Source: Polyangiaceae bacterium
GTDB taxonomy: Bacteria; Myxococcota_A; Polyangia; Polyangiales; Polyangiaceae
Length of the DNA stretch: 64,000 nt
Assembly (NCBI GenBank): GCA_020846005.1
Contig: JADLEQ010000080.1
Coordinates: forward strand, 1-64,000
Reading direction: 5' to 3'
The position numbers were made by a program, and so were the translations under genes. A model generated the notes under the pieces. It ran no database searches and was not told where the DNA came from. It worked only from the letters and a program-made list of their open reading frames with translations. Every line of letters begins with the position of its first letter. The first letter of the stretch is position 1. Shown here in pieces: positions 1-64,000 of the stretch.

Positions 1-1
1 C

Positions 2-622
2 GACGCCCGCCCCGTCCAAAAGCCTCGACATCAACGCCCGGATCTGCCGACGCGCACCCCCGCGATGGACCTCGTGGAGCCGGTCACGCGCACGCTCGAT
101 CACGAGCAACGAGAAGGCGCGCTAACAGCAGACGAGGTCGGGAAGCTGAAGGAGGAGAGCATCGACCGGGAGTTCCTTCGCTCCGAGGCGTTCAGCGACC
201 TCATCGACGACGTGCTCGTCCGAGCGTCACGGACTCGGAGCGCCGAGAAGAAGGGCCGCCTGCGGAAGGTCTGTGTCGATGCCATCCAGGGGCGGTACGA
301 GCCCGACTTCACCGACTTGTTCCTCGGAATCCTCGACCAGATCACCGACCACGAGATGGCCGTGCTGAAAGGCTTCAGCAAGCTCGCTGAGGCGAGGGCG
401 AAGGGCGAGAAGCTGGAGGTTGGCGAGATCGAGTACCGCGACGGCCTTTGGGGGATGCAGGCGACCGAGGCGAAGCTCGTCGTGCAGGCTCTCGTTGCGA
501 AGGGGCTCCTCGTGGACACCACCTTCGGTCGGTGGGGGCCAGCCGAACCATTCAGGTTCGTCGAGCCGACCGATCTGGGCGTCCGGTTCCTCGTCTGGCT
601 TGGCAACCCGACAACGCCCTGA
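2..622 (+). CDS. hypothetical protein, possibly 5'-truncated by the window edge
   Basis: The frame is open from base 2, and the first ATG is at 65 (185 residues from there). No ribosome-binding site precedes that ATG, so the true start may lie outside the window. The product is soluble and mostly helical, rich in charged residues in its first half (EKKGRLRK), followed by a segment DLFLGILDQITDHEMAVLKG and a C-terminus that reads like a small winged-helix fold (AKLVVQALVAKGLLVDTT). I do not recognise a named family. It lies on the element side of the tRNA-Leu attachment-site candidate at 2367-2420, next to toxin-antitoxin genes, so an accessory role is likely but unproven. Confidence 0.55.
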   Translation, partial: DARPVQKPRHQRPDLPTRTPAMDLVEPVTRTLDHEQREGALTADEVGKLKEESIDREFLRSEAFSDLIDDVLVRASRTRSAEKKGRLRKVCVDAIQGRYEPDFTDLFLGILDQITDHEMAVLKGFSKLAEARAKGEKLEVGEIEYRDGLWGMQATEAKLVVQALVAKGLLVDTTFGRWGPAEPFRFVEPTDLGVRFLVWLGNPTTP

Positions 623-638
623 AGGTCTGCCGTGCCGG

Positions 639-947
639 CTACACGACGTGCCCCTGGGCGTAGTCGTCTAGCACGCCGTTCTCGTGGGCCTGGCGTAGAT
701 CGCGAAGGACTTCTTCAAGAACGCCCTGCATGGTCTTGAGCGTGCTGCCGTCGATCGGAGCTGCACCACGAATCTCCGCTCGCGGGTGGATCAGGTTGCG
801 GTGCTGCTCCGTGACACCCGGCAGGCCGTCACCCTCGCCGACCTCCGGTACGAGCCGTTCCCCGACGTGACCCACGCGATCCCCGAGCTGGCTCCTCCCG
901 TAGTCGGAGTCCGCCCGAGCGGCCTGCCGAAGCGAGGGCTTGACCTT
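639..947 (-). pseudogene. fragment with RNLIHPR motif
   Basis: A minus-strand frame open from 947 to a stop at 639; the only start candidate is GTG at 875. The translation contains EQHRNLIHPRAEIRG followed by a helical tail (VLEEVLRDLRQA). An RN[LF]IHP motif near the C-terminus is common in uncharacterised proteins of mobile regions. There is no good start, no ribosome-binding site and no convincing N-terminus, so I treat it as the surviving 3' end of a decayed gene. It could also be a chance open frame. No other gene is visible between 622 and 977. Confidence 0.3.
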
Positions 948-976
948 TCACCCAGCGGTGCGTGAATGCGGGGGCG

Positions 977-1270
977 ATGAGCAAGTCGTGCCGCATCTGT
1001 CGCGAGGCCGGGAGGCCGGATTCGGAGCTGACCTCGAAGGCGGAGACGTACCTCTACCGGGAGTCCGGCCTGCCCAACGTCGTGCTGGTGGGCGTCCTGG
1101 TTCGCAGGTGCCCGACCTGCGGCCACCACGAGTTTGTGCTCCCGAGGGTGACAGAGCTGCATCGGACAATCACCGACGCGATCTGCGCAAGCCAGGCCAT
1201 CATGAACGGAGCGGAGGTCAGGTTGTCGTGGACGCAAGACGGGTGGCGCTTGGGGGACGCGGCTGCGTGA
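977..1270 (+). CDS. YgiT/MqsA-type zinc-finger protein
   Basis: A 97-residue protein from the ATG at 977 (an in-frame GTG at 962 is less likely). It has two Cys pairs, C-R-I-C near the N-terminus and C-P-T-C around residue 45, and the sequence between them (YLYRESGLPNVVLVGV) and after them (FVLPRVTELHRTI) matches the zinc-binding N-terminal domain of MqsA/YgiT-type antitoxins. The helix-turn-helix half of full MqsA proteins is absent, so this is a finger-only member. No toxin partner is adjacent: the next genes are on the opposite strand and form another toxin-antitoxin family. It may be an orphan antitoxin or a remnant. Confidence 0.7.
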   Translation: MSKSCRICREAGRPDSELTSKAETYLYRESGLPNVVLVGVLVRRCPTCGHHEFVLPRVTELHRTITDAICASQAIMNGAEVRLSWTQDGWRLGDAAA

Positions 1271-1645
1271 CTACGTGGCAGGGGATGGCTCCTTCGTCAT
1301 GCTTCCGTCCTCGGCGACTCGCAGCACATGGTTCACGAGGTCGCCCACATCGGCGAGGTTCGTGACGATGCGCCTCAAGAGCGCGAGCTGCTCGTCTCGG
1401 GTGAGGTCGCCCTGCTCGATCAAGACGATGCCTGCGTGCAGCGCGCGGCTACTGGCGAGCGTCTCGAAGTCGCCGACGTTCTTCGTCACGAAGACGCGAT
1501 CCTCCAAGAACGCGCGTTCGAGAACCTCGGGATCGGTGGCGCCGAGGAGCCCCCGGTCACGGACATGGCAGACATCGAGGCCATCGTCACGAGCGAGGGC
1601 TTCGGCAACTCTCGGAGACAGGTTCTCATCGAGCAGGAGCTTCAC
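1271..1645 (-). CDS. DUF5615 PIN-like toxin
   Basis: A 124-residue protein beginning MKLLLDENLSPRVAEAL, the hallmark N-terminus of DUF5615 PIN-like proteins. The acidic residue of LLLDENL and the later VFVTKNVGDFETLA block correspond to the PIN-fold metal-binding acidic positions, so an RNase toxin activity is expected from the family. Its start lies 20 bases inside the upstream DUF433 gene (ending at 1626), the usual antitoxin-first arrangement, implying translational coupling. The length is normal and no damage is visible. Confidence 0.88.
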   Translation of the reverse strand: MKLLLDENLSPRVAEALARDDGLDVCHVRDRGLLGATDPEVLERAFLEDRVFVTKNVGDFETLASSRALHAGIVLIEQGDLTRDEQLALLRRIVTNLADVGDLVNHVLRVAEDGSMTKEPSPAT

Positions 1646-2165
1646 GCGGCCTGCCCATCTTGGGATACGCCTTGGCGTACGCCCTCGCGAACTCGAAGTC
1701 CTCGTCGCCGAGGTGCGGGTAGTCCTCCCTCACCTCGCGCGCGGGAACGCCACGGCGCAGGAGGCCGCCGACGTGGCGGACGGCGGTGCGGGTCTTCGGG
1801 AAGACCGGCTCGCCACCGAGGATCTTCGGATCCTCGACCAGCTTTGCCTTCCACCGCTCGAACCGTTCGAGCTTCGCCTCCATCTCGGCGGCGACATCGC
1901 CGACCTTCAGCTCCGTCACGGGGCCGAGGGAGATGGTTCTCGGCGTGGGCCTCCTCCTCATGGCAGCCTCGACGAGCCCGTGGAGCTTCTTGCGATCGTC
2001 CACGCCGACCTGGAGGCCCAGCAGGGCGACGAGCCGGAAGTACACGAGGTCGCCAATCGTGAAGCGCGGCCCCTCGAACAGGCCGTGCTCCACGTCCTTG
2101 CGAACTTTGCCCTCGTCGAGATCCACGAGGGCGGCGACTTCGAGGGCGGAGAGCGCGACGGCCAT
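1626..2165 (-). CDS. DUF433 antitoxin (VapB45-like)
   Basis: A 179-residue protein. The C-terminal region (about residues 110-165) is a DUF433 domain: LGGEPVFPKTRTAVRHVGGL and then the REDYPHLGDEDFEFA block. The N-terminal part (SALEVAALVDLDEGKVRKDV, then FTIGDLVYFRLVALLGL) resembles the MerR-like DNA-binding segment of VapB45-type antitoxins. It overlaps the DUF5615 toxin gene by 20 bases. A TTGACG-N17-TAAAGT promoter and a near-palindrome covering the -10 box, transcription start and Shine-Dalgarno (AGGAAG) lie immediately upstream, which suggests autoregulation by the complex. Confidence 0.88.
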   Translation of the reverse strand: MAVALSALEVAALVDLDEGKVRKDVEHGLFEGPRFTIGDLVYFRLVALLGLQVGVDDRKKLHGLVEAAMRRRPTPRTISLGPVTELKVGDVAAEMEAKLERFERWKAKLVEDPKILGGEPVFPKTRTAVRHVGGLLRRGVPAREVREDYPHLGDEDFEFARAYAKAYPKMGRPREAPAR

Positions 2166-2166
2166 G

Positions 2167-2194
2167 AAAGTGCTTCCTGTACAGGAACTACTTT
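2167..2194. promoter_or_regulatory. probable operator of the DUF433/DUF5615 operon
   Basis: A 28-bp inverted repeat with 12 of 14 positions per arm matching. Its perfect core is TTCCTGTACAGGAA (2174-2187) and its outer arms are AAAGT and ACTTT. It ends two bases before the antitoxin ATG and overlaps the -10 hexamer, so a bound repressor would block both transcription initiation and the ribosome-binding site. The antitoxin, probably with the toxin, is the obvious ligand. Confidence 0.75.
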
Positions 2195-2218
2195 ATGCTC
2201 GGACGCACGCTGCGTCAA
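2190..2218 (-). promoter_or_regulatory. sigma70-type promoter of the toxin-antitoxin operon
   Basis: On the minus strand, TTGACG (2213-2218) is separated by 17 bases from TAAAGT (2190-2195). The spacing is ideal and both hexamers are close to consensus, which stands out in this GC-rich DNA. Transcription should start around 2183, inside the inverted repeat. Confidence 0.7.
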
Positions 2219-2366
2219 GCTGCGCGGCTGCCGACGGCATCGGGCGCCCGTTGTCCCCAGCGTCGTCCCCGCCCGCGTGGTGCCCATCCGCCGCGAACGG
2301 TCGCCTTCCAAGTGCTCGAAATCAGCCGATCGCGACGGCTCGCCTCTGGTCGAGACGAGCGAGAAC

Positions 2367-2420
2367 GGCTTGAGGTGCTAGCGGGGTAACTCCCATGGGG
2401 GTTCGAGTCCCCCCTTCGCA
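2367..2420 (+). tRNA. 3' half of tRNA-Leu(GAG); probable attachment-site remnant
   Basis: From the anticodon loop onward the sequence is a good tRNA-Leu: loop TTGAGGT (anticodon GAG), 3' anticodon stem GCTAG, a long variable-arm hairpin (GGGGTAACTCCC), T-arm GGGGGTTCGAGTCCCCC, acceptor 3' strand CTTCGC and discriminator A. CCA is not encoded. The 5' half does not fit: no clean D-arm, and the expected CTAGC 5' anticodon stem is replaced by ACGGC. A degenerate GCGACGG at 2332-2338 could be a decayed acceptor strand. A homology block running from the anticodon loop to the 3' end is the usual duplicated core left by tRNA-targeting tyrosine integrases, with the element on the 5' side, here bases 1-2366. 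Confidence 0.65.
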
Positions 2421-2734
2421 CTAGAAGAACACCAAGCCCTGGCGCCTGGCGGCACCTCGTAGCGGGGGCCGCCGCGGCGCCGCCGGGGACGACGCGAGGA
2501 AGACGGGGCGATGCGGCTGAGGCCTTGGCTCGTCGTCGGAGACGTTCGATGCCGCGCTCGCGGGCGAGCGGTGCGAGCGCCTCGCGGCCGAGGTCCGGGG
2601 AGAGCGCCCGTCGGGCGCGTGAGCGGGCCGTGGCGACCCTGCGGCATCGCGGCGCCCGCCGTCGCGGTCCCGCCGTTGCCGTGGAGGAGCGCTGGCCCCG
2701 AGCGGCGCGCCGGGGCCGTCGTCCCCGACCGGCC
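2421..2734. other. gap without recognisable gene
   Basis: Between the tRNA-Leu fragment and the decayed lipoprotein gene I see no credible coding sequence. Open frames exist on both strands but have the Arg/Pro/Ala-rich composition typical of shadow frames in GC-rich DNA. It may hold the eroded downstream half of the pseudogene at 2735-3790, whose family normally continues well past the point where this copy stops. Confidence 0.5.
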
Positions 2735-3790
2735 TCACCCTCGCGATGCCGTACCCCCAGACCCCTGGACCGCCAGCACGAGCGCGTAGCCGCTCGCCGG
2801 CATGGGCGTCGTCGGCAGGCCGATCGTCACGGGCACCGCCTCGACGCGCTGCACCACCAGCGCGCCCGGCGCGCCTCGCTCGACGCCCCCCTCGGTGGAG
2901 AGTGGTGGAGTCCCGTTCTGGAGCTGCGGGGAGCGGACGGTCGCCAGGAGGATGCACAGCTCGGGCACCTCGGGGTCGGCGTGCTCCCGGAGGTCTTCCA
3001 AGCTGAGGGCGTGCCGGTCGCGGACGGCCTCGGACAGCTCGAAGGGCTCGGCGACCGCGTCCCCCGTCGTGGACACCGGCGCCACCGCGACCGACGCCAG
3101 GTCGACGCCCAGCTCCGCGAGCGGCCCGCGAGCGGCCCGCGAGCGGCGGCCGCCGCCTGCTCGCCGTCGCGAGGCGCGCCGGTGAGGAGCCGCCTCATGC
3201 GGCGCGACCGCACCGCCGGCGCGCCGCTCGCGTCCTGGAGCGGGGTCCGCGCCACCACGGCGTACGTCGTCCGCGGCCGGAGCACGAACCCAGGCGATGT
3301 CGCCACGGACAAGAGCCCCGCGGGCGTTCACGCAACCGGCGCGGCCTTCTCGCTCACGACCGGGAGCAGACGCCCGCGCTCCGCGGACTCGGGATCGACG
3401 TCGGCCAGCGGGAGCTCCGCGGCGGCGCCGGCCTCGACGACCTCACCTTCGGTGTGCGGCGCCAGCGCGCCGCTGAACCGGAGGTGCGCGACGGGGAGGA
3501 CCGGGGAGCCGCGCGCGTCCGCCGCGCCGCGGACCAGGCGCTCGACGATCCCAGTCACCCGCGGGTTCGGGACGGCGTCGACCCGCGGGCGCTCGTCGGA
3601 GTCCGGGCGCAGATCGCTCGGGTACGGGCAGCCGAAGAGGCGTCCGTCGCCGGCCGGCTCCGCCTCGAGTTCGAACACGAAGGACGTGCCGTCCGGCTCG
3701 AGCTCCGGGCCGGCCCCGCCTCCTCCATCTCCCCTCTCGCCCCCGCAGGACCAGAGTCAGAGGCTGACCACGAGGTGTCCGGGCAGGCGT
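2735..3790 (-). pseudogene. decayed lipoprotein with hydrolase-type N-terminal region
   Basis: Three minus-strand frames join into one familiar myxobacterial lipoprotein. Segment one (about 3750-3328) runs from a lipobox-like LWSCGGE through FGCPYPSDLRPDSDERPRVD and VAHLRFSGAL. Segment two (3312 to about 3190), in another frame, has PGFVLRPRTTYAVVARTPLQ. Segment three (about 3150-2735), in a third frame, has LCILLATVRS, NGTPPLSTEGG and PMPASGYALVLAVQGSGG. Related proteins continue from the equivalent of the last motif (…HGTGGS) into an alpha/beta-hydrolase part, so this copy is also cut short. A TGA at 3757-3759 interrupts the signal peptide, probably a mutated TGG. Several independent lesions make a sequencing error unlikely. 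Confidence 0.65.
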
Positions 3791-4045
3791 GTCCAGCGGA
3801 GCCAGGCGCGCGCTCTGGCCCCGGCAGGGTCCCGCGCGGCGCCGGCGGTCCGCCCCGCCGGTCCGAGTTGGCACAGTGCGGCGCCGCGATCGCGTCGCCG
3901 CGCGGGCCGCCGACGAAATGCGCTGCCGATCCCAGCCCCGGAGCGCTCCGCCGCCCGCTGGCGCGGGACTTGCTACGGTTGGCCTGCTGCCCCGCTCGCC
4001 CGCTGACCCGTTGGCCCGATGCCCTTCCCCTTCCGAGGAGTCCCC

Positions 4046-4939
4046 ATGTCGCACCTCCGCACCCTGGTCCCGTCCGCGCTCCTGACGATGATCGTGCTGG
4101 CCGGAGGCGCCGCCGCGGCGGCCGAGGGCGAGTGCGCCTCGGACGCCGACTGCGGCGCCGGGTGGCACTGCGAGAAGAGCTGGAGCGCGCCCGGCTGCGA
4201 GCCGGGGGGCGAGTGCGGTGGAGAGCCCGTAGAGTCCGAGACGGGCTCGTGCGTCCGCGATCCGATCGCGTGCGCGACGGACGCCGATTGCCCCGAGTAC
4301 CTCCGCTGCCTCGAGTCGGGCGACTCCGCCTGCTCGGCGGCGCCGGGCGAGGAGCCCGTCTGCGAGGCGCCGGATCCGAGCGAGAAGCAGTGCGGGTGGG
4401 CGCCGATCGACTGCTCGACGGACTCCGACTGCCCCGCGAACTTCCTCTGCGCCGCGCACGAGCTCTGCAGCGGCGGCTGCCCGGTCGATCCGAGCGGCGG
4501 AGGGACCTGCTCGTCGGGATGCGAGCAGGTCCGGGCGTGCGAGCCGCGCGAGCTGGCGTGCGCAACGTCCGCCGACTGCCCCGGCGACTGGGAGTGCGTC
4601 GTCGTGGAGGCGACCGACTGCACCGCGCCGGCGCCGCCCCCGGGTGGCGGCGCCACGCCGGGAGGCGCCGGCGCGAGTGAGCCCGCGGAGGAGTGCACGC
4701 CGACGGAGCGACGTGCGTGTCTGCCCCCCTACCTGGGCGGGTATGGCTACGGCGGCGCGGTGGAGTCGGGCGGTGACTCGGGCGGGAACCTGGGCACGCC
4801 GCGCGCGTCCAGCGACGGCGGGGACGCGAGCGACGACGGCTCCTGCTCCATGACCAGCGCGCCGCGGTCCGGGTCGCGCGCGTGGGCGCTGCTCGCCGTG
4901 GCGGGCCTCGCCGCCCTCGGGCGGAGGCGCAGGCCGTGA
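4046..4939 (+). CDS. secreted Cys-rich protein with MYXO-CTERM-like tail
   Basis: A 297-residue protein. I chose ATG 4046 because GAGGAG (4034-4039) precedes it; an in-frame ATG at 4019 lacks one. It has a signal peptide (LLTMIVLAGGAAAAAEG), then four blocks of the form C-x-SDADC-x-x-x-x-x-C, each with several Cys. The C-terminus is a Ser/Gly stretch followed by GSCSMTSAP, a hydrophobic segment AWALLAVAGLAALG and RRRRP. The Cys, transmembrane segment and Arg cluster fit the MYXO-CTERM sorting signal, expected to be cut by a myxosortase with the Cys held at the cell surface. It is first of a three-gene operon; the next gene starts at an overlapping GTGA. Confidence 0.8.
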   Translation: MSHLRTLVPSALLTMIVLAGGAAAAAEGECASDADCGAGWHCEKSWSAPGCEPGGECGGEPVESETGSCVRDPIACATDADCPEYLRCLESGDSACSAAPGEEPVCEAPDPSEKQCGWAPIDCSTDSDCPANFLCAAHELCSGGCPVDPSGGGTCSSGCEQVRACEPRELACATSADCPGDWECVVVEATDCTAPAPPPGGGATPGGAGASEPAEECTPTERRACLPPYLGGYGYGGAVESGGDSGGNLGTPRASSDGGDASDDGSCSMTSAPRSGSRAWALLAVAGLAALGRRRRP

Positions 4940-5613
4940 TCCCCGCGCGTCGACTCCTCGCCGTCGGCGCGGCGGTGGCGGCGCTCGCCGCCGCGTGTGG
5001 CGGCGACACCTCCGGCGGCGAGGGGCTGGGCAGCGGCGGCGCCGCCTCGGACGGCGGCGGCGGCGCCTCGGGCTCGGGCGGCTCGGGGGGTGGCGCCGCG
5101 GTGGGCGGCGCCGGCGCGTCGGGATCGGGTGGCTCGGGGGGCGGCGGGGGGTTCGGCGCCTGCACGCTGCCAGCCGACTGCACGATCGTGCCCACGTCGT
5201 GCTGCGGCTCGTGCGGCGCCGCGACGCGCGGCGACGCCACCGCGATCGCGAAGGCGTCGTACTCCGCGTGGATGTCCGAGCACTGCGCGGCCGTGGATTG
5301 CCCGGCGTGCGACCGCCCGTCGGACCCAACGCTGTTCGCGGACTGTGTCGCGGGCTCGTGCGCGATCGTCGACCTGCTCGAGCACCCGTCGACGGCCTGC
5401 GCGGTCGACTCCGACTGCCGCCTGCGAACGACGGAGTGCTGCGAGTGCGGCGGCAGCGTCGACCGAGCGCACCTGGTCGCCGTATCGAGCGATGGCTCGT
5501 TCGGCACGCTCGCCTGCGGAGCTCCTCAGGCGTGCGACGACTGCGCGCCCACGCTGCCAGCGGGGGTCCGCGCGCGGTGCGTGACCGGTCACTGCGAGGC
5601 CGAGTGGCCCTGA
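4936..5613 (+). CDS. lipoprotein with a duplicated Cys-rich domain
   Basis: A 225-residue lipoprotein starting at a GTG that overlaps the previous stop (GTGA, 4936-4939). The signal peptide ends in the lipobox LAAACGG, followed by a Gly/Ser/Ala linker to about residue 75. Two homologous Cys-rich domains follow: each has a C…DC start, a double-Cys (TSCCGSCG; TECCECGG), a middle CPAC or CDDC, and ends with DCVAGSC or RCVTGHC. No named family is recognised. Location should be the outer membrane. Expression is probably coupled to both neighbours, since the next gene starts inside its last codons. Confidence 0.75.
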   Translation: MIPARRLLAVGAAVAALAAACGGDTSGGEGLGSGGAASDGGGGASGSGGSGGGAAVGGAGASGSGGSGGGGGFGACTLPADCTIVPTSCCGSCGAATRGDATAIAKASYSAWMSEHCAAVDCPACDRPSDPTLFADCVAGSCAIVDLLEHPSTACAVDSDCRLRTTECCECGGSVDRAHLVAVSSDGSFGTLACGAPQACDDCAPTLPAGVRARCVTGHCEAEWP

Positions 5614-6479
5614 GCGCGCCGGCCGCGCGCGTCGCTGCGCTCGGGTGGGCGACGCTCGCGGTCGGCTGCGGCGGAGACGACGGGGCCTCGCCAGCCGCCA
5701 GCGCGAGCCAGGCGCGCTGCACGGTCACGGCGACCGCGGGCGGATCCACGCGCGTGCTCGAGCTGGAGGAGGCTCCGGCCGCCGCTTCGCTCGTGGTCAC
5801 CTACCGGGGCGGCCGGATCGAGTACCGCTTCGACGCCGAGCGCCGCCTCATGCGCGAGGCGCGGGAGGACGAGCGCGGTCCGGTGATGACGTGGGACCGC
5901 ACGTTCGCCCACGACGCCCAGGGCAACCTGGTCGAGCGGACGGGCGAGGCGAGCTTCCCGGCACGACTGGAGAACGAGTACGACGAGGGAGGCCGCCTGC
6001 GCCGCGTGCGGTGGGTGGCCGGAGTCCTCGCGGGGCAGGCGTGGTCGTACACGTACGACGCCGAGGGGCGCGTGACGACGGTGGACTACGCCGTTGGCGA
6101 CGCGATCGTGCGCTCGGCGAGCGTGGAGTACGGCGACGGCACGGTCGGGTGGCGAGATGGCGACTACGCTTACCTCGCCGCGTACGACGCCGCGGGCCGG
6201 CTCGCGCAGGTCACGCGCGACGGCGCGTACCAGAGCCCGGCGGACGGCACCCCGGACGTGCTCCAGGTGTGGGAGCGCGACGCTGGCGGCGCGGTCGTGC
6301 GCTTCACGCAGGACGGCGTCGACTCCTTCGAGCAGACGGGTGTCGACGGCGTCCCCGAAATCGAGATCCAGTACGCCGCGTGCGCGGAAGCTGGCGGGCG
6401 CCACGCGTGGATCTTCGGTGAGGCGTCACCCCCCACCGGCTCGAACCCGGCGGTCCCGGCGCTGCCCGCGATCGACTGA
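5604..6479 (+). CDS. YD-repeat (Rhs-like) lipoprotein
   Basis: A 291-residue protein; the GTG at 5604 overlaps the previous gene by 10 bases. The signal peptide ([18 protein letters not shown]) carries a lipobox ending in Cys-Gly-Gly. The body has Rhs/YD-like motifs: [40 protein letters not shown] and [14 protein letters not shown]. Such repeats form beta-rich shells or blades and bind carbohydrate in larger Rhs proteins. This one is short and has no toxin tip or RHS core box, so it is a surface lipoprotein rather than a polymorphic toxin. Same operon as the two preceding secreted proteins. Confidence 0.75.
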
Positions 6480-6706
6480 GCGGCCGAGCCAGGATCTCGG
6501 CGCCACCCGCCTCGGCTCGTCGGGACGCGGGCGCGCCGGGACGCGCCCAAGGCGGTTCGGCGCGCGGCTGCGCAATCCCTGCGCCCTGCGGCGACGACGG
6601 CGCAGCCGTGGGCGCGCCCCCCCCCCCGGGGGAGCCCAACCCGGCCACCGCGCGGCTGGCACGTCCCGTGCTCTGGGAGCGTGCCGCAGCCGCTCTCGGA
6701 GACTCC

Positions 6707-9061
6707 ATGACGCAGCCCGCTCCGCCGGTCCTCGACGCCGCGCGCGCTCCGCGCGCCTCGCTCTCGCCGTTCGTCCGGCGCTTCGCGGAGGTGCGCAAGG
6801 ACGACTCGACGCTGGTCGGCGGCAAGGGCGCGAACCTCGGAGAGCTCACGGCGGCCGGCCTCCCCGTACCGCCGGGCTTCGTGGTGACGGCCGACACGTA
6901 CCTCGCGGCGCTCGACGACGCCGGCACCCGCGAGCAGGTGCGCGACGCGGGCGCGCTCGTCGATGTGGAGGACCCTGCGGCGCTGGAGCGCTCGTCGCGA
7001 GAGCTCTCGGCGCTGGTGGCGGCGGCTGGCCTGCCGGCGCGCGCGAAGGCCGACATCCTCGCGGCGTATCGCGAGCTCGGCCCGGCGAACCGCGTCGCCG
7101 TCCGCTCGTCGGCGACGCTGGAGGACACCGCCGGCTCGTCGTTCGCCGGGATGAACGAGACGTTCACCAACATCGAAGGCGACGACCAGCTCCTCGACGC
7201 CATCGTGCGCTGCTTCCAGAGCGTGTGGGGGAAGCGCGTCATCTCCTACCGGGCGAGCCACGGCATCGACGCCGAGCCGGCCATCGCGGTCGTCGTGCAG
7301 GTGATGGTCGACTCGGAGCGCTCCGGCGTGCTGTTCACCGCCGATCCGTCCACCGGGGATCGCGCGCGGCTCGTCGTCGAGGCGGCGTTCGGGCTGGGCG
7401 ACGTCGTCGTCGGCGGGCAGGTGGAGCCGGACACCTACGTCCTCGCCAAGGCCGGGCCGCGGCTGCTCGAGGCGCGCATCGGGCGCAAGTCCCACCGCCT
7501 GGAGCGCGATCCGGCGGGCGGCACGCGGCGCCAGGAGCACGACGAGGCGCAGGCCGCGACGCGCGTCCTCGGCGACGACGAGCTGCTCGCGCTCGGGCGC
7601 ATGGGGCTCCGGATCGAGGCGCACTACGGCGTGCCGCAGGACATCGAGTGGGCGTTCGCGGGCGGGCGCCTCTACTGCTTGCAGGCGCGCCCCATCACGA
7701 CGCTGGGGGACGCGACCCTCGCCCCCGCCGGGGGCGCCGCAGGGACGGTGCTCGTCGCGGGGCTCGGCGCGTCCCCGGGGCAGGCGACGGGGCGCGTCCG
7801 GATCCTGGGCGGCCCCGACGAGGGGCACGCGCTCCAGGCGGGGGAGATCTTGGTCGCGACGATGACGACGCCCGACTGGGTGCCGGTGCTCCGTCGCGCG
7901 GGCGGGCTGGTGACGGACGGAGGCGGCATCACCTGCCACGCCGCGATCGTGAGCCGCGAGCTCCGCATCCCGTGCGTGGTGGGGACGCGCGACGCGACGC
8001 GGGTGCTGCGCGACGGCGAGCACGTCACCGTCGACGGCCGCCGCGGGCAGGTGCTCCGCGGCGAGGTCGCCGCCCCCGCGGCGGAGGCCGGCCCGACGCC
8101 GCAGCCCGGGTCGGCGCCGGCGGCGGGGGTCGCCGCCCTGGAGCCGCTCGCGACGCGGATCTACGTGAACCTCGCGATCGCGTCGCGCGCTGAGGAGGTC
8201 GCCGCGCTGCCGGTCGACGGCGTGGGCCTGCTCCGCGCGGAGTTCATGATCATCGACGCGCTCGGCGGCGCCCACCCGAAGCAGCTCCTCGCCGAGGGCC
8301 GCGGCCAGGAGTTCGTGGACGCGATGTCGAGCGCCGTGCTCGCGATCGCGCGGCCGTTCGCGCCGCGTCCGATCATCTACCGCGCGCACGACTTCCGCAC
8401 CAACGAGTTCCGCAAGCTGCGCGGCGGCGAAGCTCACGAGCCGCTCGAGGAGAACCCGATGATCGGGTACCGCGGGTGCTACCGGTACGTGAAGGAGCCG
8501 GAGCTCTTCCGCCTCGAGCTCGACGTCCTCGCGCGCGTGCGCGAGCGTTCGCCGAACGTCCACCTGATGATCCCGTTCGTGCGCACGCTCTGGGAGCTCC
8601 GCGCCTGCCTCGCGATGGTCGACGCTCACCCGCTCGGCCGCGACCGCGGGCTCCTCCGCTGGGTCATGGCGGAGGTCCCGTCGGTCGTGCACCGCATCCC
8701 CGACTACGCCGCCCTCGGGATCCACGGGGTCTCCATCGGCTCGAACGACCTCACACAGCTCGTCCTGGGCGTCGATCGCGACTCGGAGATCTGCGCGGAG
8801 CTCTTCGACGAAGGCGACGCCGCGGTCCTCGACGCGATCGAGCGCATCGTCCGCGGGGCGCACGCGCACGGCCTCACGGCGTCCCTGTGCGGTCAGGCGC
8901 CGAGCAACCGGCCCGACTTCGCGGAGCACCTGGTCCGCTTCGGCATCGACTCGATCTCGGTGAACCCCGACAGCGTCGCGGCCGTGCGGCGCGTGATCGG
9001 CGACGCCGAGCGGCGGGTGCTCCTCGCCGCGGCCCGCCGCGTCAGCGCGCCGACGGGTTGA
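6707..9061 (+). CDS. ppsA: phosphoenolpyruvate synthase
   Basis: 784 residues from ATG 6707, the usual length for PEP synthase (pyruvate + ATP + H2O to PEP + AMP + phosphate), a gluconeogenic cytoplasmic enzyme. The N-terminal nucleotide-binding domain begins with [11 protein letters not shown] (about 37-47) and includes [18 protein letters not shown]. The swivelling phosphohistidine domain has [15 protein letters not shown] with catalytic His411. The C-terminal PEP/pyruvate TIM barrel has [25 protein letters not shown] and a catalytic Cys728 in CGQAPSN. No lesion is visible. Its last 20 bases overlap the convergent PEBP gene, so any terminator lies within that coding sequence. The 227 bases upstream hold no other gene. 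Confidence 0.95.
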
Positions 9062-9662
9062 GCGCGTACGTACCTTCGATCGTGGCCGTCGCGAGGACGT
9101 GCCCGGCCAGCGCGTCGCGCGCCTGTTGCCCGGTGCAGCGCGCCGGCAACCCGAGCGTGGCGACGTCGACCGCGTGCAGCGTGAAGACGTAGTGGTGCAC
9201 GCGCTCGTCGTTGAACGGTGGCCACGGGCCATCGTAGCCGGCGTAGTCCCCGGCCATCGCCGCGTCGCCGGCGAACCACCCGGTGTAGTCGTTCAGTCCG
9301 CGCGCGCCGTGCGGCGTGGCGCCGGGCGGCTTGCCCCCGACGACCAGGCCCTCTGCGTCCTGCCCCTCCGCGAGCTCGTGGACCGAGGCGGGGATGTCGA
9401 CCAGCACCCAGTGGAAGAAGTCGGCGCGAGGCAGCCCCCAGGGGACGCTGCGATCGGCGCGGTTCACGTCTTCGGCGCTCGTCGGCGCGTCGCGATCGTG
9501 GCAGAGCAGGACGAAGCTCCGCGTGCCGGGCGGTTCACCCGACCACGCGAGGTGCGGGCTCCGGTTCGGCCCGGGAACGGGCCCGGCGACGCCCGGCACC
9601 CCCAGGGCGTTCGTGGCGGAGATGGGCTCCCCGTTGCGGATGGACGCGCTCTCAAGCTGCAT
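9042..9662 (-). CDS. YbhB/YbcL family PEBP-like protein
   Basis: A 206-residue protein of the phosphatidylethanolamine-binding/Raf-kinase-inhibitor-like family. It shows [19 protein letters not shown] followed by a DRDAP motif, then [10 protein letters not shown] and a C-terminal [11 protein letters not shown]. The bacterial role is unknown; the family binds small anionic ligands in a conserved pocket. No signal peptide, so cytoplasmic. It ends 20 bases inside the 3' end of convergent ppsA. It lies 113 bases downstream of the YceI-like gene and could be the last gene of the RiPP operon or independent. Confidence 0.88.
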
Positions 9663-9775
9663 GGTGTTCCCTCGTCACCACGCACGATGCCAGCCAGCGG
9701 CGCGCACCGCAAGCGCCCCGCGCTCGCCCGCCGCTGGGGGGCCGGCCCGCGTCACCGCCGACCGACCGCGGCGGA

Positions 9776-10561
9776 TCACCTGCCGGGCGCCCCCGTGGCC
9801 ATGATCTGGATCGACACCTGGACCTCGTCGACGATCTTGTCCCCGACTCGCTCGAGCGCACCCTGGAGGAACTTCCCGGCCAGGTCACGCGGCTTCACGT
9901 CGTGCTCCTTCATCGAGAGGCGCAGCGCCTCGACGGATTGGACGCGAACGTCCGTCGGCGCCTCCGGGGTGCCGCCGAACGTGGCCGCGAGGCGCACGCT
10001 CTTCTTCGCCGTCACGCCGTGGAGCCACAGCTCCCCGTTCGCGGTGAGCTGGACCGAGCGCCGGCCCTCGACGACGGGGGCATCGGCCAGCCGCGTGGGC
10101 GTGGCCTTCACCTCGCGGATCTCGAACCGCACCCACTGGTTCTCCTCGCGCTCCTTCGCTGGCACATCCGGGCCGAGCCCGAGCCAGTTGCGCGCGTGGT
10201 CGGTCTGCTTCGTGTCCTTCTCCGCGTCGCCGAACGTAAAGGTCGTGAGCGTCGTGAGGTCGAGCTCGACCCGGCCGCGCGAGGCATCGAGGTTCGCCGG
10301 CTCGAAGACGAGCTCCCCGCGAGCACGGGTGGCCTTGCCCTGAATCTTCTCCAGCGGCGCCGCGATGAGGAACGACGTGGTCGCCTCGGGCGAGACCGTC
10401 CGGCGGAGCGCGCTCGGCGCAGGCGCGGACGCGCTCGACGCCGCCGGGGGGGCGACACGGGTCGGGGGAGGGGGATCTTGCGAGCGCTCGCAGGCGATAC
10501 CGCCCAGCGCCGCGCTGGCCATCCCGAAGGTCATCGTCATCCACCGTCGCGTCATCGTCAT
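9776..10561 (-). CDS. YceI-like lipoprotein
   Basis: A 261-residue protein with AAGGAG seven bases before its ATG. Signal peptide and lipobox: FGMASAALGGIACERS; a Pro/Ala/Ser linker follows to about residue 50. The rest resembles the YceI lipocalin-like fold: GELVFEPANLDASRGRVELD, WVRFEIREV, VQLTANGELWLHGVTAKKSV. YceI proteins bind polyisoprenoids or other long lipids in the periplasm. It lies 84 bases downstream of the DUF2063 gene of the bufferin-like cassette on the same strand and is probably co-transcribed. A link to modified metal-binding peptides is inferred only from position. Confidence 0.75.
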   Translation of the reverse strand: MTMTRRWMTMTFGMASAALGGIACERSQDPPPPTRVAPPAASSASAPAPSALRRTVSPEATTSFLIAAPLEKIQGKATRARGELVFEPANLDASRGRVELDLTTLTTFTFGDAEKDTKQTDHARNWLGLGPDVPAKEREENQWVRFEIREVKATPTRLADAPVVEGRRSVQLTANGELWLHGVTAKKSVRLAATFGGTPEAPTDVRVQSVEALRLSMKEHDVKPRDLAGKFLQGALERVGDKIVDEVQVSIQIMATGAPGR

Positions 10562-10645
10562 GCTGCAGCTCCTTCTCCCAGGGCCCTCGGCCTCGTCTGA
10601 AGGTGCCGTCTCGCGACGGCACGAGACGTTGCGCTCGCCGTCGAG

Positions 10646-11458
10646 TCACGCCGGGCCGAGCAGCGCGCCACGCGACTCCAGCTCCTCGAGCAAGGACGCG
10701 AGCGCGGCGAGCGAGGCGTCGTCGAGAGATCGGTGCGTGTCGGCTGCGGCGCCGCGCGCGGCGTCCGCCAGCGACTCGCCGGCCAAGAGGCGACGGATCG
10801 CCGCTGCGCCGTACGCGGTGAGCTCGAGCAGGCGGGCGCTCCCCCCCGCGTCGCGATAGGCGAGGAGCCAGTGCTCGCCCCGCGCGGGCCCACCGGGCGC
10901 CTCCGCCTCGAGGCGGTGCACCGCGTAGTCGAGCCGGAGCAGCCGCACGGCCTTCTGGAAGCGGAGGCCGTCGACGACGGCGAGCTCTCGCTCGGGGGCG
11001 GGCTCGTCGTCCTCGGCCGCGCCCACGTCGAAGCCGACGAGCTCGTATCGCGCGAGATCCGCCACATACGGGGGGACAGTAGAGTCCTCGGCCCACGCCG
11101 CGGCCGCGAAATCCACCACCTCACGCGCGACGTCGCGCAGGTACGGGGAGCGGGAACCGCGCTCTGCGAGGAACCGTCCCACCAGCGCCGCCGCCCCGCC
11201 GGGGCCGAGCCGCTCGAGCGTGCGCGGGATCGACACCTCGAGGGCGCCGCGGATCCGGCCGTGCACGAGCGTGCGGTAGAGCTCGAGGCGCGCGCGGCCG
11301 TGGTCGTCTGCGAAGGCGGCGGCGTCGGCCTCGCCCACGCCGAGCCGGGCGAGCTCGGCGGCGAACACCTCGGGGGGCGGCGCCTGCTCGGCTGCGCGTC
11401 GCACCACGCCGACGAGAGCGGCGAGGCGAGGGTCGAACGCCTCGGCCTCAGGCCGCAT
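10646..11458 (-). CDS. DUF2063 (BufC/HvfC-like) RiPP partner protein
   Basis: 270 residues from the ATG at 11458, which overlaps the end of the upstream MNIO gene by 11 bases. The N-terminal half is helical: FADDHGRARLELYRTLVHGR, then LEVSIPRTLERLG, and later PPYVADLARYEL, matching the DUF2063 putative DNA-binding-like domain of BufC/HvfC proteins. The C-terminal part (LLELTAYGAAAIRRLLAGESL) fits the second domain of these partners. In studied systems BufC binds the precursor and assists the BufB oxidase. It is rather divergent, but the coupling to MNIO and the Cys-motif precursor two genes upstream support the call. Confidence 0.78.
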   Translation of the reverse strand: MRPEAEAFDPRLAALVGVVRRAAEQAPPPEVFAAELARLGVGEADAAAFADDHGRARLELYRTLVHGRIRGALEVSIPRTLERLGPGGAAALVGRFLAERGSRSPYLRDVAREVVDFAAAAWAEDSTVPPYVADLARYELVGFDVGAAEDDEPAPERELAVVDGLRFQKAVRLLRLDYAVHRLEAEAPGGPARGEHWLLAYRDAGGSARLLELTAYGAAAIRRLLAGESLADAARGAAADTHRSLDDASLAALASLLEELESRGALLGPA

Positions 11459-12323
11459 CGCCCCGCCTCGCGCTCGCCGCGCGCCGCGCGAGCGCTGCAC
11501 GGAACGTCGCGTCGATCTCGCGCACCTCTCGGAGCAACGTCGCGAGCGGCGGGACGTCGTTGTCGCGCTCGAGCAGCACCGGCAGCGGGCCGGTGCGCTC
11601 GATCACCCACGACAACAGCTCGTGGACGGAGCGCCGCACCGGCGCGCCGTGGGTGTCGAGGAGGAGGTCGTCGCCCCACGGCTCCGGCCCCGCGACGTGG
11701 ATCTCGACCACCCGCTCGAGGGGGATGCGCGACAGCCACTCCCAGCGGTCGAACCCGTGATTCGCCGCGTTCACGTCCAGGTTGTTCAGGTCGAGGAGCA
11801 GGCCGCAATCGGCGCGCTCGAGGACCTCGCCGATGAAGTCGGCCTCGTCGAGCTCGGGCTGGCCCGGGTGCAGGTAGTAGCTGACGTTCTCGACGGCCAT
11901 CCTTCGTCCGAGCGCGTCCTCGGCTCGCCGCACGCGGTCGGCGATCCGACGCGCCGTCTGCCGGGTGAACGGCACCGGGAGCAGATCGTGGAGCAGCGCC
12001 CCGCCGAGCCCGGAGAACGACAGATGATCCGAGTGCCAGCTGGCGCCGAACCGCCCGAGGAACCGGCGCAGCTCAGCGAGGTAGCCGGCGTCGAGCGGGT
12101 CGGTGCCGCCGAGCGACATCGTGAGACCGTGGGTCACGATGGGGTGCCGCTCGGCCACCTGGGAGAGCGCGTCGGGGATGAAGCCCCCTCGCCTCATGTA
12201 GTTCTCCGGGCTGATCTCGAAGAACCTCACCGCGTCGAGCTCGCCCCGCCCCGCGGCGAGGACCTCGTCCAGGATCTCCCACCGCAGACCGAGGCCCACG
12301 CCGCAAGGATCGGGGTTCGTCAT
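11448..12323 (-). CDS. DUF692 multinuclear non-haem iron oxidase (MNIO, BufB-like)
   Basis: A 291-residue TIM-barrel enzyme of the DUF692/MNIO family with the metal-ligand blocks in order: FFEISPENYM, HGLTMSLGG, WHSDHLSFSG, ENVSYY, LDLNNLDVNAANHGFD, EIHVAG, DTHGAPV and LLERDND. MNIOs use a multi-iron centre to modify Cys or other residues in ribosomal peptides; in bufferin systems Cys becomes a 5-thiooxazole that binds copper. Its substrate is almost certainly the Cys-motif precursor encoded 28 bases upstream at 12352-12795. All expected His, Asp and Glu positions are present, so it should be active. Confidence 0.92.
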   Translation of the reverse strand: MTNPDPCGVGLGLRWEILDEVLAAGRGELDAVRFFEISPENYMRRGGFIPDALSQVAERHPIVTHGLTMSLGGTDPLDAGYLAELRRFLGRFGASWHSDHLSFSGLGGALLHDLLPVPFTRQTARRIADRVRRAEDALGRRMAVENVSYYLHPGQPELDEADFIGEVLERADCGLLLDLNNLDVNAANHGFDRWEWLSRIPLERVVEIHVAGPEPWGDDLLLDTHGAPVRRSVHELLSWVIERTGPLPVLLERDNDVPPLATLLREVREIDATFRAALARRAASARRGDAA

Positions 12324-12351
12324 GGCGTCGATCCCATCCCTTCCCGCGGGC

Positions 12352-12795
12352 TCAGCCGCAGGTCCCCTGGCCGCAGCCGCCCTGCGCGCCCGCCTTCTTC
12401 ACGCGCGCCTTCGGCTTCGCCTTCGCCGGCGCCGGAGGCGCGGCGGTCGCGGCGCTGGCGACCGCCGCCCCGCTAGCGGCCGGAGCCGCACCCGCCGCCG
12501 CTTCGGCGCTCCCGCCCTCCGACGGCGCCTCGGCGGCCGCCTGGGGCTCGGCGGGCTTCGCACCGCAGGACGCCTCGCCTCCGGACTTCGCGCCGCAGGA
12601 CGCCTCCTTGCCGGCCGCCGAGCCGCCCTTCTTGGCGCCACATCCGCCGGCGCCGCAGCTCCCCTTCGCCTCTTCGCTGCCCGCCGCCGGGACCTCGGTC
12701 GCTTGCCCCGGGGTCGACCCCGCGCCGCAGGCGGTGAGGAACGCGCTCGTGCCCAGGGCTGCCAGCGCCATCGCGTACTTGTTCGGTTTCGTCAT
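12352..12795 (-). CDS. bufferin-like RiPP precursor with lipoprotein signal
   Basis: A 147-residue protein; AAGGAG sits seven bases before the ATG at 12795. The signal sequence ends in a lipobox, FLTACGAG, with Cys23. The mature part has six Cys in two paired motifs and two singles: GSCGAGGCGAKK (Cys47, Cys52), ASCGAK twice (Cys67, Cys77) and, at the very C-terminus, GGCGQGTCG (Cys141, Cys146). CGxGxCG is the core motif of bufferin-type MNIO substrates. Between them is a low-complexity Ala/Pro/Glu linker and a basic stretch (KAKPKARVKK). It is first of a minus-strand operon with the MNIO and DUF2063 genes. A lipidated precursor is unusual, since described bufferins have cleavable Sec signals. 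Confidence 0.82.
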   Translation of the reverse strand: MTKPNKYAMALAALGTSAFLTACGAGSTPGQATEVPAAGSEEAKGSCGAGGCGAKKGGSAAGKEASCGAKSGGEASCGAKPAEPQAAAEAPSEGGSAEAAAGAAPAASGAAVASAATAAPPAPAKAKPKARVKKAGAQGGCGQGTCG

Positions 12796-12979
12796 CGTCG
12801 TGCTCCTTCTCGGACTCGTCTCTGCGGTTCGTCGGCTGCTGCCTTCGATGGGTTCAGGTCTCGGCAGGCGCTCGGTCGTTACGCGGCGGGGCGCCGCGCG
12901 GTTGCGAGCCTCGAGCGCGGGCCCGTCGCACCGATACCGATCCCTTCCCTCCTGGCGGATTCTCGTCCAAGCTCGCGTC

Positions 12980-15244
12980 ATGGTAACGGCCACGCCTCGG
13001 TGGCGCTCCGCGGCGATGGTGGGCGGGAGCACCCTCGCCTTGCTGCTCTCGGCGAGCTGCGGCAGCCGCGGACCGCTCGATCTCACCCCGCCCCCGGACG
13101 GCGGCTCCGGCACCGGGAGCGGGGGCGCCGCGACGACCGACGGCGGCTCCGGCACCGGGGGCTCCGGCACCGGTGGCTCCGGCACCGGTGGCTCCGGCAC
13201 CGGTGGCTCCGGCACCGGCGGCTCCGGCACCGGCGGCTCCGGCGCGTGCGGCGCCGGGGCGACGAGCTGCGGGGGCGTGTGCACGGTGCTCGACTTCGAC
13301 CCTCGCAACTGCGGGAGCTGCGGCAACGCCTGCGACCCGGGCGAGGTCTGCTCCGGCGGCGACTGCGCGCTCGCGTGCGGCGGAGGCACGGTGGAGTGCG
13401 CGGGGCGATGCGTGGACACCGGCGTGGACCCGGCCCACTGCGGCGGCTGCGGCTTCCAATGCACGGGGGGCGAGGTGTGCGCGGCGGGGAAGTGCGGCCT
13501 CACGTGCGGTGGCGGCCTGACGCCGTGCGCCGGCTCCTGCGTCGACACCGAGCTCGATCCCGCGCACTGCGGCGGCTGCGGCGCGGCGTGTACCGGCACC
13601 CAGGTGTGCTCGGGCGGCGGCTGCGGATCGAGCTGCACCGGGGGGACGAGCCAGTGTGGCGCCCTCTGCGTCGACGTGGAGAACGACCCTCGCAATTGTG
13701 GCGGGTGCGGCAACGCGTGTGGTCCCGGCGAGGTCTGCTCGGCCGGCGACTGCGGCGTGAGCTGCTCGGGGGGGACGACGAAGTGCGGCACGCGCTGCGT
13801 CGACACCGAGCTCGATCCCGCGCACTGCGGCGGCTGCAGCCAGCCCTGCGGGCCGACCCAGGTCTGCTCGGCCGGCGCCTGCGCGAGCGTATGCGGGGGC
13901 GGCCTGGAGCGGTGCGGGAATGAGTGCGTGGACACCTCGTCGGATCTCCGCCACTGCGGCGCGTGCAGCGCGGCGTGCGGCCCGGGCGAGAAGTGCGTGT
14001 CGGGATCCTGCAAGCCGTGCGACAGCGCCACGGAGGACTGCGACGCCGACGGCTGGCTCACCGCGGACGGTGACTGCTGCGACAAGCCCGGGCTCTGCGG
14101 AGCGGATCCGCGCCTGGTGAATCCCGGTGCCCTCGAGGTCGTGGGCAACGGCATCGACGACGACTGCAACGGCAAGACCGACCTCTTCGATCCAGGCACG
14201 CTCCCGTGCGACGCCTCGCTCGCGAGCGACTCGGCCGTCCCGAGCGACTACGCGAACGCCATCGGCATCTGCAAACAGACGACCGAGTCGCCGCCCCTCG
14301 CCGAGCGCACCTGGGGCCTGGTGTCGGCGGAGCTGCTGCGGGCAAACGGGAGCGCGCTCGAGGACGCCCGCGCCCGCTCGATCCGGACGGGCTTCGGCGG
14401 CGTCACCCCGGCGACCACCCAGGGGAGCTCCGTGGTCGTGCTCTCGACCGGCGTCGCCGCGGACGCCACGCAGACGAACCCGGGGCCCAATGGGGGCGCG
14501 CCCGCGTCGGACAACGTCAACAACCAGCACGCCCCCAGCAGCAACGTGAGCATCTCGACCTGCTCGGACGCCGCGTGCATCGATGACTGGCTCGCGGCGG
14601 CCAACCCGCCGCTCAAGCAGGCGAACCAGCTCCCCCGCGCGCCGGGCTGCGGATCGGGGATCTTCGGCCAGCCTTCGCGGGCTCGCGACTCCGTGATGCT
14701 GCGCTTGCGGCTGCGCGCGCCGACGAACGCGCGCGCGTTCTCGTTCAACTCGTACTTCCTCAGCGCGGAGTACCCGGAGTACGTGTGCTCGAACTTCAAC
14801 GACCAGTTCGTGGCGCTGGTGGACACGCCCGGAGGCACGCCCGCCCCGATCCCGAACCCGATCGACAAGAACCTCCTCACCTATACGCAGGGAGGGTCAC
14901 AGTGGCCGATCGGCATCAACGTGGCGAACGGCACGAACCTCTTCGCCGTCTGCGAGCCCGAGAGCGAGCGCCCCGCTTGCTGGGACACCGACGTGAACGC
15001 GCAGAGCTGCTCGCTCGGCGCGTCTCAGCTCGCGGGGACGGGCTTCGAGCACGAGCCGGGGGGCGACGGCTGCCTGGTCGGCGGCGGGACGCACTGGCTG
15101 ACGACCGCAGGCAACGTGATCCCCGGGGCGATCGTGGAGCTCCGGATCGTCATCTGGGACGTGGGCGACGACGAGTACGACAGCACCGCGCTCATCGACG
15201 GCTTCCAATGGCTGCCAGAGGCGACACTGCCCGGCACGAAGTAG
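12980..15244 (+). CDS. Cys-repeat lipoprotein with choice-of-anchor-L domain
   Basis: 754 residues from ATG 12980. Signal peptide with lipobox LLLSASCGS; then a tandem GGSGTG linker (15-bp DNA repeats around 13140-13245). Residues about 90-350 carry seven Cys-rich repeats of about 38 residues (pattern VDTELDPAHCGGCGAAC … VCSGGxC). Next comes a MopE-like acidic motif (VGNGIDDDCNGKTD), then a region typical of choice-of-anchor-L proteins (CKQTTE, WGLVSAELLRANGSA, GSSVVVLSTGVAAD, SFNSYFLSAEYPEYVC). Such proteins sit on the outer surface of myxobacteria; function unknown. It is divergent from the RiPP precursor gene, with 184 bases between them. Confidence 0.82.
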   Translation: MVTATPRWRSAAMVGGSTLALLLSASCGSRGPLDLTPPPDGGSGTGSGGAATTDGGSGTGGSGTGGSGTGGSGTGGSGTGGSGTGGSGACGAGATSCGGVCTVLDFDPRNCGSCGNACDPGEVCSGGDCALACGGGTVECAGRCVDTGVDPAHCGGCGFQCTGGEVCAAGKCGLTCGGGLTPCAGSCVDTELDPAHCGGCGAACTGTQVCSGGGCGSSCTGGTSQCGALCVDVENDPRNCGGCGNACGPGEVCSAGDCGVSCSGGTTKCGTRCVDTELDPAHCGGCSQPCGPTQVCSAGACASVCGGGLERCGNECVDTSSDLRHCGACSAACGPGEKCVSGSCKPCDSATEDCDADGWLTADGDCCDKPGLCGADPRLVNPGALEVVGNGIDDDCNGKTDLFDPGTLPCDASLASDSAVPSDYANAIGICKQTTESPPLAERTWGLVSAELLRANGSALEDARARSIRTGFGGVTPATTQGSSVVVLSTGVAADATQTNPGPNGGAPASDNVNNQHAPSSNVSISTCSDAACIDDWLAAANPPLKQANQLPRAPGCGSGIFGQPSRARDSVMLRLRLRAPTNARAFSFNSYFLSAEYPEYVCSNFNDQFVALVDTPGGTPAPIPNPIDKNLLTYTQGGSQWPIGINVANGTNLFAVCEPESERPACWDTDVNAQSCSLGASQLAGTGFEHEPGGDGCLVGGGTHWLTTAGNVIPGAIVELRIVIWDVGDDEYDSTALIDGFQWLPEATLPGTK

Positions 15245-15268
15245 CGCTGAGCCCCCCGAGGAATCGCC

Positions 15269-16120
15269 ATGACGGAGAGAGAGCTGCGAGGTCGACACGT
15301 CGTCATCACGGGCGCGAACACCGGCATCGGCCGAGTGACCGCCGAGCGCCTCGCCGCGCGGGGCGCGCGCGTGACCGTCCTCTGCCGGAGCGAGGAGCGC
15401 GCGCGCGACGTGCTCTCCGCGATCCGAGGCGCGGGCGGTGAGGTCGCGCTCGTGAGCTGCGAGCTCGGCGAGCTCGCCAGCGTGCACGCCGCCGCCGGCG
15501 CGCTGCGAGCGCGCGGCGAGCCGATCCACGTCCTGGTGAACAACGCGGGCGTGGCCGGCCAGCGCGGCGAGACGCGCGACGGCTTCGAGCTCCAGTTCGG
15601 CGTGAACCACCTGGCCCACTTCGCGCTGACGATGGGCGTGTGGCCGCTCCTCGCGTCCGCCGAGGGCGCCCGCATCGTCAACGTCTCCAGCCGCTCCCAC
15701 TACCAGGCGAAGAGCTTCGACTGGTCGCGGGTGCGCGGGCGAACGCGATCGATCTCTGGGCTGCCGGAGTACGCGCTCTCCAAGCTCGCGAACGTGTTGT
15801 TCACGCGCGAGACGGCCCGGCGCCTCGGCCCGTCGGGCGTGCACAGCTACTCGCTCCACCCGGGGGTCGTGGCGTCGGACGTGTGGCGCCGACTCGGGCC
15901 GCTCGCGGCGCTCGCCAAGCCGTTCATGCTCACGAACGAGCAGGGCGCGGAGACGACGCTCTACTGCGCGTGCTCGCCGCAGGTCGCCGAGCACGATGGC
16001 CGCTACTACGACGCCTGCCGCGAGCGACGCGCGAGCCGCCTCGCGCACGACGACGCGCTCGCGCGGGAGCTGTGGGAGCGGAGCGCGGAGTGGGCGGGCG
16101 TGAGCGCCCCGGCGAGCTGA
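15269..16120 (+). CDS. short-chain dehydrogenase/reductase (retinol-dehydrogenase-like)
   Basis: A 283-residue SDR preceded by GAGGAA. Cofactor motif TGANTGIG at residues 14-21, NNAG about 92-95, catalytic Ser in VNVSSRSHY, and Tyr168/Lys172 in EYALSKLAN. HPGVVASDVWRR after the active site and the overall layout resemble RDH11-14-type SDRs, which usually prefer NADP(H). It has 24 bases between it and the upstream lipoprotein stop and 100 bases before glyA. The substrate cannot be read from the sequence. Confidence 0.88.
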   Translation: MTERELRGRHVVITGANTGIGRVTAERLAARGARVTVLCRSEERARDVLSAIRGAGGEVALVSCELGELASVHAAAGALRARGEPIHVLVNNAGVAGQRGETRDGFELQFGVNHLAHFALTMGVWPLLASAEGARIVNVSSRSHYQAKSFDWSRVRGRTRSISGLPEYALSKLANVLFTRETARRLGPSGVHSYSLHPGVVASDVWRRLGPLAALAKPFMLTNEQGAETTLYCACSPQVAEHDGRYYDACRERRASRLAHDDALARELWERSAEWAGVSAPAS

Positions 16121-16220
16121 CGCCGGCGCGGCTCAGGCCGAGCCCGCGGGCGGGCGGCGCGCGCGGGCCGGAGCCGCGGCCGCCTGTCGCGCGCGCGGCC
16201 CGTGAGCTACGCTGCCGGGG

Positions 16221-17477
16221 ATGACCCGCCACGATCCTCCGTTGTCCGAGGCCGATCCCGAGATCGCGCGGTTGATCCGCGACGAGGAGCGCCGAGAGAC
16301 AGACAAGCTCCGGCTCATCCCGAGCGAGAATTACGTCTCGCGCGCCGTGCTCGAGGCCACCGGCTCGGTGCTCACCAACAAGTACTCCGAGGGCTACGCG
16401 GGGAAGCGCTACTACGAGGGCCAGCAGCTCATCGATCAGGTCGAGGAGCTCGCGATCTCGCGCCTCAAGCAGCTCTTCGGGGCCGAGCACGTCAACGTCC
16501 AGCCGTACAGCGGCAGCCCGGCCAACCTCGCCGTGTACCTCGCGTTCTGCCAGCCCGGCGACCCCATCCTCGGGCTCGGGCTGCCCGCGGGAGGCCACCT
16601 GACCCACGGGTGGAACGTCAGCATCACCGGCAAGTACTTCCGCTCGGCGGCGTACGGGGTACGCGAGTCGGACCAGCGCATCGATTTCGACCAGGTCCGC
16701 TCGCTCGCGCGGGAGCACCGGCCGAAGCTCATCTGGTGCGGCGGCACGGCCTACCCGCGGGCGTGGGACTTCGCCCGGTTCCGCGAGATCGCCGACGAGG
16801 TCGGCGCCAAGCTCGTCGCGGACATCGCGCACATCGCGGGGCTCGTGGCCGGCGGCGCGCACCCCTCGCCCTTCGGGATCGCCGACGTGGTGACGAGCAC
16901 CACGCACAAGACGCTGCGCGGCCCGCGAGGAGGGGTCGTCATGTGCCGAGCCGAGCTCGCGCGCGATCTCGATCGCGCCGTCTTCCCCGGGCTCCAGGGC
17001 GGCCCGCACAACCACACCACCGCCGGCATCGCGGTCGCCGCGGGCGAGGCCCTCCGGCCGGACTTCAGCGAGTACGCAGCGCGCATCGTGGCGAGCGCGC
17101 GGGCGCTCGGCGAGGCGCTGCTCTCGCGAGGGTTCCGCCTCGTGACCGGCGGCACGGACAACCACCTGCTGCTCCTCGATCTCACGCCGAAGGGCATCCC
17201 GGGCAAGCCCGCTGCCCGCGCGCTCGACGCCGCCGGCATCGTCGGGAACTACAACTCGATCCCGTTCGACCCACGCAAGCCGTTCGATCCGTCCGGGCTC
17301 CGCATCGGGACGCCCGCGCTCGCCTCGCGCGGCATGGGTCCGGCGGAGATGGTGCACGTCGCGCGGTGGATCGACGAGGTGCTCGCCGCGCCCGAGGACA
17401 CCCGGGTGCGCGAGCGGGTCGCGGGCGAGGTCCGCGAGCTCTGCGCGGGCTTCCCCCCGCCGGGGATCCTGACGTAG
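16221..17477 (+). CDS. glyA: serine hydroxymethyltransferase
   Basis: A 418-residue PLP enzyme that interconverts serine plus tetrahydrofolate with glycine plus methylene-tetrahydrofolate in the cytoplasm. Landmarks are LIPSENYVSRAV, the tight TNKYSEGYAGKRYYEG block, DIAHIAGLVAGG and the PLP lysine K230 in STTHKTLRGPRGG, then the folate-site region GNYNSIPFDPRKPFDPSGLR. The length is normal. Downstream (17478-17565) is a very GC-rich stretch that can fold into hairpins but lacks a U-tract, so a classical terminator is not evident. Confidence 0.96.
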   Translation: MTRHDPPLSEADPEIARLIRDEERRETDKLRLIPSENYVSRAVLEATGSVLTNKYSEGYAGKRYYEGQQLIDQVEELAISRLKQLFGAEHVNVQPYSGSPANLAVYLAFCQPGDPILGLGLPAGGHLTHGWNVSITGKYFRSAAYGVRESDQRIDFDQVRSLAREHRPKLIWCGGTAYPRAWDFARFREIADEVGAKLVADIAHIAGLVAGGAHPSPFGIADVVTSTTHKTLRGPRGGVVMCRAELARDLDRAVFPGLQGGPHNHTTAGIAVAAGEALRPDFSEYAARIVASARALGEALLSRGFRLVTGGTDNHLLLLDLTPKGIPGKPAARALDAAGIVGNYNSIPFDPRKPFDPSGLRIGTPALASRGMGPAEMVHVARWIDEVLAAPEDTRVRERVAGEVRELCAGFPPPGILT

Positions 17478-17565
17478 CGGCCCTCTCTGCGGGGCCGAAA
17501 AGGGGCCCGGGGAGGGTCCCGGCCCGGATCGGACGCGGCCCCGCTCGGCGGGAGCGCAGCGCGAC

Positions 17566-17594
17566 TTGACAGCCTCGCCAACCGCTCGTCCAAT
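17566..17594 (+). promoter_or_regulatory. promoter of the M48 peptidase gene
   Basis: A perfect -35 TTGACA (17566-17571), 17-base spacer and TCCAAT (17589-17594) as a -10. It is one of the clearest sigma70-type sites in the window. Transcription should start near 17601, leaving a very short leader with AGGAG at 17603-17607. Confidence 0.7.
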
Positions 17595-17614
17595 CGCGCT
17601 CGAGGAGCGTGAAC

Positions 17615-20600
17615 GTGGAGGAGCTGACCAGCTTGTACCCCCCTTCCCCAGCTGGGGTCCCCGGGGACTTGACGACCCCCGCGGCGTCGTTCCGCCGGCA
17701 TGCGTGGCTCGCGGCGTCGGGCGTGGTGGCGTTCGTCGTGGCCTACCTCGCGCTCACGGGCTACCTGGGGTGGACGGTGTGGCGGTTGGTCGGCACCGCC
17801 GTCCTGCACGGGGGGGGCATCGGCCGCGCGGCGGTCGTCTCGCTCCCCGCCGCCTTCGGGTTCGCCCTGCTCGTCGGGGGCCTGTTCGCCGTGAAGCGGG
17901 GTTCCCTCGACGGGCAGGTCGAGGTCACGGAGCGGAGTCAGCCTCGTCTCTTCGCCTTCCTCGGCCGGCTCGCGGACGAGGTCGGCGCCCCGCGCCCGCA
18001 CCGGGTGTTCGTCTCCGGTGAGGTCAACGCCGCCGTCTTCTACGATCTGTCCCTGTGGAACTTGGTGTTCCCCGCGCGGAAGAACCTCGTGCTCGGGCTC
18101 GCGCTCGTGAACACCCTGACGCTGGACGAACTGAAGGCCGTCGTCGCGCACGAGTACGGGCACTTCGCCCAGCGGACGATGGCGATCGGGCGCTGGGTCT
18201 ACACCGCGCAGAGCATCGCGCGACACGTCGTCCTCTCCCGCGGGATCTTCGATCGGATCGCCGGACTGCTCTCGACGCTCTCCCGACAGACGGCCTGGAT
18301 CGGATGGGGGCTCAGGCTCTTCATGTGGTCGATCCGGGCACTCCTCGACGCACTCTTCCGCGTCGTCGCGCTAGCGGATCGCGCGCTGTCGCGCGAGATG
18401 GAGCTGAACGCGGACCGGGTCGCGGTCTCCGTCACCGGAAGCGAGAGCCTCGTCCACGCCCTCCACACCTTGCGGTGGAGCGACGAAGCGTGGAGCCTGG
18501 CGCTCGAGTTCAGCATCGCGGAGGTCCAGGCGGGGCGCCCCTTGCCCGATCCGTTCGCGCTGCAGACGCTGGCGCTCGAGCACCTGCGTCGGATCCTGGA
18601 TGAGCCGCGCCTGGGCCGGACCCCGGACCATCCGCCGGGCGTGGCGGAGTTCCGAGTTTTCCCGCTCGGGTGGGCGCAGCCACCTCGGATGTGGCTCACC
18701 CACCCTCCGAGCCGCGAGAGGGAAGACCACGCCAAGGCTCGGTTCGTCCCGTCGCTGTTCGACCCGCGACCGGCGTGGGCACTGTTCGACGATGTTCCAG
18801 CGCTCCGCCGCGCCGTAGCGTGGGCCGCCTGCGGCGCGGAGAGCTCGCCGCCCGACGCGGCGACCGCCGTGCCGGGCGGCCCTGCTGCTGCGGAGAGCAC
18901 CGTCGAAGCGTCCGCCGAGGCCCGGTTCACGCGCCGCTTCACCCGCCCGTCGCTCGATCCGGCGTACCGGGGCGCGTATCGGGAGCGGAGCCTCGGCGCG
19001 CACGCCGCGCTCGCCCAGGCGATGATGGGGCCCGTACCCGGGCCGAACCGCGACGGGATCGTGGCGGCCCTCCGGCAGCTCTACCCGGAGTCTCTCCGCG
19101 TCGAGGTGGAGCTCTGCCGCGATCGACGGGCCGACCTCGAGCGCCTCGAGGGGATCGCCGATGGCGTCCTCACGGCCCCGGGTGGAGTCGTCCGATATCG
19201 CGGGCTCCAGGTGCGCCGGAGGGATGTAGGCGAGCTGATCGAGACCGTTCGCGACGAGCTCCGGAGCTGCGAGGAGCGCCTGCTCGAGCACGATCGACTC
19301 TGCCGAGCGGCGCACTACGCCTCGGCGTGCCTCGTGGGTCGGGGGTGGCCTGAGCATGTGATCGGGCTGATCCGACTCGTGCATTTCTCCACCCAGACCG
19401 CGCGCGATCTCGCCGACGCGACCAAGCAGCTGAACGCGGTCCTCGAGTCCGTCCACGGGGTGGGCTCGACCTGGACGGGCGGGCACCGGCGCGTACTCGG
19501 CGCGACAGCCGACGTGCAGCTCGTGCTGGAGCGGCTGTGGGAGGCGATGCGCGGCCTCTCGCTCCCGGTCGACGTGGCGGAGCGGCACGCCGCCGAAGGC
19601 GGATTCGACGTGCTGGCGACCCACCTCGACCTGCTGGCGCCCGTCACGGACAACCTGCGCGACTGGTTGGACATCGCGAGCGACCGCGTGCGACGCTCCC
19701 TCCGGGACCTGGCGCTCCTCGAACAGGTCGCGCTCGACCGCCTTCTCGAGGTCGAGGCGACGCTCGCTCGGTGGGTGATCGACGGCGGCGAGAGCACGGA
19801 CGCCCCGCCGCCGGCCGTCGTGCCGACGCTCTACCCGACCTGCGCCGTCGGGACGGAGCGGCGACCGCCGGAGCGTCGAGATCCCTGGACTCGCTTCCTC
19901 CGCGGTGAAGGCGTGGGCTACGCCGTCCTGCGCGTGGCGGTCGCGTCGTTGGTGCTGTTTCCAGCGCTCGTCGCCGGCGGTCAGGCCGGGCAGGCCACCG
20001 TGCACGTCGTGAACGGGCTCGACGTGCCCGTCGAGGTCCGGATGGGCGGCCAAGGCGGCCTAGTCCCGCGACGCAGCTCGGCGAAGTGGGCCCTCCAGCC
20101 GTCGACGGAGGTGGACATCGTCACCACGACGCTGGACGGCCGGGAGGTCGAGTCGTTCTCTGCGCACACTGCGGGAGGCTTCGGGGACAACGCCTACAAC
20201 GTCGCCCGGGCGGCCGTGCTGGTCGAGTGGTCCGCCGTGTACGGCGACGGGCGCGCGAGCGTCCCGCCCGATCGGGCTCAGGGGGCACCGCGCTGGGTGG
20301 ATGCACCCCAGGACTACGTGTTCACGAAGCCCCCGCACCAGGTCTCGGTACACAGCGGGGAGACGAAGGTGCTGCGGGTCCTCGAGTCGCTGCACGAGGC
20401 GCCGGTGGAGTCCCAGCTCGAGCTGCTGGACACGCCGGAGGAGCGCGCCGCGGTCGTCGGGGCGCACGTGCGCTTCGATCCGCCGAGCGAGGACTTCGCC
20501 GCCTGGGCGGTGGCCGCAGCTCGCGATCCCATCACCCTGGCGGCCCTGGCCCTGCGCGCCGACGCGGAGCCCGGCAACGTGTTCCTCCAGCGCGCGTTGC

Positions 20601-21511
20601 TGGATGGGGTCGGTCCTGAGGACCGGAGCGCGCGTTGCGCGAGGTGGGCCGCCGAGGCGCAGCGCGTCCCGACCGACGCGGACGCGACCTACCTCGCGAT
20701 CCGCTGCGGACGGCGAGACGGGGACGGAGGCGCCTTCGCGCCGGCGTGGGGCTCGGCGCCGGACCACCCGTGGCTATCGTGGGCAGCGGCGGGCGAGCTG
20801 GCGACGCTGGCGATGTGGCCTGAAGCCGTGGCCGCGTCGGAGACGGCGGTCGGGTCGCCGGAGGTGGCGCCGATCCGTGACATCGCTTGGATCGAGTACC
20901 TGAGGGTCGTACGCGGGGCGCGCCTCGCGGGCCTGGGGATCCGTCCTCGCCCCGATCTGCCACGCCCGACGCCCGGCGCGGCGGCGGACTTCTTCCTCGC
21001 CACCGAGGGACCGCCGCTCGCGGAGCGGCGACCGCTGGTGGAGCCGTACTGGCTGCTGGCTCGCGGCCGGCTCGCGGAGGTCGTCGAGGCGCTACGCGAT
21101 CCCGAGTTCCCCGCGAGCGAGGCCGCGCGGGTCCGCCTGCTCCTCGGCGCCTCCGACGGTGCCACCCGCGGGGACCTCGCCGCGGCGCTCGATGCCCCGC
21201 CACCCAACGGCCTCGCCTGGGTCGCGCTGGCGCTGAGCATCCGGGAGGGAGCATCACCCTCCACCGTCGGCGACGCCGTGGACGGCATGGACGACGCCCC
21301 GGCTCGCCAGAAGCTCGCCGAGACGCTGGCGGACGTGGGACTCGGAGAGCGTGCCTACACGCTGGATGAGCTCGCGATCTGGCTGCCGATCCGCACCCGC
21401 GCGGTCGTCCTCGCGATGGGCGCCATCGTGCTCGGGGACGCCGCCCCCCGCCGCTGGAGGGCCGTCGCGAAGGCCCTCCTCTTCCCGCCTGAGCGTCCCT
21501 TCTTCGAGTAA
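17615..21511 (+). CDS. M48 family membrane metallopeptidase with long C-terminal extension
   Basis: About 1298 residues. I prefer GTG 17615 because AGGAG ends seven bases before it; GTG 17609 is too close. Two membrane segments lie near residues 30-55 and 68-90, then KRGSLDGQVEVTERSQPRLF and the zinc motif HEYGH (His179, Glu180, His183) in LKAVVAHEYGHFAQ, with the third ligand in ELNADRV. M48 enzymes of this type act at the membrane in protein quality control. The extension of some 900 residues has coiled-coil-like helices, a hydrophobic segment (GYAVLRVAVASLVLFPALV) and an Ala-rich solenoid-like C-terminus, far longer than HtpX (about 290). The extension belongs to no family I recognise. Confidence 0.85.
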   Translation: MEELTSLYPPSPAGVPGDLTTPAASFRRHAWLAASGVVAFVVAYLALTGYLGWTVWRLVGTAVLHGGGIGRAAVVSLPAAFGFALLVGGLFAVKRGSLDGQVEVTERSQPRLFAFLGRLADEVGAPRPHRVFVSGEVNAAVFYDLSLWNLVFPARKNLVLGLALVNTLTLDELKAVVAHEYGHFAQRTMAIGRWVYTAQSIARHVVLSRGIFDRIAGLLSTLSRQTAWIGWGLRLFMWSIRALLDALFRVVALADRALSREMELNADRVAVSVTGSESLVHALHTLRWSDEAWSLALEFSIAEVQAGRPLPDPFALQTLALEHLRRILDEPRLGRTPDHPPGVAEFRVFPLGWAQPPRMWLTHPPSREREDHAKARFVPSLFDPRPAWALFDDVPALRRAVAWAACGAESSPPDAATAVPGGPAAAESTVEASAEARFTRRFTRPSLDPAYRGAYRERSLGAHAALAQAMMGPVPGPNRDGIVAALRQLYPESLRVEVELCRDRRADLERLEGIADGVLTAPGGVVRYRGLQVRRRDVGELIETVRDELRSCEERLLEHDRLCRAAHYASACLVGRGWPEHVIGLIRLVHFSTQTARDLADATKQLNAVLESVHGVGSTWTGGHRRVLGATADVQLVLERLWEAMRGLSLPVDVAERHAAEGGFDVLATHLDLLAPVTDNLRDWLDIASDRVRRSLRDLALLEQVALDRLLEVEATLARWVIDGGESTDAPPPAVVPTLYPTCAVGTERRPPERRDPWTRFLRGEGVGYAVLRVAVASLVLFPALVAGGQAGQATVHVVNGLDVPVEVRMGGQGGLVPRRSSAKWALQPSTEVDIVTTTLDGREVESFSAHTAGGFGDNAYNVARAAVLVEWSAVYGDGRASVPPDRAQGAPRWVDAPQDYVFTKPPHQVSVHSGETKVLRVLESLHEAPVESQLELLDTPEERAAVVGAHVRFDPPSEDFAAWAVAAARDPITLAALALRADAEPGNVFLQRALLDGVGPEDRSARCARWAAEAQRVPTDADATYLAIRCGRRDGDGGAFAPAWGSAPDHPWLSWAAAGELATLAMWPEAVAASETAVGSPEVAPIRDIAWIEYLRVVRGARLAGLGIRPRPDLPRPTPGAAADFFLATEGPPLAERRPLVEPYWLLARGRLAEVVEALRDPEFPASEAARVRLLLGASDGATRGDLAAALDAPPPNGLAWVALALSIREGASPSTVGDAVDGMDDAPARQKLAETLADVGLGERAYTLDELAIWLPIRTRAVVLAMGAIVLGDAAPRRWRAVAKALLFPPERPFFE

Positions 21512-21552
21512 CCGGCCGGCCCCCCACGCGCTCGGCCCCGAAGCGACGACGA

Positions 21553-21931
21553 GCCCGTCGTGCGATGCTCGCCGGATCTCGGAGAGGAGGCCCAGGGAGG
21601 GCACGGTGGAGGAAGGCGCTGAGGGGTGTGGGCGTGGCGGTGGTGGGCGTCGCCCTGGGGGCCGGGGGCGCGGTGGCGCGGGCTGCATCGGCGGCGGACG
21701 CGACGCTGAGCCGCCCCGAGGCGCCGCTGCCGGCGCTGGTCGCCTCCCGGGATCCGGCCGTGATCGCGCGCGGTGGGCACCTCGCGCGAGGGCCGGCGCA
21801 CGGCGCGATCCGCCACACGGGCTCAGATCGCGATCGCCCGGAGGAGGTCTCGAAGCGGCGAGCTCTCCAGCTTCATGACGTATTCCGTCGGCCACCGCTC
21901 GCACGACGACATCGTCGCTGCCTTGGGCGCC
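21553..21931 (+). pseudogene. dead partial copy of the dihaem cytochrome c gene
   Basis: This stretch is about 90 percent identical to the start of the intact gene at 25196. Three lesions: the ATG has become AGG (21598-21600); the first haem site CAICH has become GAIRH (21802-21816), losing both Cys; and 146 bases matching 25454-25599 are deleted across an AG microhomology, shifting the frame. The upstream leader with GGAGAGGAG is duplicated too. After about 21931 similarity stops. The copy cannot make a c-type cytochrome. Confidence 0.85.
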
Positions 21932-21994
21932 GGGCCTGGTTCGTCGTCGCATCGGCCGGCGGCTGAGGCACGACGAGACGCCGGCGCGACGAGT

Positions 21995-22480
21995 GGCTCG
22001 AGAGCACGCCGAATTACCCGGGTCGGTGCCAGCAGGGCGGGGGGTACCGCGACCACCAGGCGGGGGATGATGTCCGCGGGCTCGAACACGAGCGCGCGTG
22101 TGCCGGCGCGCCATGCCCTCTTGGGCGAGAGCGGAAGCTTGCCGTCAGCGCGGCGCTCGAGCCGGTCCTGCGCAACTGGGGGGCGGGTGACGTATTTGCA
22201 GCGGCGCTCCACCCGGTGGCGGTCCTGGTCGTCCACGAGCTGCGCGGCGTGGATGTTGATGCCGCGCACCTCGGCGCTGGGCTGGTCGGTGGTGTCGGGG
22301 GCGCGTGGGCGCGGGGGCGGGTCCGGGGACGCGATGACGCGAAGCGGCGGCTGGCCGGCGCGATCGCTGCTCACGGAGATCCCCCGCGCCGCTGCGGCGT
22401 AGCACGCAGCGAGGCCGGGCTCGTCGAGGGCGAGTGCGGGCGGAGTGTCGTCGGCGAGCTCGGGGTCCAGGCTCCGGCCG
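21995..22480 (-). pseudogene. IS91-family (Y2/HUH) transposase C-terminal remnant
   Basis: The minus-strand translation contains GINIHAAQLVDDQDRHRVER, then CKYVTRPPVAQDRLERRADG, KRAWRAGTRALVFEPADIIP and RLVVAVPPALL, which is the conserved C-terminal part of IS91/IS801-type transposases (consensus LHA…LcRYvaRPplaqdRLe…GTralvl.P.e.i.rLaALvPpP). Upstream text (DPELADDTPPALALDEPG) fits the segment before it. The catalytic Y2 and HUH motifs are absent and the ends are ragged, so this is a fossil. It lies between the dead cytochrome copy and a damaged toxin-antitoxin pair. Confidence 0.72.
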
Positions 22481-22501
22481 TGGGCGGGCGGACAGCGGCC
22501 G

Positions 22502-22800
22502 CTACAGCCGCGGGCCGCGGCGGCGGGGAGCGCCCCACACGGCCAGCACCACGACCATGTCCTGCTCTTCGTCGACCTCGAAGTAGGCGCGGGTGCGGGT
22601 CTTCGGCATCGGGACAAGCTGAGCGACCTTCCCGGTGCGTGTGCGGTGCCGGACTCCGAGCGTCGGAGGGCCGGCGATCGACTCCCGCACTGCCGCGAGC
22701 TCGCGGGCTAGGAGCCCGGGCGCTTCTGGACGGTGACCACGCCACCACGTGTCCATCTCGTCGACCCGCTGCTCCGCTCCCAGAGTGAAGACCAACTTCG
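22502..22800 (-). CDS. RelE/ParE-type toxin, start codon probably lost
   Basis: About 97 residues from TTG 22795. It fits the ParE/RelE fold: DEMDTWWRGHRPEAPGLLA, VRESIAGPPTLGVRHRTRTG, TRTRAYFEVDEEQDMVVVLA and a C-terminal WGAPRRRGPRL. In this family the toxin often starts with an ATGA overlapping the antitoxin stop. Here the corresponding bases read ACGA, so neither the toxin ATG nor the antitoxin TGA exists (the changed base is 22800). TTG could still initiate weakly. The rest is intact. Confidence 0.65.
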
Positions 22801-23064
22801 TTCGCGTGCCATCAGCTCCCGGATGACTTCGTCGGCGTCGACGAGCTGCCCCGCTCGCGCCTGGCTCGTGCTCAGCTCCAGCGCCGCGTCGAAGCGCTCG
22901 CGTTCGTCGTCGTCCGTCTCGACCTCTTCCACCGGCACGAACTCGACGACCGCGCCCTCCGGCAAATCGGTGGGCTCATCGAGGACGAGACGGCCGCCTC
23001 TGACGTGGCTCCGAGAGCCTGCATCGCGGAGCTCATTTTGCGGCTCCTGGGGTTCGAGCGCCAT
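22708..23064 (-). CDS. antitoxin of the ParE-type pair, reading past its usual stop
   Basis: The frame holds an antitoxin-like core: VRGGRLVLDEPTDLPEGAVV, FVPVEEVETDDDERERFDAA and LVDADEVIRELMARE. From ATG 23064 the product is 118 residues, but relatives would be expected to stop around residue 88, after RELMARE. The extra 30 residues are a shadow of the toxin gene, present because the expected TGA is CGA (see 22800). The start is uncertain; the frame stays open further upstream. Antitoxins of this kind bind the toxin with the C-terminal helix and the operator with the N-terminal part. Confidence 0.6.
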   Translation of the reverse strand: MALEPQEPQNELRDAGSRSHVRGGRLVLDEPTDLPEGAVVEFVPVEEVETDDDERERFDAALELSTSQARAGQLVDADEVIRELMARERSWSSLWERSSGSTRWTRGGVVTVQKRPGS

Positions 23065-23442
23065 CGGCGGGGCCCCCGGTGCCAACGTCTCGTGAGACAG
23101 CTCCCCCGTGTGATGTACGTAGCGGTGGGCGGAGAATGAACCCGAGATCGTGCCGAAGCCCGCATCTGTACTTGAGCCGGCGGCCAGCCCCGCAATCGAA
23201 CGCCGACAGCGTGCGCGCGGGCAGCAGAAAGGCGGCAGTGAGCGCGCGGTGGTGTCGCGACAGCATCGCGGCCCGGCTCCGACCCGAGGCCCAGCCGTGC
23301 TCGCGGCGCAGATCTTCGTAGGCGACCAAGCGCGCCGAAGCTCTCGCCAACGGGAGCGGGGCGCACGTCGAGTTCCGCAGGTTGACGCGGGTTCGCGCTC
23401 GAGTGAGCATGCGGCAGCCTCGAACCTGGAACAGGTCGGAAC
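23065..23442. other. gap; weak trace of an AlpA-like gene on the minus strand
   Basis: No intact gene is visible. On the minus strand, about 23180-23330, the frame reads RLVAYEDLRREHGWASGRSR and LPARTLSAFD, loosely like the helix-turn-helix of AlpA/excisionase-type regulators, but without start, spacing or C-terminus that would make it convincing. It would suit the accessory character of this segment. Confidence 0.25.
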
Positions 23443-24633
23443 GTGCTCAAGCACCTCGTGGACGTGGCGCGCGCGCGCGCTACTGGCGACGTCGGGACCC
23501 TGTCCCCGGCGATGGCGGCGGCGGCGGCGGCGGCACCGGCCGACGTGGCCGACCTGATCACGATCCTCGGCACGCGCCAGGTGCGCCTCGCCCTGGGCTC
23601 GCGGAGCATCGAGTCCCGCTACCTCCGGGGCCTCGCCGAGACGTGGCAGCAAGTGAAGGACGACACCGGCGAGAGCGACGCGCGCGAGGCGGAACTCGCG
23701 AGCGGTGTACAGATCGGCGCGAGCGCGGGCGGCGAGGTCGTCTTCGGGGTCTGCTGGGGATCCCGCGGCCTCATCACCGCGGAGATCGACCTCGAGGACG
23801 CGATGATCAAGTGGTTCGCGTCGTGGGACGCATTCCTCGATCACGTGAAGGAGGCCGAGACCAAGCGCGGTCAGACGGTGCCGGAGGGGCTCGCGGCGAT
23901 CCTCCCCCCCGCGGTCGCCGCCCCGGCCGCTCCTGCGGCGCAGCCCGCCGCCGTGCGGCTCTTCCAGGGCACACCGCCCTCGCATCCGTTCGCGCAGGCA
24001 CAGGCGCACTTCAAGCTGGAGAAGGGTCTGCTCGAGGCGGGCCCCACGCCGCGCGGCCGCGTGGTGCTCGTGCGTCGCTTCGCGGCGGGCAGCCCGTACA
24101 CGCCCTCGGCCATCGAGGTCCGCGAGAAGGACGGCTCGGTGCGTTCGCTCCCGTGGACCGACACGCACGACGTCTACGGGCTCTGCCTCGTGCCCGGGCA
24201 GGAGAAGGCGTACGTCTGCGCGGGTGCGCCCGGCGCGCTCGTCGAGATCGACCTCGACACCGGCGCGCAAACGCAGCGGCTCGCCAACGTCCGATGGACC
24301 TGCGGCTTCGTCGACGACGCGCACTTCGCGGTCCACGAGGACGGCGAGGCGCGCGTCTATGCGCTGGGCGGCGCGGCGCCGATCGCCTCCGCGAAGGTGG
24401 AGGGCATGAACCTCTTCGTGGGGCACGGCCGCGTGTTCACGCTGCCGCCGGGGCCGACGGGAGTGCTCCAGATCCACCGATGGAGCGCCGGTGCGCTCGT
24501 CGACGAGCTCCGCAGTCCGCTCGAGCCGCGCGTGTTCTTCCTCTCCGCGGCGGTCGAGTACCAGGGGCGGCGGCTGCTCGGCAGCGTGGACTGGCAGGGC
24601 CAGGCGACCTGGTTCGACCTCGGCCCCGCCTGA
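23443..24633 (+). CDS. hypothetical protein, possible beta-propeller C-terminal half
   Basis: 396 residues from a GTG; there is no strong ribosome-binding site and a start a few codons later is possible. An Ala-rich stretch near residues 25-32 precedes a globular region (LITILGTRQVRLALGSRSIE … VFGVCWGSRGLITAEIDLED) and an Ala/Pro linker at about 148-165. The second half has regularly spaced short beta-rich units (DVYGLCLVPGQEKAYVCAG, GALVEIDLDTGAQTQRLANV, DAHFAVHEDGEARVYALGG) as in WD/Kelch-like propellers. No signal peptide. I recognise no family. It sits inside the accessory segment between the two cytochrome copies. Confidence 0.65.
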   Translation: MLKHLVDVARARATGDVGTLSPAMAAAAAAAPADVADLITILGTRQVRLALGSRSIESRYLRGLAETWQQVKDDTGESDAREAELASGVQIGASAGGEVVFGVCWGSRGLITAEIDLEDAMIKWFASWDAFLDHVKEAETKRGQTVPEGLAAILPPAVAAPAAPAAQPAAVRLFQGTPPSHPFAQAQAHFKLEKGLLEAGPTPRGRVVLVRRFAAGSPYTPSAIEVREKDGSVRSLPWTDTHDVYGLCLVPGQEKAYVCAGAPGALVEIDLDTGAQTQRLANVRWTCGFVDDAHFAVHEDGEARVYALGGAAPIASAKVEGMNLFVGHGRVFTLPPGPTGVLQIHRWSAGALVDELRSPLEPRVFFLSAAVEYQGRRLLGSVDWQGQATWFDLGPA

Positions 24634-25195
24634 TCGACTCCGGCGAGGCAGGGAGCGCGCGTGGTGCCGCGCCCGCGGGAGCGCGTCCGGCCCAACTCGG
24701 CATCGTGCCCGGGCTCGTGGTGGGCGGAGTGCCCGCGGGGCGTTCGCCAGGCGACGTGATGGGGCGCCCCGTCTGCTGCTGTGCGGCTTGGCCGAGGGGC
24801 GAGTTCTTGATCGCGTTCGCCCCCATGTCGGTCATCATCGCCCTCCATTTCGTGACCTCGCACTCGGCCGCGAGGTCCTTCACGGCCGCCGCCGAAGCTG
24901 CGGCCCGTCCCTGATTTTCCTTCATTTTGCGCCTCAACAACCTGACCTGCGCGTCCGTGACCCTCGGGCCTCCAGGGCCCCGGGAACCAGCCCGAAGCTC
25001 CTGGAATCGCGACGGTACAGGCCGCCGTCAGGACGGCGCCAACCGGCAAGAATAGTTGTCGCGCGCCGGCAGGAATAGCTGTCGCGGAACAGGCGGGCCG
25101 CCCGCGGCGGGCGGGGCGTGGCAGGCAGCCGACGGGTTTGCGCGCCGGACGGCTCCCGTGCGATGCTCGCGGGATCTCGGAGAGGAGTCCCAGGC
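24634..25195. other. gap with a short minus-strand frame and a pair of 21-bp repeats
   Basis: No convincing gene. A minus-strand frame starting at 24925 (KENQGRAAASAAAVKDLAAE …) looks protein-like for about 50 residues, then degenerates and runs into the 3' end of the plus-strand gene; it may be a small remnant. Two near-identical 21-bp direct repeats lie at 25043-25086. From about 25150 the DNA matches the upstream leader of the dead cytochrome copy. Confidence 0.4.
25043..25086. repeat. two tandem 21-bp direct repeats
   Basis: CCGGCAAGAATAGTTGTCGCG (25043-25063, shown as its first 20 bases: CCGGCAAGAATAGTTGTCGC) is repeated with two changes at 25066-25086, a 23-bp period. Such multiple short repeats at one edge are known from the ends of IS21-type elements, among others; no transposase of that type is visible here. 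Confidence 0.55.
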
Positions 25196-26209
25196 ATGGC
25201 ACGGTGGAGGAAGGCGCTGAAGGGTGTGGGCGTGGCGGTGGGGGTCGTCGCGCTGGCGGGCGGGGGCGCGGTGGCGTGGGCTGCATCGGCGGCGGACGCG
25301 ACGCTGAGCCGCCCCGAGGAGCCGCTGCCGGCGCTGGTCGCCTCACGGGATCCGGCCGTGATCGCGCGCGGTGAGTACCTCGCGCGAGGGCCGGCGCACT
25401 GCGCGATCTGCCACACGGGCTCCGATCGCGATCACCCAGAGGAGGTCGCGAAGACGCCGTTCCGCGGAGGCCTCGCGTTCGAGATGGGGCCACTCGGGAC
25501 CCGCTACGCTCCGAACCTGACCCCGGACCCGGAGACGGGCATCGGGCGATGGACGGACGCCCAGCTCGCGCGGACGCTGCGCACTGGGGTCACGCCGAGC
25601 GGCGAGCTCTCCATCTTCATGACGTACTCCGTCGGCTACCTCTCGGACGACGACATCGTCGCCATCCTGTCGTACCTGCGCTCCCTGGAGCCGGTACGGC
25701 ACGAGGTCCCCAAGGGCGAGTGGTCGGTCGTCGCGCGGTCGCTCATGGGCTTCGGAGCTTTCCGGGTGGCGCCGCGGCGCGCTCCACCGCCGGTCCACGT
25801 TCCTCCCGCCGAGCAGCCCACGGTGGAGCGCGGGCGCTACCTGGCCGAGCACGCCGCCTTCTGCGCCGGGTGCCACACGCCCTCCGACCCGGCGACCTTC
25901 CAGGCGAGCGGCCCGGCCTTCAGCGGGGGGAACGTAGAGCCGAGCCACGGCAAGGACTCCGACTTCGAGTACGCGCCGCCGAACCTCACCTCGGCGCCCA
26001 GCGGCTACGTCGGTCGCGTCGACGAGGACGCCTTCGTCCAGCGGATGCGCGCCGGGCGCACACACCTCACCTCGATCATGCCTTGGGAGTGCTACGCCAT
26101 CATGACCGACGCGGACCTGAAGAGCATCTACCGCTTCCTCCGCTCCGTCCCGCCTGCCACGAAGGACACCGGCCCCCCCTATCGGAAGATCGGGTCGTTC
26201 GCGCCCTGA
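25196..26209 (+). CDS. dihaem cytochrome c
   Basis: 337 residues; GGAGAGGAG precedes the ATG. An N-terminal signal/anchor (VGVAVGVVALAGGGAVAWAA) exports it to the periplasm. Two class-I cytochrome c domains: CAICH at residues 69-73 with a following Met-ligand region (GELSIFMTYSVGYL), and CAGCH at 223-227 followed by LTSIMPWECYAIM. The PNLTPDPETGIGRWTDAQL block is typical of electron-transfer cytochrome subunits associated with alcohol or aldehyde dehydrogenases. No dehydrogenase is adjacent. A damaged copy of its first 400 bases lies 3.6 kb upstream in the same orientation. Confidence 0.88.
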   Translation: MARWRKALKGVGVAVGVVALAGGGAVAWAASAADATLSRPEEPLPALVASRDPAVIARGEYLARGPAHCAICHTGSDRDHPEEVAKTPFRGGLAFEMGPLGTRYAPNLTPDPETGIGRWTDAQLARTLRTGVTPSGELSIFMTYSVGYLSDDDIVAILSYLRSLEPVRHEVPKGEWSVVARSLMGFGAFRVAPRRAPPPVHVPPAEQPTVERGRYLAEHAAFCAGCHTPSDPATFQASGPAFSGGNVEPSHGKDSDFEYAPPNLTSAPSGYVGRVDEDAFVQRMRAGRTHLTSIMPWECYAIMTDADLKSIYRFLRSVPPATKDTGPPYRKIGSFAP

Positions 26210-26233
26210 CCCGGCGGCGTCCTGGGGCGGGCC

Positions 26234-29200
26234 TCACGGGAAGTCGGCGAGCCCGTCCGCGACCGCCGGGAAGAGCGAGCCGTCCCAGTCATGGGGCGCC
26301 GGGATGCCGTAGTCGCCGGTGTGCCGGAAGGCCGTGACTCGGTAGCCCTGCGGCGGCGCCCCGCCGAGCTCGCCGATCGGCACGAGCAGCATCGCGGCGT
26401 CGCCGTGGAGGACGGCCCGGGCGGCCGTCCCCGGGACGGGCGTGATCACGTTGTTCGTCGCGTCGGTCGCCGAGAGCGAGAAGACGCCGGACGCGCTGCG
26501 TGCCACGTCGAACCAGAGCTGGGTCCCCGCGAAGAAGTCGTTGGCGTACTGGGACGACGGCACGTAGTTGTTGGAGGCGTTGGCGTCTGGCTCGAAGACG
26601 AAGCCCCGCTGGTAGATCTGCCCCGGGCTGGTGAAGGTGATGGGCGCAGCGTAGGACGTGAAGATCACCACCGTCTGGCCGGGGGGAGGAGCGCCGGGAC
26701 CGCACACGGTGACCCCGAACGAGTTCGACCCGCACGGAGCCTGGGAGTCCAGCGAGTCGAGGATCGACTGCGTGAGGTCGAGCACCGTCGGGAAGACGCC
26801 GTTCAGCGTCGTGTCGTCGCCGGCGACCGGCTTCGGCGGCACGCTCACCGCGGAGTGGACGGTCGTCGCGAGCGTGAACGGCTGCCACGCCGTCACCGTG
26901 GTGCCGATCAACCCGGCGAGGTCGTCCACCGCGGGCGGGTGCACGCCCCCGCCGCCGCACTGGCACGCCACGCAGGCGACACCCCCGGCGCACGCGAGGG
27001 CCGCGACCCCGGGGTCGCACTGCTCGCCCGCCTGCAGCCGGCCGTCGCCGCAGCAGCTCTGCACGAACGACGGCAGGCACCCGGCCGACCGCGCGAGCGC
27101 CTCCCACGGGCTCTGCTCGGCGAGCGTGGCGTCGAAGCCGCAGGGACCGGTCGCGCCGCCCACGCAGGCCGCGTACTCGTCCAGCGCGGCCCGGAGCTCC
27201 GCCTCATAGGCGTCCCGCGCTGCCTGCGAGGCGTCCTCGGCGGCGTAGAGCGCGTCCGCCGCCGCCTGCGTGATGTCCCCGCCCGTGAACACGTCGCAGA
27301 ACAGCGCGAAGTCCGCGCTGGCCGCCTGGCTCTGGCCAGTCGCGTCCGTGATCTCGGTGGTGAGCTCCTCCAGCGCCGCGGCCGAGCCCCCCGTCCGCGC
27401 GTGCTCCGCCATCCGGAGGAGCGTGCCCCGCTCCGCGACCCTCGCGGTGTCCACGGCCCGTCGCTCGTCGCTGGTGGTGCACTCGCCGCCGGTGCCCTCG
27501 CGCCCACTCGCGTCCCGCGCCGCGCCGGCCGCCGCCTCGGCGCTGGCGAACGCCGTGTCGAAGCGACCGCGCGCATCGATGATCTTCGCCTCCAGCGCGA
27601 AGCCGCACGGATCCGCGGTCGCCACCGTCACGCCGCAGCCGTCCTCGCTCAACTTCGCGAGGAAGCGCTGCCGCAGCTCCTTCAGCTCCACGACGGCCGC
27701 CGCCGCCCGCGCCGAGGCGGCGCGGCGGTTCCCCACCTCGCGCGACAGCGCGTCGAACTGCGCGGCCAGCTCGACCGAGCGGCGCTCCGCGTCCTCCGCG
27801 GCGAGCCGCGCCGAGTGCACGAACCAGACCGGGATCGTCTTGATCAAGGACTTCACGACGCCTTCGATCTGCGACTGGGTGAGGCTCTTCAGGGAGAGCT
27901 CCTTCAGCGCCTCGGCGGCGAACGCGCGGGTGAACGTGGTGAGCGTCCCACCGTGGCGCGTAGCGATTGCGAGCGTGATCCTGTTGCCCACCCCGAGGAG
28001 GTCGAGCGCGCCTCCACTCGCCATGCTCGAGCCCACGTTCACGGCGGTATCGCCCGAGAAGCTCCCCGTGGGCGGGAGGAGTTCGAGGTCCGTCGCCGCC
28101 TCGCCGATACCATTCGAGATGGCCCCAGCCAGCGCCTTGCCGGGTCCACCGGTGAGGAAGTCGTAGCCGGTCTCCGCGATCAGGAGCAGCGTGCCGGCGA
28201 GCGCCATCTCACGGGTGGTGTCGGCCAGGAACTGCCAGCGGAGCATCGCCTCGTTGCTCGCGCTCACGTGGAGCCGCGTCACCCGCTCGAGGTCGATCTC
28301 GAGCGCGCTCAGCCGCGCGTCGTTGACGCCCTGGATCGCCTCGAACGAGTGGGTCGTCGCGAGCAGCCACTTCACGAGGGCGTCGCGGGTGGGCGCGTCG
28401 AGGGTGCACGGGCAGCCCGCGATGAGCGACTCGTAGCTCGCCTCCGCCTCGGCCAGCTTCTGCTCGAGGTCGCGGGCGGCGGTGGCGTCCGCCTCGGCCC
28501 GGGCCTGGTCGACGAGCGGCACCGGCGCGGCGCCCCGCTCGCTCCGGGTGAGCCCCAGCGACTGCACCACGGCGACCGGCACGATCGCGGTCGGGAGGAC
28601 CAGGCTCGCGGTCGCCGGCAACGCCGCGCCCTCCAGCACCACCGTGGGGCTCGGCGCCGCCTCGAGCCACGCGCTCCACGGCAGCGTGAACGAGACCAGC
28701 GGGCGCTCCGTCGGCGTCGTGCCGACGACAAACAGCTCGCGCCCCGCTGCCGCGGCCGGGTCGACCGGCGTGTACTCGGGCGGCACGGCGGCGACCGGCT
28801 CGAGGTAGAGCCCGTCGACCTCGACGGTCACGACCAGCGGCGTGTCGACGCGCGTCCAGTGCCGGAGCATGGATCGGCCGTCGGCCCGGCACACCAGGTA
28901 CCGGGGCTGCGCGGCGCTCCACATCGACCCGGCGAGCGACGCCGGGACGAGGTGGGTCAGCAAGTTCGGGTCCGCCGCGGCGCTGGAGCTCACGCAGAAG
29001 TCGGAGCTGTCGATGCGCGCGTCCTGGTTCGTGTCGAAGACGCCCGGCATCGTCTCCGTCGCGAGGAACGCCACCTCCGCGAGCAAGGTGAGATCGTCGG
29101 AGTCGCTGTCGCCGTCCTCGTCCAGATCGAGCGCCGGGGGGACGCCGCCGTTCGTGACCGCAGCCTGGGCGCGCGCCGCGCGCCAGACGTCCGCGAACGC

Positions 29201-29767
29201 CAGCATGCCATCGCCGTCGAGATCGAACGGCGCGAGGTCGGACTCGAGGGCGTCCGCCATCCGTTGGAGGTCGGCGGCGTCCGTCACGCCGTCTGCGTTC
29301 CAGTCGAACGTCACCGGGACGAGCGACGGAACGAAGCCGCCCGCTGCGTTCTCCCGCAGCGCGGCCGCCGCGGCCGCGCGCTGCGCCTGCGTGCGCGGGC
29401 GCACCGAGCCCACCGCCAGCTCGAGAGCGTAGCGGTCCTGGGTGTCGATCACGCCGTCTGCCACGATGTCGCAGGCTCGCCCGTCGAGGTCGGCTTTCGC
29501 CGCCAGGCACTCCTCGAGCGCCGCGCGATCGTCGGCGTCGACGTCGCCATCGTCGTCCACGTCGAAGTGGCGGAGGAGCCCCTCGAGGGTCACGTCCGCC
29601 GGATCGAGCGAGCCGACCAGCGCGACCGCTGCGGTGGGTCGCGGCGCGTCGGGGATCCCGGCTCCGCCCCCGGCACGCGAACCACCGCCGTCGCTCCCGC
29701 ACGCCTGGCCCGCCGCCAGCACGAGGAGCCCCGCCGCCGCCCTACCCAAGCCACGTCGAACCTTCAT
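26234..29767 (-). CDS. large lipoprotein with EF-hand/dockerin-like calcium motifs
   Basis: 1177 residues. Lipobox LLVLAAGQACGSD. The first 270 residues hold five DxDxDG-type loops: FDVDDDGDVDADD, FDWNADGVTDAADL, FDLDGDGMLAFAD, LDLDEDGDSDSDDL and FDTNQDARIDSSD, arranged like dockerin or EF-hand calcium sites. The centre is long and helical, with probable coiled coils (AEADATAARDLEQKLAEAEA and around residues 640-820). Near residue 910 there is CCGDGRLQAGEQCDPG, a Cys motif of myxobacterial surface proteins. The C-terminal region is beta-rich. Probably surface-exposed; function unknown. It converges on the cytochrome c gene, with 24 bases between the two stops. Confidence 0.8.
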   Translation of the reverse strand: MKVRRGLGRAAAGLLVLAAGQACGSDGGGSRAGGGAGIPDAPRPTAAVALVGSLDPADVTLEGLLRHFDVDDDGDVDADDRAALEECLAAKADLDGRACDIVADGVIDTQDRYALELAVGSVRPRTQAQRAAAAAALRENAAGGFVPSLVPVTFDWNADGVTDAADLQRMADALESDLAPFDLDGDGMLAFADVWRAARAQAAVTNGGVPPALDLDEDGDSDSDDLTLLAEVAFLATETMPGVFDTNQDARIDSSDFCVSSSAAADPNLLTHLVPASLAGSMWSAAQPRYLVCRADGRSMLRHWTRVDTPLVVTVEVDGLYLEPVAAVPPEYTPVDPAAAAGRELFVVGTTPTERPLVSFTLPWSAWLEAAPSPTVVLEGAALPATASLVLPTAIVPVAVVQSLGLTRSERGAAPVPLVDQARAEADATAARDLEQKLAEAEASYESLIAGCPCTLDAPTRDALVKWLLATTHSFEAIQGVNDARLSALEIDLERVTRLHVSASNEAMLRWQFLADTTREMALAGTLLLIAETGYDFLTGGPGKALAGAISNGIGEAATDLELLPPTGSFSGDTAVNVGSSMASGGALDLLGVGNRITLAIATRHGGTLTTFTRAFAAEALKELSLKSLTQSQIEGVVKSLIKTIPVWFVHSARLAAEDAERRSVELAAQFDALSREVGNRRAASARAAAAVVELKELRQRFLAKLSEDGCGVTVATADPCGFALEAKIIDARGRFDTAFASAEAAAGAARDASGREGTGGECTTSDERRAVDTARVAERGTLLRMAEHARTGGSAAALEELTTEITDATGQSQAASADFALFCDVFTGGDITQAAADALYAAEDASQAARDAYEAELRAALDEYAACVGGATGPCGFDATLAEQSPWEALARSAGCLPSFVQSCCGDGRLQAGEQCDPGVAALACAGGVACVACQCGGGGVHPPAVDDLAGLIGTTVTAWQPFTLATTVHSAVSVPPKPVAGDDTTLNGVFPTVLDLTQSILDSLDSQAPCGSNSFGVTVCGPGAPPPGQTVVIFTSYAAPITFTSPGQIYQRGFVFEPDANASNNYVPSSQYANDFFAGTQLWFDVARSASGVFSLSATDATNNVITPVPGTAARAVLHGDAAMLLVPIGELGGAPPQGYRVTAFRHTGDYGIPAPHDWDGSLFPAVADGLADFP

Positions 29768-29956
29768 GCGCGGGTCATGCCACGTCGATCGTCAGCGCGG
29801 AAGGCGCGTGGTCACCTACCCGGAGGAGCGCTCGCTCGAAGCGACCTCCGCGGCGCCGCCGCGCCGCGCACGCTCGTGGTCCGCCCCGTGCCCCATGCTA
29901 AACACGGGCGGTCCTCCCACCCACTCCCCATCGACTCACGGCCCGTTGGAGATCCC

Positions 29957-30748
29957 ATGCGCCATCTCGCCTTCACGCTCGCCGCCAGCCTGCCCCTCCT
30001 CCTCGCCGGGTGTGACGACAGCTCGGACACGGGCGGGGCTGGCACCGACGGCGGGGCGGGCGCGGACGGCGCGAGCGGCTCTGGCGGCTCTGGCGGCTCT
30101 GGCGGCTCTGGCGGCTCTGGCGGCTCCGGCGGCTCCAGCGGCGCGAGCGGTTCCAGCGGCGCGAGCGGCTCCAGCGGCTCCAGCGGCGCGAGCGGCTCCG
30201 GCGGCTCCAGCGGCGCGAGCGGCTCCGGCGGCTCGAGCGGCGCGAGCGGCTCCAGCGGCTCCGGCGGCGCGGGCGGCTCCGGCGGTGCGGGCGGGAGCGC
30301 CGGCGTGAGCTGCCAGACCTACCTCGGGGACGAACTCTGCACCGCCCAGTGCAGCGCGCTCCCGCAGTCGCTGGCCCTCGGCTCGACGATCTCGATGAAC
30401 GTGACCGCCGCGGATGTGTGCTGGGAGGACACCCAGGCGCGGTGCTGGTTCACGAACAACACCTACGACGACGGCCCCGCCGCGTGCAGCATGGCGACGC
30501 GGATGGTGAGCTTCCTCCTCGATGCGGGCCCGACGCCGGCGGTCCGGCGAGCCACTGCGGCGTACGGCGCGACGTTCTCCGCGGCGAGCGCAGGCACGAT
30601 CGGGTGGGGCGGGGACACCCGGTACCTCATCGACGTGCCGGACGCGACCGAGATCACCGCCACGTTCGGTGACGGCACCTCGTCGTGGACGGTCGTGTTC
30701 CGCTACGACGGCACCTCGGTAACCGTCACCTCGTTCACGAAGCTCTGA
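29957..30748 (+). CDS. lipoprotein with long Gly/Ser linker
   Basis: 263 residues. Lipobox LLLAGCDDS. Residues about 30-115 are almost entirely Gly, Ser and Ala in GSGGSGGSSGAS-type repeats, encoded by imperfect 9- and 18-bp tandem DNA repeats (30070-30290) that could vary by slippage. The C-terminal domain of about 145 residues has six Cys in its first half (CQTYLGDELCTAQCSAL, ADVCWEDTQARCWF, AACSMATRMVSFLLDAG) and a beta-rich end. No family is recognised. The linker suggests a domain held away from the membrane. It is divergent from the calcium-motif lipoprotein gene, with 189 bases between. Confidence 0.75.
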   Translation: MRHLAFTLAASLPLLLAGCDDSSDTGGAGTDGGAGADGASGSGGSGGSGGSGGSGGSGGSSGASGSSGASGSSGSSGASGSGGSSGASGSGGSSGASGSSGSGGAGGSGGAGGSAGVSCQTYLGDELCTAQCSALPQSLALGSTISMNVTAADVCWEDTQARCWFTNNTYDDGPAACSMATRMVSFLLDAGPTPAVRRATAAYGATFSAASAGTIGWGGDTRYLIDVPDATEITATFGDGTSSWTVVFRYDGTSVTVTSFTKL

Positions 30749-30793
30749 CGCGGCGCCACCAGGCTCCCGGCTCCGCGCGGGCACCGCGCGGGG

Positions 30794-31261
30794 CTACTGG
30801 CGAACCCGCCAGTTCCCCTGGAACGTCCGCCCGACCTCGTCGCAGGTCGGATCCGTGACGATCAGCTCCGGCCGCGCGGCCTGGCAATAGACGATTGTGT
30901 TCTGCCGGAACACCCGCCCGAAATGGACGGCCTCCTCGCGGTCGATCCCGTGCGCGATCCACGCCGGCTCGCGAAAAGGGCTGTCGGGCTCCTCGTCGTA
31001 GCCGATGGAATGCTCGACGCGATAGCAGCCGAGGATGAGCAGATCGCGCAGCACCTGATGCCGCCCGTCGTTCACGCGACGCGGCAGCAGCATGGACCGC
31101 GGGTTGTAGGCCGTCAGGATGGCGAACGGCTGCCGCAACAGCGAGGGCAGCACCGAGGCGTCCTGCACGACCTCACCGTCGAGCGAGACCCGCAGCACCC
31201 CCGACTCGGTCGGCAGCTCGTAGACCGTGGAGAAGTACGAGCGGAGCAGCGACTGGTCCAT
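30794..31261 (-). CDS. DUF3293 domain protein
   Basis: 155 residues starting MDQSLLRSYF at 31261; the frame is open further upstream but only through a low-complexity repeat. The core matches DUF3293: FAILTAYNPRSMLLPRRVND, LLILGCYRVEHSIGYDEEP, PAWIAHGIDREEAVHFGRVF and RQNTIVYCQ. The family is small, soluble and of unknown function. It diverges from the acyl-CoA dehydrogenase gene across a G-rich minisatellite. Confidence 0.82.
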   Translation of the reverse strand: MDQSLLRSYFSTVYELPTESGVLRVSLDGEVVQDASVLPSLLRQPFAILTAYNPRSMLLPRRVNDGRHQVLRDLLILGCYRVEHSIGYDEEPDSPFREPAWIAHGIDREEAVHFGRVFRQNTIVYCQAARPELIVTDPTCDEVGRTFQGNWRVRQ

Positions 31262-31356
31262 GCTTCCCGCGACGGTAGCACGCCCCCTCCCCCCCCCAAC
31301 CCCGCGCCCGAGCGCGAGCCCGAGCCCAAGCGCGCGCTCCCTCGCCGCCGCCCCCC

Positions 31357-31520
31357 GCGCTCGCCCTCCCCCCCGCGCTCGCCCTCCCCCCCCCGCGCTC
31401 GCCCTCCCCCCCCGCGCTCGCCCTCCCCCCCGCGCTCGCCTTCCCTCCCGCGCTCGCCCTCCCTCCCGCGCTCGCCCTCCCTCCCGCGCTCGCCCTCCCT
31501 CCCGCGCTCGCCCCGCCCTC
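31357..31520. repeat. 18-bp minisatellite between divergent genes, G-quadruplex-prone
   Basis: About nine head-to-tail units with consensus CCCTCCCTCCCGCGCTCG on the plus strand, exactly 18 bp apart from 31431 to 31503 and 18-19 bp before that. On the minus strand each unit gives GGGAGGGAGGG followed by another GGG run seven bases later, a textbook G-quadruplex pattern. The array fills most of the 338-bp space between the DUF3293 and acyl-CoA dehydrogenase starts. No other gene is visible there. Confidence 0.85.
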
Positions 31521-31599
31521 CCCTCGCGCTCGCCCCCGCCCTCGCGCTCGCCCCCGCCCGATCGCACACTCCCCTCCCCCCGCCGCGCCGACCCCAACC

Positions 31600-32775
31600 G
31601 TGATCTACCGCCTCACCGACGAGGAGCGTCATCTCCAGCGAGTCGTCCGCGACTTCGCGGAGCAGGTCCTCGCGCCACTCGTCCCGGAGGCCGAGCGTCT
31701 CGGGCGCTTTCCTCGCGCCGAGGTGCTCCCGCGAATGGCGGAGCTCGGGCTGCTCTCGATCGGAGTGCCCGAGGCGCTCGGCGGCGCCGGCGGCAGCTCG
31801 ATGATGTTCTGTGTGGTCGCGGAGGAGCTCGCGCGCGTGTGCGGCGGCTTCGCGATCGCGGTGATGGCGCCCGTGCTCGCCCCAGCCGCGCTGGTCGCGA
31901 TGACCGGCGGAGGCGGCGCCGCCGCGACGTTCCTCGAGCCGCTCCTCAGCGGCCAAGTCCTCCCGGCGCTCGCCTTCACGGAGCCGGGAGGCGGCTCGGA
32001 TCTGGCGGGGCTGCGCACCACGGCGACGCGCGCTGCGTCGGGGCGCGTCCTCGACGGCAGCAAGTGCTTCATCACGGGCGGACCGACGGCCGACGTCTTC
32101 CTCGTCGCAGCCGTCCGGAGCGAGCTGGCCGCGGCGCCACGGGACGAGCGCGCTCGGGGGCTCGGCTTGCACGTGGTGCTGCGAGGCGCGCCCGGGCTCG
32201 ACTGCGGGCCACCGCTGGCGAAGCTCGGCATGCGCTCGAGCGAGACGGGGGATCTGCACCTCTCCGGGGTGCACGTGCCGGGCGGGAGCGGCCTCGCGCC
32301 ACGCGGCGAGGATCGGGGCTTCCGCGCGATGCTGGAGCTGCTCGACTTCAATCGGCTGTACATCGCGGCGTTGTCGATCGGGCTCGCGCGCGCAGCCTTC
32401 GAACCCAGCGTAGCGTGGGTGCGCGAGCGGCAGGCGTTCGGTCAGCCGCTGGCGCGCCACCAGGCCTCCGGGTTCAAGGTCGCGAGGATGTCGCTCGACA
32501 TCGACGCGGCGTCCGCGCTGCTCGAGCGGGCGTGCGCCGCCCGCGATGCGGGCGAGCGCGCGACGCGCCTGGTGAGCGAGGCGAAGCTCCTGGCGACCGA
32601 GGCCGCCGTGCGCGTGACCGCCGACGCGCTCCAGCTCCACGGCGGGCTCGGCTACGTGGAGGGACACGTCGTGGAGCGAGCGTTCCGCGACGCGCGCGTC
32701 GGCACGATCTGGGAGGGCACGAGCGAGATCCAGCAGCAGATCATCTGCCGCGAGCTCTCCCTCTACGAGGCGTGA
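31600..32775 (+). CDS. acyl-CoA dehydrogenase
   Basis: 391 residues from GTG 31600. Standard three-domain flavoenzyme: helical N-domain, middle beta domain with the substrate/FAD signature LPALAFTEPGGGSDLAGLRT, and C-terminal helical domain with RQAFGQPLARHQA and LQLHGGLGYVEGHVVERAFRD. The catalytic base is expected at Glu372 in IWEGTSEIQ. It oxidises acyl-CoA to enoyl-CoA, passing electrons to ETF. Chain-length preference cannot be read. No other beta-oxidation gene is adjacent. Confidence 0.92.
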   Translation: MIYRLTDEERHLQRVVRDFAEQVLAPLVPEAERLGRFPRAEVLPRMAELGLLSIGVPEALGGAGGSSMMFCVVAEELARVCGGFAIAVMAPVLAPAALVAMTGGGGAAATFLEPLLSGQVLPALAFTEPGGGSDLAGLRTTATRAASGRVLDGSKCFITGGPTADVFLVAAVRSELAAAPRDERARGLGLHVVLRGAPGLDCGPPLAKLGMRSSETGDLHLSGVHVPGGSGLAPRGEDRGFRAMLELLDFNRLYIAALSIGLARAAFEPSVAWVRERQAFGQPLARHQASGFKVARMSLDIDAASALLERACAARDAGERATRLVSEAKLLATEAAVRVTADALQLHGGLGYVEGHVVERAFRDARVGTIWEGTSEIQQQIICRELSLYEA

Positions 32776-32848
32776 CGCGAGGTCGCGGCGCGGCCGCGCA
32801 CGAGGAGCGACCGAGACGCACGGCTCCGGATCCGGTAGGGTCGGCGGG

Positions 32849-33406
32849 ATGCGCCGCACCCTCTCGTCGGGACTCATCCTGTGCGCTTGCGCGGCCCCCC
32901 CCGCCCCGCCTCAGTCCGCGGAGGCACCGCCGCGGCAGCCCGCCGCCGAGCGCCCGTCCGCGCCGAGCGCGAGCCGGCCGGCGCCCTCGGCGACGCCGAG
33001 CGGCGCCCCCCCGGTGGCGCCTGGGTCCGCCCCGCCCCCGACGGAGGCGGCGCCTGCCCCGCCGCCTCCGCCGCCTCCACCGCCTCTGGCCGTCGAGGGC
33101 GCCCGCGCCTGCAACCCGGAGGAGGCCGAGCGGGAGTGGTGCGCCGAGGGGCGTCGGGCCGGGCGATGTATCGACGCCGTCTGCGTGACGCCCCGCGTCT
33201 GCGCGAGCTACTGCCGCGCCGCGGCGGCGCGCGAGGGGGCGGACTGCGCGGGTGAGGAGCCCGCGGACTGCTCCAAGTACCCAGAGTGCGTGAGGCAGCG
33301 GCGGGAGATGCGCGCTGCGTGCGCGAAAATCCGGGCCGACACCGCCGCTCACTGTGGGGAGACCGTCTGCGCGGAGATCTCCAAGATGCCTCCCCCGCCG
33401 GGCTGA
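32849..33406 (+). CDS. Pro-rich lipoprotein with Cys-rich C-terminal domain
   Basis: 185 residues. A short signal (RRTLSSGLILCACAAPP) gives a lipobox with Cys12 or Cys14 as lipid site. A Pro/Ala/Ser linker with a run of nine prolines extends to about residue 85. The C-terminal domain of about 100 residues has eleven Cys (ACNPEEAEREWCAEGRRAGR, CVTPRVCASYC, DCAGEEPADCSKYPEC). No family is recognised. Probably outer-membrane anchored. Confidence 0.65.
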   Translation: MRRTLSSGLILCACAAPPAPPQSAEAPPRQPAAERPSAPSASRPAPSATPSGAPPVAPGSAPPPTEAAPAPPPPPPPPPLAVEGARACNPEEAEREWCAEGRRAGRCIDAVCVTPRVCASYCRAAAAREGADCAGEEPADCSKYPECVRQRREMRAACAKIRADTAAHCGETVCAEISKMPPPPG

Positions 33407-33475
33407 TCCGACGAGGCGCTGCACGCCGGCGCGCCCGGCTGGACGGCCGTTAGCTGGATGTGAGAGCATGGCCGC

Positions 33476-35275
33476 ATGCCGAGAGACCACCACGGGCGAG
33501 CGGTGTGGGCGCGGGCGATGGTCGCCGCACTGGGCGCGCTCGCGCTCGCGTTCGGGTGCAGCGCGACGGGCAGCAGCCCGACCGGCGGCGGACCGGGCGG
33601 CGGAGGCGGCGCGGCCGCCAGCGGGAGCGGCGGCAACGGCGGCGTCCTCCTCGGCGGCAGCGGCGGCGGCGGACCGTGCCCGAGCTGCTCCACGGATCTG
33701 AAGCGCGTGATCGACTGCAACGGCAACGTCTCGAAGGAGTGCGGCACCGGGCAGGCGTGCGCCGCGGGCCAGTGCATCGACGACCCCTGCGAGGCGGCCC
33801 GCATCGCGCAGACGACCGCCGGCTGCGACTACTTGACCGTCAAGCCACCGACCTTCCCGCTGAGCTCCTGCTACGCGATCTTCGTCGCCAACACCTGGCC
33901 CGAGCACGTGCACCTGCGGGTCGAGCGGGGCGCGACGCAGTTCAACCCTGCGGGGTTCGTGCGCATCCCACAGGGCCAGGGCTCGTCGATCACGTACCAG
34001 CCGTTCAACCCGGGCACGGGACTGCCGCCGGGCGAGGTGGCGATCCTGTTCATGAGCTTCGGCCTGGGCGCGCTCTCCGTGCCCTGCCCGGCAGGAGTCG
34101 TGCCCGCGCTCCCCGCAGATGGATCTGCGGTGGGGACGACCATCGCCGACGCCTTCCACATCGTGACGGACGCGCCCGTCGTCGCGTACCAGATCTTCCC
34201 GTACGGGGGCGGCAACGTCGCGCAGACCACGGCGACCTTGCTCCTTCCGACGAGCGCGTGGGGCGACAACCACGTCATCGTCGGGCCTGGGCAGGGCAGC
34301 TCGTTCCAAGCGTTCGACATCGTCGCCGCCGAGGACGCCACCGAGGTCACGATCCGGCCGAAGGCGGCCATCGCGGCGGGCACCGGCGTCGCGGCCGCCC
34401 CCGCGGGGCAGCCCACGACGTACTCGCTCCAGCGCGGGCAGTACCTGCAGGTCTCTCAGCTCGACGACTTCACCGGCAGCCCGGTGAAGTCGAACAAGCC
34501 CGTCGGCGTCTTCGGGTCGACCAACTGCCTCAACGTACCGGCGAGCGCGTGCTGCTGCGACAGCGCGCACCAGCAGATCCCGTCCGTGCGGGCGCTCGGG
34601 CACGAGTACGCGGCCATACGGTACAGGAACCGCGCGAGCCTGAGCTCTCCGGGCGATGAGACCGTCCCGTGGAGGATGGTCGGCGTGGTCGACGGCACGA
34701 CGTTCACCTACGACCCCGCGCCGCCACCCGGCGCGCCCTCGTCGCTCGGGCTCGGGCAGATCGCGGAGTTCTGGGCGCCCGGGCCGTTCCTCGTGCGCGC
34801 CCAGGACGACGACCATCCGTTCTACATGGCGGGGTACATGACCGGCTGCGAGTACGTGGCGGCGTCGGGCATCGAGGGCGACGCCGAGTGGGTGAACCTC
34901 GTCCCGACGAGCCAGTTCCGCGAGTCGTACGTCTTCTTCTCGGACGTGACGTACCCGGACACGAACCTCGTCCTGGTGCGCGCGCGCGGCGCCAACGGCC
35001 AGTTCGCCGACGTCTCGCTCGACTGTGCCGGGGTGATCGGGGACTGGCAGACGCTCGGAGCCTTCGAGTTCGCCCGGTTCGACCTCGTCCGCGGTGGCGC
35101 CGGCAACGGGGCCTGTGGGAACGGTCGCCACGTCATCCAGAGCGCGGCCCCGTTCGGGCTCACGGTGTGGGGATGGGGCAGCGACTTCGCGACTCAGGCC
35201 GTGTCCTACGCCTACCCCGCTGGGCAGGGCCTGAAGCCGGTGAACGAGGTCGTGGTCCCCGTGACACCGAGGTGA
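33476..35275 (+). CDS. IgGFc-binding-domain lipoprotein
   Basis: 599 residues. Lipobox LALAFGCSATG (Cys28) followed by a Gly-rich linker. A small Cys-rich region (CPSCSTDLKRVIDCNGNVSK … CAAGQCIDDPC) precedes a large beta-rich domain: CYAIFVANTWPEHVHLRVER, VAILFMSFG, DAFHIVTDAPVVAYQIFPYG, SAWGDNHVIV, PVGVFGSTNCLNVP. This is the myxobacterial form of the IgGFc-binding N-terminal domain, named from mucin-associated FCGBP; a bacterial ligand is not known. Expected on the cell surface. Confidence 0.85.
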   Translation: MPRDHHGRAVWARAMVAALGALALAFGCSATGSSPTGGGPGGGGGAAASGSGGNGGVLLGGSGGGGPCPSCSTDLKRVIDCNGNVSKECGTGQACAAGQCIDDPCEAARIAQTTAGCDYLTVKPPTFPLSSCYAIFVANTWPEHVHLRVERGATQFNPAGFVRIPQGQGSSITYQPFNPGTGLPPGEVAILFMSFGLGALSVPCPAGVVPALPADGSAVGTTIADAFHIVTDAPVVAYQIFPYGGGNVAQTTATLLLPTSAWGDNHVIVGPGQGSSFQAFDIVAAEDATEVTIRPKAAIAAGTGVAAAPAGQPTTYSLQRGQYLQVSQLDDFTGSPVKSNKPVGVFGSTNCLNVPASACCCDSAHQQIPSVRALGHEYAAIRYRNRASLSSPGDETVPWRMVGVVDGTTFTYDPAPPPGAPSSLGLGQIAEFWAPGPFLVRAQDDDHPFYMAGYMTGCEYVAASGIEGDAEWVNLVPTSQFRESYVFFSDVTYPDTNLVLVRARGANGQFADVSLDCAGVIGDWQTLGAFEFARFDLVRGGAGNGACGNGRHVIQSAAPFGLTVWGWGSDFATQAVSYAYPAGQGLKPVNEVVVPVTPR

Positions 35276-35287
35276 GCCCGACCGCAG

Positions 35288-35953
35288 TCAGAGCCGCCGG
35301 GCGAGCTCCAGCCAGCCGTACCAGGGCGTCGGCCCGGTCGCGCCCAGGCGTTCGGTCGCCAGACCTCCGGCGCGCGCGCCGAGCTCCCAGCCTGCCGCCA
35401 GATCGACCCCCCCGCGGAGGCCGGCGCGGAGCGTCCCGCCGCCGCTGCCGTACCAGCCCCCGCGCGCCTCTGGGGGCGCGGTGCGGCGGTACCACGCCGT
35501 CGGCTCGACGTGAGTGACGACCGAGTGGTCCCAGGCCACCTCCGCGGTGATCCACCCCGCCGCCGCGAACCACCCCGCCTCCACCGACGGCTGGACGGCG
35601 AGCTGGTGGGCGCGCAGGAGCTGACTCTCACCCCACCGCAGCTCGAGCGTGAGGGAGGGCGTCCACCCCCAGCCCCATGCGGGCACCACGCGGGACGCGC
35701 TCACGCCGAGCGCGCCATCGGCGAGGTCCGGCCGCCAGGGCAGCACCCAGCGACCGCCCAGGCGGACGCCGGCGCCGCCCGCGTCGACTCGACGTGAGTA
35801 GGACGCGTCGACGGAGGCCGCGCGATCCAGCCCGACGCCCAAGGAGAGCCGGTGGAGCTCCGGCGCGGCAGGGTTCGCGCGGACCGGGACCGCGAAGCCG
35901 ACCGCCGCCAGCGACACGGAGACGGCCGCGGCCACGCCCGCGCCCCGAATCAC
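35288..35953 (-). CDS. exported beta-rich protein, possible outer-membrane protein
   Basis: 221 residues from GTG 35953, which overlaps the stop of the upstream hydrolase gene (GTGA). Signal peptide with likely cleavage after PVRA. Alternating amphipathic stretches with many aromatic and Gly residues (LTLELRWGESQLLRAHQLAV, EAGWFAAAGWITAEVAWDHS) and a C-terminus ending WLELARRL look like an outer-membrane beta-barrel or beta-sandwich; the final residue is Leu rather than the usual Phe. No family is recognised. It shares the operon and TetR control of the hydrolase. Confidence 0.6.
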   Translation of the reverse strand: MIRGAGVAAAVSVSLAAVGFAVPVRANPAAPELHRLSLGVGLDRAASVDASYSRRVDAGGAGVRLGGRWVLPWRPDLADGALGVSASRVVPAWGWGWTPSLTLELRWGESQLLRAHQLAVQPSVEAGWFAAAGWITAEVAWDHSVVTHVEPTAWYRRTAPPEARGGWYGSGGGTLRAGLRGGVDLAAGWELGARAGGLATERLGATGPTPWYGWLELARRL

Positions 35954-36948
35954 CTCCCACCTCCCGCGGCGACCTGCTCGGCGAGGTACTCCCGGGTGAG
36001 CCCCAGGAAGCGCTCTCGCGCCGCCCAGTGCAGGTCGTGGCCCACGCCCGGGATCACGGTGATCCGGGCGCGCGGGTAGTGCGCGGCCCGCGCGCGGACG
36101 TGGTCGTACCGGAGCACCTGGTTGCGGTCGCCGGTGAGGAACAGCACCTCGTGGGGGAACTCCGTGAGTCGCGTCGTCCAGTCGAAGTCTCGCTGCGATG
36201 CCGGCAGGCAGCGCGCGGCGATCCCGCCCGCCCGCCAGAACGGCGCGGGCTCCGCCTGGCTCATGCCCAACGCCTCGCTCGCGGCGGCGAACTGCCCCGC
36301 GGCCTGCAGATCCGCGCGCGCGTGGGAGTCCGGCGTGAGCAACCCACTCATCCAGAGCGAGTCGTTCATCTCCTCGCTGAACGCCGCGCGCTCGAGCAGT
36401 CGCCCGAAGAACTCGGCGACCTCGCCGGAGGTGAGCCCGCCCGGCTCGAGCAGCACCGCGCCGCGCGCTCGCTCCGGGTGCTCGTTCACGTACCAGGTCG
36501 CGTACATGGCACCCCACGAGTGACCGACGAAGAAGAGCGGGGCCGCGCCCGCCGGCGCGAAGCGGTCGACGACCGCCTCGAGGTCACGGAGGTACTGACG
36601 CGCGGTGACGTCCTCGCAGGCGTGACGCCTGGAGAGCCCGGCGCCGCGCTGATCCCAGAGGACGACCAGGTAGCCGTCGTCGGCGAGCGTGGCGAGCGAC
36701 GCGAGCGAGCGGTGATCCCCGCCGGGGCCGCCGTGCAGCCCGATCACCACGCCCCGCGTCGGCGCTCCGTAGGTGGCGAGGTGGAGGCGCGTGCCGGCGA
36801 GCTCGAGGGCTGGAAGTGACGGATCCTCGTCGACGGTGCGCGGGACGAGATCCGCGAAGTCGGGCGCGCACGCGCCGGCCAGCACGGCGAGCGCGAGCGG
36901 GGTGGCGAGCGAGGGCGAGCGGGGCGGGGCGGGCAGGGCGTGGGTCAT
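35950..36948 (-). CDS. proline-iminopeptidase-like alpha/beta hydrolase, probable lipoprotein
   Basis: 332 residues from ATG 36948, which has AAAGGAA just upstream (an in-frame ATG at 36978 would place the operator inside the gene). Lipobox LAVLAGACAPD suggests membrane anchoring. Catalytic features of family S33: oxyanion HGGPGGDH, DQRGAGLS, nucleophile in GHSWG, acid in LTGDRNQV, and His in PGVGHDLHW. Substrate unknown. A TetR-type operator sits 12 bases before the start, and the TetR gene is directly upstream on the same strand. Confidence 0.82.
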   Translation of the reverse strand: MTHALPAPPRSPSLATPLALAVLAGACAPDFADLVPRTVDEDPSLPALELAGTRLHLATYGAPTRGVVIGLHGGPGGDHRSLASLATLADDGYLVVLWDQRGAGLSRRHACEDVTARQYLRDLEAVVDRFAPAGAAPLFFVGHSWGAMYATWYVNEHPERARGAVLLEPGGLTSGEVAEFFGRLLERAAFSEEMNDSLWMSGLLTPDSHARADLQAAGQFAAASEALGMSQAEPAPFWRAGGIAARCLPASQRDFDWTTRLTEFPHEVLFLTGDRNQVLRYDHVRARAAHYPRARITVIPGVGHDLHWAARERFLGLTREYLAEQVAAGGGR

Positions 36949-36959
36949 GGCGTTCCTTT

Positions 36960-36974
36960 CCGAACGGTGTTCGG
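36960..36974. promoter_or_regulatory. TetR-type operator before the hydrolase gene
   Basis: CCGAACGGTGTTCGG is a perfect CCGAAC-N3-GTTCGG dyad. The same dyad with a different centre occurs before the tetR gene at 37644. Both lie just upstream of a start codon, which marks them as binding sites of the encoded regulator. Confidence 0.8.
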
Positions 36975-37014
36975 TCATGAGCGTGAGCAGGGACTCGCCC
37001 GCCCACGCGAGAGC

Positions 37015-37629
37015 TCACCCGGCGCCGCGCTCGAGACCGGTCACGTAGGCCTCGAGCACCAGCCGATCGATCGACTCGAAATCTGCGGCGTACCCGGCGA
37101 GGTGCTCGGCCTCGAGCCTCGCCATCCCGTGAGCGAGCGCCCAGAAGCCGTACGCCATCTCCTCCGCGCCGAACCCGGGACGCGGGCAGAACGCTCCCCC
37201 GTCGATGCCGGACTGCACGCAGGCGACGACGACCCCGAACGGGTTGCCGGACCCGAGCGGCTCGCTCGGCGCGCGGCGCTGCGAGGCCATGCGCCCGAAC
37301 AGTAGGAGATAGTCCTCAGGGTTCTCGCGGGCGAACCCCAGGTACGCCGAGCCCAGCCGCAGCAGCCGCGCGCGCGGCGCCAGCGACTCGGGCACCCGCC
37401 CGAAGCGCGCGGCGAGCCGGCCGATGACCTCGGCCGCGAGCACGGCGAGGAGCGCCTCACGGCTCTCGAAGTACTCGTAGAGGCTCGCCGGGCTGTACCC
37501 GGCGCGCGCCGCGACGGCGCGGAGCGACAGCGTCGACGCGCCGCCCTCGAGCACCAACGAGCGAGCGGCCGCCAGGATGGCGCCGCGACCCCGCTCGGGG
37601 CGGGCCGGCGATCGGCGGCGAGTGGCCAT
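37015..37629 (-). CDS. TetR family regulator
   Basis: 204 residues from ATG 37629. N-terminal TetR helix-turn-helix: ILAAARSLVLEGGASTLSLR, AVAARAGYSPASLYEYFESR. The C-terminal part (LLRLGSAYLGFARENPEDYL … YGFWALAHGMARLEAEHLAG) fits the TetR_C domain of the AcrR-like group. A CCGAAC-N3-GTTCGG site between its -35 (TTGACA, 37659-37664) and the -10 position implies autorepression. A second copy controls the downstream hydrolase gene. The inducer is unknown. Confidence 0.9.
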   Translation of the reverse strand: MATRRRSPARPERGRGAILAAARSLVLEGGASTLSLRAVAARAGYSPASLYEYFESREALLAVLAAEVIGRLAARFGRVPESLAPRARLLRLGSAYLGFARENPEDYLLLFGRMASQRRAPSEPLGSGNPFGVVVACVQSGIDGGAFCPRPGFGAEEMAYGFWALAHGMARLEAEHLAGYAADFESIDRLVLEAYVTGLERGAG

Positions 37630-37643
37630 GCCCCAACCTTGTG

Positions 37644-37664
37644 CCGAACAGTGTTCGGTGTCAA
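37644..37664 (-). promoter_or_regulatory. tetR promoter with embedded operator
   Basis: On the minus strand a perfect -35 TTGACA (37659-37664) is followed directly by the dyad CCGAACACTGTTCGG (37644-37658), which fills the spacer to a weak -10 (CAAGGT). Binding there would exclude RNA polymerase. The dyad arms are identical to those at 36960-36974. Confidence 0.75.
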
Positions 37665-37863
37665 GCGGGGCGGCGCGCCGGATCGGGCGCTGCGCGAGCC
37701 AACTCGCGGCGCCGCCGGACAGACGATGTAAGAGCGCCGGCCGCGGGCGCGCGACTAGCGTCCCCCAGCGTGACTCCAGTGCCCCGCGCGCGCGCCGACT
37801 CGGCCCTCGACTTCGGCCAGCGTTCGTCTGGCGGGCGCCTCGCGGCGGCTGTAGTGGGGTGAG

Positions 37864-40800
37864 GTGCGGATGGTCGCCTCCGCCTTCCCCCGGCCGGTGC
37901 GCTGCCTCGCGGGGCGCCAGGCGGAGCTCGAGCGACTGCTCGAGCACCTCGGTCGTGACACGCTCTTCCTGATCTACGGGATCGCCGGGATCGGGAAGAG
38001 CGAGCTCGTCTACCAGCTCGTCCAGGAGGCCCAGGCGCGACCGCGGTGGTCCGAGGCGTCAGCGCTCTTGGTCGAGGTCCGAGCAGGGTCGTCCGCGTCC
38101 CGCGTGCTCGCCGAGGTGCTCTCGATGTTGGGAGCTCGCGCGCCGAGGCGCGGGCGCGCGACGCCGCGAGAGCACCTCGGCGAGCAGCTCGAGCACCTCG
38201 CCCGGAAGCTCGACGCGAGCCCCTACCTGCTCTTCATCGATGACGTCCACCACCTGGCGCCGGACGAGGTGGGCCAGGCGCTCGGTTACCTGGCGCGCCA
38301 CGTTCACCGCAGCCGCATCGTCGTGGCCTCGCGGCGCGAGATCCCGATCGCGCGCGGCGCGCCGCCGCCGATCGTCACCACGCTCGGCCCGCTCGACGCC
38401 ACGGCCGCCGCGCAGATGGCGGCAGCCCTCGCGGACCGGCTCCAGGTCGCGCGCCCCACGGCCGAGGAGGTGATGCGCAGCTCCCACGGCAGCCCGTTCC
38501 AGATCCACCGCATGCTGGCGCGTCCGCGCGGGAAGTCCACGCTCGAGGACGCGATCGCCGAGCTCTCGCCGCCGGCCCGCCGCGTGCTGTTGCTCGCCGC
38601 GGTGGTGCAGCAACGGTTCGCGACGGACACGGTGCGCGCGGCGTGGGACGCGGGGCCCTGGCTCGACGAGGCGCTCCGCGAGCTCGAGCAGCGCTTCTTG
38701 CTCGACGCGCCCCGGCGGGCGCTCGTGGTCCACGATCTCGTGCGGGAGGCGCTCGTCCGTGAGGCCTCGGCGGACGAGCTCGCCGCCGCCCACCAGGACG
38801 CCGCGGACCTGTGTCTCGCCCTGCTCCGCGGCGGAGACGGCGTTCCCCCGCTGCTCGCGGTGGACGCCGTCGGTCACTTCCTCGCCGCGGGGCGGGTCCT
38901 CGACGCGTGGGCAGCCGTCGAGCGCTGGCACCCGCCGCTCGCCGCGGTGGGGAGCGAGCACCTGCTGCTCGATCCGCTGGAGCGCCTGCGAGATCTCCTG
39001 CCGGAGCGCCGCGTCGCGATCGACCTCCTGATCGCCTGGTGCATGGTGAGGGCGTCGCTGATCGGAGACGCGACCCGCGTGCTCGCGCGCATCGGCGAGC
39101 GGCCCCGGGGTGAGCTCGAGGCACGATACTGCCTCCTCGCTGGGGAGGTCGCACAACGCACCGGCGACCTCGTCCATGCGACGGCCTCGTTCGAGCGAGC
39201 CGTCGACGCCGCGCCGACTCCGGATCTCCGCTTCCAGGCGCGACTGCAGGGCGCCAGCGCCGCCCAGCTCTCGGGCGACGGTGAGCGCGCGCGCCGCGTC
39301 CTCGCGCTCGCGCTGAGCGAGCTGCCGGCGCCCACGCCGCGGCAGCGGGCGCGCGCAGCGTGGGCGCTCGCGGCCACGCTGAGCCTGGACGAGCGCTTCG
39401 AGCGCGCCGCGGACGAGAGCCGCCGCGCGCGGCGTGAGCTCATCGGCACCGGGCTCGACGACCTCGCGAGCCGTCTCGCGATGCTGGAGACGCTCGCGTG
39501 CATCGAGCTCGGCGAGCTCGACTCGGCGCGCGCGGCGGCGAAGCAGATCGAGGCCACGAGCCTGCGTCGACACGTCGCGACGCTCTACCGCGCGATCGCG
39601 CGCTTCGCCGACGGCGAGCCGCGCGCGGCGAGCGTCACGTTGCTGGAGCTCCACGCGACGTTGACGGCGCGCGGCGACTTCTTCAACGCGAACCTGGCCG
39701 GGTACTACGGGAGCGCCGCGCTCGCGCAGATCGGGCGCCTCGCCGACGCCCAGGCCCTGGCCGCGCGGACCTCCGCGCTCCTGCTCGACGCCGGCTACCG
39801 CTCCATGGCCGCCCGCTCACGCGCACAGCAGGCGCTGTTCGCCGCGGAGGCGCTCTCGGCGAGCGACGCGCACCGCCTGGCGGACGAGGCGCTCTCGACC
39901 CGGCAGATCGGCCCGCGTTCCCGCGCGACGGCGCACCGGGCGCACGCCCACGCGTTCACGATCGAGGGGGAGCTCGCCCGCGCGCGGGACCACGTCGAGC
40001 AGGCCGCGCGCGCGGTTTCCGAGCCGGACCTCGCGGCGGCGCGGAGCGCGCTCGACATCGAGCGCTCCGCGGTCGAGCTGGTCGGGGGCAGCCTGGACCT
40101 CGCGATCGAGCAAGGCGAGCGCGTGACGACCCGCCCCGGAGGGCGCCCGCAGGGCTACGACGCCGCGAGGGCGTCCGCGATCCTGGCCGCGGCGCACCTC
40201 GCGCGAGGACGCCCGACGGACCAGCTCTTCGCCGAGCAGCTCACGACGCGCGCTCGCCAGCTGGCGCACGCCGGCGACTTCCTCTCGATCCGCGTGGCGT
40301 GCGCGATCTTGTCCGCGGCGGCGGCACGGCGCGGCGATCCGAGCCGCGCCGCGGAGCCGCTGCTCACCGAGGCGCTCCGCGATCTCGATCCGGAGCGCGG
40401 CAGCGTGTACGCAGGAGCGCTCCTCGCGGCCATCGACGGGGGCCTCGCCGCGCGCGCGGCGCCTGGGGTCGTCGCGCTGCTCGCCCGGCTCGGGCTGACC
40501 GAGCCGGCCGCCTGCTACCTGGTCGACCAGCAGGGTCGCCGCGCGGCCTCGCCCGCGGAGGTCGCGCGCGAGCGTTCGCTGCATGATCTCTTCGTCGACA
40601 CGACCCGGGACGTGATCGTGGCGCGCCACGGTGACCACGAGATCCGCGGGCGCCCCCTCCAGTCCACCCTGCTCTCGCTCCTGGTGCTGGCGCGGGGCGA
40701 GCCCGTCCCCGCCGAGGCGCTCTACTGCCGGGCTTGGCGGGCCCGCGCCTACCACCCGCTCCGGCACCGCAACGCGCTGTACGTCGCCATCAACCGCCTG

Positions 40801-40962
40801 CGAGCTTCGCTGCGCGGCGCGCTCGCCGGGCGCGAGGTGATCGAGCGGTCGAACGGCGGCTGGTGCCTCGCCGAGGGGATCGACGCCTGCGTCGCCGTCC
40901 CGATCGACCACCCGGGCGAGGTCGCCCCGCAGAGACCGACACGAGAGGGAGCCGAACGATGA
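37864..40962 (+). CDS. STAND-type ATPase transcriptional regulator with C-terminal winged helix
   Basis: 1032 residues from GTG 37864 (ATG 37870 also possible). N-terminal AAA/STAND NTPase: P-loop YGIAGIGKS (38-46), Walker B LLFIDDVHH (about 122-130) and a sensor-like RIVVASRREI. The middle 600 residues are Ala/Leu/Arg-rich helical repeats of TPR type. The C-terminal 130 residues (EIRGRPLQSTLLSLLVLARG … LRHRNALYVAINRLRASLRG) form an OmpR-like winged helix as in SARP/AfsR-type regulators. It is likely a signal-dependent activator. Its stop overlaps the start of the next gene (ATGA), implying coupled synthesis with a secreted hydrolase-like protein. 234 bases of non-coding DNA separate it from divergent tetR. 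Confidence 0.85.
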   Translation: MRMVASAFPRPVRCLAGRQAELERLLEHLGRDTLFLIYGIAGIGKSELVYQLVQEAQARPRWSEASALLVEVRAGSSASRVLAEVLSMLGARAPRRGRATPREHLGEQLEHLARKLDASPYLLFIDDVHHLAPDEVGQALGYLARHVHRSRIVVASRREIPIARGAPPPIVTTLGPLDATAAAQMAAALADRLQVARPTAEEVMRSSHGSPFQIHRMLARPRGKSTLEDAIAELSPPARRVLLLAAVVQQRFATDTVRAAWDAGPWLDEALRELEQRFLLDAPRRALVVHDLVREALVREASADELAAAHQDAADLCLALLRGGDGVPPLLAVDAVGHFLAAGRVLDAWAAVERWHPPLAAVGSEHLLLDPLERLRDLLPERRVAIDLLIAWCMVRASLIGDATRVLARIGERPRGELEARYCLLAGEVAQRTGDLVHATASFERAVDAAPTPDLRFQARLQGASAAQLSGDGERARRVLALALSELPAPTPRQRARAAWALAATLSLDERFERAADESRRARRELIGTGLDDLASRLAMLETLACIELGELDSARAAAKQIEATSLRRHVATLYRAIARFADGEPRAASVTLLELHATLTARGDFFNANLAGYYGSAALAQIGRLADAQALAARTSALLLDAGYRSMAARSRAQQALFAAEALSASDAHRLADEALSTRQIGPRSRATAHRAHAHAFTIEGELARARDHVEQAARAVSEPDLAAARSALDIERSAVELVGGSLDLAIEQGERVTTRPGGRPQGYDAARASAILAAAHLARGRPTDQLFAEQLTTRARQLAHAGDFLSIRVACAILSAAAARRGDPSRAAEPLLTEALRDLDPERGSVYAGALLAAIDGGLAARAAPGVVALLARLGLTEPAACYLVDQQGRRAASPAEVARERSLHDLFVDTTRDVIVARHGDHEIRGRPLQSTLLSLLVLARGEPVPAEALYCRAWRARAYHPLRHRNALYVAINRLRASLRGALAGREVIERSNGGWCLAEGIDACVAVPIDHPGEVAPQRPTREGAER

Positions 40963-42707
40963 GATCTCGCGACTTCGCCAGTTGGATCCAGCTCGCGCTG
41001 GGCGCGGTCTCAGCGGCGTGCGCCGCCGCCGGGTCGCCAGATGGTGATGGCGGCGTGGGCGCCGCCGCGGCGGTCGGCGGCGCGGGCGCCGGAGGCGGCG
41101 GGGGGAGCTCGACCGGAGCCACCGGAGGCAGCGCGGCGGCCGGCGGCAGCTCGGGCGGCGCAGGAGGCGCGCCCGCGGGCGCCGGCGGGCAGCATCCCGG
41201 GGGCGCCGCGGGCACGAGCGGTACCGGGAGCGGGGGCACGAGCGGAGGCGGGGCCGCGGGCGCGGGCGGCGGGGCCGCGGGCGCCTCGAGCGGTGGGGGC
41301 GGGACGACGACCGGAGGCGCCGCGGGGACGGCGGGCAGCGGGGGCGCCCCGCCGATCCACGGGACGCCGTGCACGACCTCCGCGACCTGCCCCGGGACCG
41401 GCCAGACGTGCTTCGAGGGCCTCTGCCGCGACGGATGCTTCCCCTGGCTCGACCCGTGCGACTGGTCTCCCTCGGGCAACGTGTGCCTCGGCAACGTGTG
41501 CGTCGAGTGCAACGCAGACTCCGACTGCCCAGGGACCCGCTACGCCTGCGACCTCTCGAACCACACCTGCAAAGACCAACCCTTCGACCCGACGCGCACG
41601 AAGATTGGGGTGTTCTACCACACGTGGCACTGCCCCTCGGCCACCGACGTCCACGATGTCACCCAGTGCCTCGCCGGGCAGCAGGCGTGGCCCCCGTGGC
41701 CCTCCGACCCGAACGCCCAGACCTCCTTCTGGTGGGGTGAGCCAGCGGCTGGCTACTACTGCCTGACGAACGACACCGCCTTGCTCGCCCAGCACGCGCA
41801 GCTGCTGAGCGAGATGGGCGCGGACTTCGTGTTCGTCGACGTGACGAACCACAACTACAACACGGGGGCGCTCTGCGATCGACCCGTGGAGATGATCCTC
41901 GAGCCCTTCACGGCGATGGTGAACGTGTGGAAGGGTGTCGCCGGCGCTCCGAAGATCGTGCCCTGGGTGCCGATCTCCGACTGCCCGACGTACCTGTCGC
42001 CGGGCGCCTGCAACCAGCCCGACGACAAGTACATCGTCTATGATCTCCTCGACCTGCTCGCGGGCTCCGGGCTCGCGTTCGACTACCAGGGGAAGCCGCT
42101 CCTCCTCATCACCGAGAACGGCACCTACCCCGTCAGCGAGGCGCGTCTGGCGGCGCTCTCAGCCAGCTACACGCTCCGGAAGATGTGGGCCTTCGAGCCG
42201 GAGGGCACCGACAAGTGGAGCTACCTCGAGAAGTGCGACTCGAGCCCGCTCGAGTCGCGCCCGTGCGACCAGCGCCTCGCGCTCCGGGCGGGGGCGCCAG
42301 AGCAGCTGCCGATCGCGGTCGCGTATGGCGCGGACTACATGAGCCACACCAGCACGGCGACCCCGAAGCACTACGGCAGGACGTTCCGCAAGCAGTTCGA
42401 GACCCTGTTCGACCACCCCGAGACGCCGATCGCGACCATCACGGGGTGGAACGAGTGGGTCGTCGGCCGCTGGAAGTGCGGCTCCCCGCTCTGCGATTGT
42501 TCGAACGCCTTCGACCAGACCTACGGCTGCTTCCTCGACCAGTACACCGCCGAGTACAATCGAGACCTCGAGCCCGCCAAGACGGCCACCGGCGACTACT
42601 ACTACCGGCTGGCGAAGAGCTGCATCGCGCTCTTCCGTGCGGGCAAGCGCTGCACCCAGGACAACGCCGCCGACCTCTGCTGCTCGGAGTACGCTGGCCC
42701 GAAGTAG
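40959..42707 (+). CDS. secreted GH99-like glycoside hydrolase family protein
   Basis: 582 residues; GAGAGGGAG precedes the ATG, which overlaps the regulator stop. N-terminal signal (LALGAVSAACAAAG, possible lipobox), a Gly/Ala/Ser linker of about 100 residues, then a Cys-rich segment (CTTSATCPGTGQTCFEGLC, CVECNADSDCPGTRYAC). The C-terminal domain (from about residue 208) resembles GH71/GH99-like glycan hydrolases: KIGVFYHTWHCPSA, WWGEPAAGYYCLTNDT, EMGADFVFVDVTNHNYNTG, YQGKPLLLITENGTY and ITGWNEWVVGRW near residues 493-504. Substrate unknown; alpha-mannan-type glycans are the precedent in GH99. Active-site carboxylates cannot be assigned with certainty. Confidence 0.75.
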   Translation: MRSRDFASWIQLALGAVSAACAAAGSPDGDGGVGAAAAVGGAGAGGGGGSSTGATGGSAAAGGSSGGAGGAPAGAGGQHPGGAAGTSGTGSGGTSGGGAAGAGGGAAGASSGGGGTTTGGAAGTAGSGGAPPIHGTPCTTSATCPGTGQTCFEGLCRDGCFPWLDPCDWSPSGNVCLGNVCVECNADSDCPGTRYACDLSNHTCKDQPFDPTRTKIGVFYHTWHCPSATDVHDVTQCLAGQQAWPPWPSDPNAQTSFWWGEPAAGYYCLTNDTALLAQHAQLLSEMGADFVFVDVTNHNYNTGALCDRPVEMILEPFTAMVNVWKGVAGAPKIVPWVPISDCPTYLSPGACNQPDDKYIVYDLLDLLAGSGLAFDYQGKPLLLITENGTYPVSEARLAALSASYTLRKMWAFEPEGTDKWSYLEKCDSSPLESRPCDQRLALRAGAPEQLPIAVAYGADYMSHTSTATPKHYGRTFRKQFETLFDHPETPIATITGWNEWVVGRWKCGSPLCDCSNAFDQTYGCFLDQYTAEYNRDLEPAKTATGDYYYRLAKSCIALFRAGKRCTQDNAADLCCSEYAGPK

Positions 42708-42728
42708 CGCGCCGCGGCGCCGACGGGC

Positions 42729-43433
42729 TCACTCACCGATCGCGAACCGATAGCCGACGCCACGCACCGTGAGCAGGTGCCGCGGAGCCGCGGGGTCGCG
42801 CTCGAGCTTCGCGCGGAGCTGCAACATGAAGTTGTCGATCGTCCGTGGCGTCCCGTGGTGGCCCGGCCCCCACACCTGCTGGAAGATCTGCTCGCGCGCG
42901 AGCACGCGATCTCGAGCCTCGACGAGGCACCACAGGACATCGAATTCGGTAGCGGTCAGCGGCACCGGCTCACCGCCACGCCGGACGTCGCGGCGGTCCG
43001 CGTCGATCACGAGCTCGCCGGCGCGCACCGGCTCCCGCGCCGCGCGCCGCGCCATGGCGTCACGCCGGAGGACCGCCTTCACCCTCGCGAGCAGCTCCGC
43101 GAGCCCGAACGGCTTGGTGATGTAGTCCTCGGCGCCGAGCTCCAGGCCCATCACCTTGTCCATCTCCGCCCCGCGCGCGCTCAGCATGATCACCGGCATC
43201 CGCTGGCCGGCCCGCCGCAGCTCGCGCACGACCTCGAAGCCGTTCATCCGTGGGAGCATCACGTCGAGGATCATGAGATCCGGCTGCCAGCTCGTCGCGA
43301 GCGCCAGGCCGGCGGCGCCGTCCTCGGCCACCTGCACCTCGAAGCCCTCCGCCTCGAGGTTCATGCGGAGGCCCAGCGTGATGCTCTCGTCGTCCTCGAC
43401 GACCAGGATGGTCGTCGCGCGGGCGCCGGTCAC
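42729..43433 (-). CDS. OmpR/PhoB family response regulator
   Basis: 234 residues from GTG 43433 overlapping the kinase stop (GTGA). Receiver domain: acidic pair in VVEDDES, phospho-acceptor Asp57 in LMILDVMLPRMNG, and Lys in YITKPFGLAEL. C-terminal winged helix: LTATEFDVLWCLVEARDRVL, QVWGPGHHGTPRTIDNFMLQ, VRGVGYRFAIGE. It should bind direct-repeat DNA once phosphorylated by the kinase encoded directly upstream. Target genes are not evident; the debrancher gene next to the pair is a candidate. Confidence 0.95.
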   Translation of the reverse strand: MTGARATTILVVEDDESITLGLRMNLEAEGFEVQVAEDGAAGLALATSWQPDLMILDVMLPRMNGFEVVRELRRAGQRMPVIMLSARGAEMDKVMGLELGAEDYITKPFGLAELLARVKAVLRRDAMARRAAREPVRAGELVIDADRRDVRRGGEPVPLTATEFDVLWCLVEARDRVLAREQIFQQVWGPGHHGTPRTIDNFMLQLRAKLERDPAAPRHLLTVRGVGYRFAIGE

Positions 43434-44401
43434 TGCGCGTCCCCCGGCGCCGGAACGCGCCCGCGTTCGGCGGCGCGCCCGCGCACGACCTCCGCCAGCG
43501 GGCGGGGCAGAACGAGCGTGAACGTGCTCCCGCCGCCGCGCCGGCTCTGCACCTGCACCCGCCCTCCGTGCGCCCGCATCACGTGCTTCACGATCGCGAG
43601 CCCGAGCCCGGAGCCCTCTCGTTCACGCGCGAGCCGGTCGTCGACTCGGTAGAACTTCTGGAAGATCCGCTCGTGCTCGGCCGGCTCGATGCCGATCCCG
43701 TCGTCTCGGACGTGGATCCGCACCTCACGCGCCGTCGACTCCGCCCAGACCTCGATGCGGGGCGGATCCCCGCCGTACTTGAAGGCGTTGGTCAGCAGGT
43801 TGAAGAGCGCGTCGGCGATGGCGCCTCGGTCCGCGCGCAGCGGGTGGGACTCCCCGGGGAAGACCGCGAGGTCGACGGGGCGCCGATCCCGGAACGGCGC
43901 GAAGGCGGCGACCGCGGCGTCGATCACGGAGCGGGTGTCCGTCTCCTCCATGCGGAACTCCCGCCCGCCGCTCTCCATTCGGCCCCAGTCGAGGAGCCGA
44001 TCGATGAGCTCCTGCAGCCGGCGGCTCTCGCGTGAGAGGCCGGCGATGCACTGCTCCTCGGCGGCCTGGTCCCCGCGCCGGAGCTCGAGCGTCTCCGAGA
44101 ACAATCGAATCGAGGTGAGCGGAGTCCTGAGCTCGTGGGAGACCTTGGACACGAAGTCCGCCTGGAGCTTCGACAGGTTCGCCTCACGGTGCACGAAGAC
44201 CCACACCAGCACGACGCCCGTCGCCGCGGCGCCGCTCAGCGCGAGCACGAGGATGCCCATCAGCAGGTTGACCTGCGCCTCACCGAGGAAGAGCAGCACC
44301 GCGCCGAGCGCGAGCAGCAGGAAGCTCGGCACGACGACGAGCGCCACCAGCAGGATCACGATCCGGCGGTAGCCGTAGGCAGCCAGTTCGCGGGGGGCCA
44401 T
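43430..44401 (-). CDS. membrane sensor histidine kinase
   Basis: 323 residues. Two transmembrane helices (about 14-40 and 45-70) leave almost no periplasmic sensor loop, so it senses within the membrane or through a partner. HisKA domain with His89 in FVSKVSHELRTPLTSIRL, then N-box LFNLLTNAFKYGG, G1 VRDDGIGIEP, F-box IFQKFYRVDD and G2 GSGLGLAIVKHVMRAHGG. It phosphorylates the response regulator whose gene overlaps its own. 45 bases separate it from the upstream debranching-enzyme gene. Confidence 0.94.
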   Translation of the reverse strand: MAPRELAAYGYRRIVILLVALVVVPSFLLLALGAVLLFLGEAQVNLLMGILVLALSGAAATGVVLVWVFVHREANLSKLQADFVSKVSHELRTPLTSIRLFSETLELRRGDQAAEEQCIAGLSRESRRLQELIDRLLDWGRMESGGREFRMEETDTRSVIDAAVAAFAPFRDRRPVDLAVFPGESHPLRADRGAIADALFNLLTNAFKYGGDPPRIEVWAESTAREVRIHVRDDGIGIEPAEHERIFQKFYRVDDRLAREREGSGLGLAIVKHVMRAHGGRVQVQSRRGGGSTFTLVLPRPLAEVVRGRAAERGRVPAPGDAQ

Positions 44402-44446
44402 GCGCAGGCGGGCGCTCCTTCTCTAGCAGCAACGGCCGGGCCGCGC

Positions 44447-46441
44447 TCACATCCCGAGCTCACACACGAGCGTCCGGAGCATCTCGGCGACGCTCCACGC
44501 CTGCGCCGGGCACCCGCGCGGCCGGTGGGGCGCGTCGCCGTCCGCGAGCTGGGCGACCTGACCGACGACCGGTCCCTGCGCGAGCGCCCGCTCCACCATC
44601 GTGCGGAGCTCCTCGCGCAGCTCGAAGTCATCGGGCTCGAGGCGCAGGGCGGCGCGGGCGTAGGAGCCGACGAGCCAGGTCCACGCCGTCCCCTGGTGGA
44701 ACGAACTCTCACGCTCCTGCGGCGGGCCGACGTGGACGCCGAAGTAGTCAGGATGGTCCGGCGCCAGGCTGCGCACGCCGACCGGCGTGAGCAGCTCCGC
44801 CCGCACGCGCGCCACGATGGCCGCGGCCTGCCAGCGCTCGAACAGCGAGGGATCGACGGCCAGCGCCAGGAGCGCGTTGGGCCGGACGCTGGCGTCCTGG
44901 AAGGCGTCGGGCCCGGCGTCGACCTCGGACACGCAGTCGTAGGGGTATTGGGTCGACGCGCACCAGAACCTCGCGGCGAACGCCGCCCGCGCCGCGTCCC
45001 GCGCCGCCCGGGTGGCCTCGAGGATCGGCTCGTCCTCGTACTCTCGCGCCAGCGCGCCGAGCGTCTCGCACGCCCGCGTCCACAGGGCCTGCAGCTCGAC
45101 GGCGAGGCCGCGCCTCGGCGTGACGAGCTTGGTGCCGGCCCGCGCGCTCATCCAGGTGAGGGCGTGCTCGGGGTCGCCGTTCGCGATCGCGCCGTCCGGG
45201 GTGAGCCAGACGCCCGGCGTCTTCCCGCTCCGAAGCTTGACGAACGCGCGCTTGAGCGCGGGGTAGAGCCGCGTGCGGACGAACGGATCCTCGGCGCCGG
45301 TCCGATCGGCGAGCTCGCGCGCGACCTCGAACAGCCACAGGGTCGCGTCCGGCGATCGGACGACGACCTCACCCTCACGCTCCGGCCAGCGCTCGGGCAG
45401 GAGCCCGGACCGGAGCTCGCCCACCTGCGCATCGAGCACTCGCTTCGCGTCGTCGAGGCGCCACCGCGCGAGCATCAGCCCGATCGCCGCGACGGACACG
45501 TCGCGGGTGCGGACGTCGTAGAAGGGGTAGCCCGCCAGGATCGCCGGCCGAGGCGCGTCGAGCGCGCAGAACGCCCCGGCGGCGACGTACAGCTTCCGGA
45601 CGAGCGGCGCGCGCTCGGGCCCCGGGTCGGTCGCGAGCAGCGCCGCCTCCGTCTCGGCCAGGAGCTGTTCGGCTGGCGCCTCGACGCGGGCGCCGAGCGA
45701 CATCGTGAGGTACGCGGGCTCTCCGGGCAGGAGGTCCAGCTCGAAGCGCCCCGGCGTCCAGAGATCCTCGTGCGAGGGCTCCCGCAGCGAGTCGTCCGTG
45801 TACTCGAAGCGTCGCCACCAGTCCGGCGATCCGATGAACACGCCGCCGTGGCGAAAGCACAGCTCCGGGACGCCCGGGACGGGCCGCAGCGACACCTCGC
45901 CCTGCCGCAGGCTCACGCCCTGCACCATGTACCCGTGCTCGTGCAGGATGCCGCGGACGGGCCGGAGCGAGAGGAGCGGACGGACGGTGAGGCGCGCGCC
46001 GGCGCGCCCGAACCACGTGTGGGACACGACGAGCGCGTTGCGCCCCCGCACCAGCGCGACCTTGCGCTCGAACTGCGCCTTCCCGATCCGATACACCCAG
46101 CGCGGGATCGGATCCTGCGCGAACCACTGGAGCAGACGGTAGCCCGGGGTGGGCGCCATCCCGGGGAAGCGGTGCGTCGAGATCCGGTGCGCGCGCCCCC
46201 CCACCTCGATCGAGACCTCGGCGTGGGTCACGATGACGTGGCGATCGAGCGGGGGCGCGAGCGCCGCCACGAACAGCCCGTGGTGGCGCCGGGTGTGCAT
46301 CACCGACACCGTGCTCATCGCGTAGGCCCCGGCGCCGTTGGTGTGGAGCCACTCGGCGCCCGCGCGCTCCAGATCGCCGTCGACCTGGACGCGCGGCCAC
46401 GGCCCGTCGCGCGGCGGGTCCGGCGAGGTCGGCCGGCTCAC
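44447..46441 (-). CDS. glycogen debranching enzyme (amylo-alpha-1,6-glucosidase type, GH133)
   Basis: 664 residues from GTG 46441, overlapping the aroE stop (GTGA). The N-terminal domain has the signature EWLHTNGAGAYAMSTV followed by MHTRRHHGLFVAALAPP of the bacterial amylo-1,6-glucosidase N-domain. The C-terminal (alpha/alpha)6 barrel includes DATLWLFEVARELADR, DGAIANGDPEHALTWMSARA and DAGPDAFQDASVRPNALLAL. It hydrolyses alpha-1,6 branch glucose of glycogen in the cytoplasm. No glycogen synthase or phosphorylase is adjacent, unlike many glg clusters. Confidence 0.88.
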   Translation of the reverse strand: MSRPTSPDPPRDGPWPRVQVDGDLERAGAEWLHTNGAGAYAMSTVSVMHTRRHHGLFVAALAPPLDRHVIVTHAEVSIEVGGRAHRISTHRFPGMAPTPGYRLLQWFAQDPIPRWVYRIGKAQFERKVALVRGRNALVVSHTWFGRAGARLTVRPLLSLRPVRGILHEHGYMVQGVSLRQGEVSLRPVPGVPELCFRHGGVFIGSPDWWRRFEYTDDSLREPSHEDLWTPGRFELDLLPGEPAYLTMSLGARVEAPAEQLLAETEAALLATDPGPERAPLVRKLYVAAGAFCALDAPRPAILAGYPFYDVRTRDVSVAAIGLMLARWRLDDAKRVLDAQVGELRSGLLPERWPEREGEVVVRSPDATLWLFEVARELADRTGAEDPFVRTRLYPALKRAFVKLRSGKTPGVWLTPDGAIANGDPEHALTWMSARAGTKLVTPRRGLAVELQALWTRACETLGALAREYEDEPILEATRAARDAARAAFAARFWCASTQYPYDCVSEVDAGPDAFQDASVRPNALLALAVDPSLFERWQAAAIVARVRAELLTPVGVRSLAPDHPDYFGVHVGPPQERESSFHQGTAWTWLVGSYARAALRLEPDDFELREELRTMVERALAQGPVVGQVAQLADGDAPHRPRGCPAQAWSVAEMLRTLVCELGM

Positions 46442-47313
46442 CGCGCACCTCGCGCCGCGAGCGCCCGCTCGGCGGCCTCGCGCATCACCTCCCCGGGCGG
46501 CGTCGCACCGAACCAGAGCTCGAAGGCGGCGACCGCCTGGGCCACCAACATGCCGACCCCATCGAGCGCCACGAGCCCGTGGCGCCTCGCCTGGTCGAGG
46601 AAGGGCGTCACCCGCGGGTTGTAGACCACGTCGTACGCGACGGCGGTGGGAGGCAGCGCGCCCCAGGGCACGCGGCGCGCGAGCGCGTCACCATCGCCCG
46701 CGCCGCGCATGCCGGCGCTCGTCGCCTGCACGACGACGGAGAGCCGGGGCGCCAGCGCCTCGAGGCCGCGCCCGCCGTCGCCGGGCCACGCGAGCGGCTC
46801 GACGCCCATGCGCTCGAAGCCCTCGGCCCCGCGCCACTCCGATCGCGCCCCATCGAACGCCCGGGCCGTCACCCGCACCGCCGCGAAGCCCAGGCGCACG
46901 AGCGCGAGGCCGGCCGCGAGCGCCGCGCCGCCACTCCCGATCACGAGGGCGGCGTCGCGAGTCGCGGCAGCCCGACCGAGCTCGCCGACGAGCGCCGACA
47001 CGTCCGTGTTGGCGGCGACCAGCTCGTCACCGTCTCGGTAGAGCACGTTCGCGGCGCCGGCGTGCGCGGCGTCCGTGGTCCGCCGGGCGGCGAGCGCGAG
47101 CGCGGCGCGCTTCCACGGAACGGTGACGTTCGCGCCCCAAGGCTCCCCGCGCGTCAGCTCGGCCAGCCGCGCCGCCAGCGCGGGCTCGTCCGGCACGTCC
47201 ACGAGCCGGTAGCGGTGTGGCAAGCCGAGCGCGTCGAACGCGGCTTGGTGCAGCTCCGGCGAGACGGAGTGACCGACCGGGTGCCCGAGCAGCACGACCT
47301 CGCGCCGCGTCAC
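46438..47313 (-). CDS. aroE: shikimate dehydrogenase
   Basis: 291 residues from GTG 47313, overlapping the xseA stop (GTGA). It reduces 3-dehydroshikimate to shikimate with NADPH. Substrate-site motif LGHPVGHSVSPELHQAAF, catalytic Lys68 in NVTVPWKRA, Asp103 in NTDVSALVGEL, and the NADP-binding GSGGAALAAGLALVRLG, ending with GVGMLVAQAVAAFELWFG. Length is normal. Transcription probably continues from xseA through aroE into the debrancher gene. Confidence 0.93.
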   Translation of the reverse strand: MTRREVVLLGHPVGHSVSPELHQAAFDALGLPHRYRLVDVPDEPALAARLAELTRGEPWGANVTVPWKRAALALAARRTTDAAHAGAANVLYRDGDELVAANTDVSALVGELGRAAATRDAALVIGSGGAALAAGLALVRLGFAAVRVTARAFDGARSEWRGAEGFERMGVEPLAWPGDGGRGLEALAPRLSVVVQATSAGMRGAGDGDALARRVPWGALPPTAVAYDVVYNPRVTPFLDQARRHGLVALDGVGMLVAQAVAAFELWFGATPPGEVMREAAERALAARGAR

Positions 47314-48752
47314 TCGCCCTCCTCGACTCGATCCACCGTGGCCTCGACTCGCCCCTCGTGCAGGCGCACGCGCACGCGGGCGCCGGTCGCGGTGTCGCGC
47401 GAGCGGACCAGCGCCCGGCCGTCGTCGCAGGTCACGATCGCGTACCCCCGCTCCAAGACCGCGAGCGGGGAGAGGGTGCCCAGCCGCGCCGCCTCGCGCT
47501 CGAGCCGCGCGCCACGCGCGCGGAGCACGTCGCGCAGCGCGATCCCGAGACGGACCTCGAGGGCGCCGAGCCGCGTGCGCTCGGCGGTGAGCCGCCGCTG
47601 CTCCAGCGCGTCGAGCCGCACGAGCGACTGACCGAGCTGGCCGCGGGCGCCGGCGAGCACCGCGCGGGGGTGGCGGGCGGCGAGCGCCTGGCGCCGGTCC
47701 GCCAGCGTGGTGCGGGCGCGCGCGAGCCGGCGCCGGGTGTCCTCGCCGAGCCGCGCGCGGAGCTCGTCCAGGGCCTGCTGCGCGTCGAAGCAGCGGACGC
47801 GTGGATCCCCGAGCCGAGCGCGCAGCCTCCCGAGCGAGTCGCGATCCTCGAGGATGCGACCGCGCATCGCGCGCGCGAGCTGCCCGAGGTACGCGCTCAG
47901 GCGCGCGCGCGCGGCGCGCTCGTCCGGCACCACGAGCTCGGCGGCGTGCGACGGAGTCGCCGCGCGGAGGTCGGCGGCGAGATCGGAGAGCGTCACGTCG
48001 ATCTCGTGCCCGACGGCGCTGACGACCGGCACGCGCAGGCCGGCGATGCGCCGCACGACCGCCTCGTCGTTGAAGGCCATCAGATCCTCGGACGCGCCGC
48101 CCCCTCGACCGACGATGACGACGTCGAGCCCTGGCAACGCCTCGATCCGGTCGAGCGCACGCACGAGGCTCGCGGGCGCCCCCTCGCCCTGCACGAGCGC
48201 CGGGCTGAGCACGATGCGGACGCGACCTCGTTGGCGCGCGACGGCGATGATGTCGTGGACGGCCGCGCCGTGTCGACTCGTGACGACGCCGACGACGCGC
48301 GGCTCGGGCGGGAGCGGTCGCTTGCGCTCCGCCGCGAACAGGCCCTCCGCCGCGAGCCGCTGCTTCAGCCGCTCGAGCGCCTCGAGCAGGGCGCCGCGCC
48401 CGGCCGCGCGGATCCGATCGGCGACGAGCTGCAGCCGGCCCCGCGCGGCATACACCGCCGCACCTCCGAACACCTGCACGCGCGCGCCCGGCTGCAGCAG
48501 GGACCGCGCGCGCGCCGCCGCCTGCCGGTACGCGACGCAGTCGAGGCGTGCCTCCTCCCGATCGTCCTTGAGGGTGAAGTAGGCGTGCCCGCTCTCGGCC
48601 ACGCGGAGCTGGGTCACCTCGCCCTCGACCCACTCCCGCCCGGAGACGGACTGCACCGCCCGGCCCAGGCGCCGCACGAGCTCGGCCACGCCGACGACTT
48701 CGGCGCCGGCTTCGTCGGGGCCGGCGCCGCGGGGCGGGAGGGCGTCGCTCAT
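47310..48752 (-). CDS. xseA: exodeoxyribonuclease VII large subunit
   Basis: 480 residues. N-terminal OB-fold: WVEGEVTQLRVAESGHAYFT, LKDD; then the catalytic-domain blocks VGVVTSRHGAAVHDIIAVAR, DVVIVGRGGGASEDLMAFND and VVSAVGHEIDVTLSDLAADL. A long Arg/Leu-rich coiled-coil segment follows and the C-terminus is the usual beta strand pair (LERGYAIVTCDDGR). It forms ExoVII with XseB for single-strand DNA degradation; xseB is not in the window. It is first of a tight minus-strand cluster. Confidence 0.95.
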   Translation of the reverse strand: MSDALPPRGAGPDEAGAEVVGVAELVRRLGRAVQSVSGREWVEGEVTQLRVAESGHAYFTLKDDREEARLDCVAYRQAAARARSLLQPGARVQVFGGAAVYAARGRLQLVADRIRAAGRGALLEALERLKQRLAAEGLFAAERKRPLPPEPRVVGVVTSRHGAAVHDIIAVARQRGRVRIVLSPALVQGEGAPASLVRALDRIEALPGLDVVIVGRGGGASEDLMAFNDEAVVRRIAGLRVPVVSAVGHEIDVTLSDLAADLRAATPSHAAELVVPDERAARARLSAYLGQLARAMRGRILEDRDSLGRLRARLGDPRVRCFDAQQALDELRARLGEDTRRRLARARTTLADRRQALAARHPRAVLAGARGQLGQSLVRLDALEQRRLTAERTRLGALEVRLGIALRDVLRARGARLEREAARLGTLSPLAVLERGYAIVTCDDGRALVRSRDTATGARVRVRLHEGRVEATVDRVEEGE

Positions 48753-49004
48753 CGGGGTCCATCATCGCGGAATTTCGAACGGCGCGCTCGCGCGGAGGGG
48801 GCGCAGGGAGGAGCCTCCGGGTTCCAGCCGAGACGGCGGAGTTCAGACGAGCTGGAAGATCGAATTCGCTTGATTTCCGCGGAACCACACGGGGCCGGCC
48901 GGCGTCGGAGCCTGCAACGACGCGCCACCCCGGCAGCGTCGGACCCCCTCGCCAGCGCGTGCGCCCCACCGCGCCGCCCGCGCGAGATCCGAGAGGAGAC
49001 CGTC

Positions 49005-50594
49005 ATGGCTCAGTCGCAGCTCACCTTCCCCGTCCATCCTGCCAACCCCTTCGAGGCGGCCCGGGCCGCGCGCGGGTTCGATCCTCGGGCCGCGTTCGGA
49101 GTCGCGCGCGCCGAGCCGGTCGTCCCCGGTGAGGCGACGTACGCGCTCGTGAAGAGCGCGCCCGCCGTCCCCGCCGACGAGGTCGAGATCGCGTCACGCG
49201 GCGAGGTCGAGGTGACCGTGCTCTGGGGCACCAACGTGCTGCACGTCGCGCACCTCGCGACCGACCGCGCGTTCTGGATCGGCGAGGCGATGGGAGAGCG
49301 CCTCCCGCTCGACTACCTGGTCCCCGAGGAGAAGCTCGGCGTCTCCCGCCTCCCGCTGGTGCAGCCGCACTCCACGGGGACGCGAGTCGCGATCCCACGC
49401 GGCGCGCGCGCCATCGTCGAGCGCGACGGCTCGCGCGCGTCGCTGGACGACGCCTCGACCGAGCCGTGCCCCGAGGCCGCGGGCGCGCGCACCGCGTCGT
49501 TGCCGGACGGCGGCCGGCTCCGGATCGAGCACGGCGACTTCACCTACGTCGTCTCGAGCGTGCGCGCGGGCAAGCCGACGGCGCGCGCGTCGGCCGCAGC
49601 CGAGCGGGGCGTGCTCGCGGCGTTCGGCGCCACGGTGCTCGCCGCGGCGTCGATGGTCGCGGCGGCGGCGTACTTCGTGCCGCCCCTCGGGTTGGTCGCT
49701 GACGAGCAGCTCGACCGAGAGCGCGTGGTGCTCCTCCAGCAGTACCTGAGCCAGAGCGCGGAGACGGAGCGCGAGGCCACGCGAGAGGACACCACGGCAG
49801 CGGAGAGCTCGACCGCGGAGCGGGGTGGGACGGGCACGCGCGCCAGCGGCGCGGAGGGCGCGATGGGCAAGCCGACCGCCACGACCTCGGGGCGCTGGGC
49901 GGTGCAGAAGGTCGACGACGACCCGCGGCTCGCCCGAGCGCGGGCGGTCGAGGAGGCGCGGACGTTCGGCATGAACGCCCTCCTGAGCGGCGCCGCCGCG
50001 GGGCCGCTCGCCACGTTCGGCCGCGACAGCGCGAGCGGGACCCACGACCTCACGGCGGAGGGCGCGATGTGGGGCGACGTGCTCGGCGAGGGGCGCGGCA
50101 CCGGCGGCCTCGGCCTCACCGGCGGCGGCTTCGGCGGCGGCGGGTACGGGGAGGGCATCGGCCTCGGCAACATCGGCACCTACGGGAACGGCGCTGGCCT
50201 CGGCCCCGACCAGGGCTTCGGCAGCGCGCACGGGCGCCTCTCGAAGGGCCACACGACGAAGGGCCCCCCGCGCATCCGCCCCGAGGGCGCGACCGTCCTC
50301 AGCGGTCGACTCCCCGCCGAGACGATCCAGCGCGTCGTCCGCCAGAACTTCGGGCGCTATCGCATGTGCTACGAGCAGGGCCTGGCGCGCAACCCGACGC
50401 TCGCGGGGCGCATCTCGGTGCGGTTCGTCATCGGGCGCGACGGCGCGGTGTCCAACGTGAGCAACGGCGGCTCGGACCTACCGGACTCCGCCGCCGTGGG
50501 CTGCATCGTGCGAGCGTTCTACGGGCTGTCCTTCCCGCAGCCGGAGGGCGGGATCGTGACGGTGGTCTACCCGCTCATGCTCTCGCCTGGCTGA
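49005..50594 (+). CDS. AgmX/PglI C-terminal domain protein
   Basis: 529 residues; GAGAGGAG precedes the ATG. The N-terminal part (EVEVTVLWGTNVLHVAHLAT … VQPHSTGTRVAIPRGARAIV) is beta-rich and reminiscent of an FHA-like module. One transmembrane helix at about 203-225 is followed by a Gly-rich periplasmic segment. The C-terminal 95 residues (LPAETIQRVVRQNFGRYRMC, YEQGLARNP, ISVRFVIGRDGAVSNVSNGG) are the AgmX/PglI C-terminal domain, a TonB-like fold described for gliding-motility proteins of Myxococcus. It may couple inner-membrane energy to the envelope. The 252 bases upstream hold no gene. Confidence 0.85.
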   Translation: MAQSQLTFPVHPANPFEAARAARGFDPRAAFGVARAEPVVPGEATYALVKSAPAVPADEVEIASRGEVEVTVLWGTNVLHVAHLATDRAFWIGEAMGERLPLDYLVPEEKLGVSRLPLVQPHSTGTRVAIPRGARAIVERDGSRASLDDASTEPCPEAAGARTASLPDGGRLRIEHGDFTYVVSSVRAGKPTARASAAAERGVLAAFGATVLAAASMVAAAAYFVPPLGLVADEQLDRERVVLLQQYLSQSAETEREATREDTTAAESSTAERGGTGTRASGAEGAMGKPTATTSGRWAVQKVDDDPRLARARAVEEARTFGMNALLSGAAAGPLATFGRDSASGTHDLTAEGAMWGDVLGEGRGTGGLGLTGGGFGGGGYGEGIGLGNIGTYGNGAGLGPDQGFGSAHGRLSKGHTTKGPPRIRPEGATVLSGRLPAETIQRVVRQNFGRYRMCYEQGLARNPTLAGRISVRFVIGRDGAVSNVSNGGSDLPDSAAVGCIVRAFYGLSFPQPEGGIVTVVYPLMLSPG

Positions 50595-50749
50595 GCTCGG
50601 CGCCGGGCGCGTGTCCCCGGGACCCCAGACCGACACCCCGGCGGTTCGCTTCGCGGACCGGCGGGGTGTCGCGTTCGGTCCCGGTCTCGCCGAGCCGAGA
50701 GGCGCGCGCAGGTTTCGCCTGGTCCGGTTCTCTGCGAAGCTCGTCGGGA

Positions 50750-51952
50750 GTGCGCGGCGTCGACGTGGAGACCCTCGGTTGCCCGCGGTGCGGGGCTGCC
50801 TGCCGCGCGGGCGCCGGAGCGGCGGCGACCTGCGCGCACTGCGGAGGCGAGCTCCCGCTGCCCGCTCACCACGTCGCGGGGCGCGTCGCAGAGCGCCACG
50901 AGGCTCGCTCCGCGGCGGACCTCGGCGCGCTCTACGCCCGCCTGGGATCGCCGCCCGGTCTCGCGCTCCGCGCGTGGGGCACGGCGGCGCACCTGCTGGC
51001 CTGGCCCGCCGTGGCGGGCTTCCGCCTCGGCGCGCGGCTGGTGGATCCGGTGGCCGTGCTGGCCGCGACGCACCCGATCGCGCTCGCGCTGTTCGGCGTC
51101 CCGCTCGCGATCGTCATCGCTTCGTTCTTCGGCGTCGTGAGCCTCCTGCGCCTCTCCGGTCCTCTCCTCGGGCTCGACGTGGTCGACGTCGCCGGCGTCC
51201 CCACGTGCTTCCTCGCGCTCGCCGTCGGCTCGTTCGTGCTCGGCGGCGTGCCGCTGGCCGTGCTCCGTCGAGCCGACCAGCTCGCGAGCGCCCGCGTGGC
51301 GACACGAGCCGCCCTCGCCGCGCGGCCCTCCCACCACGCGGGCGGCGGCGCCGCGTGCCGCCACTGCGGCGGCGATCTCGTGGTGCCGGCGGCGGCGCTC
51401 GGTGTCCGCTGTCCGTACTGCGACGCGGACAACCTCGTCGCGCTCCCCGCGAGAGAGCTGCGCCGCCTCACGGATCAGCGAACCGAGTTCCACCTCCACG
51501 TCGAGGACGCGCTCGTCGCCGAGGCGGCCGGGCGGCGCGACGCCGGCCGCCAGGCGCTGCGCGCCGCCGTCGGCTGGGCGTTCGGCTCGCTGCTGATCGC
51601 CGTCCTCGGAATCGTCCTGCAGAGCGCCGTGGACGGCCACGGCCGGGCGGCCGCAGACGCGCCCTTCACGCTGTCGCCTCGCCTCACCGGGTGGTTCGGG
51701 GACGAGAGGAACCGCTCGTGGCAAGTCCCGGTCCAGCGCGACCGAGCGCTGTCGCTCCTCTGCAACGAGTGCGCCTGGCGCGAGCGCGTGAGCGCCCGTA
51801 CGAGCCGCGGCGCGAGCGTGCCGATCACCTGGACGGCGCTCCCCGACGACCGCTACTCGGGCCGCGTCGTGCCTGGGGTGACCGGCTGGCTCGTGGTCTC
51901 GGGGCTGGGCGAGTCGTCGCGGTGGCGCGTCGAGCGAGCCCCGGCTCGGTGA
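50750..51952 (+). CDS. membrane protein with zinc-ribbon segments
   Basis: 400 residues from GTG 50750 (GTG 50765 is an alternative). The N-terminus has CPRC…CAHC and a later CRHC…CPYC, two zinc ribbons. Hydrophobic segments lie near residues 80-95, 103-130, 140-165 and 275-300, so the ribbons and the C-terminal region flank several membrane helices. The C-terminal 100 residues are beta-rich with CNECAWRERV. No family is recognised beyond zinc-ribbon membrane proteins common in this phylum. It follows the AgmX-domain gene by 155 bases. Confidence 0.65.
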   Translation: MRGVDVETLGCPRCGAACRAGAGAAATCAHCGGELPLPAHHVAGRVAERHEARSAADLGALYARLGSPPGLALRAWGTAAHLLAWPAVAGFRLGARLVDPVAVLAATHPIALALFGVPLAIVIASFFGVVSLLRLSGPLLGLDVVDVAGVPTCFLALAVGSFVLGGVPLAVLRRADQLASARVATRAALAARPSHHAGGGAACRHCGGDLVVPAAALGVRCPYCDADNLVALPARELRRLTDQRTEFHLHVEDALVAEAAGRRDAGRQALRAAVGWAFGSLLIAVLGIVLQSAVDGHGRAAADAPFTLSPRLTGWFGDERNRSWQVPVQRDRALSLLCNECAWRERVSARTSRGASVPITWTALPDDRYSGRVVPGVTGWLVVSGLGESSRWRVERAPAR

Positions 51953-51980
51953 GCGCGGGAGCTCGCGCGGCGCGCAGGGG

Positions 51981-53060
51981 TCACGGCGCGGCCACCTCGA
52001 CGACGATCCCACCACCAGCGCCCGCTTCGCCGAGCGGCCCCGGGTCCCCGGAGCGGACCGCCTCCGCGAACGCCAGCAGGACGACCGCCGCTCGCTCCAG
52101 CGCGACCGAGTGGGCGATCTCGGCGGCCTGGTCGAGCGCGTAGTGGTCCACCTCCGGCTCGAGGCAGTCGATCATCTGGTAGTGATTGGCGCCGGCGATC
52201 TCGGCGCGCGCGCGCCACGTCGGCCCCGACAGCCTCGCCCACGTGGCGCCGATCTCCTCCGGCGTGACGCGCGCGTCGCGGCCGCCCCCGACGAGCGCCA
52301 CGGGCACCGCGGCGACCATCGGCGTGGAGGCGGTCGGGTCGGCGGGCGGCTGCGCGTGCGAGGCGAACGTCAGCACCCCGACGAGCCCGGTGGGGGGGCT
52401 GCCCTGGAAGGGCAGGGGGCAGGTGTCCGGGGACGCGTTGCAGAGGGCGGCCGTCCCCCCGTACGAGTGACCCACGAGGAGCAGCGACCCGGGGTCGGCG
52501 AGCGTGGCCCAGTCGCCGGTGGTGACGGCCTCGGCGGCGAGCGTGGCCCACGTAGGCTCGAGGCCCGAGCCCGTACGCTGCGCGATCAACACCGCGTGTC
52601 CGTGCGAGGCGAGCAGCTCGCCCAGCCAGTCGTAGCGGCTCCCGTGGATGGTGCCGCCCGGGAACACGACGACCAGCGGAGCGGCGAGCACGGCACGCGG
52701 CGCGAAGAGCCTCACCGGGATCTCTCCCGTCGGGCTCGCGACCGATCCCTCGTGACGATCCACGGCGTGCGCGCCGGGCTGGACCGCCGCGGGCTCGGGC
52801 TGATCCACGCAGGCGGCGATACCCCACGCGGGATCGAAGACGTCCCGCTCGGGCGCGGCGTCCGCGGCCCCGTCCGTACCGGCGCCCGCCTCGGGCGCGC
52901 CGGGCGCTGCGGCGTCCGGCGCACCGCAGGCGGAGGCCAGGCCGCACGCGAGCAGGAGGCACGCGCGCCCCGCGTGCGCCCCGAGCGCCCTCGATCCCCA
53001 GGTGCGCCCTGCGGGAGCCGGCTCCGCTCGGCTCGGTCTTGAATGTAGGAAGTTCGACAT
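51981..53060 (-). CDS. alpha/beta-hydrolase lipoprotein
   Basis: 359 residues from ATG 53060; a long n-region precedes the lipobox LLLACGLASACGAPD. After an Ala/Pro-rich linker the hydrolase domain shows LVVVFPGGTIHGSRYDWLGE, the nucleophile in LLLVGHSYGG, an acid candidate in VGGGRDARVTPEE and His in AGANHYQMID. The arrangement is that of platelet-activating-factor acetylhydrolase or chlorophyllase-like lipases. Substrate unknown. It is divergent from the membrane metalloprotease-like gene, with a 63-bp, relatively AT-rich shared promoter region. Confidence 0.78.
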   Translation of the reverse strand: MSNFLHSRPSRAEPAPAGRTWGSRALGAHAGRACLLLACGLASACGAPDAAAPGAPEAGAGTDGAADAAPERDVFDPAWGIAACVDQPEPAAVQPGAHAVDRHEGSVASPTGEIPVRLFAPRAVLAAPLVVVFPGGTIHGSRYDWLGELLASHGHAVLIAQRTGSGLEPTWATLAAEAVTTGDWATLADPGSLLLVGHSYGGTAALCNASPDTCPLPFQGSPPTGLVGVLTFASHAQPPADPTASTPMVAAVPVALVGGGRDARVTPEEIGATWARLSGPTWRARAEIAGANHYQMIDCLEPEVDHYALDQAAEIAHSVALERAAVVLLAFAEAVRSGDPGPLGEAGAGGGIVVEVAAP

Positions 53061-53123
53061 ACTACTATCGAATACCGGTAGCGCATCCCTCCGAGCCGTG
53101 TCAACACGGCCGGGAGACGACGG

Positions 53124-53960
53124 ATGACGAGCCGGGCGAGCGCTTGGGTGGCGTTCCGGCGGGTGCGCATCGCGCTCCTCGCCGCCGTCCTCGTCGTCGT
53201 CCTCCTCTGGGCGTGGAACGACCGGCGCCGGCGCCACGAGCGGACGCAGTGGCGGCGGCCCGTCCAGGTGGCGCTGGTCCTGCTCCGTGACGGAGCCGTC
53301 GACCCCGCCGCGCTGGGGGCGCTGCGCCAGCGGATCCCGGCGCTCGAGGCGCGCCTCGCCGAGGAGATGGCGCGACACCGCGGGAGCGCGAGCCGGCGCC
53401 CGTTCTCGTTCACCGTGTACGGCCCCGTCGACGCGGCCGCCGCGCCTCCGCGGCCGACCGCCGACGACCTGCGCGGCCTCGCCACGCACGCGTGGGAGAC
53501 TTGGCGGTACTTCCGCGGCGTCGATCGCCGCGCGGGCGTCGAGTGGCGGGCAGCCGATAGCCGCATCTACCTCACCGTGCGCCCCCCGCAGCACGCCGCG
53601 CGGGCGGCCGTCGAGGGGCAGAGCGAGCAGGGGGGGCGGGTCGGGAGCGTCGAGGTCGAGCTCGACGCGACGATGGTCGACCTCGCGCTGTTCGTCGCCA
53701 CGCACGAGCTCCTGCACACGCTCGGCGCGACCGACAAGTACGACCCCCGGGGCATGGCCCTCCTCCCGGACGGCCTCGCCGACCCCACGCTGAGTCCGCT
53801 CTACCCGCAGGTCGCCGCTGAGATCATGGCGCGCAACGTCGTCGTGGCGCCCCACCGCGAGCGCGCGCCCGAGACGCTCGACGAGCTGGCCGTGGGCCCG
53901 GTCACGGCGAGGGAGATCGGGTGGACACCACCCGCGCCTCGCGCCGACGCGCCGCGCTGA
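53124..53960 (+). CDS. membrane-anchored protein with HExxHxxGxxD motif
   Basis: 278 residues. One N-terminal transmembrane helix (VRIALLAAVLVVVLLWAW, about 14-31) followed by an Arg-rich stretch. Zinc-protease-like motif HELLHTLGATD with His194, Glu195, His198, Gly201 and Asp204, placed after VDLALFVAT. The spacing HExxHxxGxxD matches one class of metzincin-like or gluzincin-like peptidases, in which Asp is the third ligand. No family name can be assigned from this alone. The catalytic part would face the periplasm. Confidence 0.7.
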   Translation: MTSRASAWVAFRRVRIALLAAVLVVVLLWAWNDRRRRHERTQWRRPVQVALVLLRDGAVDPAALGALRQRIPALEARLAEEMARHRGSASRRPFSFTVYGPVDAAAAPPRPTADDLRGLATHAWETWRYFRGVDRRAGVEWRAADSRIYLTVRPPQHAARAAVEGQSEQGGRVGSVEVELDATMVDLALFVATHELLHTLGATDKYDPRGMALLPDGLADPTLSPLYPQVAAEIMARNVVVAPHRERAPETLDELAVGPVTAREIGWTPPAPRADAPR

Positions 53961-54064
53961 GGCGTGGTCTCCGGGGCAGTCGCCTTGGCCGGGCGCTCCC
54001 GTCCGCCGACCGCCGCGAGGAGCAGGGCGTCGGCGTCAGCCGCGGCGATCGCGCGGCCGACCGT

Positions 54065-55366
54065 TCACGGCTCGACGAAGGTGACCACCAGCGAGGGGCG
54101 CGCGGCCGCGTCCGAGTACTCGGAGCTGCGGTAGTCGCTCCCGCCGCCCGAGAGGAGGCCGCCGTCCGCGAGGAGGATGACGCCGTAGTTGGGGGTGCCG
54201 TCCACCCACAGCTGGACGAGCGCGGTGAGATCGACCTGACGCATCCCGACGGACGCCGTGAAGTAAGCCGCCTGCACGGCGTCCCGCGCCGGCTGCGTGT
54301 CCCAGGCGACCGAGCTCTCCGACCACGGCGCGAGCACGCGGAAGACCTGGACGGCCGCGCCGGTATCGAAACATTGGAGCTGCAGCGTCGCCGACTGGAT
54401 GACGACCCCCGGCGGCAGCCGCGTCACGAGCTCGGGGACCTGCAGCAGCGTCCGGTAGACCGGGTCTCCATCGACGAGGATCTTGGTGCTCGCGCCGAAG
54501 TTCTGAGACTTCTCCGAGCCGTCGTCCGAGATGTAGGTGTCTTCGAGGTCGGCCGCGCCGAACGTGATCGTGCCGCCGCACCTCCCGGCGCCGCAGGTCG
54601 CGACCCCGCCGACCGGCGCGACACACTCGTGCCCGCACGCGCCACAGTGGGCCAAGGTCGCGAGGAGGTGGGTCTCGCACCCGTTGGACACGTCGCCGTC
54701 GCAGTCTCCAGCGCCGGGGTTGCAGGCGACGCCCCCCGTACCGCCGGCGCCGGTGCCGCTGGCGCCGCCGGACGAGGCCGCGCCCGCACCAGCCGCCCCC
54801 CCCGCGCCCCCGGACGAGGCCGCGCCGACGCCCCCGGACGCCGCGCCGCTCGCGCCACCGGTCGACGTCCCACCCGAGGCCGCGCCGCCCGCGCCCCCCG
54901 GCCCTCCCCCTGTACCCATACCCCCCGCAGCGGATCCGCCTCCACCGGCGCCAGCGAGTCCTCCCGCCCCGCTCGCCCCCGCCCCGCTCGCCCCCGCCCC
55001 GCTCGCCCCCGCCCCGCTCGAAGCCCCGCCGCCGCCAGCGGCGGCGCTCCCACCGCCTGCGTCCGCGCCGGTCCGACCGCCGCTGCTCGCGCCGCCGCTC
55101 GCCGGAGTCGCCGCCCCCGCGACCCCGGCAGCCCCCCCGCCGCCGGCGCGCGCGCCGATCGGCTCTTCGAGCTGCACGCCCTGCGCGCAGGCCGCGCCAG
55201 TGACGCCCCCGGCCAGCAACGTCAGGCGACGCAGGGATCTGCGGCGCGCCGGCGCTGCCCGCCCCGGTGATGCGGGGCGCTCGCATGCGGACGGAGGGTT
55301 CAGCCTGCCCGGCAGGTCGCCCAACGGCGCCGGCGGTCGTGCGAGCGAGGAAGGAGGTCGAGGCAT
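54065..55366 (-). CDS. DNRLRE-domain lipoprotein
   Basis: 433 residues. The signal region (RRLTLLAGGVTGAACAQG) ends in a lipobox at about residue 60; the true start may be internal. Residues about 70-220 are a Gly/Ala/Ser linker with GAGASGAGASGAG-type repeats encoded by near-identical 12-15-bp DNA units around 54960-55020. One Cys repeat (GDCDGDVSNGCETH … HCGACGHEC) is the same unit that is repeated some 20 times in the giant lipoprotein starting at 59833. The C-terminal 160 residues form a DNRLRE domain: DLEDTYISDDGSEKSQNFGA, LPPGVVIQSATLQLQCF, WSESSVAWDTQPA. Likely surface-bound. Confidence 0.8.
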   Translation of the reverse strand: MPRPPSSLARPPAPLGDLPGRLNPPSACERPASPGRAAPARRRSLRRLTLLAGGVTGAACAQGVQLEEPIGARAGGGGAAGVAGAATPASGGASSGGRTGADAGGGSAAAGGGGASSGAGASGAGASGAGASGAGGLAGAGGGGSAAGGMGTGGGPGGAGGAASGGTSTGGASGAASGGVGAASSGGAGGAAGAGAASSGGASGTGAGGTGGVACNPGAGDCDGDVSNGCETHLLATLAHCGACGHECVAPVGGVATCGAGRCGGTITFGAADLEDTYISDDGSEKSQNFGASTKILVDGDPVYRTLLQVPELVTRLPPGVVIQSATLQLQCFDTGAAVQVFRVLAPWSESSVAWDTQPARDAVQAAYFTASVGMRQVDLTALVQLWVDGTPNYGVILLADGGLLSGGGSDYRSSEYSDAAARPSLVVTFVEP

Positions 55367-55561
55367 GATCCTGCGAGCTACCCGACGCGGATGCGCTCCG
55401 CGTGCACATCCGGAGACGAGTTGGTGGCCGCGCCCCGCGTGGATCGGCGCCCGGGTCCGGTCCGTCCCCCGGCGCTCCCTGGGGCGCTCCCACGGCGGCC
55501 CTCATCGACTCGTCACGCGCAGCCCCTCGCCCGCGCACGTTCGGCAGCGAGGCGAAGACGC

Positions 55562-56302
55562 GTGCAACGCCGGTGGGTTCTCGCGCTCTTCGGGTGGGCC
55601 GGCCGTGCTTCCACCGCCGGCGAGGTGGCGCCGCCCGGATCGACTCCGGGCGCTGGCCGGACCGACGGCGCCGCCGACGACGGCCCTGGGGGCCTCGAGT
55701 TCCCGGCGATGGGCACCCGGATCGCGACCTGCGGTGACTCCAGCGTGGGGGCGTCGCCGGCGCGGCTCCTGGACATGACCGCGGCGGCGGACCCGGACCT
55801 CCTCCTCCACGTGGGCGACCTCGACGACCAGGACGACCCGCCGGCTCGGGAGTCCAGGATGGGCCGGCTCGGCGACATCGCGTGGACGGCGGTCACCGGC
55901 CACCACGACGCGGACGCGTGGTGGGCGGCGGTCTTCGCCACGAACCGCGACATCGCGGACGGGACGCGCCTGCCCGCGAACGACCCGGGGCAGCGCGTCA
56001 GGCGCGGGCTTCGTCGAGCTCGGCGTCGACGGCGATCCTCGGAGGGCCTGGGGCCGCTGCCGCATCGCGCGGACGACGCCCGGCCGGGCTCCGCGGACGT
56101 TCGAGGAGCGGACGATCACCCTCGACACGCCAGGGCTCGGCGCGGGGTCCAGCAAGGGAGGCTCCGGCGGAGGCTCCGGCGGCTCCTCCGGCGGAGGTAG
56201 GGAGACCTCCGTGTCCCCGGGCCCCGTGGACCCAGCGAGCACCATCCGGACGACCGCCGCGCGCTCCACCGCGACCCTCGCCTCGGCCGGGCCTTCCTGC
56301 TA
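55562..56302 (+). pseudogene. broken metallophosphoesterase-like gene
   Basis: From GTG 55562 the frame encodes a signal-like start (WVLALFGWAGRASTAGEV), then TRIATCGDSSVG, DPDLLLHVGDLDDQDD and AWTAVTGHHDADAWW, which match the first metal-binding blocks of calcineurin-like phosphoesterases (GD…, GDxxD, GNHD), with His in place of Asn in the third. After about 55985 the sensible reading moves to another frame (GFVELGVDGDPRRAWGR … RTFEERTITLDTPG, then a Gly/Ser run) and ends at 56302. The rest of the catalytic domain is missing between these parts, so a frameshift plus a deletion is the likely history. The 195 bases before 55562 hold no gene. Confidence 0.55.
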
Positions 56303-56314
56303 GGCGACCGCCGC

Positions 56315-57808
56315 ATGAAGAAGGTCCTCATCGCCAACCGCGGCGAGATCGCCGTCCGCATCGCCCGCACGCTGCGCGAGATGCGCGTGGGGAGCGTCGC
56401 GGTATACAGCGAGCCGGATCGGGAGGCGCTGCACGTCAGGGTCGCAGACGAGGCGTACCCCATCGGTCCGGCGGCGTCGGCCGAGAGCTACCTCCGGATC
56501 GACAAACTGATCGACGTGGCGCGCCGCGCCGGCTGCGATGGCCTGCACCCGGGCTACGGCTTCCTCTCGGAGAACCCGCGGCTGCCCGAGGCGTGCGAGG
56601 CGGCCGGGATCACCTTCATCGGTCCGCCGGCGAGCGCGATGCACGCGATGGGGTCGAAGACGGCCGCGCGCGAGAAGATGGCAGCGGCGGGCGTCCCCAT
56701 CGTCCCGGGCGGGCCGGCGGGGGACGCGGCAGAGGCGCGCGAGACGGCCTCCCGCGTCGGCTACCCGGTGATGCTCAAGGCGCGCGCTGGCGGAGGGGGG
56801 AAGGGGATGCGCCTCGTGCACCGCGAGTCGGACCTCGCCGCGGCGCTCGAGCGAGCGCAGAGCGAGGCCGGCAAGGCGTTCGGCGACCCGACCGTCTACG
56901 TCGAGAAGGCCATCCTCGAGCCGCGCCATGTCGAGATCCAGATCCTCGGCGACCGGCACGGGAACCTCGTGCACCTCTTCGAACGCGACTGCTCCATCCA
57001 ACGCCGTCACCAGAAGGTCGTCGAGGAGACGCCCTGCCCCGCCATCGACGACGCGATCGTGCGCCGGATGGGCGAGGTCGCAGTGCAGGGCGCGCGGAGC
57101 GTCGGCTACTTCTCGGCCGGGACGTTCGAGTTCCTCCTGGGCAAAGACCAGAGCTTCTACTTCCTCGAGATGAACACCCGGCTCCAGGTGGAGCACCCGG
57201 TCACGGAGCTGGTGACGGGGCTCGACCTCGTGCGGGAGATGGTCCGCATCGCGGACGGCGAGCCGCTCGGCTACACGCAGGCCGACGTGACGAGGCGCGG
57301 CGCGGCGATCGAGTGCCGGGTCTACGCGGAGGACCCCGCCAGCGGCTTCCTGCCGAGCCCAGGCCTCATCCGCGAGCTGCGCGTGCCCGCGGGGCCCGGC
57401 GTCCGGGACGACGGCGGCGCGTACGCCGGCGTGACGATCACGCCCCACTATGACCCCCTCATCTCCAAGCTCTCCGTGTGGGCGCCGAGCCGCGCCCTGG
57501 CCGTCGCGCGCATGCGGCGGGCGATCGCCGAGTACGTGGTCGCCGGGATCCGCACGAACCTGCCCTTCCACGCGCGGCTGCTCGAGCACCCCGAGTTCGT
57601 CGCGGGGCACTACGACACCGGCTTCATCGAGCGCCACGCGAGCGCGCTGCTGGAGGAGGCACCCGCCGCCGCGGACGACGCCGAGCGGTTGGCGGTCGCG
57701 GTCGCCGTGCGCGCCCACATCGCCGAGCGAGCGGCCGGCGCGGCGCCGGCTGCCCGCAACGGCGGACTCGCGCCGTGGGTCGCGGCCGAGCGCGCGCGCC
57801 TGCGCTGA
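56315..57808 (+). CDS. accC: biotin carboxylase (acetyl/acyl-CoA carboxylase subunit)
   Basis: 497 residues. It carboxylates biotin on a carrier protein using ATP and bicarbonate. It shows KVLIANRGEIAVRIARTLRE, GLHPGYGFLSENPRL, the ATP-grasp glycine loop LKARAGGGGKGMRLV, EKAILEPRHVEIQILGD and the active-site block FLEMNTRLQVEHPVTE. The C-terminal 50 residues extend past the usual AccC end but contain no biotinyl motif (no MKM), so it needs a separate carrier. Without accB or a carboxyltransferase nearby it could serve acetyl-, propionyl- or another acyl-CoA carboxylase. Confidence 0.92.
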   Translation: MKKVLIANRGEIAVRIARTLREMRVGSVAVYSEPDREALHVRVADEAYPIGPAASAESYLRIDKLIDVARRAGCDGLHPGYGFLSENPRLPEACEAAGITFIGPPASAMHAMGSKTAAREKMAAAGVPIVPGGPAGDAAEARETASRVGYPVMLKARAGGGGKGMRLVHRESDLAAALERAQSEAGKAFGDPTVYVEKAILEPRHVEIQILGDRHGNLVHLFERDCSIQRRHQKVVEETPCPAIDDAIVRRMGEVAVQGARSVGYFSAGTFEFLLGKDQSFYFLEMNTRLQVEHPVTELVTGLDLVREMVRIADGEPLGYTQADVTRRGAAIECRVYAEDPASGFLPSPGLIRELRVPAGPGVRDDGGAYAGVTITPHYDPLISKLSVWAPSRALAVARMRRAIAEYVVAGIRTNLPFHARLLEHPEFVAGHYDTGFIERHASALLEEAPAAADDAERLAVAVAVRAHIAERAAGAAPAARNGGLAPWVAAERARLR

Positions 57809-57840
57809 GTGCGCCCCCGCGATGATAAGGTGCGGGGGCG

Positions 57841-58998
57841 ATGACCGCCCTCCACGGACTCAAGGTGCTCGACCTCACCCGGCTCCTGCCGGGCCCCTTC
57901 GCGACCATGGTGCTCGCCGATCTCGGCGCGCAGGTGGACAAGGTGGAGGACACCGGCGCCGGCGACTACCTGCGCGCCGCGCCCCCCGCCGTGGAGGGTA
58001 TGGGCGCTGGGTTCCACATCCTGAACCGCGGCAAGCGGAGCCTGGCGCTCGATCTCAAGCGCCCCGAGGGCGCGTCGGTCCTGCTCCGCCTCGCGCGCAG
58101 CTACGACGTAGTGTTCGAGCAGTTCCGCCCGGGGGTGATGGACCGGCTCGGGCTGTCCCACGCGCGGCTCTTGGAGGAGAATCCGCGGCTGGTCGTGTGC
58201 GCGCTCACCGGGTACGGGCAGGACGGCCCGCTCCGGGACCGGGCGGGCCACGATCTGAACTACCTCGCGCGGGCCGGGATCCTCGGGCTGATGGGCCCGG
58301 TCGATGGCCCGCCGCAGCTCCCGAGCTTCCAGCTCGCGGACGTCTCGGGCGGGCTCTACGCCGTGATCGGGATCCTCGCTGCGCTCCGCGCCCGCGACGC
58401 GACGGGGCGAGGCTCGGTGGTCGACGTGTCGATGCTCGAGTCGGTGATCGGGTTCGCGGCGCTCCCGCTGGCGCGCCTGCTCGCCGGCGAGCTGCCGGCG
58501 CGAGGCGCTGAGTACCTGACGGGCGGGATCGCGGCGTACGGCTGCTATGCCACGAAGGACGGCGGGGCGGTGACGCTCGGCGCGCTCGAGCCCAAGTTCC
58601 TCGCGGCGTTCCTCACCGCGGTCGGGATGGAGCCCGACCTCATGCTGCTCGTCCCCGGCGAGCACCAAGCCGCGTACCAGCAGCGCCTCGCGGAGCTGTT
58701 CCGCACGCGCACGCGCGCCGAGTGGGAGGCGCTCGGCCGCGCCCACGACTGCTGCGTCGAGCCGGTGCTCCGCCCGGACGAGCTGCTCACCGATCCGCAG
58801 CTCGTCGCCCGGCGTGCCTTCGTGACGGCCCAGGTGGGCGGCGCGACGCTCGGCCACTTCCGCACGCCGGTGACGCCGCGCGATTTCACGCCGGCGCCCG
58901 CGCCGGCGCAGGGCGAGCACGGCGACGCCATCCTGCGCGAGGCGGGGCTGGAGGCCGGCGAGGTCGTCGCGCTCCGCCGCGCGGGCGTGCTCCGCTGA
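57841..58998 (+). CDS. alpha-methylacyl-CoA racemase (CaiB/BaiF superfamily)
   Basis: 385 residues, 32 bases after accC. The class III CoA-transferase fold is clear: LKVLDLTRLLPGPFATMVLA, DLGAQVDKVE, RGKRSLALDLKRPEG. The racemase catalytic pair of AMACR/MCR is present: His137 in AGHDLNYLARAG and Asp167 in LADVSGGLY, 30 residues apart as in the mycobacterial enzyme. It epimerises 2-methylacyl-CoA, opening branched-chain fatty acids to beta-oxidation. A CoA-transferase activity is the alternative but the His/Asp spacing favours racemase. Confidence 0.88.
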   Translation: MTALHGLKVLDLTRLLPGPFATMVLADLGAQVDKVEDTGAGDYLRAAPPAVEGMGAGFHILNRGKRSLALDLKRPEGASVLLRLARSYDVVFEQFRPGVMDRLGLSHARLLEENPRLVVCALTGYGQDGPLRDRAGHDLNYLARAGILGLMGPVDGPPQLPSFQLADVSGGLYAVIGILAALRARDATGRGSVVDVSMLESVIGFAALPLARLLAGELPARGAEYLTGGIAAYGCYATKDGGAVTLGALEPKFLAAFLTAVGMEPDLMLLVPGEHQAAYQQRLAELFRTRTRAEWEALGRAHDCCVEPVLRPDELLTDPQLVARRAFVTAQVGGATLGHFRTPVTPRDFTPAPAPAQGEHGDAILREAGLEAGEVVALRRAGVLR

Positions 58999-59051
58999 GC
59001 GCAGCGGGCGCGCCGCTTGCCGCCACGCCGTCACGTCACTATGCCGTCGTC

Positions 59052-59609
59052 ATGACCGCGGCTCTCCAGCGCATGCCGAGCGACCTCACGGCCCTCGATG
59101 CCACCGGGCGCGTGGTGCCGCTGGCGGAGCTGTGGCGCGACCGCCCCGCAGTGCTGGCGTTCGTCCGGCACTTCGGTTGACTCTTCTGCCATGAGCAGGC
59201 CGCGCAGTTGCGCGGTGAGCTGGCGAGGCTCGAGGAGCTTGGGGTGGCGCTCTGGGTCATCGGGAGCGGCTCGCCCGAGCACGCGCGAGGGTTCGCGGAG
59301 GCGCACGACCTGCGGGGGCGGGTCCTGAGCGACCCGAGCCGAGCGAGCTACCGGGCGCTCGGGATGCGGCGGGACGCGGGGGCGTTCTTGACGCCACGCG
59401 TCTTGGGGAACGCGGCGCGCGCCTGGAAGGGCGGCTTCCGGCAGGGCCGCACCCAGGGCGATCCTTGGCAGCAAGGCGGCGTGGCCGTGGTGCGGCGCGA
59501 CGGCTCGCTCGAGTATCTGCAGATCAGCGACTCGACCGGCGCCCACGCGCCGGTCGCGGAGCTCCTCGCCGCCGCAGCGCGGGCGGCGCGCGGCGAGGGC
59601 TCGTCGTAG
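59052..59609 (+). CDS. PRXL2/SelU-like (AhpC/TSA-type) redox protein, probable selenoprotein
   Basis: 185 residues if the in-frame TGA at 59178-59180 is read as selenocysteine (residue 43). The motif reads VRHFG-U-LFCHEQAAQLR, a UxxC (Sec43, Cys46) at exactly the CxxC position of the PRXL2/FAM213/SelU-like thioredoxin-fold family. The downstream part continues in the same frame and fits the family: LEELGVALWVIGSGSPEHAR, VLSDPSRASYRALGM, GDPWQQGGVAVV. A 7-bp hairpin with loop AGTT starts 19 bases after the TGA. Without readthrough only a 42-residue stub would form and the second half would lack a start. A recent nonsense mutation is the alternative; conservation on both sides argues against it. 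Confidence 0.8.
59199..59216 (+). promoter_or_regulatory. candidate bacterial SECIS hairpin
   Basis: CCGCGC (59200-59205), loop AGTT (59206-59209) and GCGCGG (59210-59215), extended by a G-U pair (59199/59216). The loop begins 25 bases after the TGA, and its second base is G. Published bacterial SECIS patterns ask for a short apical loop with a G among its first two bases some 16-37 bases past UGA, which this meets. It lies inside the coding sequence, as bacterial SECIS elements do. Confidence 0.65.
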
Positions 59610-59679
59610 CGCCTCGCGGCACTCGGTAGCGCGCGCCGCGCGCGGCGAGAACTCGTCACAACGCCTCGCGGCACTCGGT
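59591..59679. repeat. 37-bp direct duplication at the 3' end of the redox gene
   Basis: 59591-59627 and 59643-59679 match at 32 of 37 bases, with all five differences being transitions. The first copy spans the last codons and stop of the redox gene. The second lies in the non-coding stretch that follows (59610-59832), which holds no gene. Confidence 0.75.
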
Positions 59680-59832
59680 GTCTGCGACACGTGGTGTCGA
59701 GTCCGACAGCGCACGCGCGCGCAGGTTCCCCTACATCCGCCGACTCCCTCCGGCACGACCGACGACTCACAGACACCGCTCGCCAGTCGGTAGATTCCCG
59801 ACTACTCTCGAGTCGGCTCGAGGTGGATTGAC

Positions 59833-62800
59833 ATGCACGACATCCTGAAGCGGGCACGACTCCTGGGTGCTGCGAGCGCGCTCGCGATGGCGTTCGCTGC
59901 GGCTTGCGCGAGCGGGGGCGACGAAGGCGGCGGGGGCGGCGGGACAGCCGCGCGCGACGCAGGGCGCGACGCCCCCGGCGGCTCGGACGGCGGGGGCAGC
60001 GGCGGCACCGCTGCGACCGGAGGCGCGGGCGGAACGGCAGGATCCGGTGGCGGCGCGGGGAGCGGCGGCGCGAGCGGCGGGGGCGCCTCGGGAGCCTCGG
60101 GCGCGGCGGGCGAAGACGCCGGCGCCGACGCGGACGCCGACGCGGACACCGACGCCGACGCCGCGGACGGCGACGGGGGGCTCGAGTGCCAGTACATCAT
60201 CGAGGTCTGCAACGGCCTCGACGACAACTGCAACGGCAGCATCGACGAGAGCGACCCGGGCGCGGGCGCCGCCTGCGCGGTGCCGGGCGCGCTCGGCGTG
60301 TGCGGGACGGGCGAGACCGCGTGCATCTTCGGCGCGTTGACGTGTGTCCCGCAGATCGCACCGGGCGCCGAGCAGTGCAACTCTCTCGACGACGACTGCG
60401 ACGGCCAGACGGACGAGGGCAACCCCGGCGGGAACCAGTCGTGCAACACGGGGCTCGACGGCGTCTGCGCCGCGGGCACGACGGCCTGCGCGGCCGGCGC
60501 GATCGTCTGCAACCAGAACGTGCAAGGCGGCGCCGAGGTGTGCAACGGCCTCGACGACGACTGCGACGGCGTGCCGGACGACGGCTTCGCCGGCGCCGGC
60601 GAGCCGTGCATCGTCACGAGCCAGGTGCCGAACACGCCGTGCGCCAGCGGCCTCACCAACTGCCTCGGGGGCCAGAACAACTGCACGCAGACGGTCTTCC
60701 CCGACGTGGAGACGTGCGACACGATCGACAACGACTGCAACGGCACGATCGACGACCCGAGCGTCCTCGACAACAAGCCGTGCACCACCGCGCTCCCCGG
60801 GGTCTGCGCCCCCGGCACGACGGACTGCTCGGGCGGTGTGTCGACCTGCGTGCCGAACGTGGCGCCCGGCGCGCAGCTCGAGACGTGTAACGCGGTGGAC
60901 GACGACTGCAACGGCACGCTGGACGACGTGGCGAACATCGCGCTCGAGTGCGGCTCGAAGCTGCCGCTCGCGTCGAACGTCGCGGGCTGGCAGTGCACCA
61001 CGGGGTACTGCCAGGTCGCGAGCTGCGCCGCGGGCTACGCCGACTGCGACGGTCAGCCCGGGAACGGGTGCGAGGTGAACACCGCGGCGAGCCCGGTCCA
61101 CTGCGGCGCCTGTGGCAACCTGTGCAGCGCGACCAACGGGAGCCCCGTCTGTTCCTCGGGCGTGTGCGCCATCGTCTGCAACACGGGGTGGGGCAACTGC
61201 GACGGCGACGCCTCGAACGGCTGCGAGCTCGCGCTCGCCTCGGACGTCGCCAACTGCGGCGCCTGCGGCAACACCTGCAGCGCGTCCGCAGGGACACCTT
61301 CTTGCAGCGGCGGGGTGTGCGGCATCGCCTGCGACCCGGGCTTCGGCAACTGCGACGGCTTCGCGCCGAACGGCTGCGAGACGAACCTGCTGACGACGGT
61401 CGCCCACTGCAGCGGCTGCGGGGCGGCCTGCAACAGCACCAACGGCACCCCGGCGTGCGCAGGCGGCACCTGCGCGATCTCCTGTAACCTCGGCTACGGA
61501 GACTGCGACGGCAGCGCGGCGACCGGCTGCGAGACGAACGTCGCCTCGACGACCTCGCACTGCGGCGCCTGCGGCAACGCCTGCAGCGCGAACAACGGCA
61601 CCCCGTCGTGCACCGGCGGGCTCTGCGGCATCGCGTGCACGACCGGCTTCGGCAACTGCGACGCCGACATCACCACCGGGTGCGAGACGAACGTCAACGT
61701 GAGCACGGCGCACTGCGGGGGGTGCGGGATCGCCTGCAATTCCACGAACGGGACGCCGTCCTGCGCCTCGGGCTCGTGCGCCATCACCTGCACCCCCGGG
61801 TTCGCGAACTGCGACGGCAGCGCGGTCAACGGCTGCGAGACGAACCTCTCCAGCGTGACGAGCTGCGGCGTCTGCGGGACGGTCTGCAGCACCGTGAACG
61901 GCATCCCGGGGTGCGACGGCACGGCCTGCACGATCGCGTGCAACCCGGGGTGGGGTAACTGCAACGGGAACCTCGCCGATGGCTGCGAGACGAACCTCGG
62001 GACGACCTCCAACTGCGGCATCTGCGGGAACGTCTGCAACTCCTCCGGCGGCACGCCCACCTGCTCCGGCGGAGTCTGCAGCGGCATCACGTGCAACCCC
62101 GGCTTCGCCAACTGCGATGGCAACGACGCGAACGGCTGTGAGACGAACACGTACACGGTGACGAACTGCGGCGCCTGCGGCACCGCGTGCAGCTCCGCGA
62201 ACGGCACGCCGAGCTGCCCCTCCGGGAGCTGCAACATCGCCTGCACGCCGGGCTTCGCCAACTGCAACGGCAACGTCGCGGACGGCTGCGAGGTCGCGCT
62301 GGGCAACGACACCACCAACTGCGGCGCCTGCGGGAACGTCTGTAACGCGACGAACGGCACCGCGACCTGCTCGTCGGGGACCTGCGGCGTGACCTGCAGC
62401 GCGGGCTTCGCGAACTGCGACGCCAACCCCTCCAACGGCTGCGAGACCTCGACGACGACGACCTCCAACTGCGGCGCGTGCGGGAACGCCTGCAGCACCG
62501 TGAACTCGACGCCGTCGTGCAGCGGCGGAGCATGTCAACTGGCCTGCACCTCCGGATGGGCCAGCTGCGACGGCAACGTCGCCAACGGCTGCGAGACCAA
62601 CATCGCGACCGGCGTGTCGAACTGCGGCGCCTGCGGCAACACCTGCAGCTCCACGAACGGCACCCCGTCCTGTGCGGCCGGCGCGTGCTCGATCGCGTGT
62701 TCGGGAGGTTACGCGAACTGCAACGGGAACGTCGCCGACGGCTGCGAGACGAACCTGGCGACGACCGCCAACTGCGGCGCCTGCGGCAACACCTGCAGCA

Positions 62801-64000
62801 CCACGAACGGGACGCCGGCGTGTGTCAGCGGCGCGTGCCAGATCGCCTGCTCCCCCGGCTGGGGCGACTGCGACGGCAACGTCGCCAACGGCTGCGAGAC
62901 GAACCTCACGACGACGACGAACTGCGGGACCTGCGGGACCGCGTGCTCCACGACGAACGGCACGCCATCCTGCACGGCCGGCGCCTGCACGATCTCCTGC
63001 ACGGCGGGCTGGGGCAACTGCGACGGCAACGCCGCCAACGGCTGCGAGACGAACCTCAACCTGCCCGGGAGCTGCGGGAGCTGCGGGACGGTGTGCAACT
63101 CGACGAACGGCACGGCCACCTGCTCCGGGGGCCTGTGCGGCATCACCTGCTCCGCGGGCTTCGGCAATTGCGACGGCAACCTCTCCAACGGCTGCGAGGT
63201 CGATCTCCAGACGAACACCACCCACTGCGGCGCGTGCAACGGCACGTGCAGCTCGAGCAACGGGACCCCATTCTGCAGCGCCGGGAGCTGCGGCATCACC
63301 TGCACTGCCGGGTTCGGCAACTGCGACTCCAACGTCGCGAACGGCTGTGAGGTGAACCTGAACACCAGCACGGCGAGCTGCGGCGCGTGCGGCACCGCCT
63401 GCAATACGACGAACGGCGTCGCCTCGTGCACCGGCGGCGCGTGCGGGATCGCGTGCAACTCGGGCTATGGCAACTGCGACGGCAACGCGTCCAACGGCTG
63501 CGAGGTGACGCTGGGGACCTCGACCTCCCACTGCGGCGGGTGCGGCAGCGCGTGCAGCACCAACAACGGCACGCCGTCGTGCTCGGGCGGGAACTGCTCG
63601 ATCGCGTGCTCGTCCGGCTACGGTGACTGCGACGGGAACGTCGGCAACGGCTGCGAGACGCAGACGAGCGCGAGCACCTCGCACTGCGGCGGGTGCGGCA
63701 GCGCGTGCAGCACCAACAACGGCACGCCGTCGTGCGTCAGCGGAAGCTGCAGCATCGCTTGCTCCTCGGGGTGGGGCAACTGCGACGCCAACGTGGCGAA
63801 CGGCTGCGAGACGTCGACGGCGTCGAGCGCGACGCACTGCGGCGCCTGCGGCACCGTGTGCAGCTCCAACCACGGCACGCCCTCGTGCTCGGGGGGGGCG
63901 TGTCAGATCGCCTGCAGCGCCGGCTGGGGCAACTGCGACGGCAACGTGAGCAACGGCTGCGAGACGGACGTCACCACCACCAGCAACTGCGGCACGTGCG
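59833..64000 (+). CDS. giant Cys-rich repeat lipoprotein, 3' end beyond the window
   Basis: Open from ATG 59833 to the last base: 1389 codons and unfinished. Lipobox LAMAFAAACASGG with Cys25, a Gly/Ala/Ser linker and an Asp/Ala run (residues about 96-118). Five MopE-like acidic motifs follow, such as CNGLDDNCNGSIDE and CNSLDDDCDGQTDE, each between Cys-rich stretches. From about residue 400, 20 repeats of about 50 residues run to the edge: WGNCDGNxxNGCETN, xxNCGACGxxC, then NGTPSCSxGxC. DNA repeats are 150-156 bp long. Such proteins form stiff disulfide-linked stalks and bind calcium or copper through acidic loops in some relatives. Total length cannot be known here. Confidence 0.9.
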   Translation, partial: MHDILKRARLLGAASALAMAFAAACASGGDEGGGGGGTAARDAGRDAPGGSDGGGSGGTAATGGAGGTAGSGGGAGSGGASGGGASGASGAAGEDAGADADADADTDADAADGDGGLECQYIIEVCNGLDDNCNGSIDESDPGAGAACAVPGALGVCGTGETACIFGALTCVPQIAPGAEQCNSLDDDCDGQTDEGNPGGNQSCNTGLDGVCAAGTTACAAGAIVCNQNVQGGAEVCNGLDDDCDGVPDDGFAGAGEPCIVTSQVPNTPCASGLTNCLGGQNNCTQTVFPDVETCDTIDNDCNGTIDDPSVLDNKPCTTALPGVCAPGTTDCSGGVSTCVPNVAPGAQLETCNAVDDDCNGTLDDVANIALECGSKLPLASNVAGWQCTTGYCQVASCAAGYADCDGQPGNGCEVNTAASPVHCGACGNLCSATNGSPVCSSGVCAIVCNTGWGNCDGDASNGCELALASDVANCGACGNTCSASAGTPSCSGGVCGIACDPGFGNCDGFAPNGCETNLLTTVAHCSGCGAACNSTNGTPACAGGTCAISCNLGYGDCDGSAATGCETNVASTTSHCGACGNACSANNGTPSCTGGLCGIACTTGFGNCDADITTGCETNVNVSTAHCGGCGIACNSTNGTPSCASGSCAITCTPGFANCDGSAVNGCETNLSSVTSCGVCGTVCSTVNGIPGCDGTACTIACNPGWGNCNGNLADGCETNLGTTSNCGICGNVCNSSGGTPTCSGGVCSGITCNPGFANCDGNDANGCETNTYTVTNCGACGTACSSANGTPSCPSGSCNIACTPGFANCNGNVADGCEVALGNDTTNCGACGNVCNATNGTATCSSGTCGVTCSAGFANCDANPSNGCETSTTTTSNCGACGNACSTVNSTPSCSGGACQLACTSGWASCDGNVANGCETNIATGVSNCGACGNTCSSTNGTPSCAAGACSIACSGGYANCNGNVADGCETNLATTANCGACGNTCSTTNGTPACVSGACQIACSPGWGDCDGNVANGCETNLTTTTNCGTCGTACSTTNGTPSCTAGACTISCTAGWGNCDGNAANGCETNLNLPGSCGSCGTVCNSTNGTATCSGGLCGITCSAGFGNCDGNLSNGCEVDLQTNTTHCGACNGTCSSSNGTPFCSAGSCGITCTAGFGNCDSNVANGCEVNLNTSTASCGACGTACNTTNGVASCTGGACGIACNSGYGNCDGNASNGCEVTLGTSTSHCGGCGSACSTNNGTPSCSGGNCSIACSSGYGDCDGNVGNGCETQTSASTSHCGGCGSACSTNNGTPSCVSGSCSIACSSGWGNCDANVANGCETSTASSATHCGACGTVCSSNHGTPSCSGGACQIACSAGWGNCDGNVSNGCETDVTTTSNCGTC

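Follow-up and report, generated by a model that had tools for sequence, protein, structure and literature searches.

A Probable PRXL2-Type Selenoprotein Gene With an In-Frame Bacterial SECIS Hairpin in a Polyangiaceae Genome

Structure of the Locus

The stretch of DNA analyzed here (64,000 nucleotides, referred to throughout as the window) contains a forward-strand frame at 59052-59609 of 185 codons, whose sole interruption is a TGA at 59178-59180 and which ends in a TAG stop at 59607-59609. The features assigned to it are as follows.

59052..59609, + strand: predicted selenoprotein gene, PRXL2 / SelL-related redox protein, 185 aa through one TGA
59178..59180, + strand: TGA predicted to be read as Sec, residue 43, first position of UxxC; at the aligned position 80 relatives have Cys or TGA, and human prostamide/prostaglandin F synthase (PGFS) has Cys44
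59187..59189, + strand: Cys46 codon, predicted resolving residue of UxxC; aligned with Cys47 of human PGFS
59199..59216, + strand: putative bacterial SECIS hairpin, GCCGCGC-AGUU-GCGCGGU; supported by folding, by covariation in 32 relatives and by absence in 24 Cys relatives

In translation the TGA lies in RHFG-U43-LFC46, where Sec would be the first residue of a CxxC motif; the preliminary description of this DNA had placed an in-frame TGA on just that Cys, and its frame, coordinates and position were all correct. Translation could start at ATG 59052 (M1) or ATG 59073 (M8), and no strong ribosome-binding site was seen by eye upstream of 59052. Mechanical ORF calling splits the gene into 58722-59180 and 59208-59609. 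The expectation of a truncated gene followed by a start-less fragment thus held as far as two broken ORFs are concerned, but the downstream piece has a possible TTG start at 59208. Standard annotation would likewise break the gene in two, an error that reading the TGA as Sec corrects.

Upstream lie genes for a biotin carboxylase and a CoA-transferase; neither was found near the relatives' loci, and the context yields no functional clue. An Rfam scan of the 64-kb window at gathering cut-offs returned no match. Downstream, 59833-64000 (+) encodes a long protein that continues past the window edge, with many NGxDDNCNG-type repeats and a match to Pfam Cu-binding_MopE, and on the other side the product of 54065-55366 (-) combines an extended low-complexity tract of Gly/Ala/Ser with a CBM96 carbohydrate-binding module at its C terminus. 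Scanning the window by read-through for more selenoproteins gave only four weak candidates, but the GC3 filter used missed the known gene, which makes the scan unreliable as a negative; the candidate at 37017 looks, on inspection, like two adjacent genes.

Family Assignment and Predicted Fold

Both halves of the frame had been said to match one family in the same frame, and profile searches bear this out: NF040769 (SelL-related redox protein, a 173-position model) spans residues 12-174 in one frame (E 6.8e-30, 104 bits), and Pfam AhpC-TSA_2 (PF13911), AhpC-TSA (PF00578) and Redoxin all score over their cut-offs, PF13911 (63.1 bits against a gathering cut-off of 27) being a better match than PF00578. 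The NF040769 score of 104 bits lies below the curated cut-off of 120 bits, which makes the protein a near relative rather than a formal member, and automatic naming would therefore miss it, besides the break at the TGA. NF040769 was matched by 23 of 23 tested family members, Sec and Cys forms alike. No AhpC-TSA_2 gene other than the window gene was detected in its genome.

By sequence the top PDB match is human PGFS, which we take to be the PRXL2B protein (E 5.9e-15, or 1e-24 with a profile; 28% identity); the PGFS residues Cys44 and Cys47, both of them mutated in 9usa, are the aligned counterparts of U43 and C46. An AlphaFold2 model with Sec modeled as Cys (mean pLDDT 94.1, pTM 0.90) predicts, with high confidence, a thioredoxin/peroxiredoxin fold of the PRXL2 type, and a fold search with that model again returned human PGFS (9usa) as best PDB match.

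Selenocysteine Machinery

The genome that carries the gene (G000; 5.7 Mb, 119 contigs, 99% complete) contains selA, selB, selC and selD, on whose presence the preliminary description had made its reading depend. The tRNA-Sec has anticodon UCA and scores 67 bits, and profile scores are 467 bits for selA, 247 bits for selB and 325 bits for selD. One of these genes carries an in-frame TGA of its own:

G000:C19:31121-32044 (L018 1453-2454): selD, itself a selenoprotein gene; in-frame TGA, SSGGUAAKVGP

The TGA (SSGG-U-AAKVGP, residue 27 of the translated stretch) falls at what is presumably the position where SelD proteins usually have Cys or Sec, and selD is therefore a second gene of this genome with the same recoding.

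Across genomes, tRNA-Sec was present in all nine examined that have the Sec form (own genome included) and selA in eight of them, compared with 6/15 and 7/15, respectively, of the Cys-only genomes examined; for tRNA-Sec and the Sec form the one-sided hypergeometric probability, computed by hand, is ~0.004. In the Sec-form genome G032, tRNA-Sec is present and selA was not found in the assembly, likely because of an assembly gap. In G001, the only same-genus genome examined (~90% complete), the gene is missing, as are selA and tRNA-Sec; members of the genus thus differ in this trait.

Sec/Cys Exchange Among Relatives

Related loci were collected by scanning GTDB species genomes with peptide patterns. 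In the best 80 of 158 loci, a selection whose frequencies are not unbiased, residue 43 is encoded by TGA in 56 and is Cys in 24, across at least 12 phyla; the motifs in these best 80 of 158 are UxxC (44), CxxC (24), UxxA (10), UxxS (1) and UxxT (1). Many of the records are metagenome-assembled and their taxon labels may be wrong. As labeled, the Sec loci among the best 80 of 158 fall in Myxococcota (24), Planctomycetota (8), Thermodesulfobacteriota (7), Chloroflexota (3), Pseudomonadota (3), and Acidobacteriota, Gemmatimonadota and Dormiibacterota (one each), with no phylum label for another eight. The anticipated exchange of Cys and Sec at residue 43 is thus seen among homologues, and the closest ones from the same order have either TGA or Cys there. 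In an 81-protein tree, the best topology implies ~15 Sec/Cys changes, and for the Cys label at least nine fall on branches with good support. The window protein groups with four Myxococcota proteins in a supported set that comprises three Sec and two Cys forms in all; the nearest protein by tree path, L050 (= L021), is a Cys form.

The UxxA proteins form a clade (L091, L092, L093, L094, L095, L096, L100, L105, L107, and L115), mostly Thermodesulfobacteriota, in which the partner Cys is absent and the SECIS sits in a nearer register (loop 16-17 nt after UGA). The single UxxS protein, L110, belongs to a clade that is mostly UxxA. Judged by their motif, the UxxA proteins would need an outside thiol and are predicted to be single-Sec enzymes. 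Separately, a same-family genome encodes an AhpC/PrxQ-like protein (L049 1501-1803) with a TGA in GHW-U-LYC, a probable UxxC selenoprotein.

The SECIS Hairpin in the Window and Across the Family

The hairpin downstream of the TGA has a 7-bp stem (59199-59205 / 59210-59216) and the loop AGUU (59206-59209), with G at loop position 2. It had been described as fitting the SECIS rule 19 bases downstream; the hairpin is real and fits the rule, but 18 nt separate the UGA from the stem, and the loop begins 25 nt past the UGA. It folds at -13.6 kcal/mol, whereas shuffled sequences average -8.0. A published bacterial SECIS model allows a loop of 3-9 nt, a stem of 4-16 bp, G in the first two loop bases, a distance of 16-37 nt from the UGA and MFE <= -7.5 (PMC13188914), and the window hairpin agrees with it (4-nt loop, 7 bp, 25 nt, -13.6 kcal/mol). 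Equal or stronger hairpins follow 50 of the 849 TGAs in this GC-rich window, in five cases with a loop that also lies 25 nt away, and synonymous shuffles of the gene equal its hairpin in 20% of trials. By itself the hairpin is weak evidence. Because single-sequence statistics are too weak at this GC content, relatives were compared, and that comparison lifts it above chance.

Mean stem score was 17.8 for Sec members and 8.8 for Cys members (Mann-Whitney p 3e-10), and the Sec mean is also well above the average of 9.5 for the same members' own synonymous shuffles; at p<0.05, synonymous shuffles were exceeded by 31 of the 57 Sec members tested but by none of the 24 Cys members. In an ungapped alignment of 32 Sec members in the window's register, 88.8% of cells are paired and six of seven pairs show two-sided changes, a covariation score reached by 0/500 shuffles. 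Another 20 Sec members share a second register, in which six pairs form, the loop follows the UGA by 16 nt and pairing reaches 97.5%. For both alignments the register was assigned from the sequences themselves, which favors structure; the Cys set and the controls, both slid and shuffled, speak against this bias as the cause, and neither register rose above shuffle level in the 24 Cys members. In phylogenetically independent pairs, using a hairpin threshold chosen after the data were seen, the hairpin accompanies Sec in ~8/9 and never the opposite (p 0.008). These comparisons argue strongly that the hairpin of Sec members covaries and follows the Sec/Cys switches on the tree, and they identify the window hairpin as the probable bacterial SECIS that the preliminary description had proposed, with its stem conserved by covariation.

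Decoding of Codon 43 and Proposed Mechanism

Complete machinery, Sec/Cys exchange, and SECIS covariation that tracks Sec together leave about as little doubt over Sec insertion at codon 43 as sequence evidence can. We consider it very likely (probability roughly 0.93) that the gene yields a full-length PRXL2-type selenoprotein in which UGA codon 43 is read as Sec via SelB and the hairpin, with a predicted redox cycle. In the proposed mechanism, SelB carrying Sec-tRNA(UCA) would bind the hairpin located 18 nt past the UGA on the mRNA itself, and the ribosome would decode that codon as selenocysteine. In the U43-L-F-C46 active site, Sec43 would most likely attack a peroxide or disulfide substrate, resolution by Cys46 would give a selenylsulfide, and this a thioredoxin-like donor would then reduce; this two-residue cycle is the most likely one by analogy with PRXL2/PGFS and peroxiredoxins.

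The gene could instead be a PRXL2 gene of the Cys type, its TGA the result of a nonsense mutation or of a miscalled TGC. TGA is one base from TGC/TGT, the assembly is a draft of 119 contigs, and the nearest relative on the tree has Cys. However, TGA occupies the same codon in the 56 other loci (best 80 of 158), ~50% identity is kept among relatives in the half downstream of the TGA, and a SECIS hairpin to match goes with the TGA and is lacking where Cys is found; a pseudogene or assembly error is largely refuted and retains very little probability. Equally improbable is a true stop that leaves two separate proteins, the second translated from TTG 59208. The ORF for such a protein exists, but the active site would be divided and Cys46 would be lost from both products, Cys relatives are continuous across the site, and the genome's Sec machinery is complete. 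Least probable is insertion of another amino acid such as Trp, or unguided read-through, for which nothing specific was found beyond the fact that other codes too would leave the frame open, and against which stand homologues with Cys and never Trp at the site, the UCA tRNA-Sec, and hairpin conservation specific to TGA members.

Distribution and Significance

The full-length selenoprotein favored here is of a kind already known. By 2008 SelL had been listed for bacteria as well as eukaryotes (PMC2398784), and among the selenoproteins listed in a 2026 review are a bacterial UxxS protein of cd02970 and one of PF00578 with UxxC/UxxU (PMC13188914); the NCBI family name of NF040769 itself ties the group of the window protein to SelL. 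The novelty first attached to a bacterial Sec form was therefore too strong, although it stands in so far as metagenomic SelU was taken as eukaryotic: Sargasso/GOS SelU reads were so judged partly because no bacterial SECIS was found (PMC1088965, PMC2398784). Our literature search for SelL-related proteins in Myxococcota and for myxobacterial selenoproteins found nothing relevant, and within the literature searched the window gene is an undescribed member. Less expected were the breadth of UxxC, the UxxA clade and the two SECIS registers, for which no description was found in the same literature.

These data suggest that bacterial relatives are more widespread than the published lists consulted indicate. 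Two alternative hairpin places under the same peptide stretch would imply that the SECIS was rebuilt or moved several times. The wider picture, which we regard as somewhat better than an even bet, is of a family whose closest 80 loci carry Sec more often than Cys and in which many Sec/Cys switches have occurred across phyla, the SECIS has been rebuilt or moved between 25 and 16-17 nt, and one UxxA clade works with a single Sec. As the relatives show, Sec forms of the PRXL2 (SelU/SelL) group have a true bacterial SECIS in phyla that include Myxococcota, Planctomycetota, Chloroflexota, and Desulfobacterota. Repeated Sec/Cys switches with the hairpin in step, at two positions, offer a natural test set for the origin of SECIS elements in coding sequence, and the family also suits asking what selenium adds to a PRXL2 enzyme.

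Comparison With Known Systems

Profile, PDB and motif matches indicate that the window protein is related to PRXL2 (SelU/SelL). With SelU / PRXL2 (FAM213; human PRXL2B, PDB 9us9, 9usa) it shares the predicted fold and the aligned U/CxxC pair, whereas its SECIS is bacterial and in-frame and that of SelU is a 3′ UTR element. Reduction of PGH2 or prostamide H2, a prostanoid reaction, characterizes PGFS; the window protein is placed near it by sequence and predicted fold. SelL of fish, other aquatic animals and bacteria is likewise Prx-like with Sec in a redox motif (PMC2398784), but fish SelL has two Sec two residues apart (PMC3316567), while the window protein has one Sec in UxxC and no SelL-type UxxU. 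The bacterial cd02970 peroxiredoxin-like UxxS protein (PMC13188914), compared by description, probably belongs to the same superfamily and differs in motif. With the bacterial Prx-like thiol:disulfide oxidoreductase of PF00578, which has UxxC/UxxU (PMC1794560, PMC13188914), the motif and the broad fold are common to both, but the window protein is better matched by PF13911, and its closest solved protein is PRXL2B.
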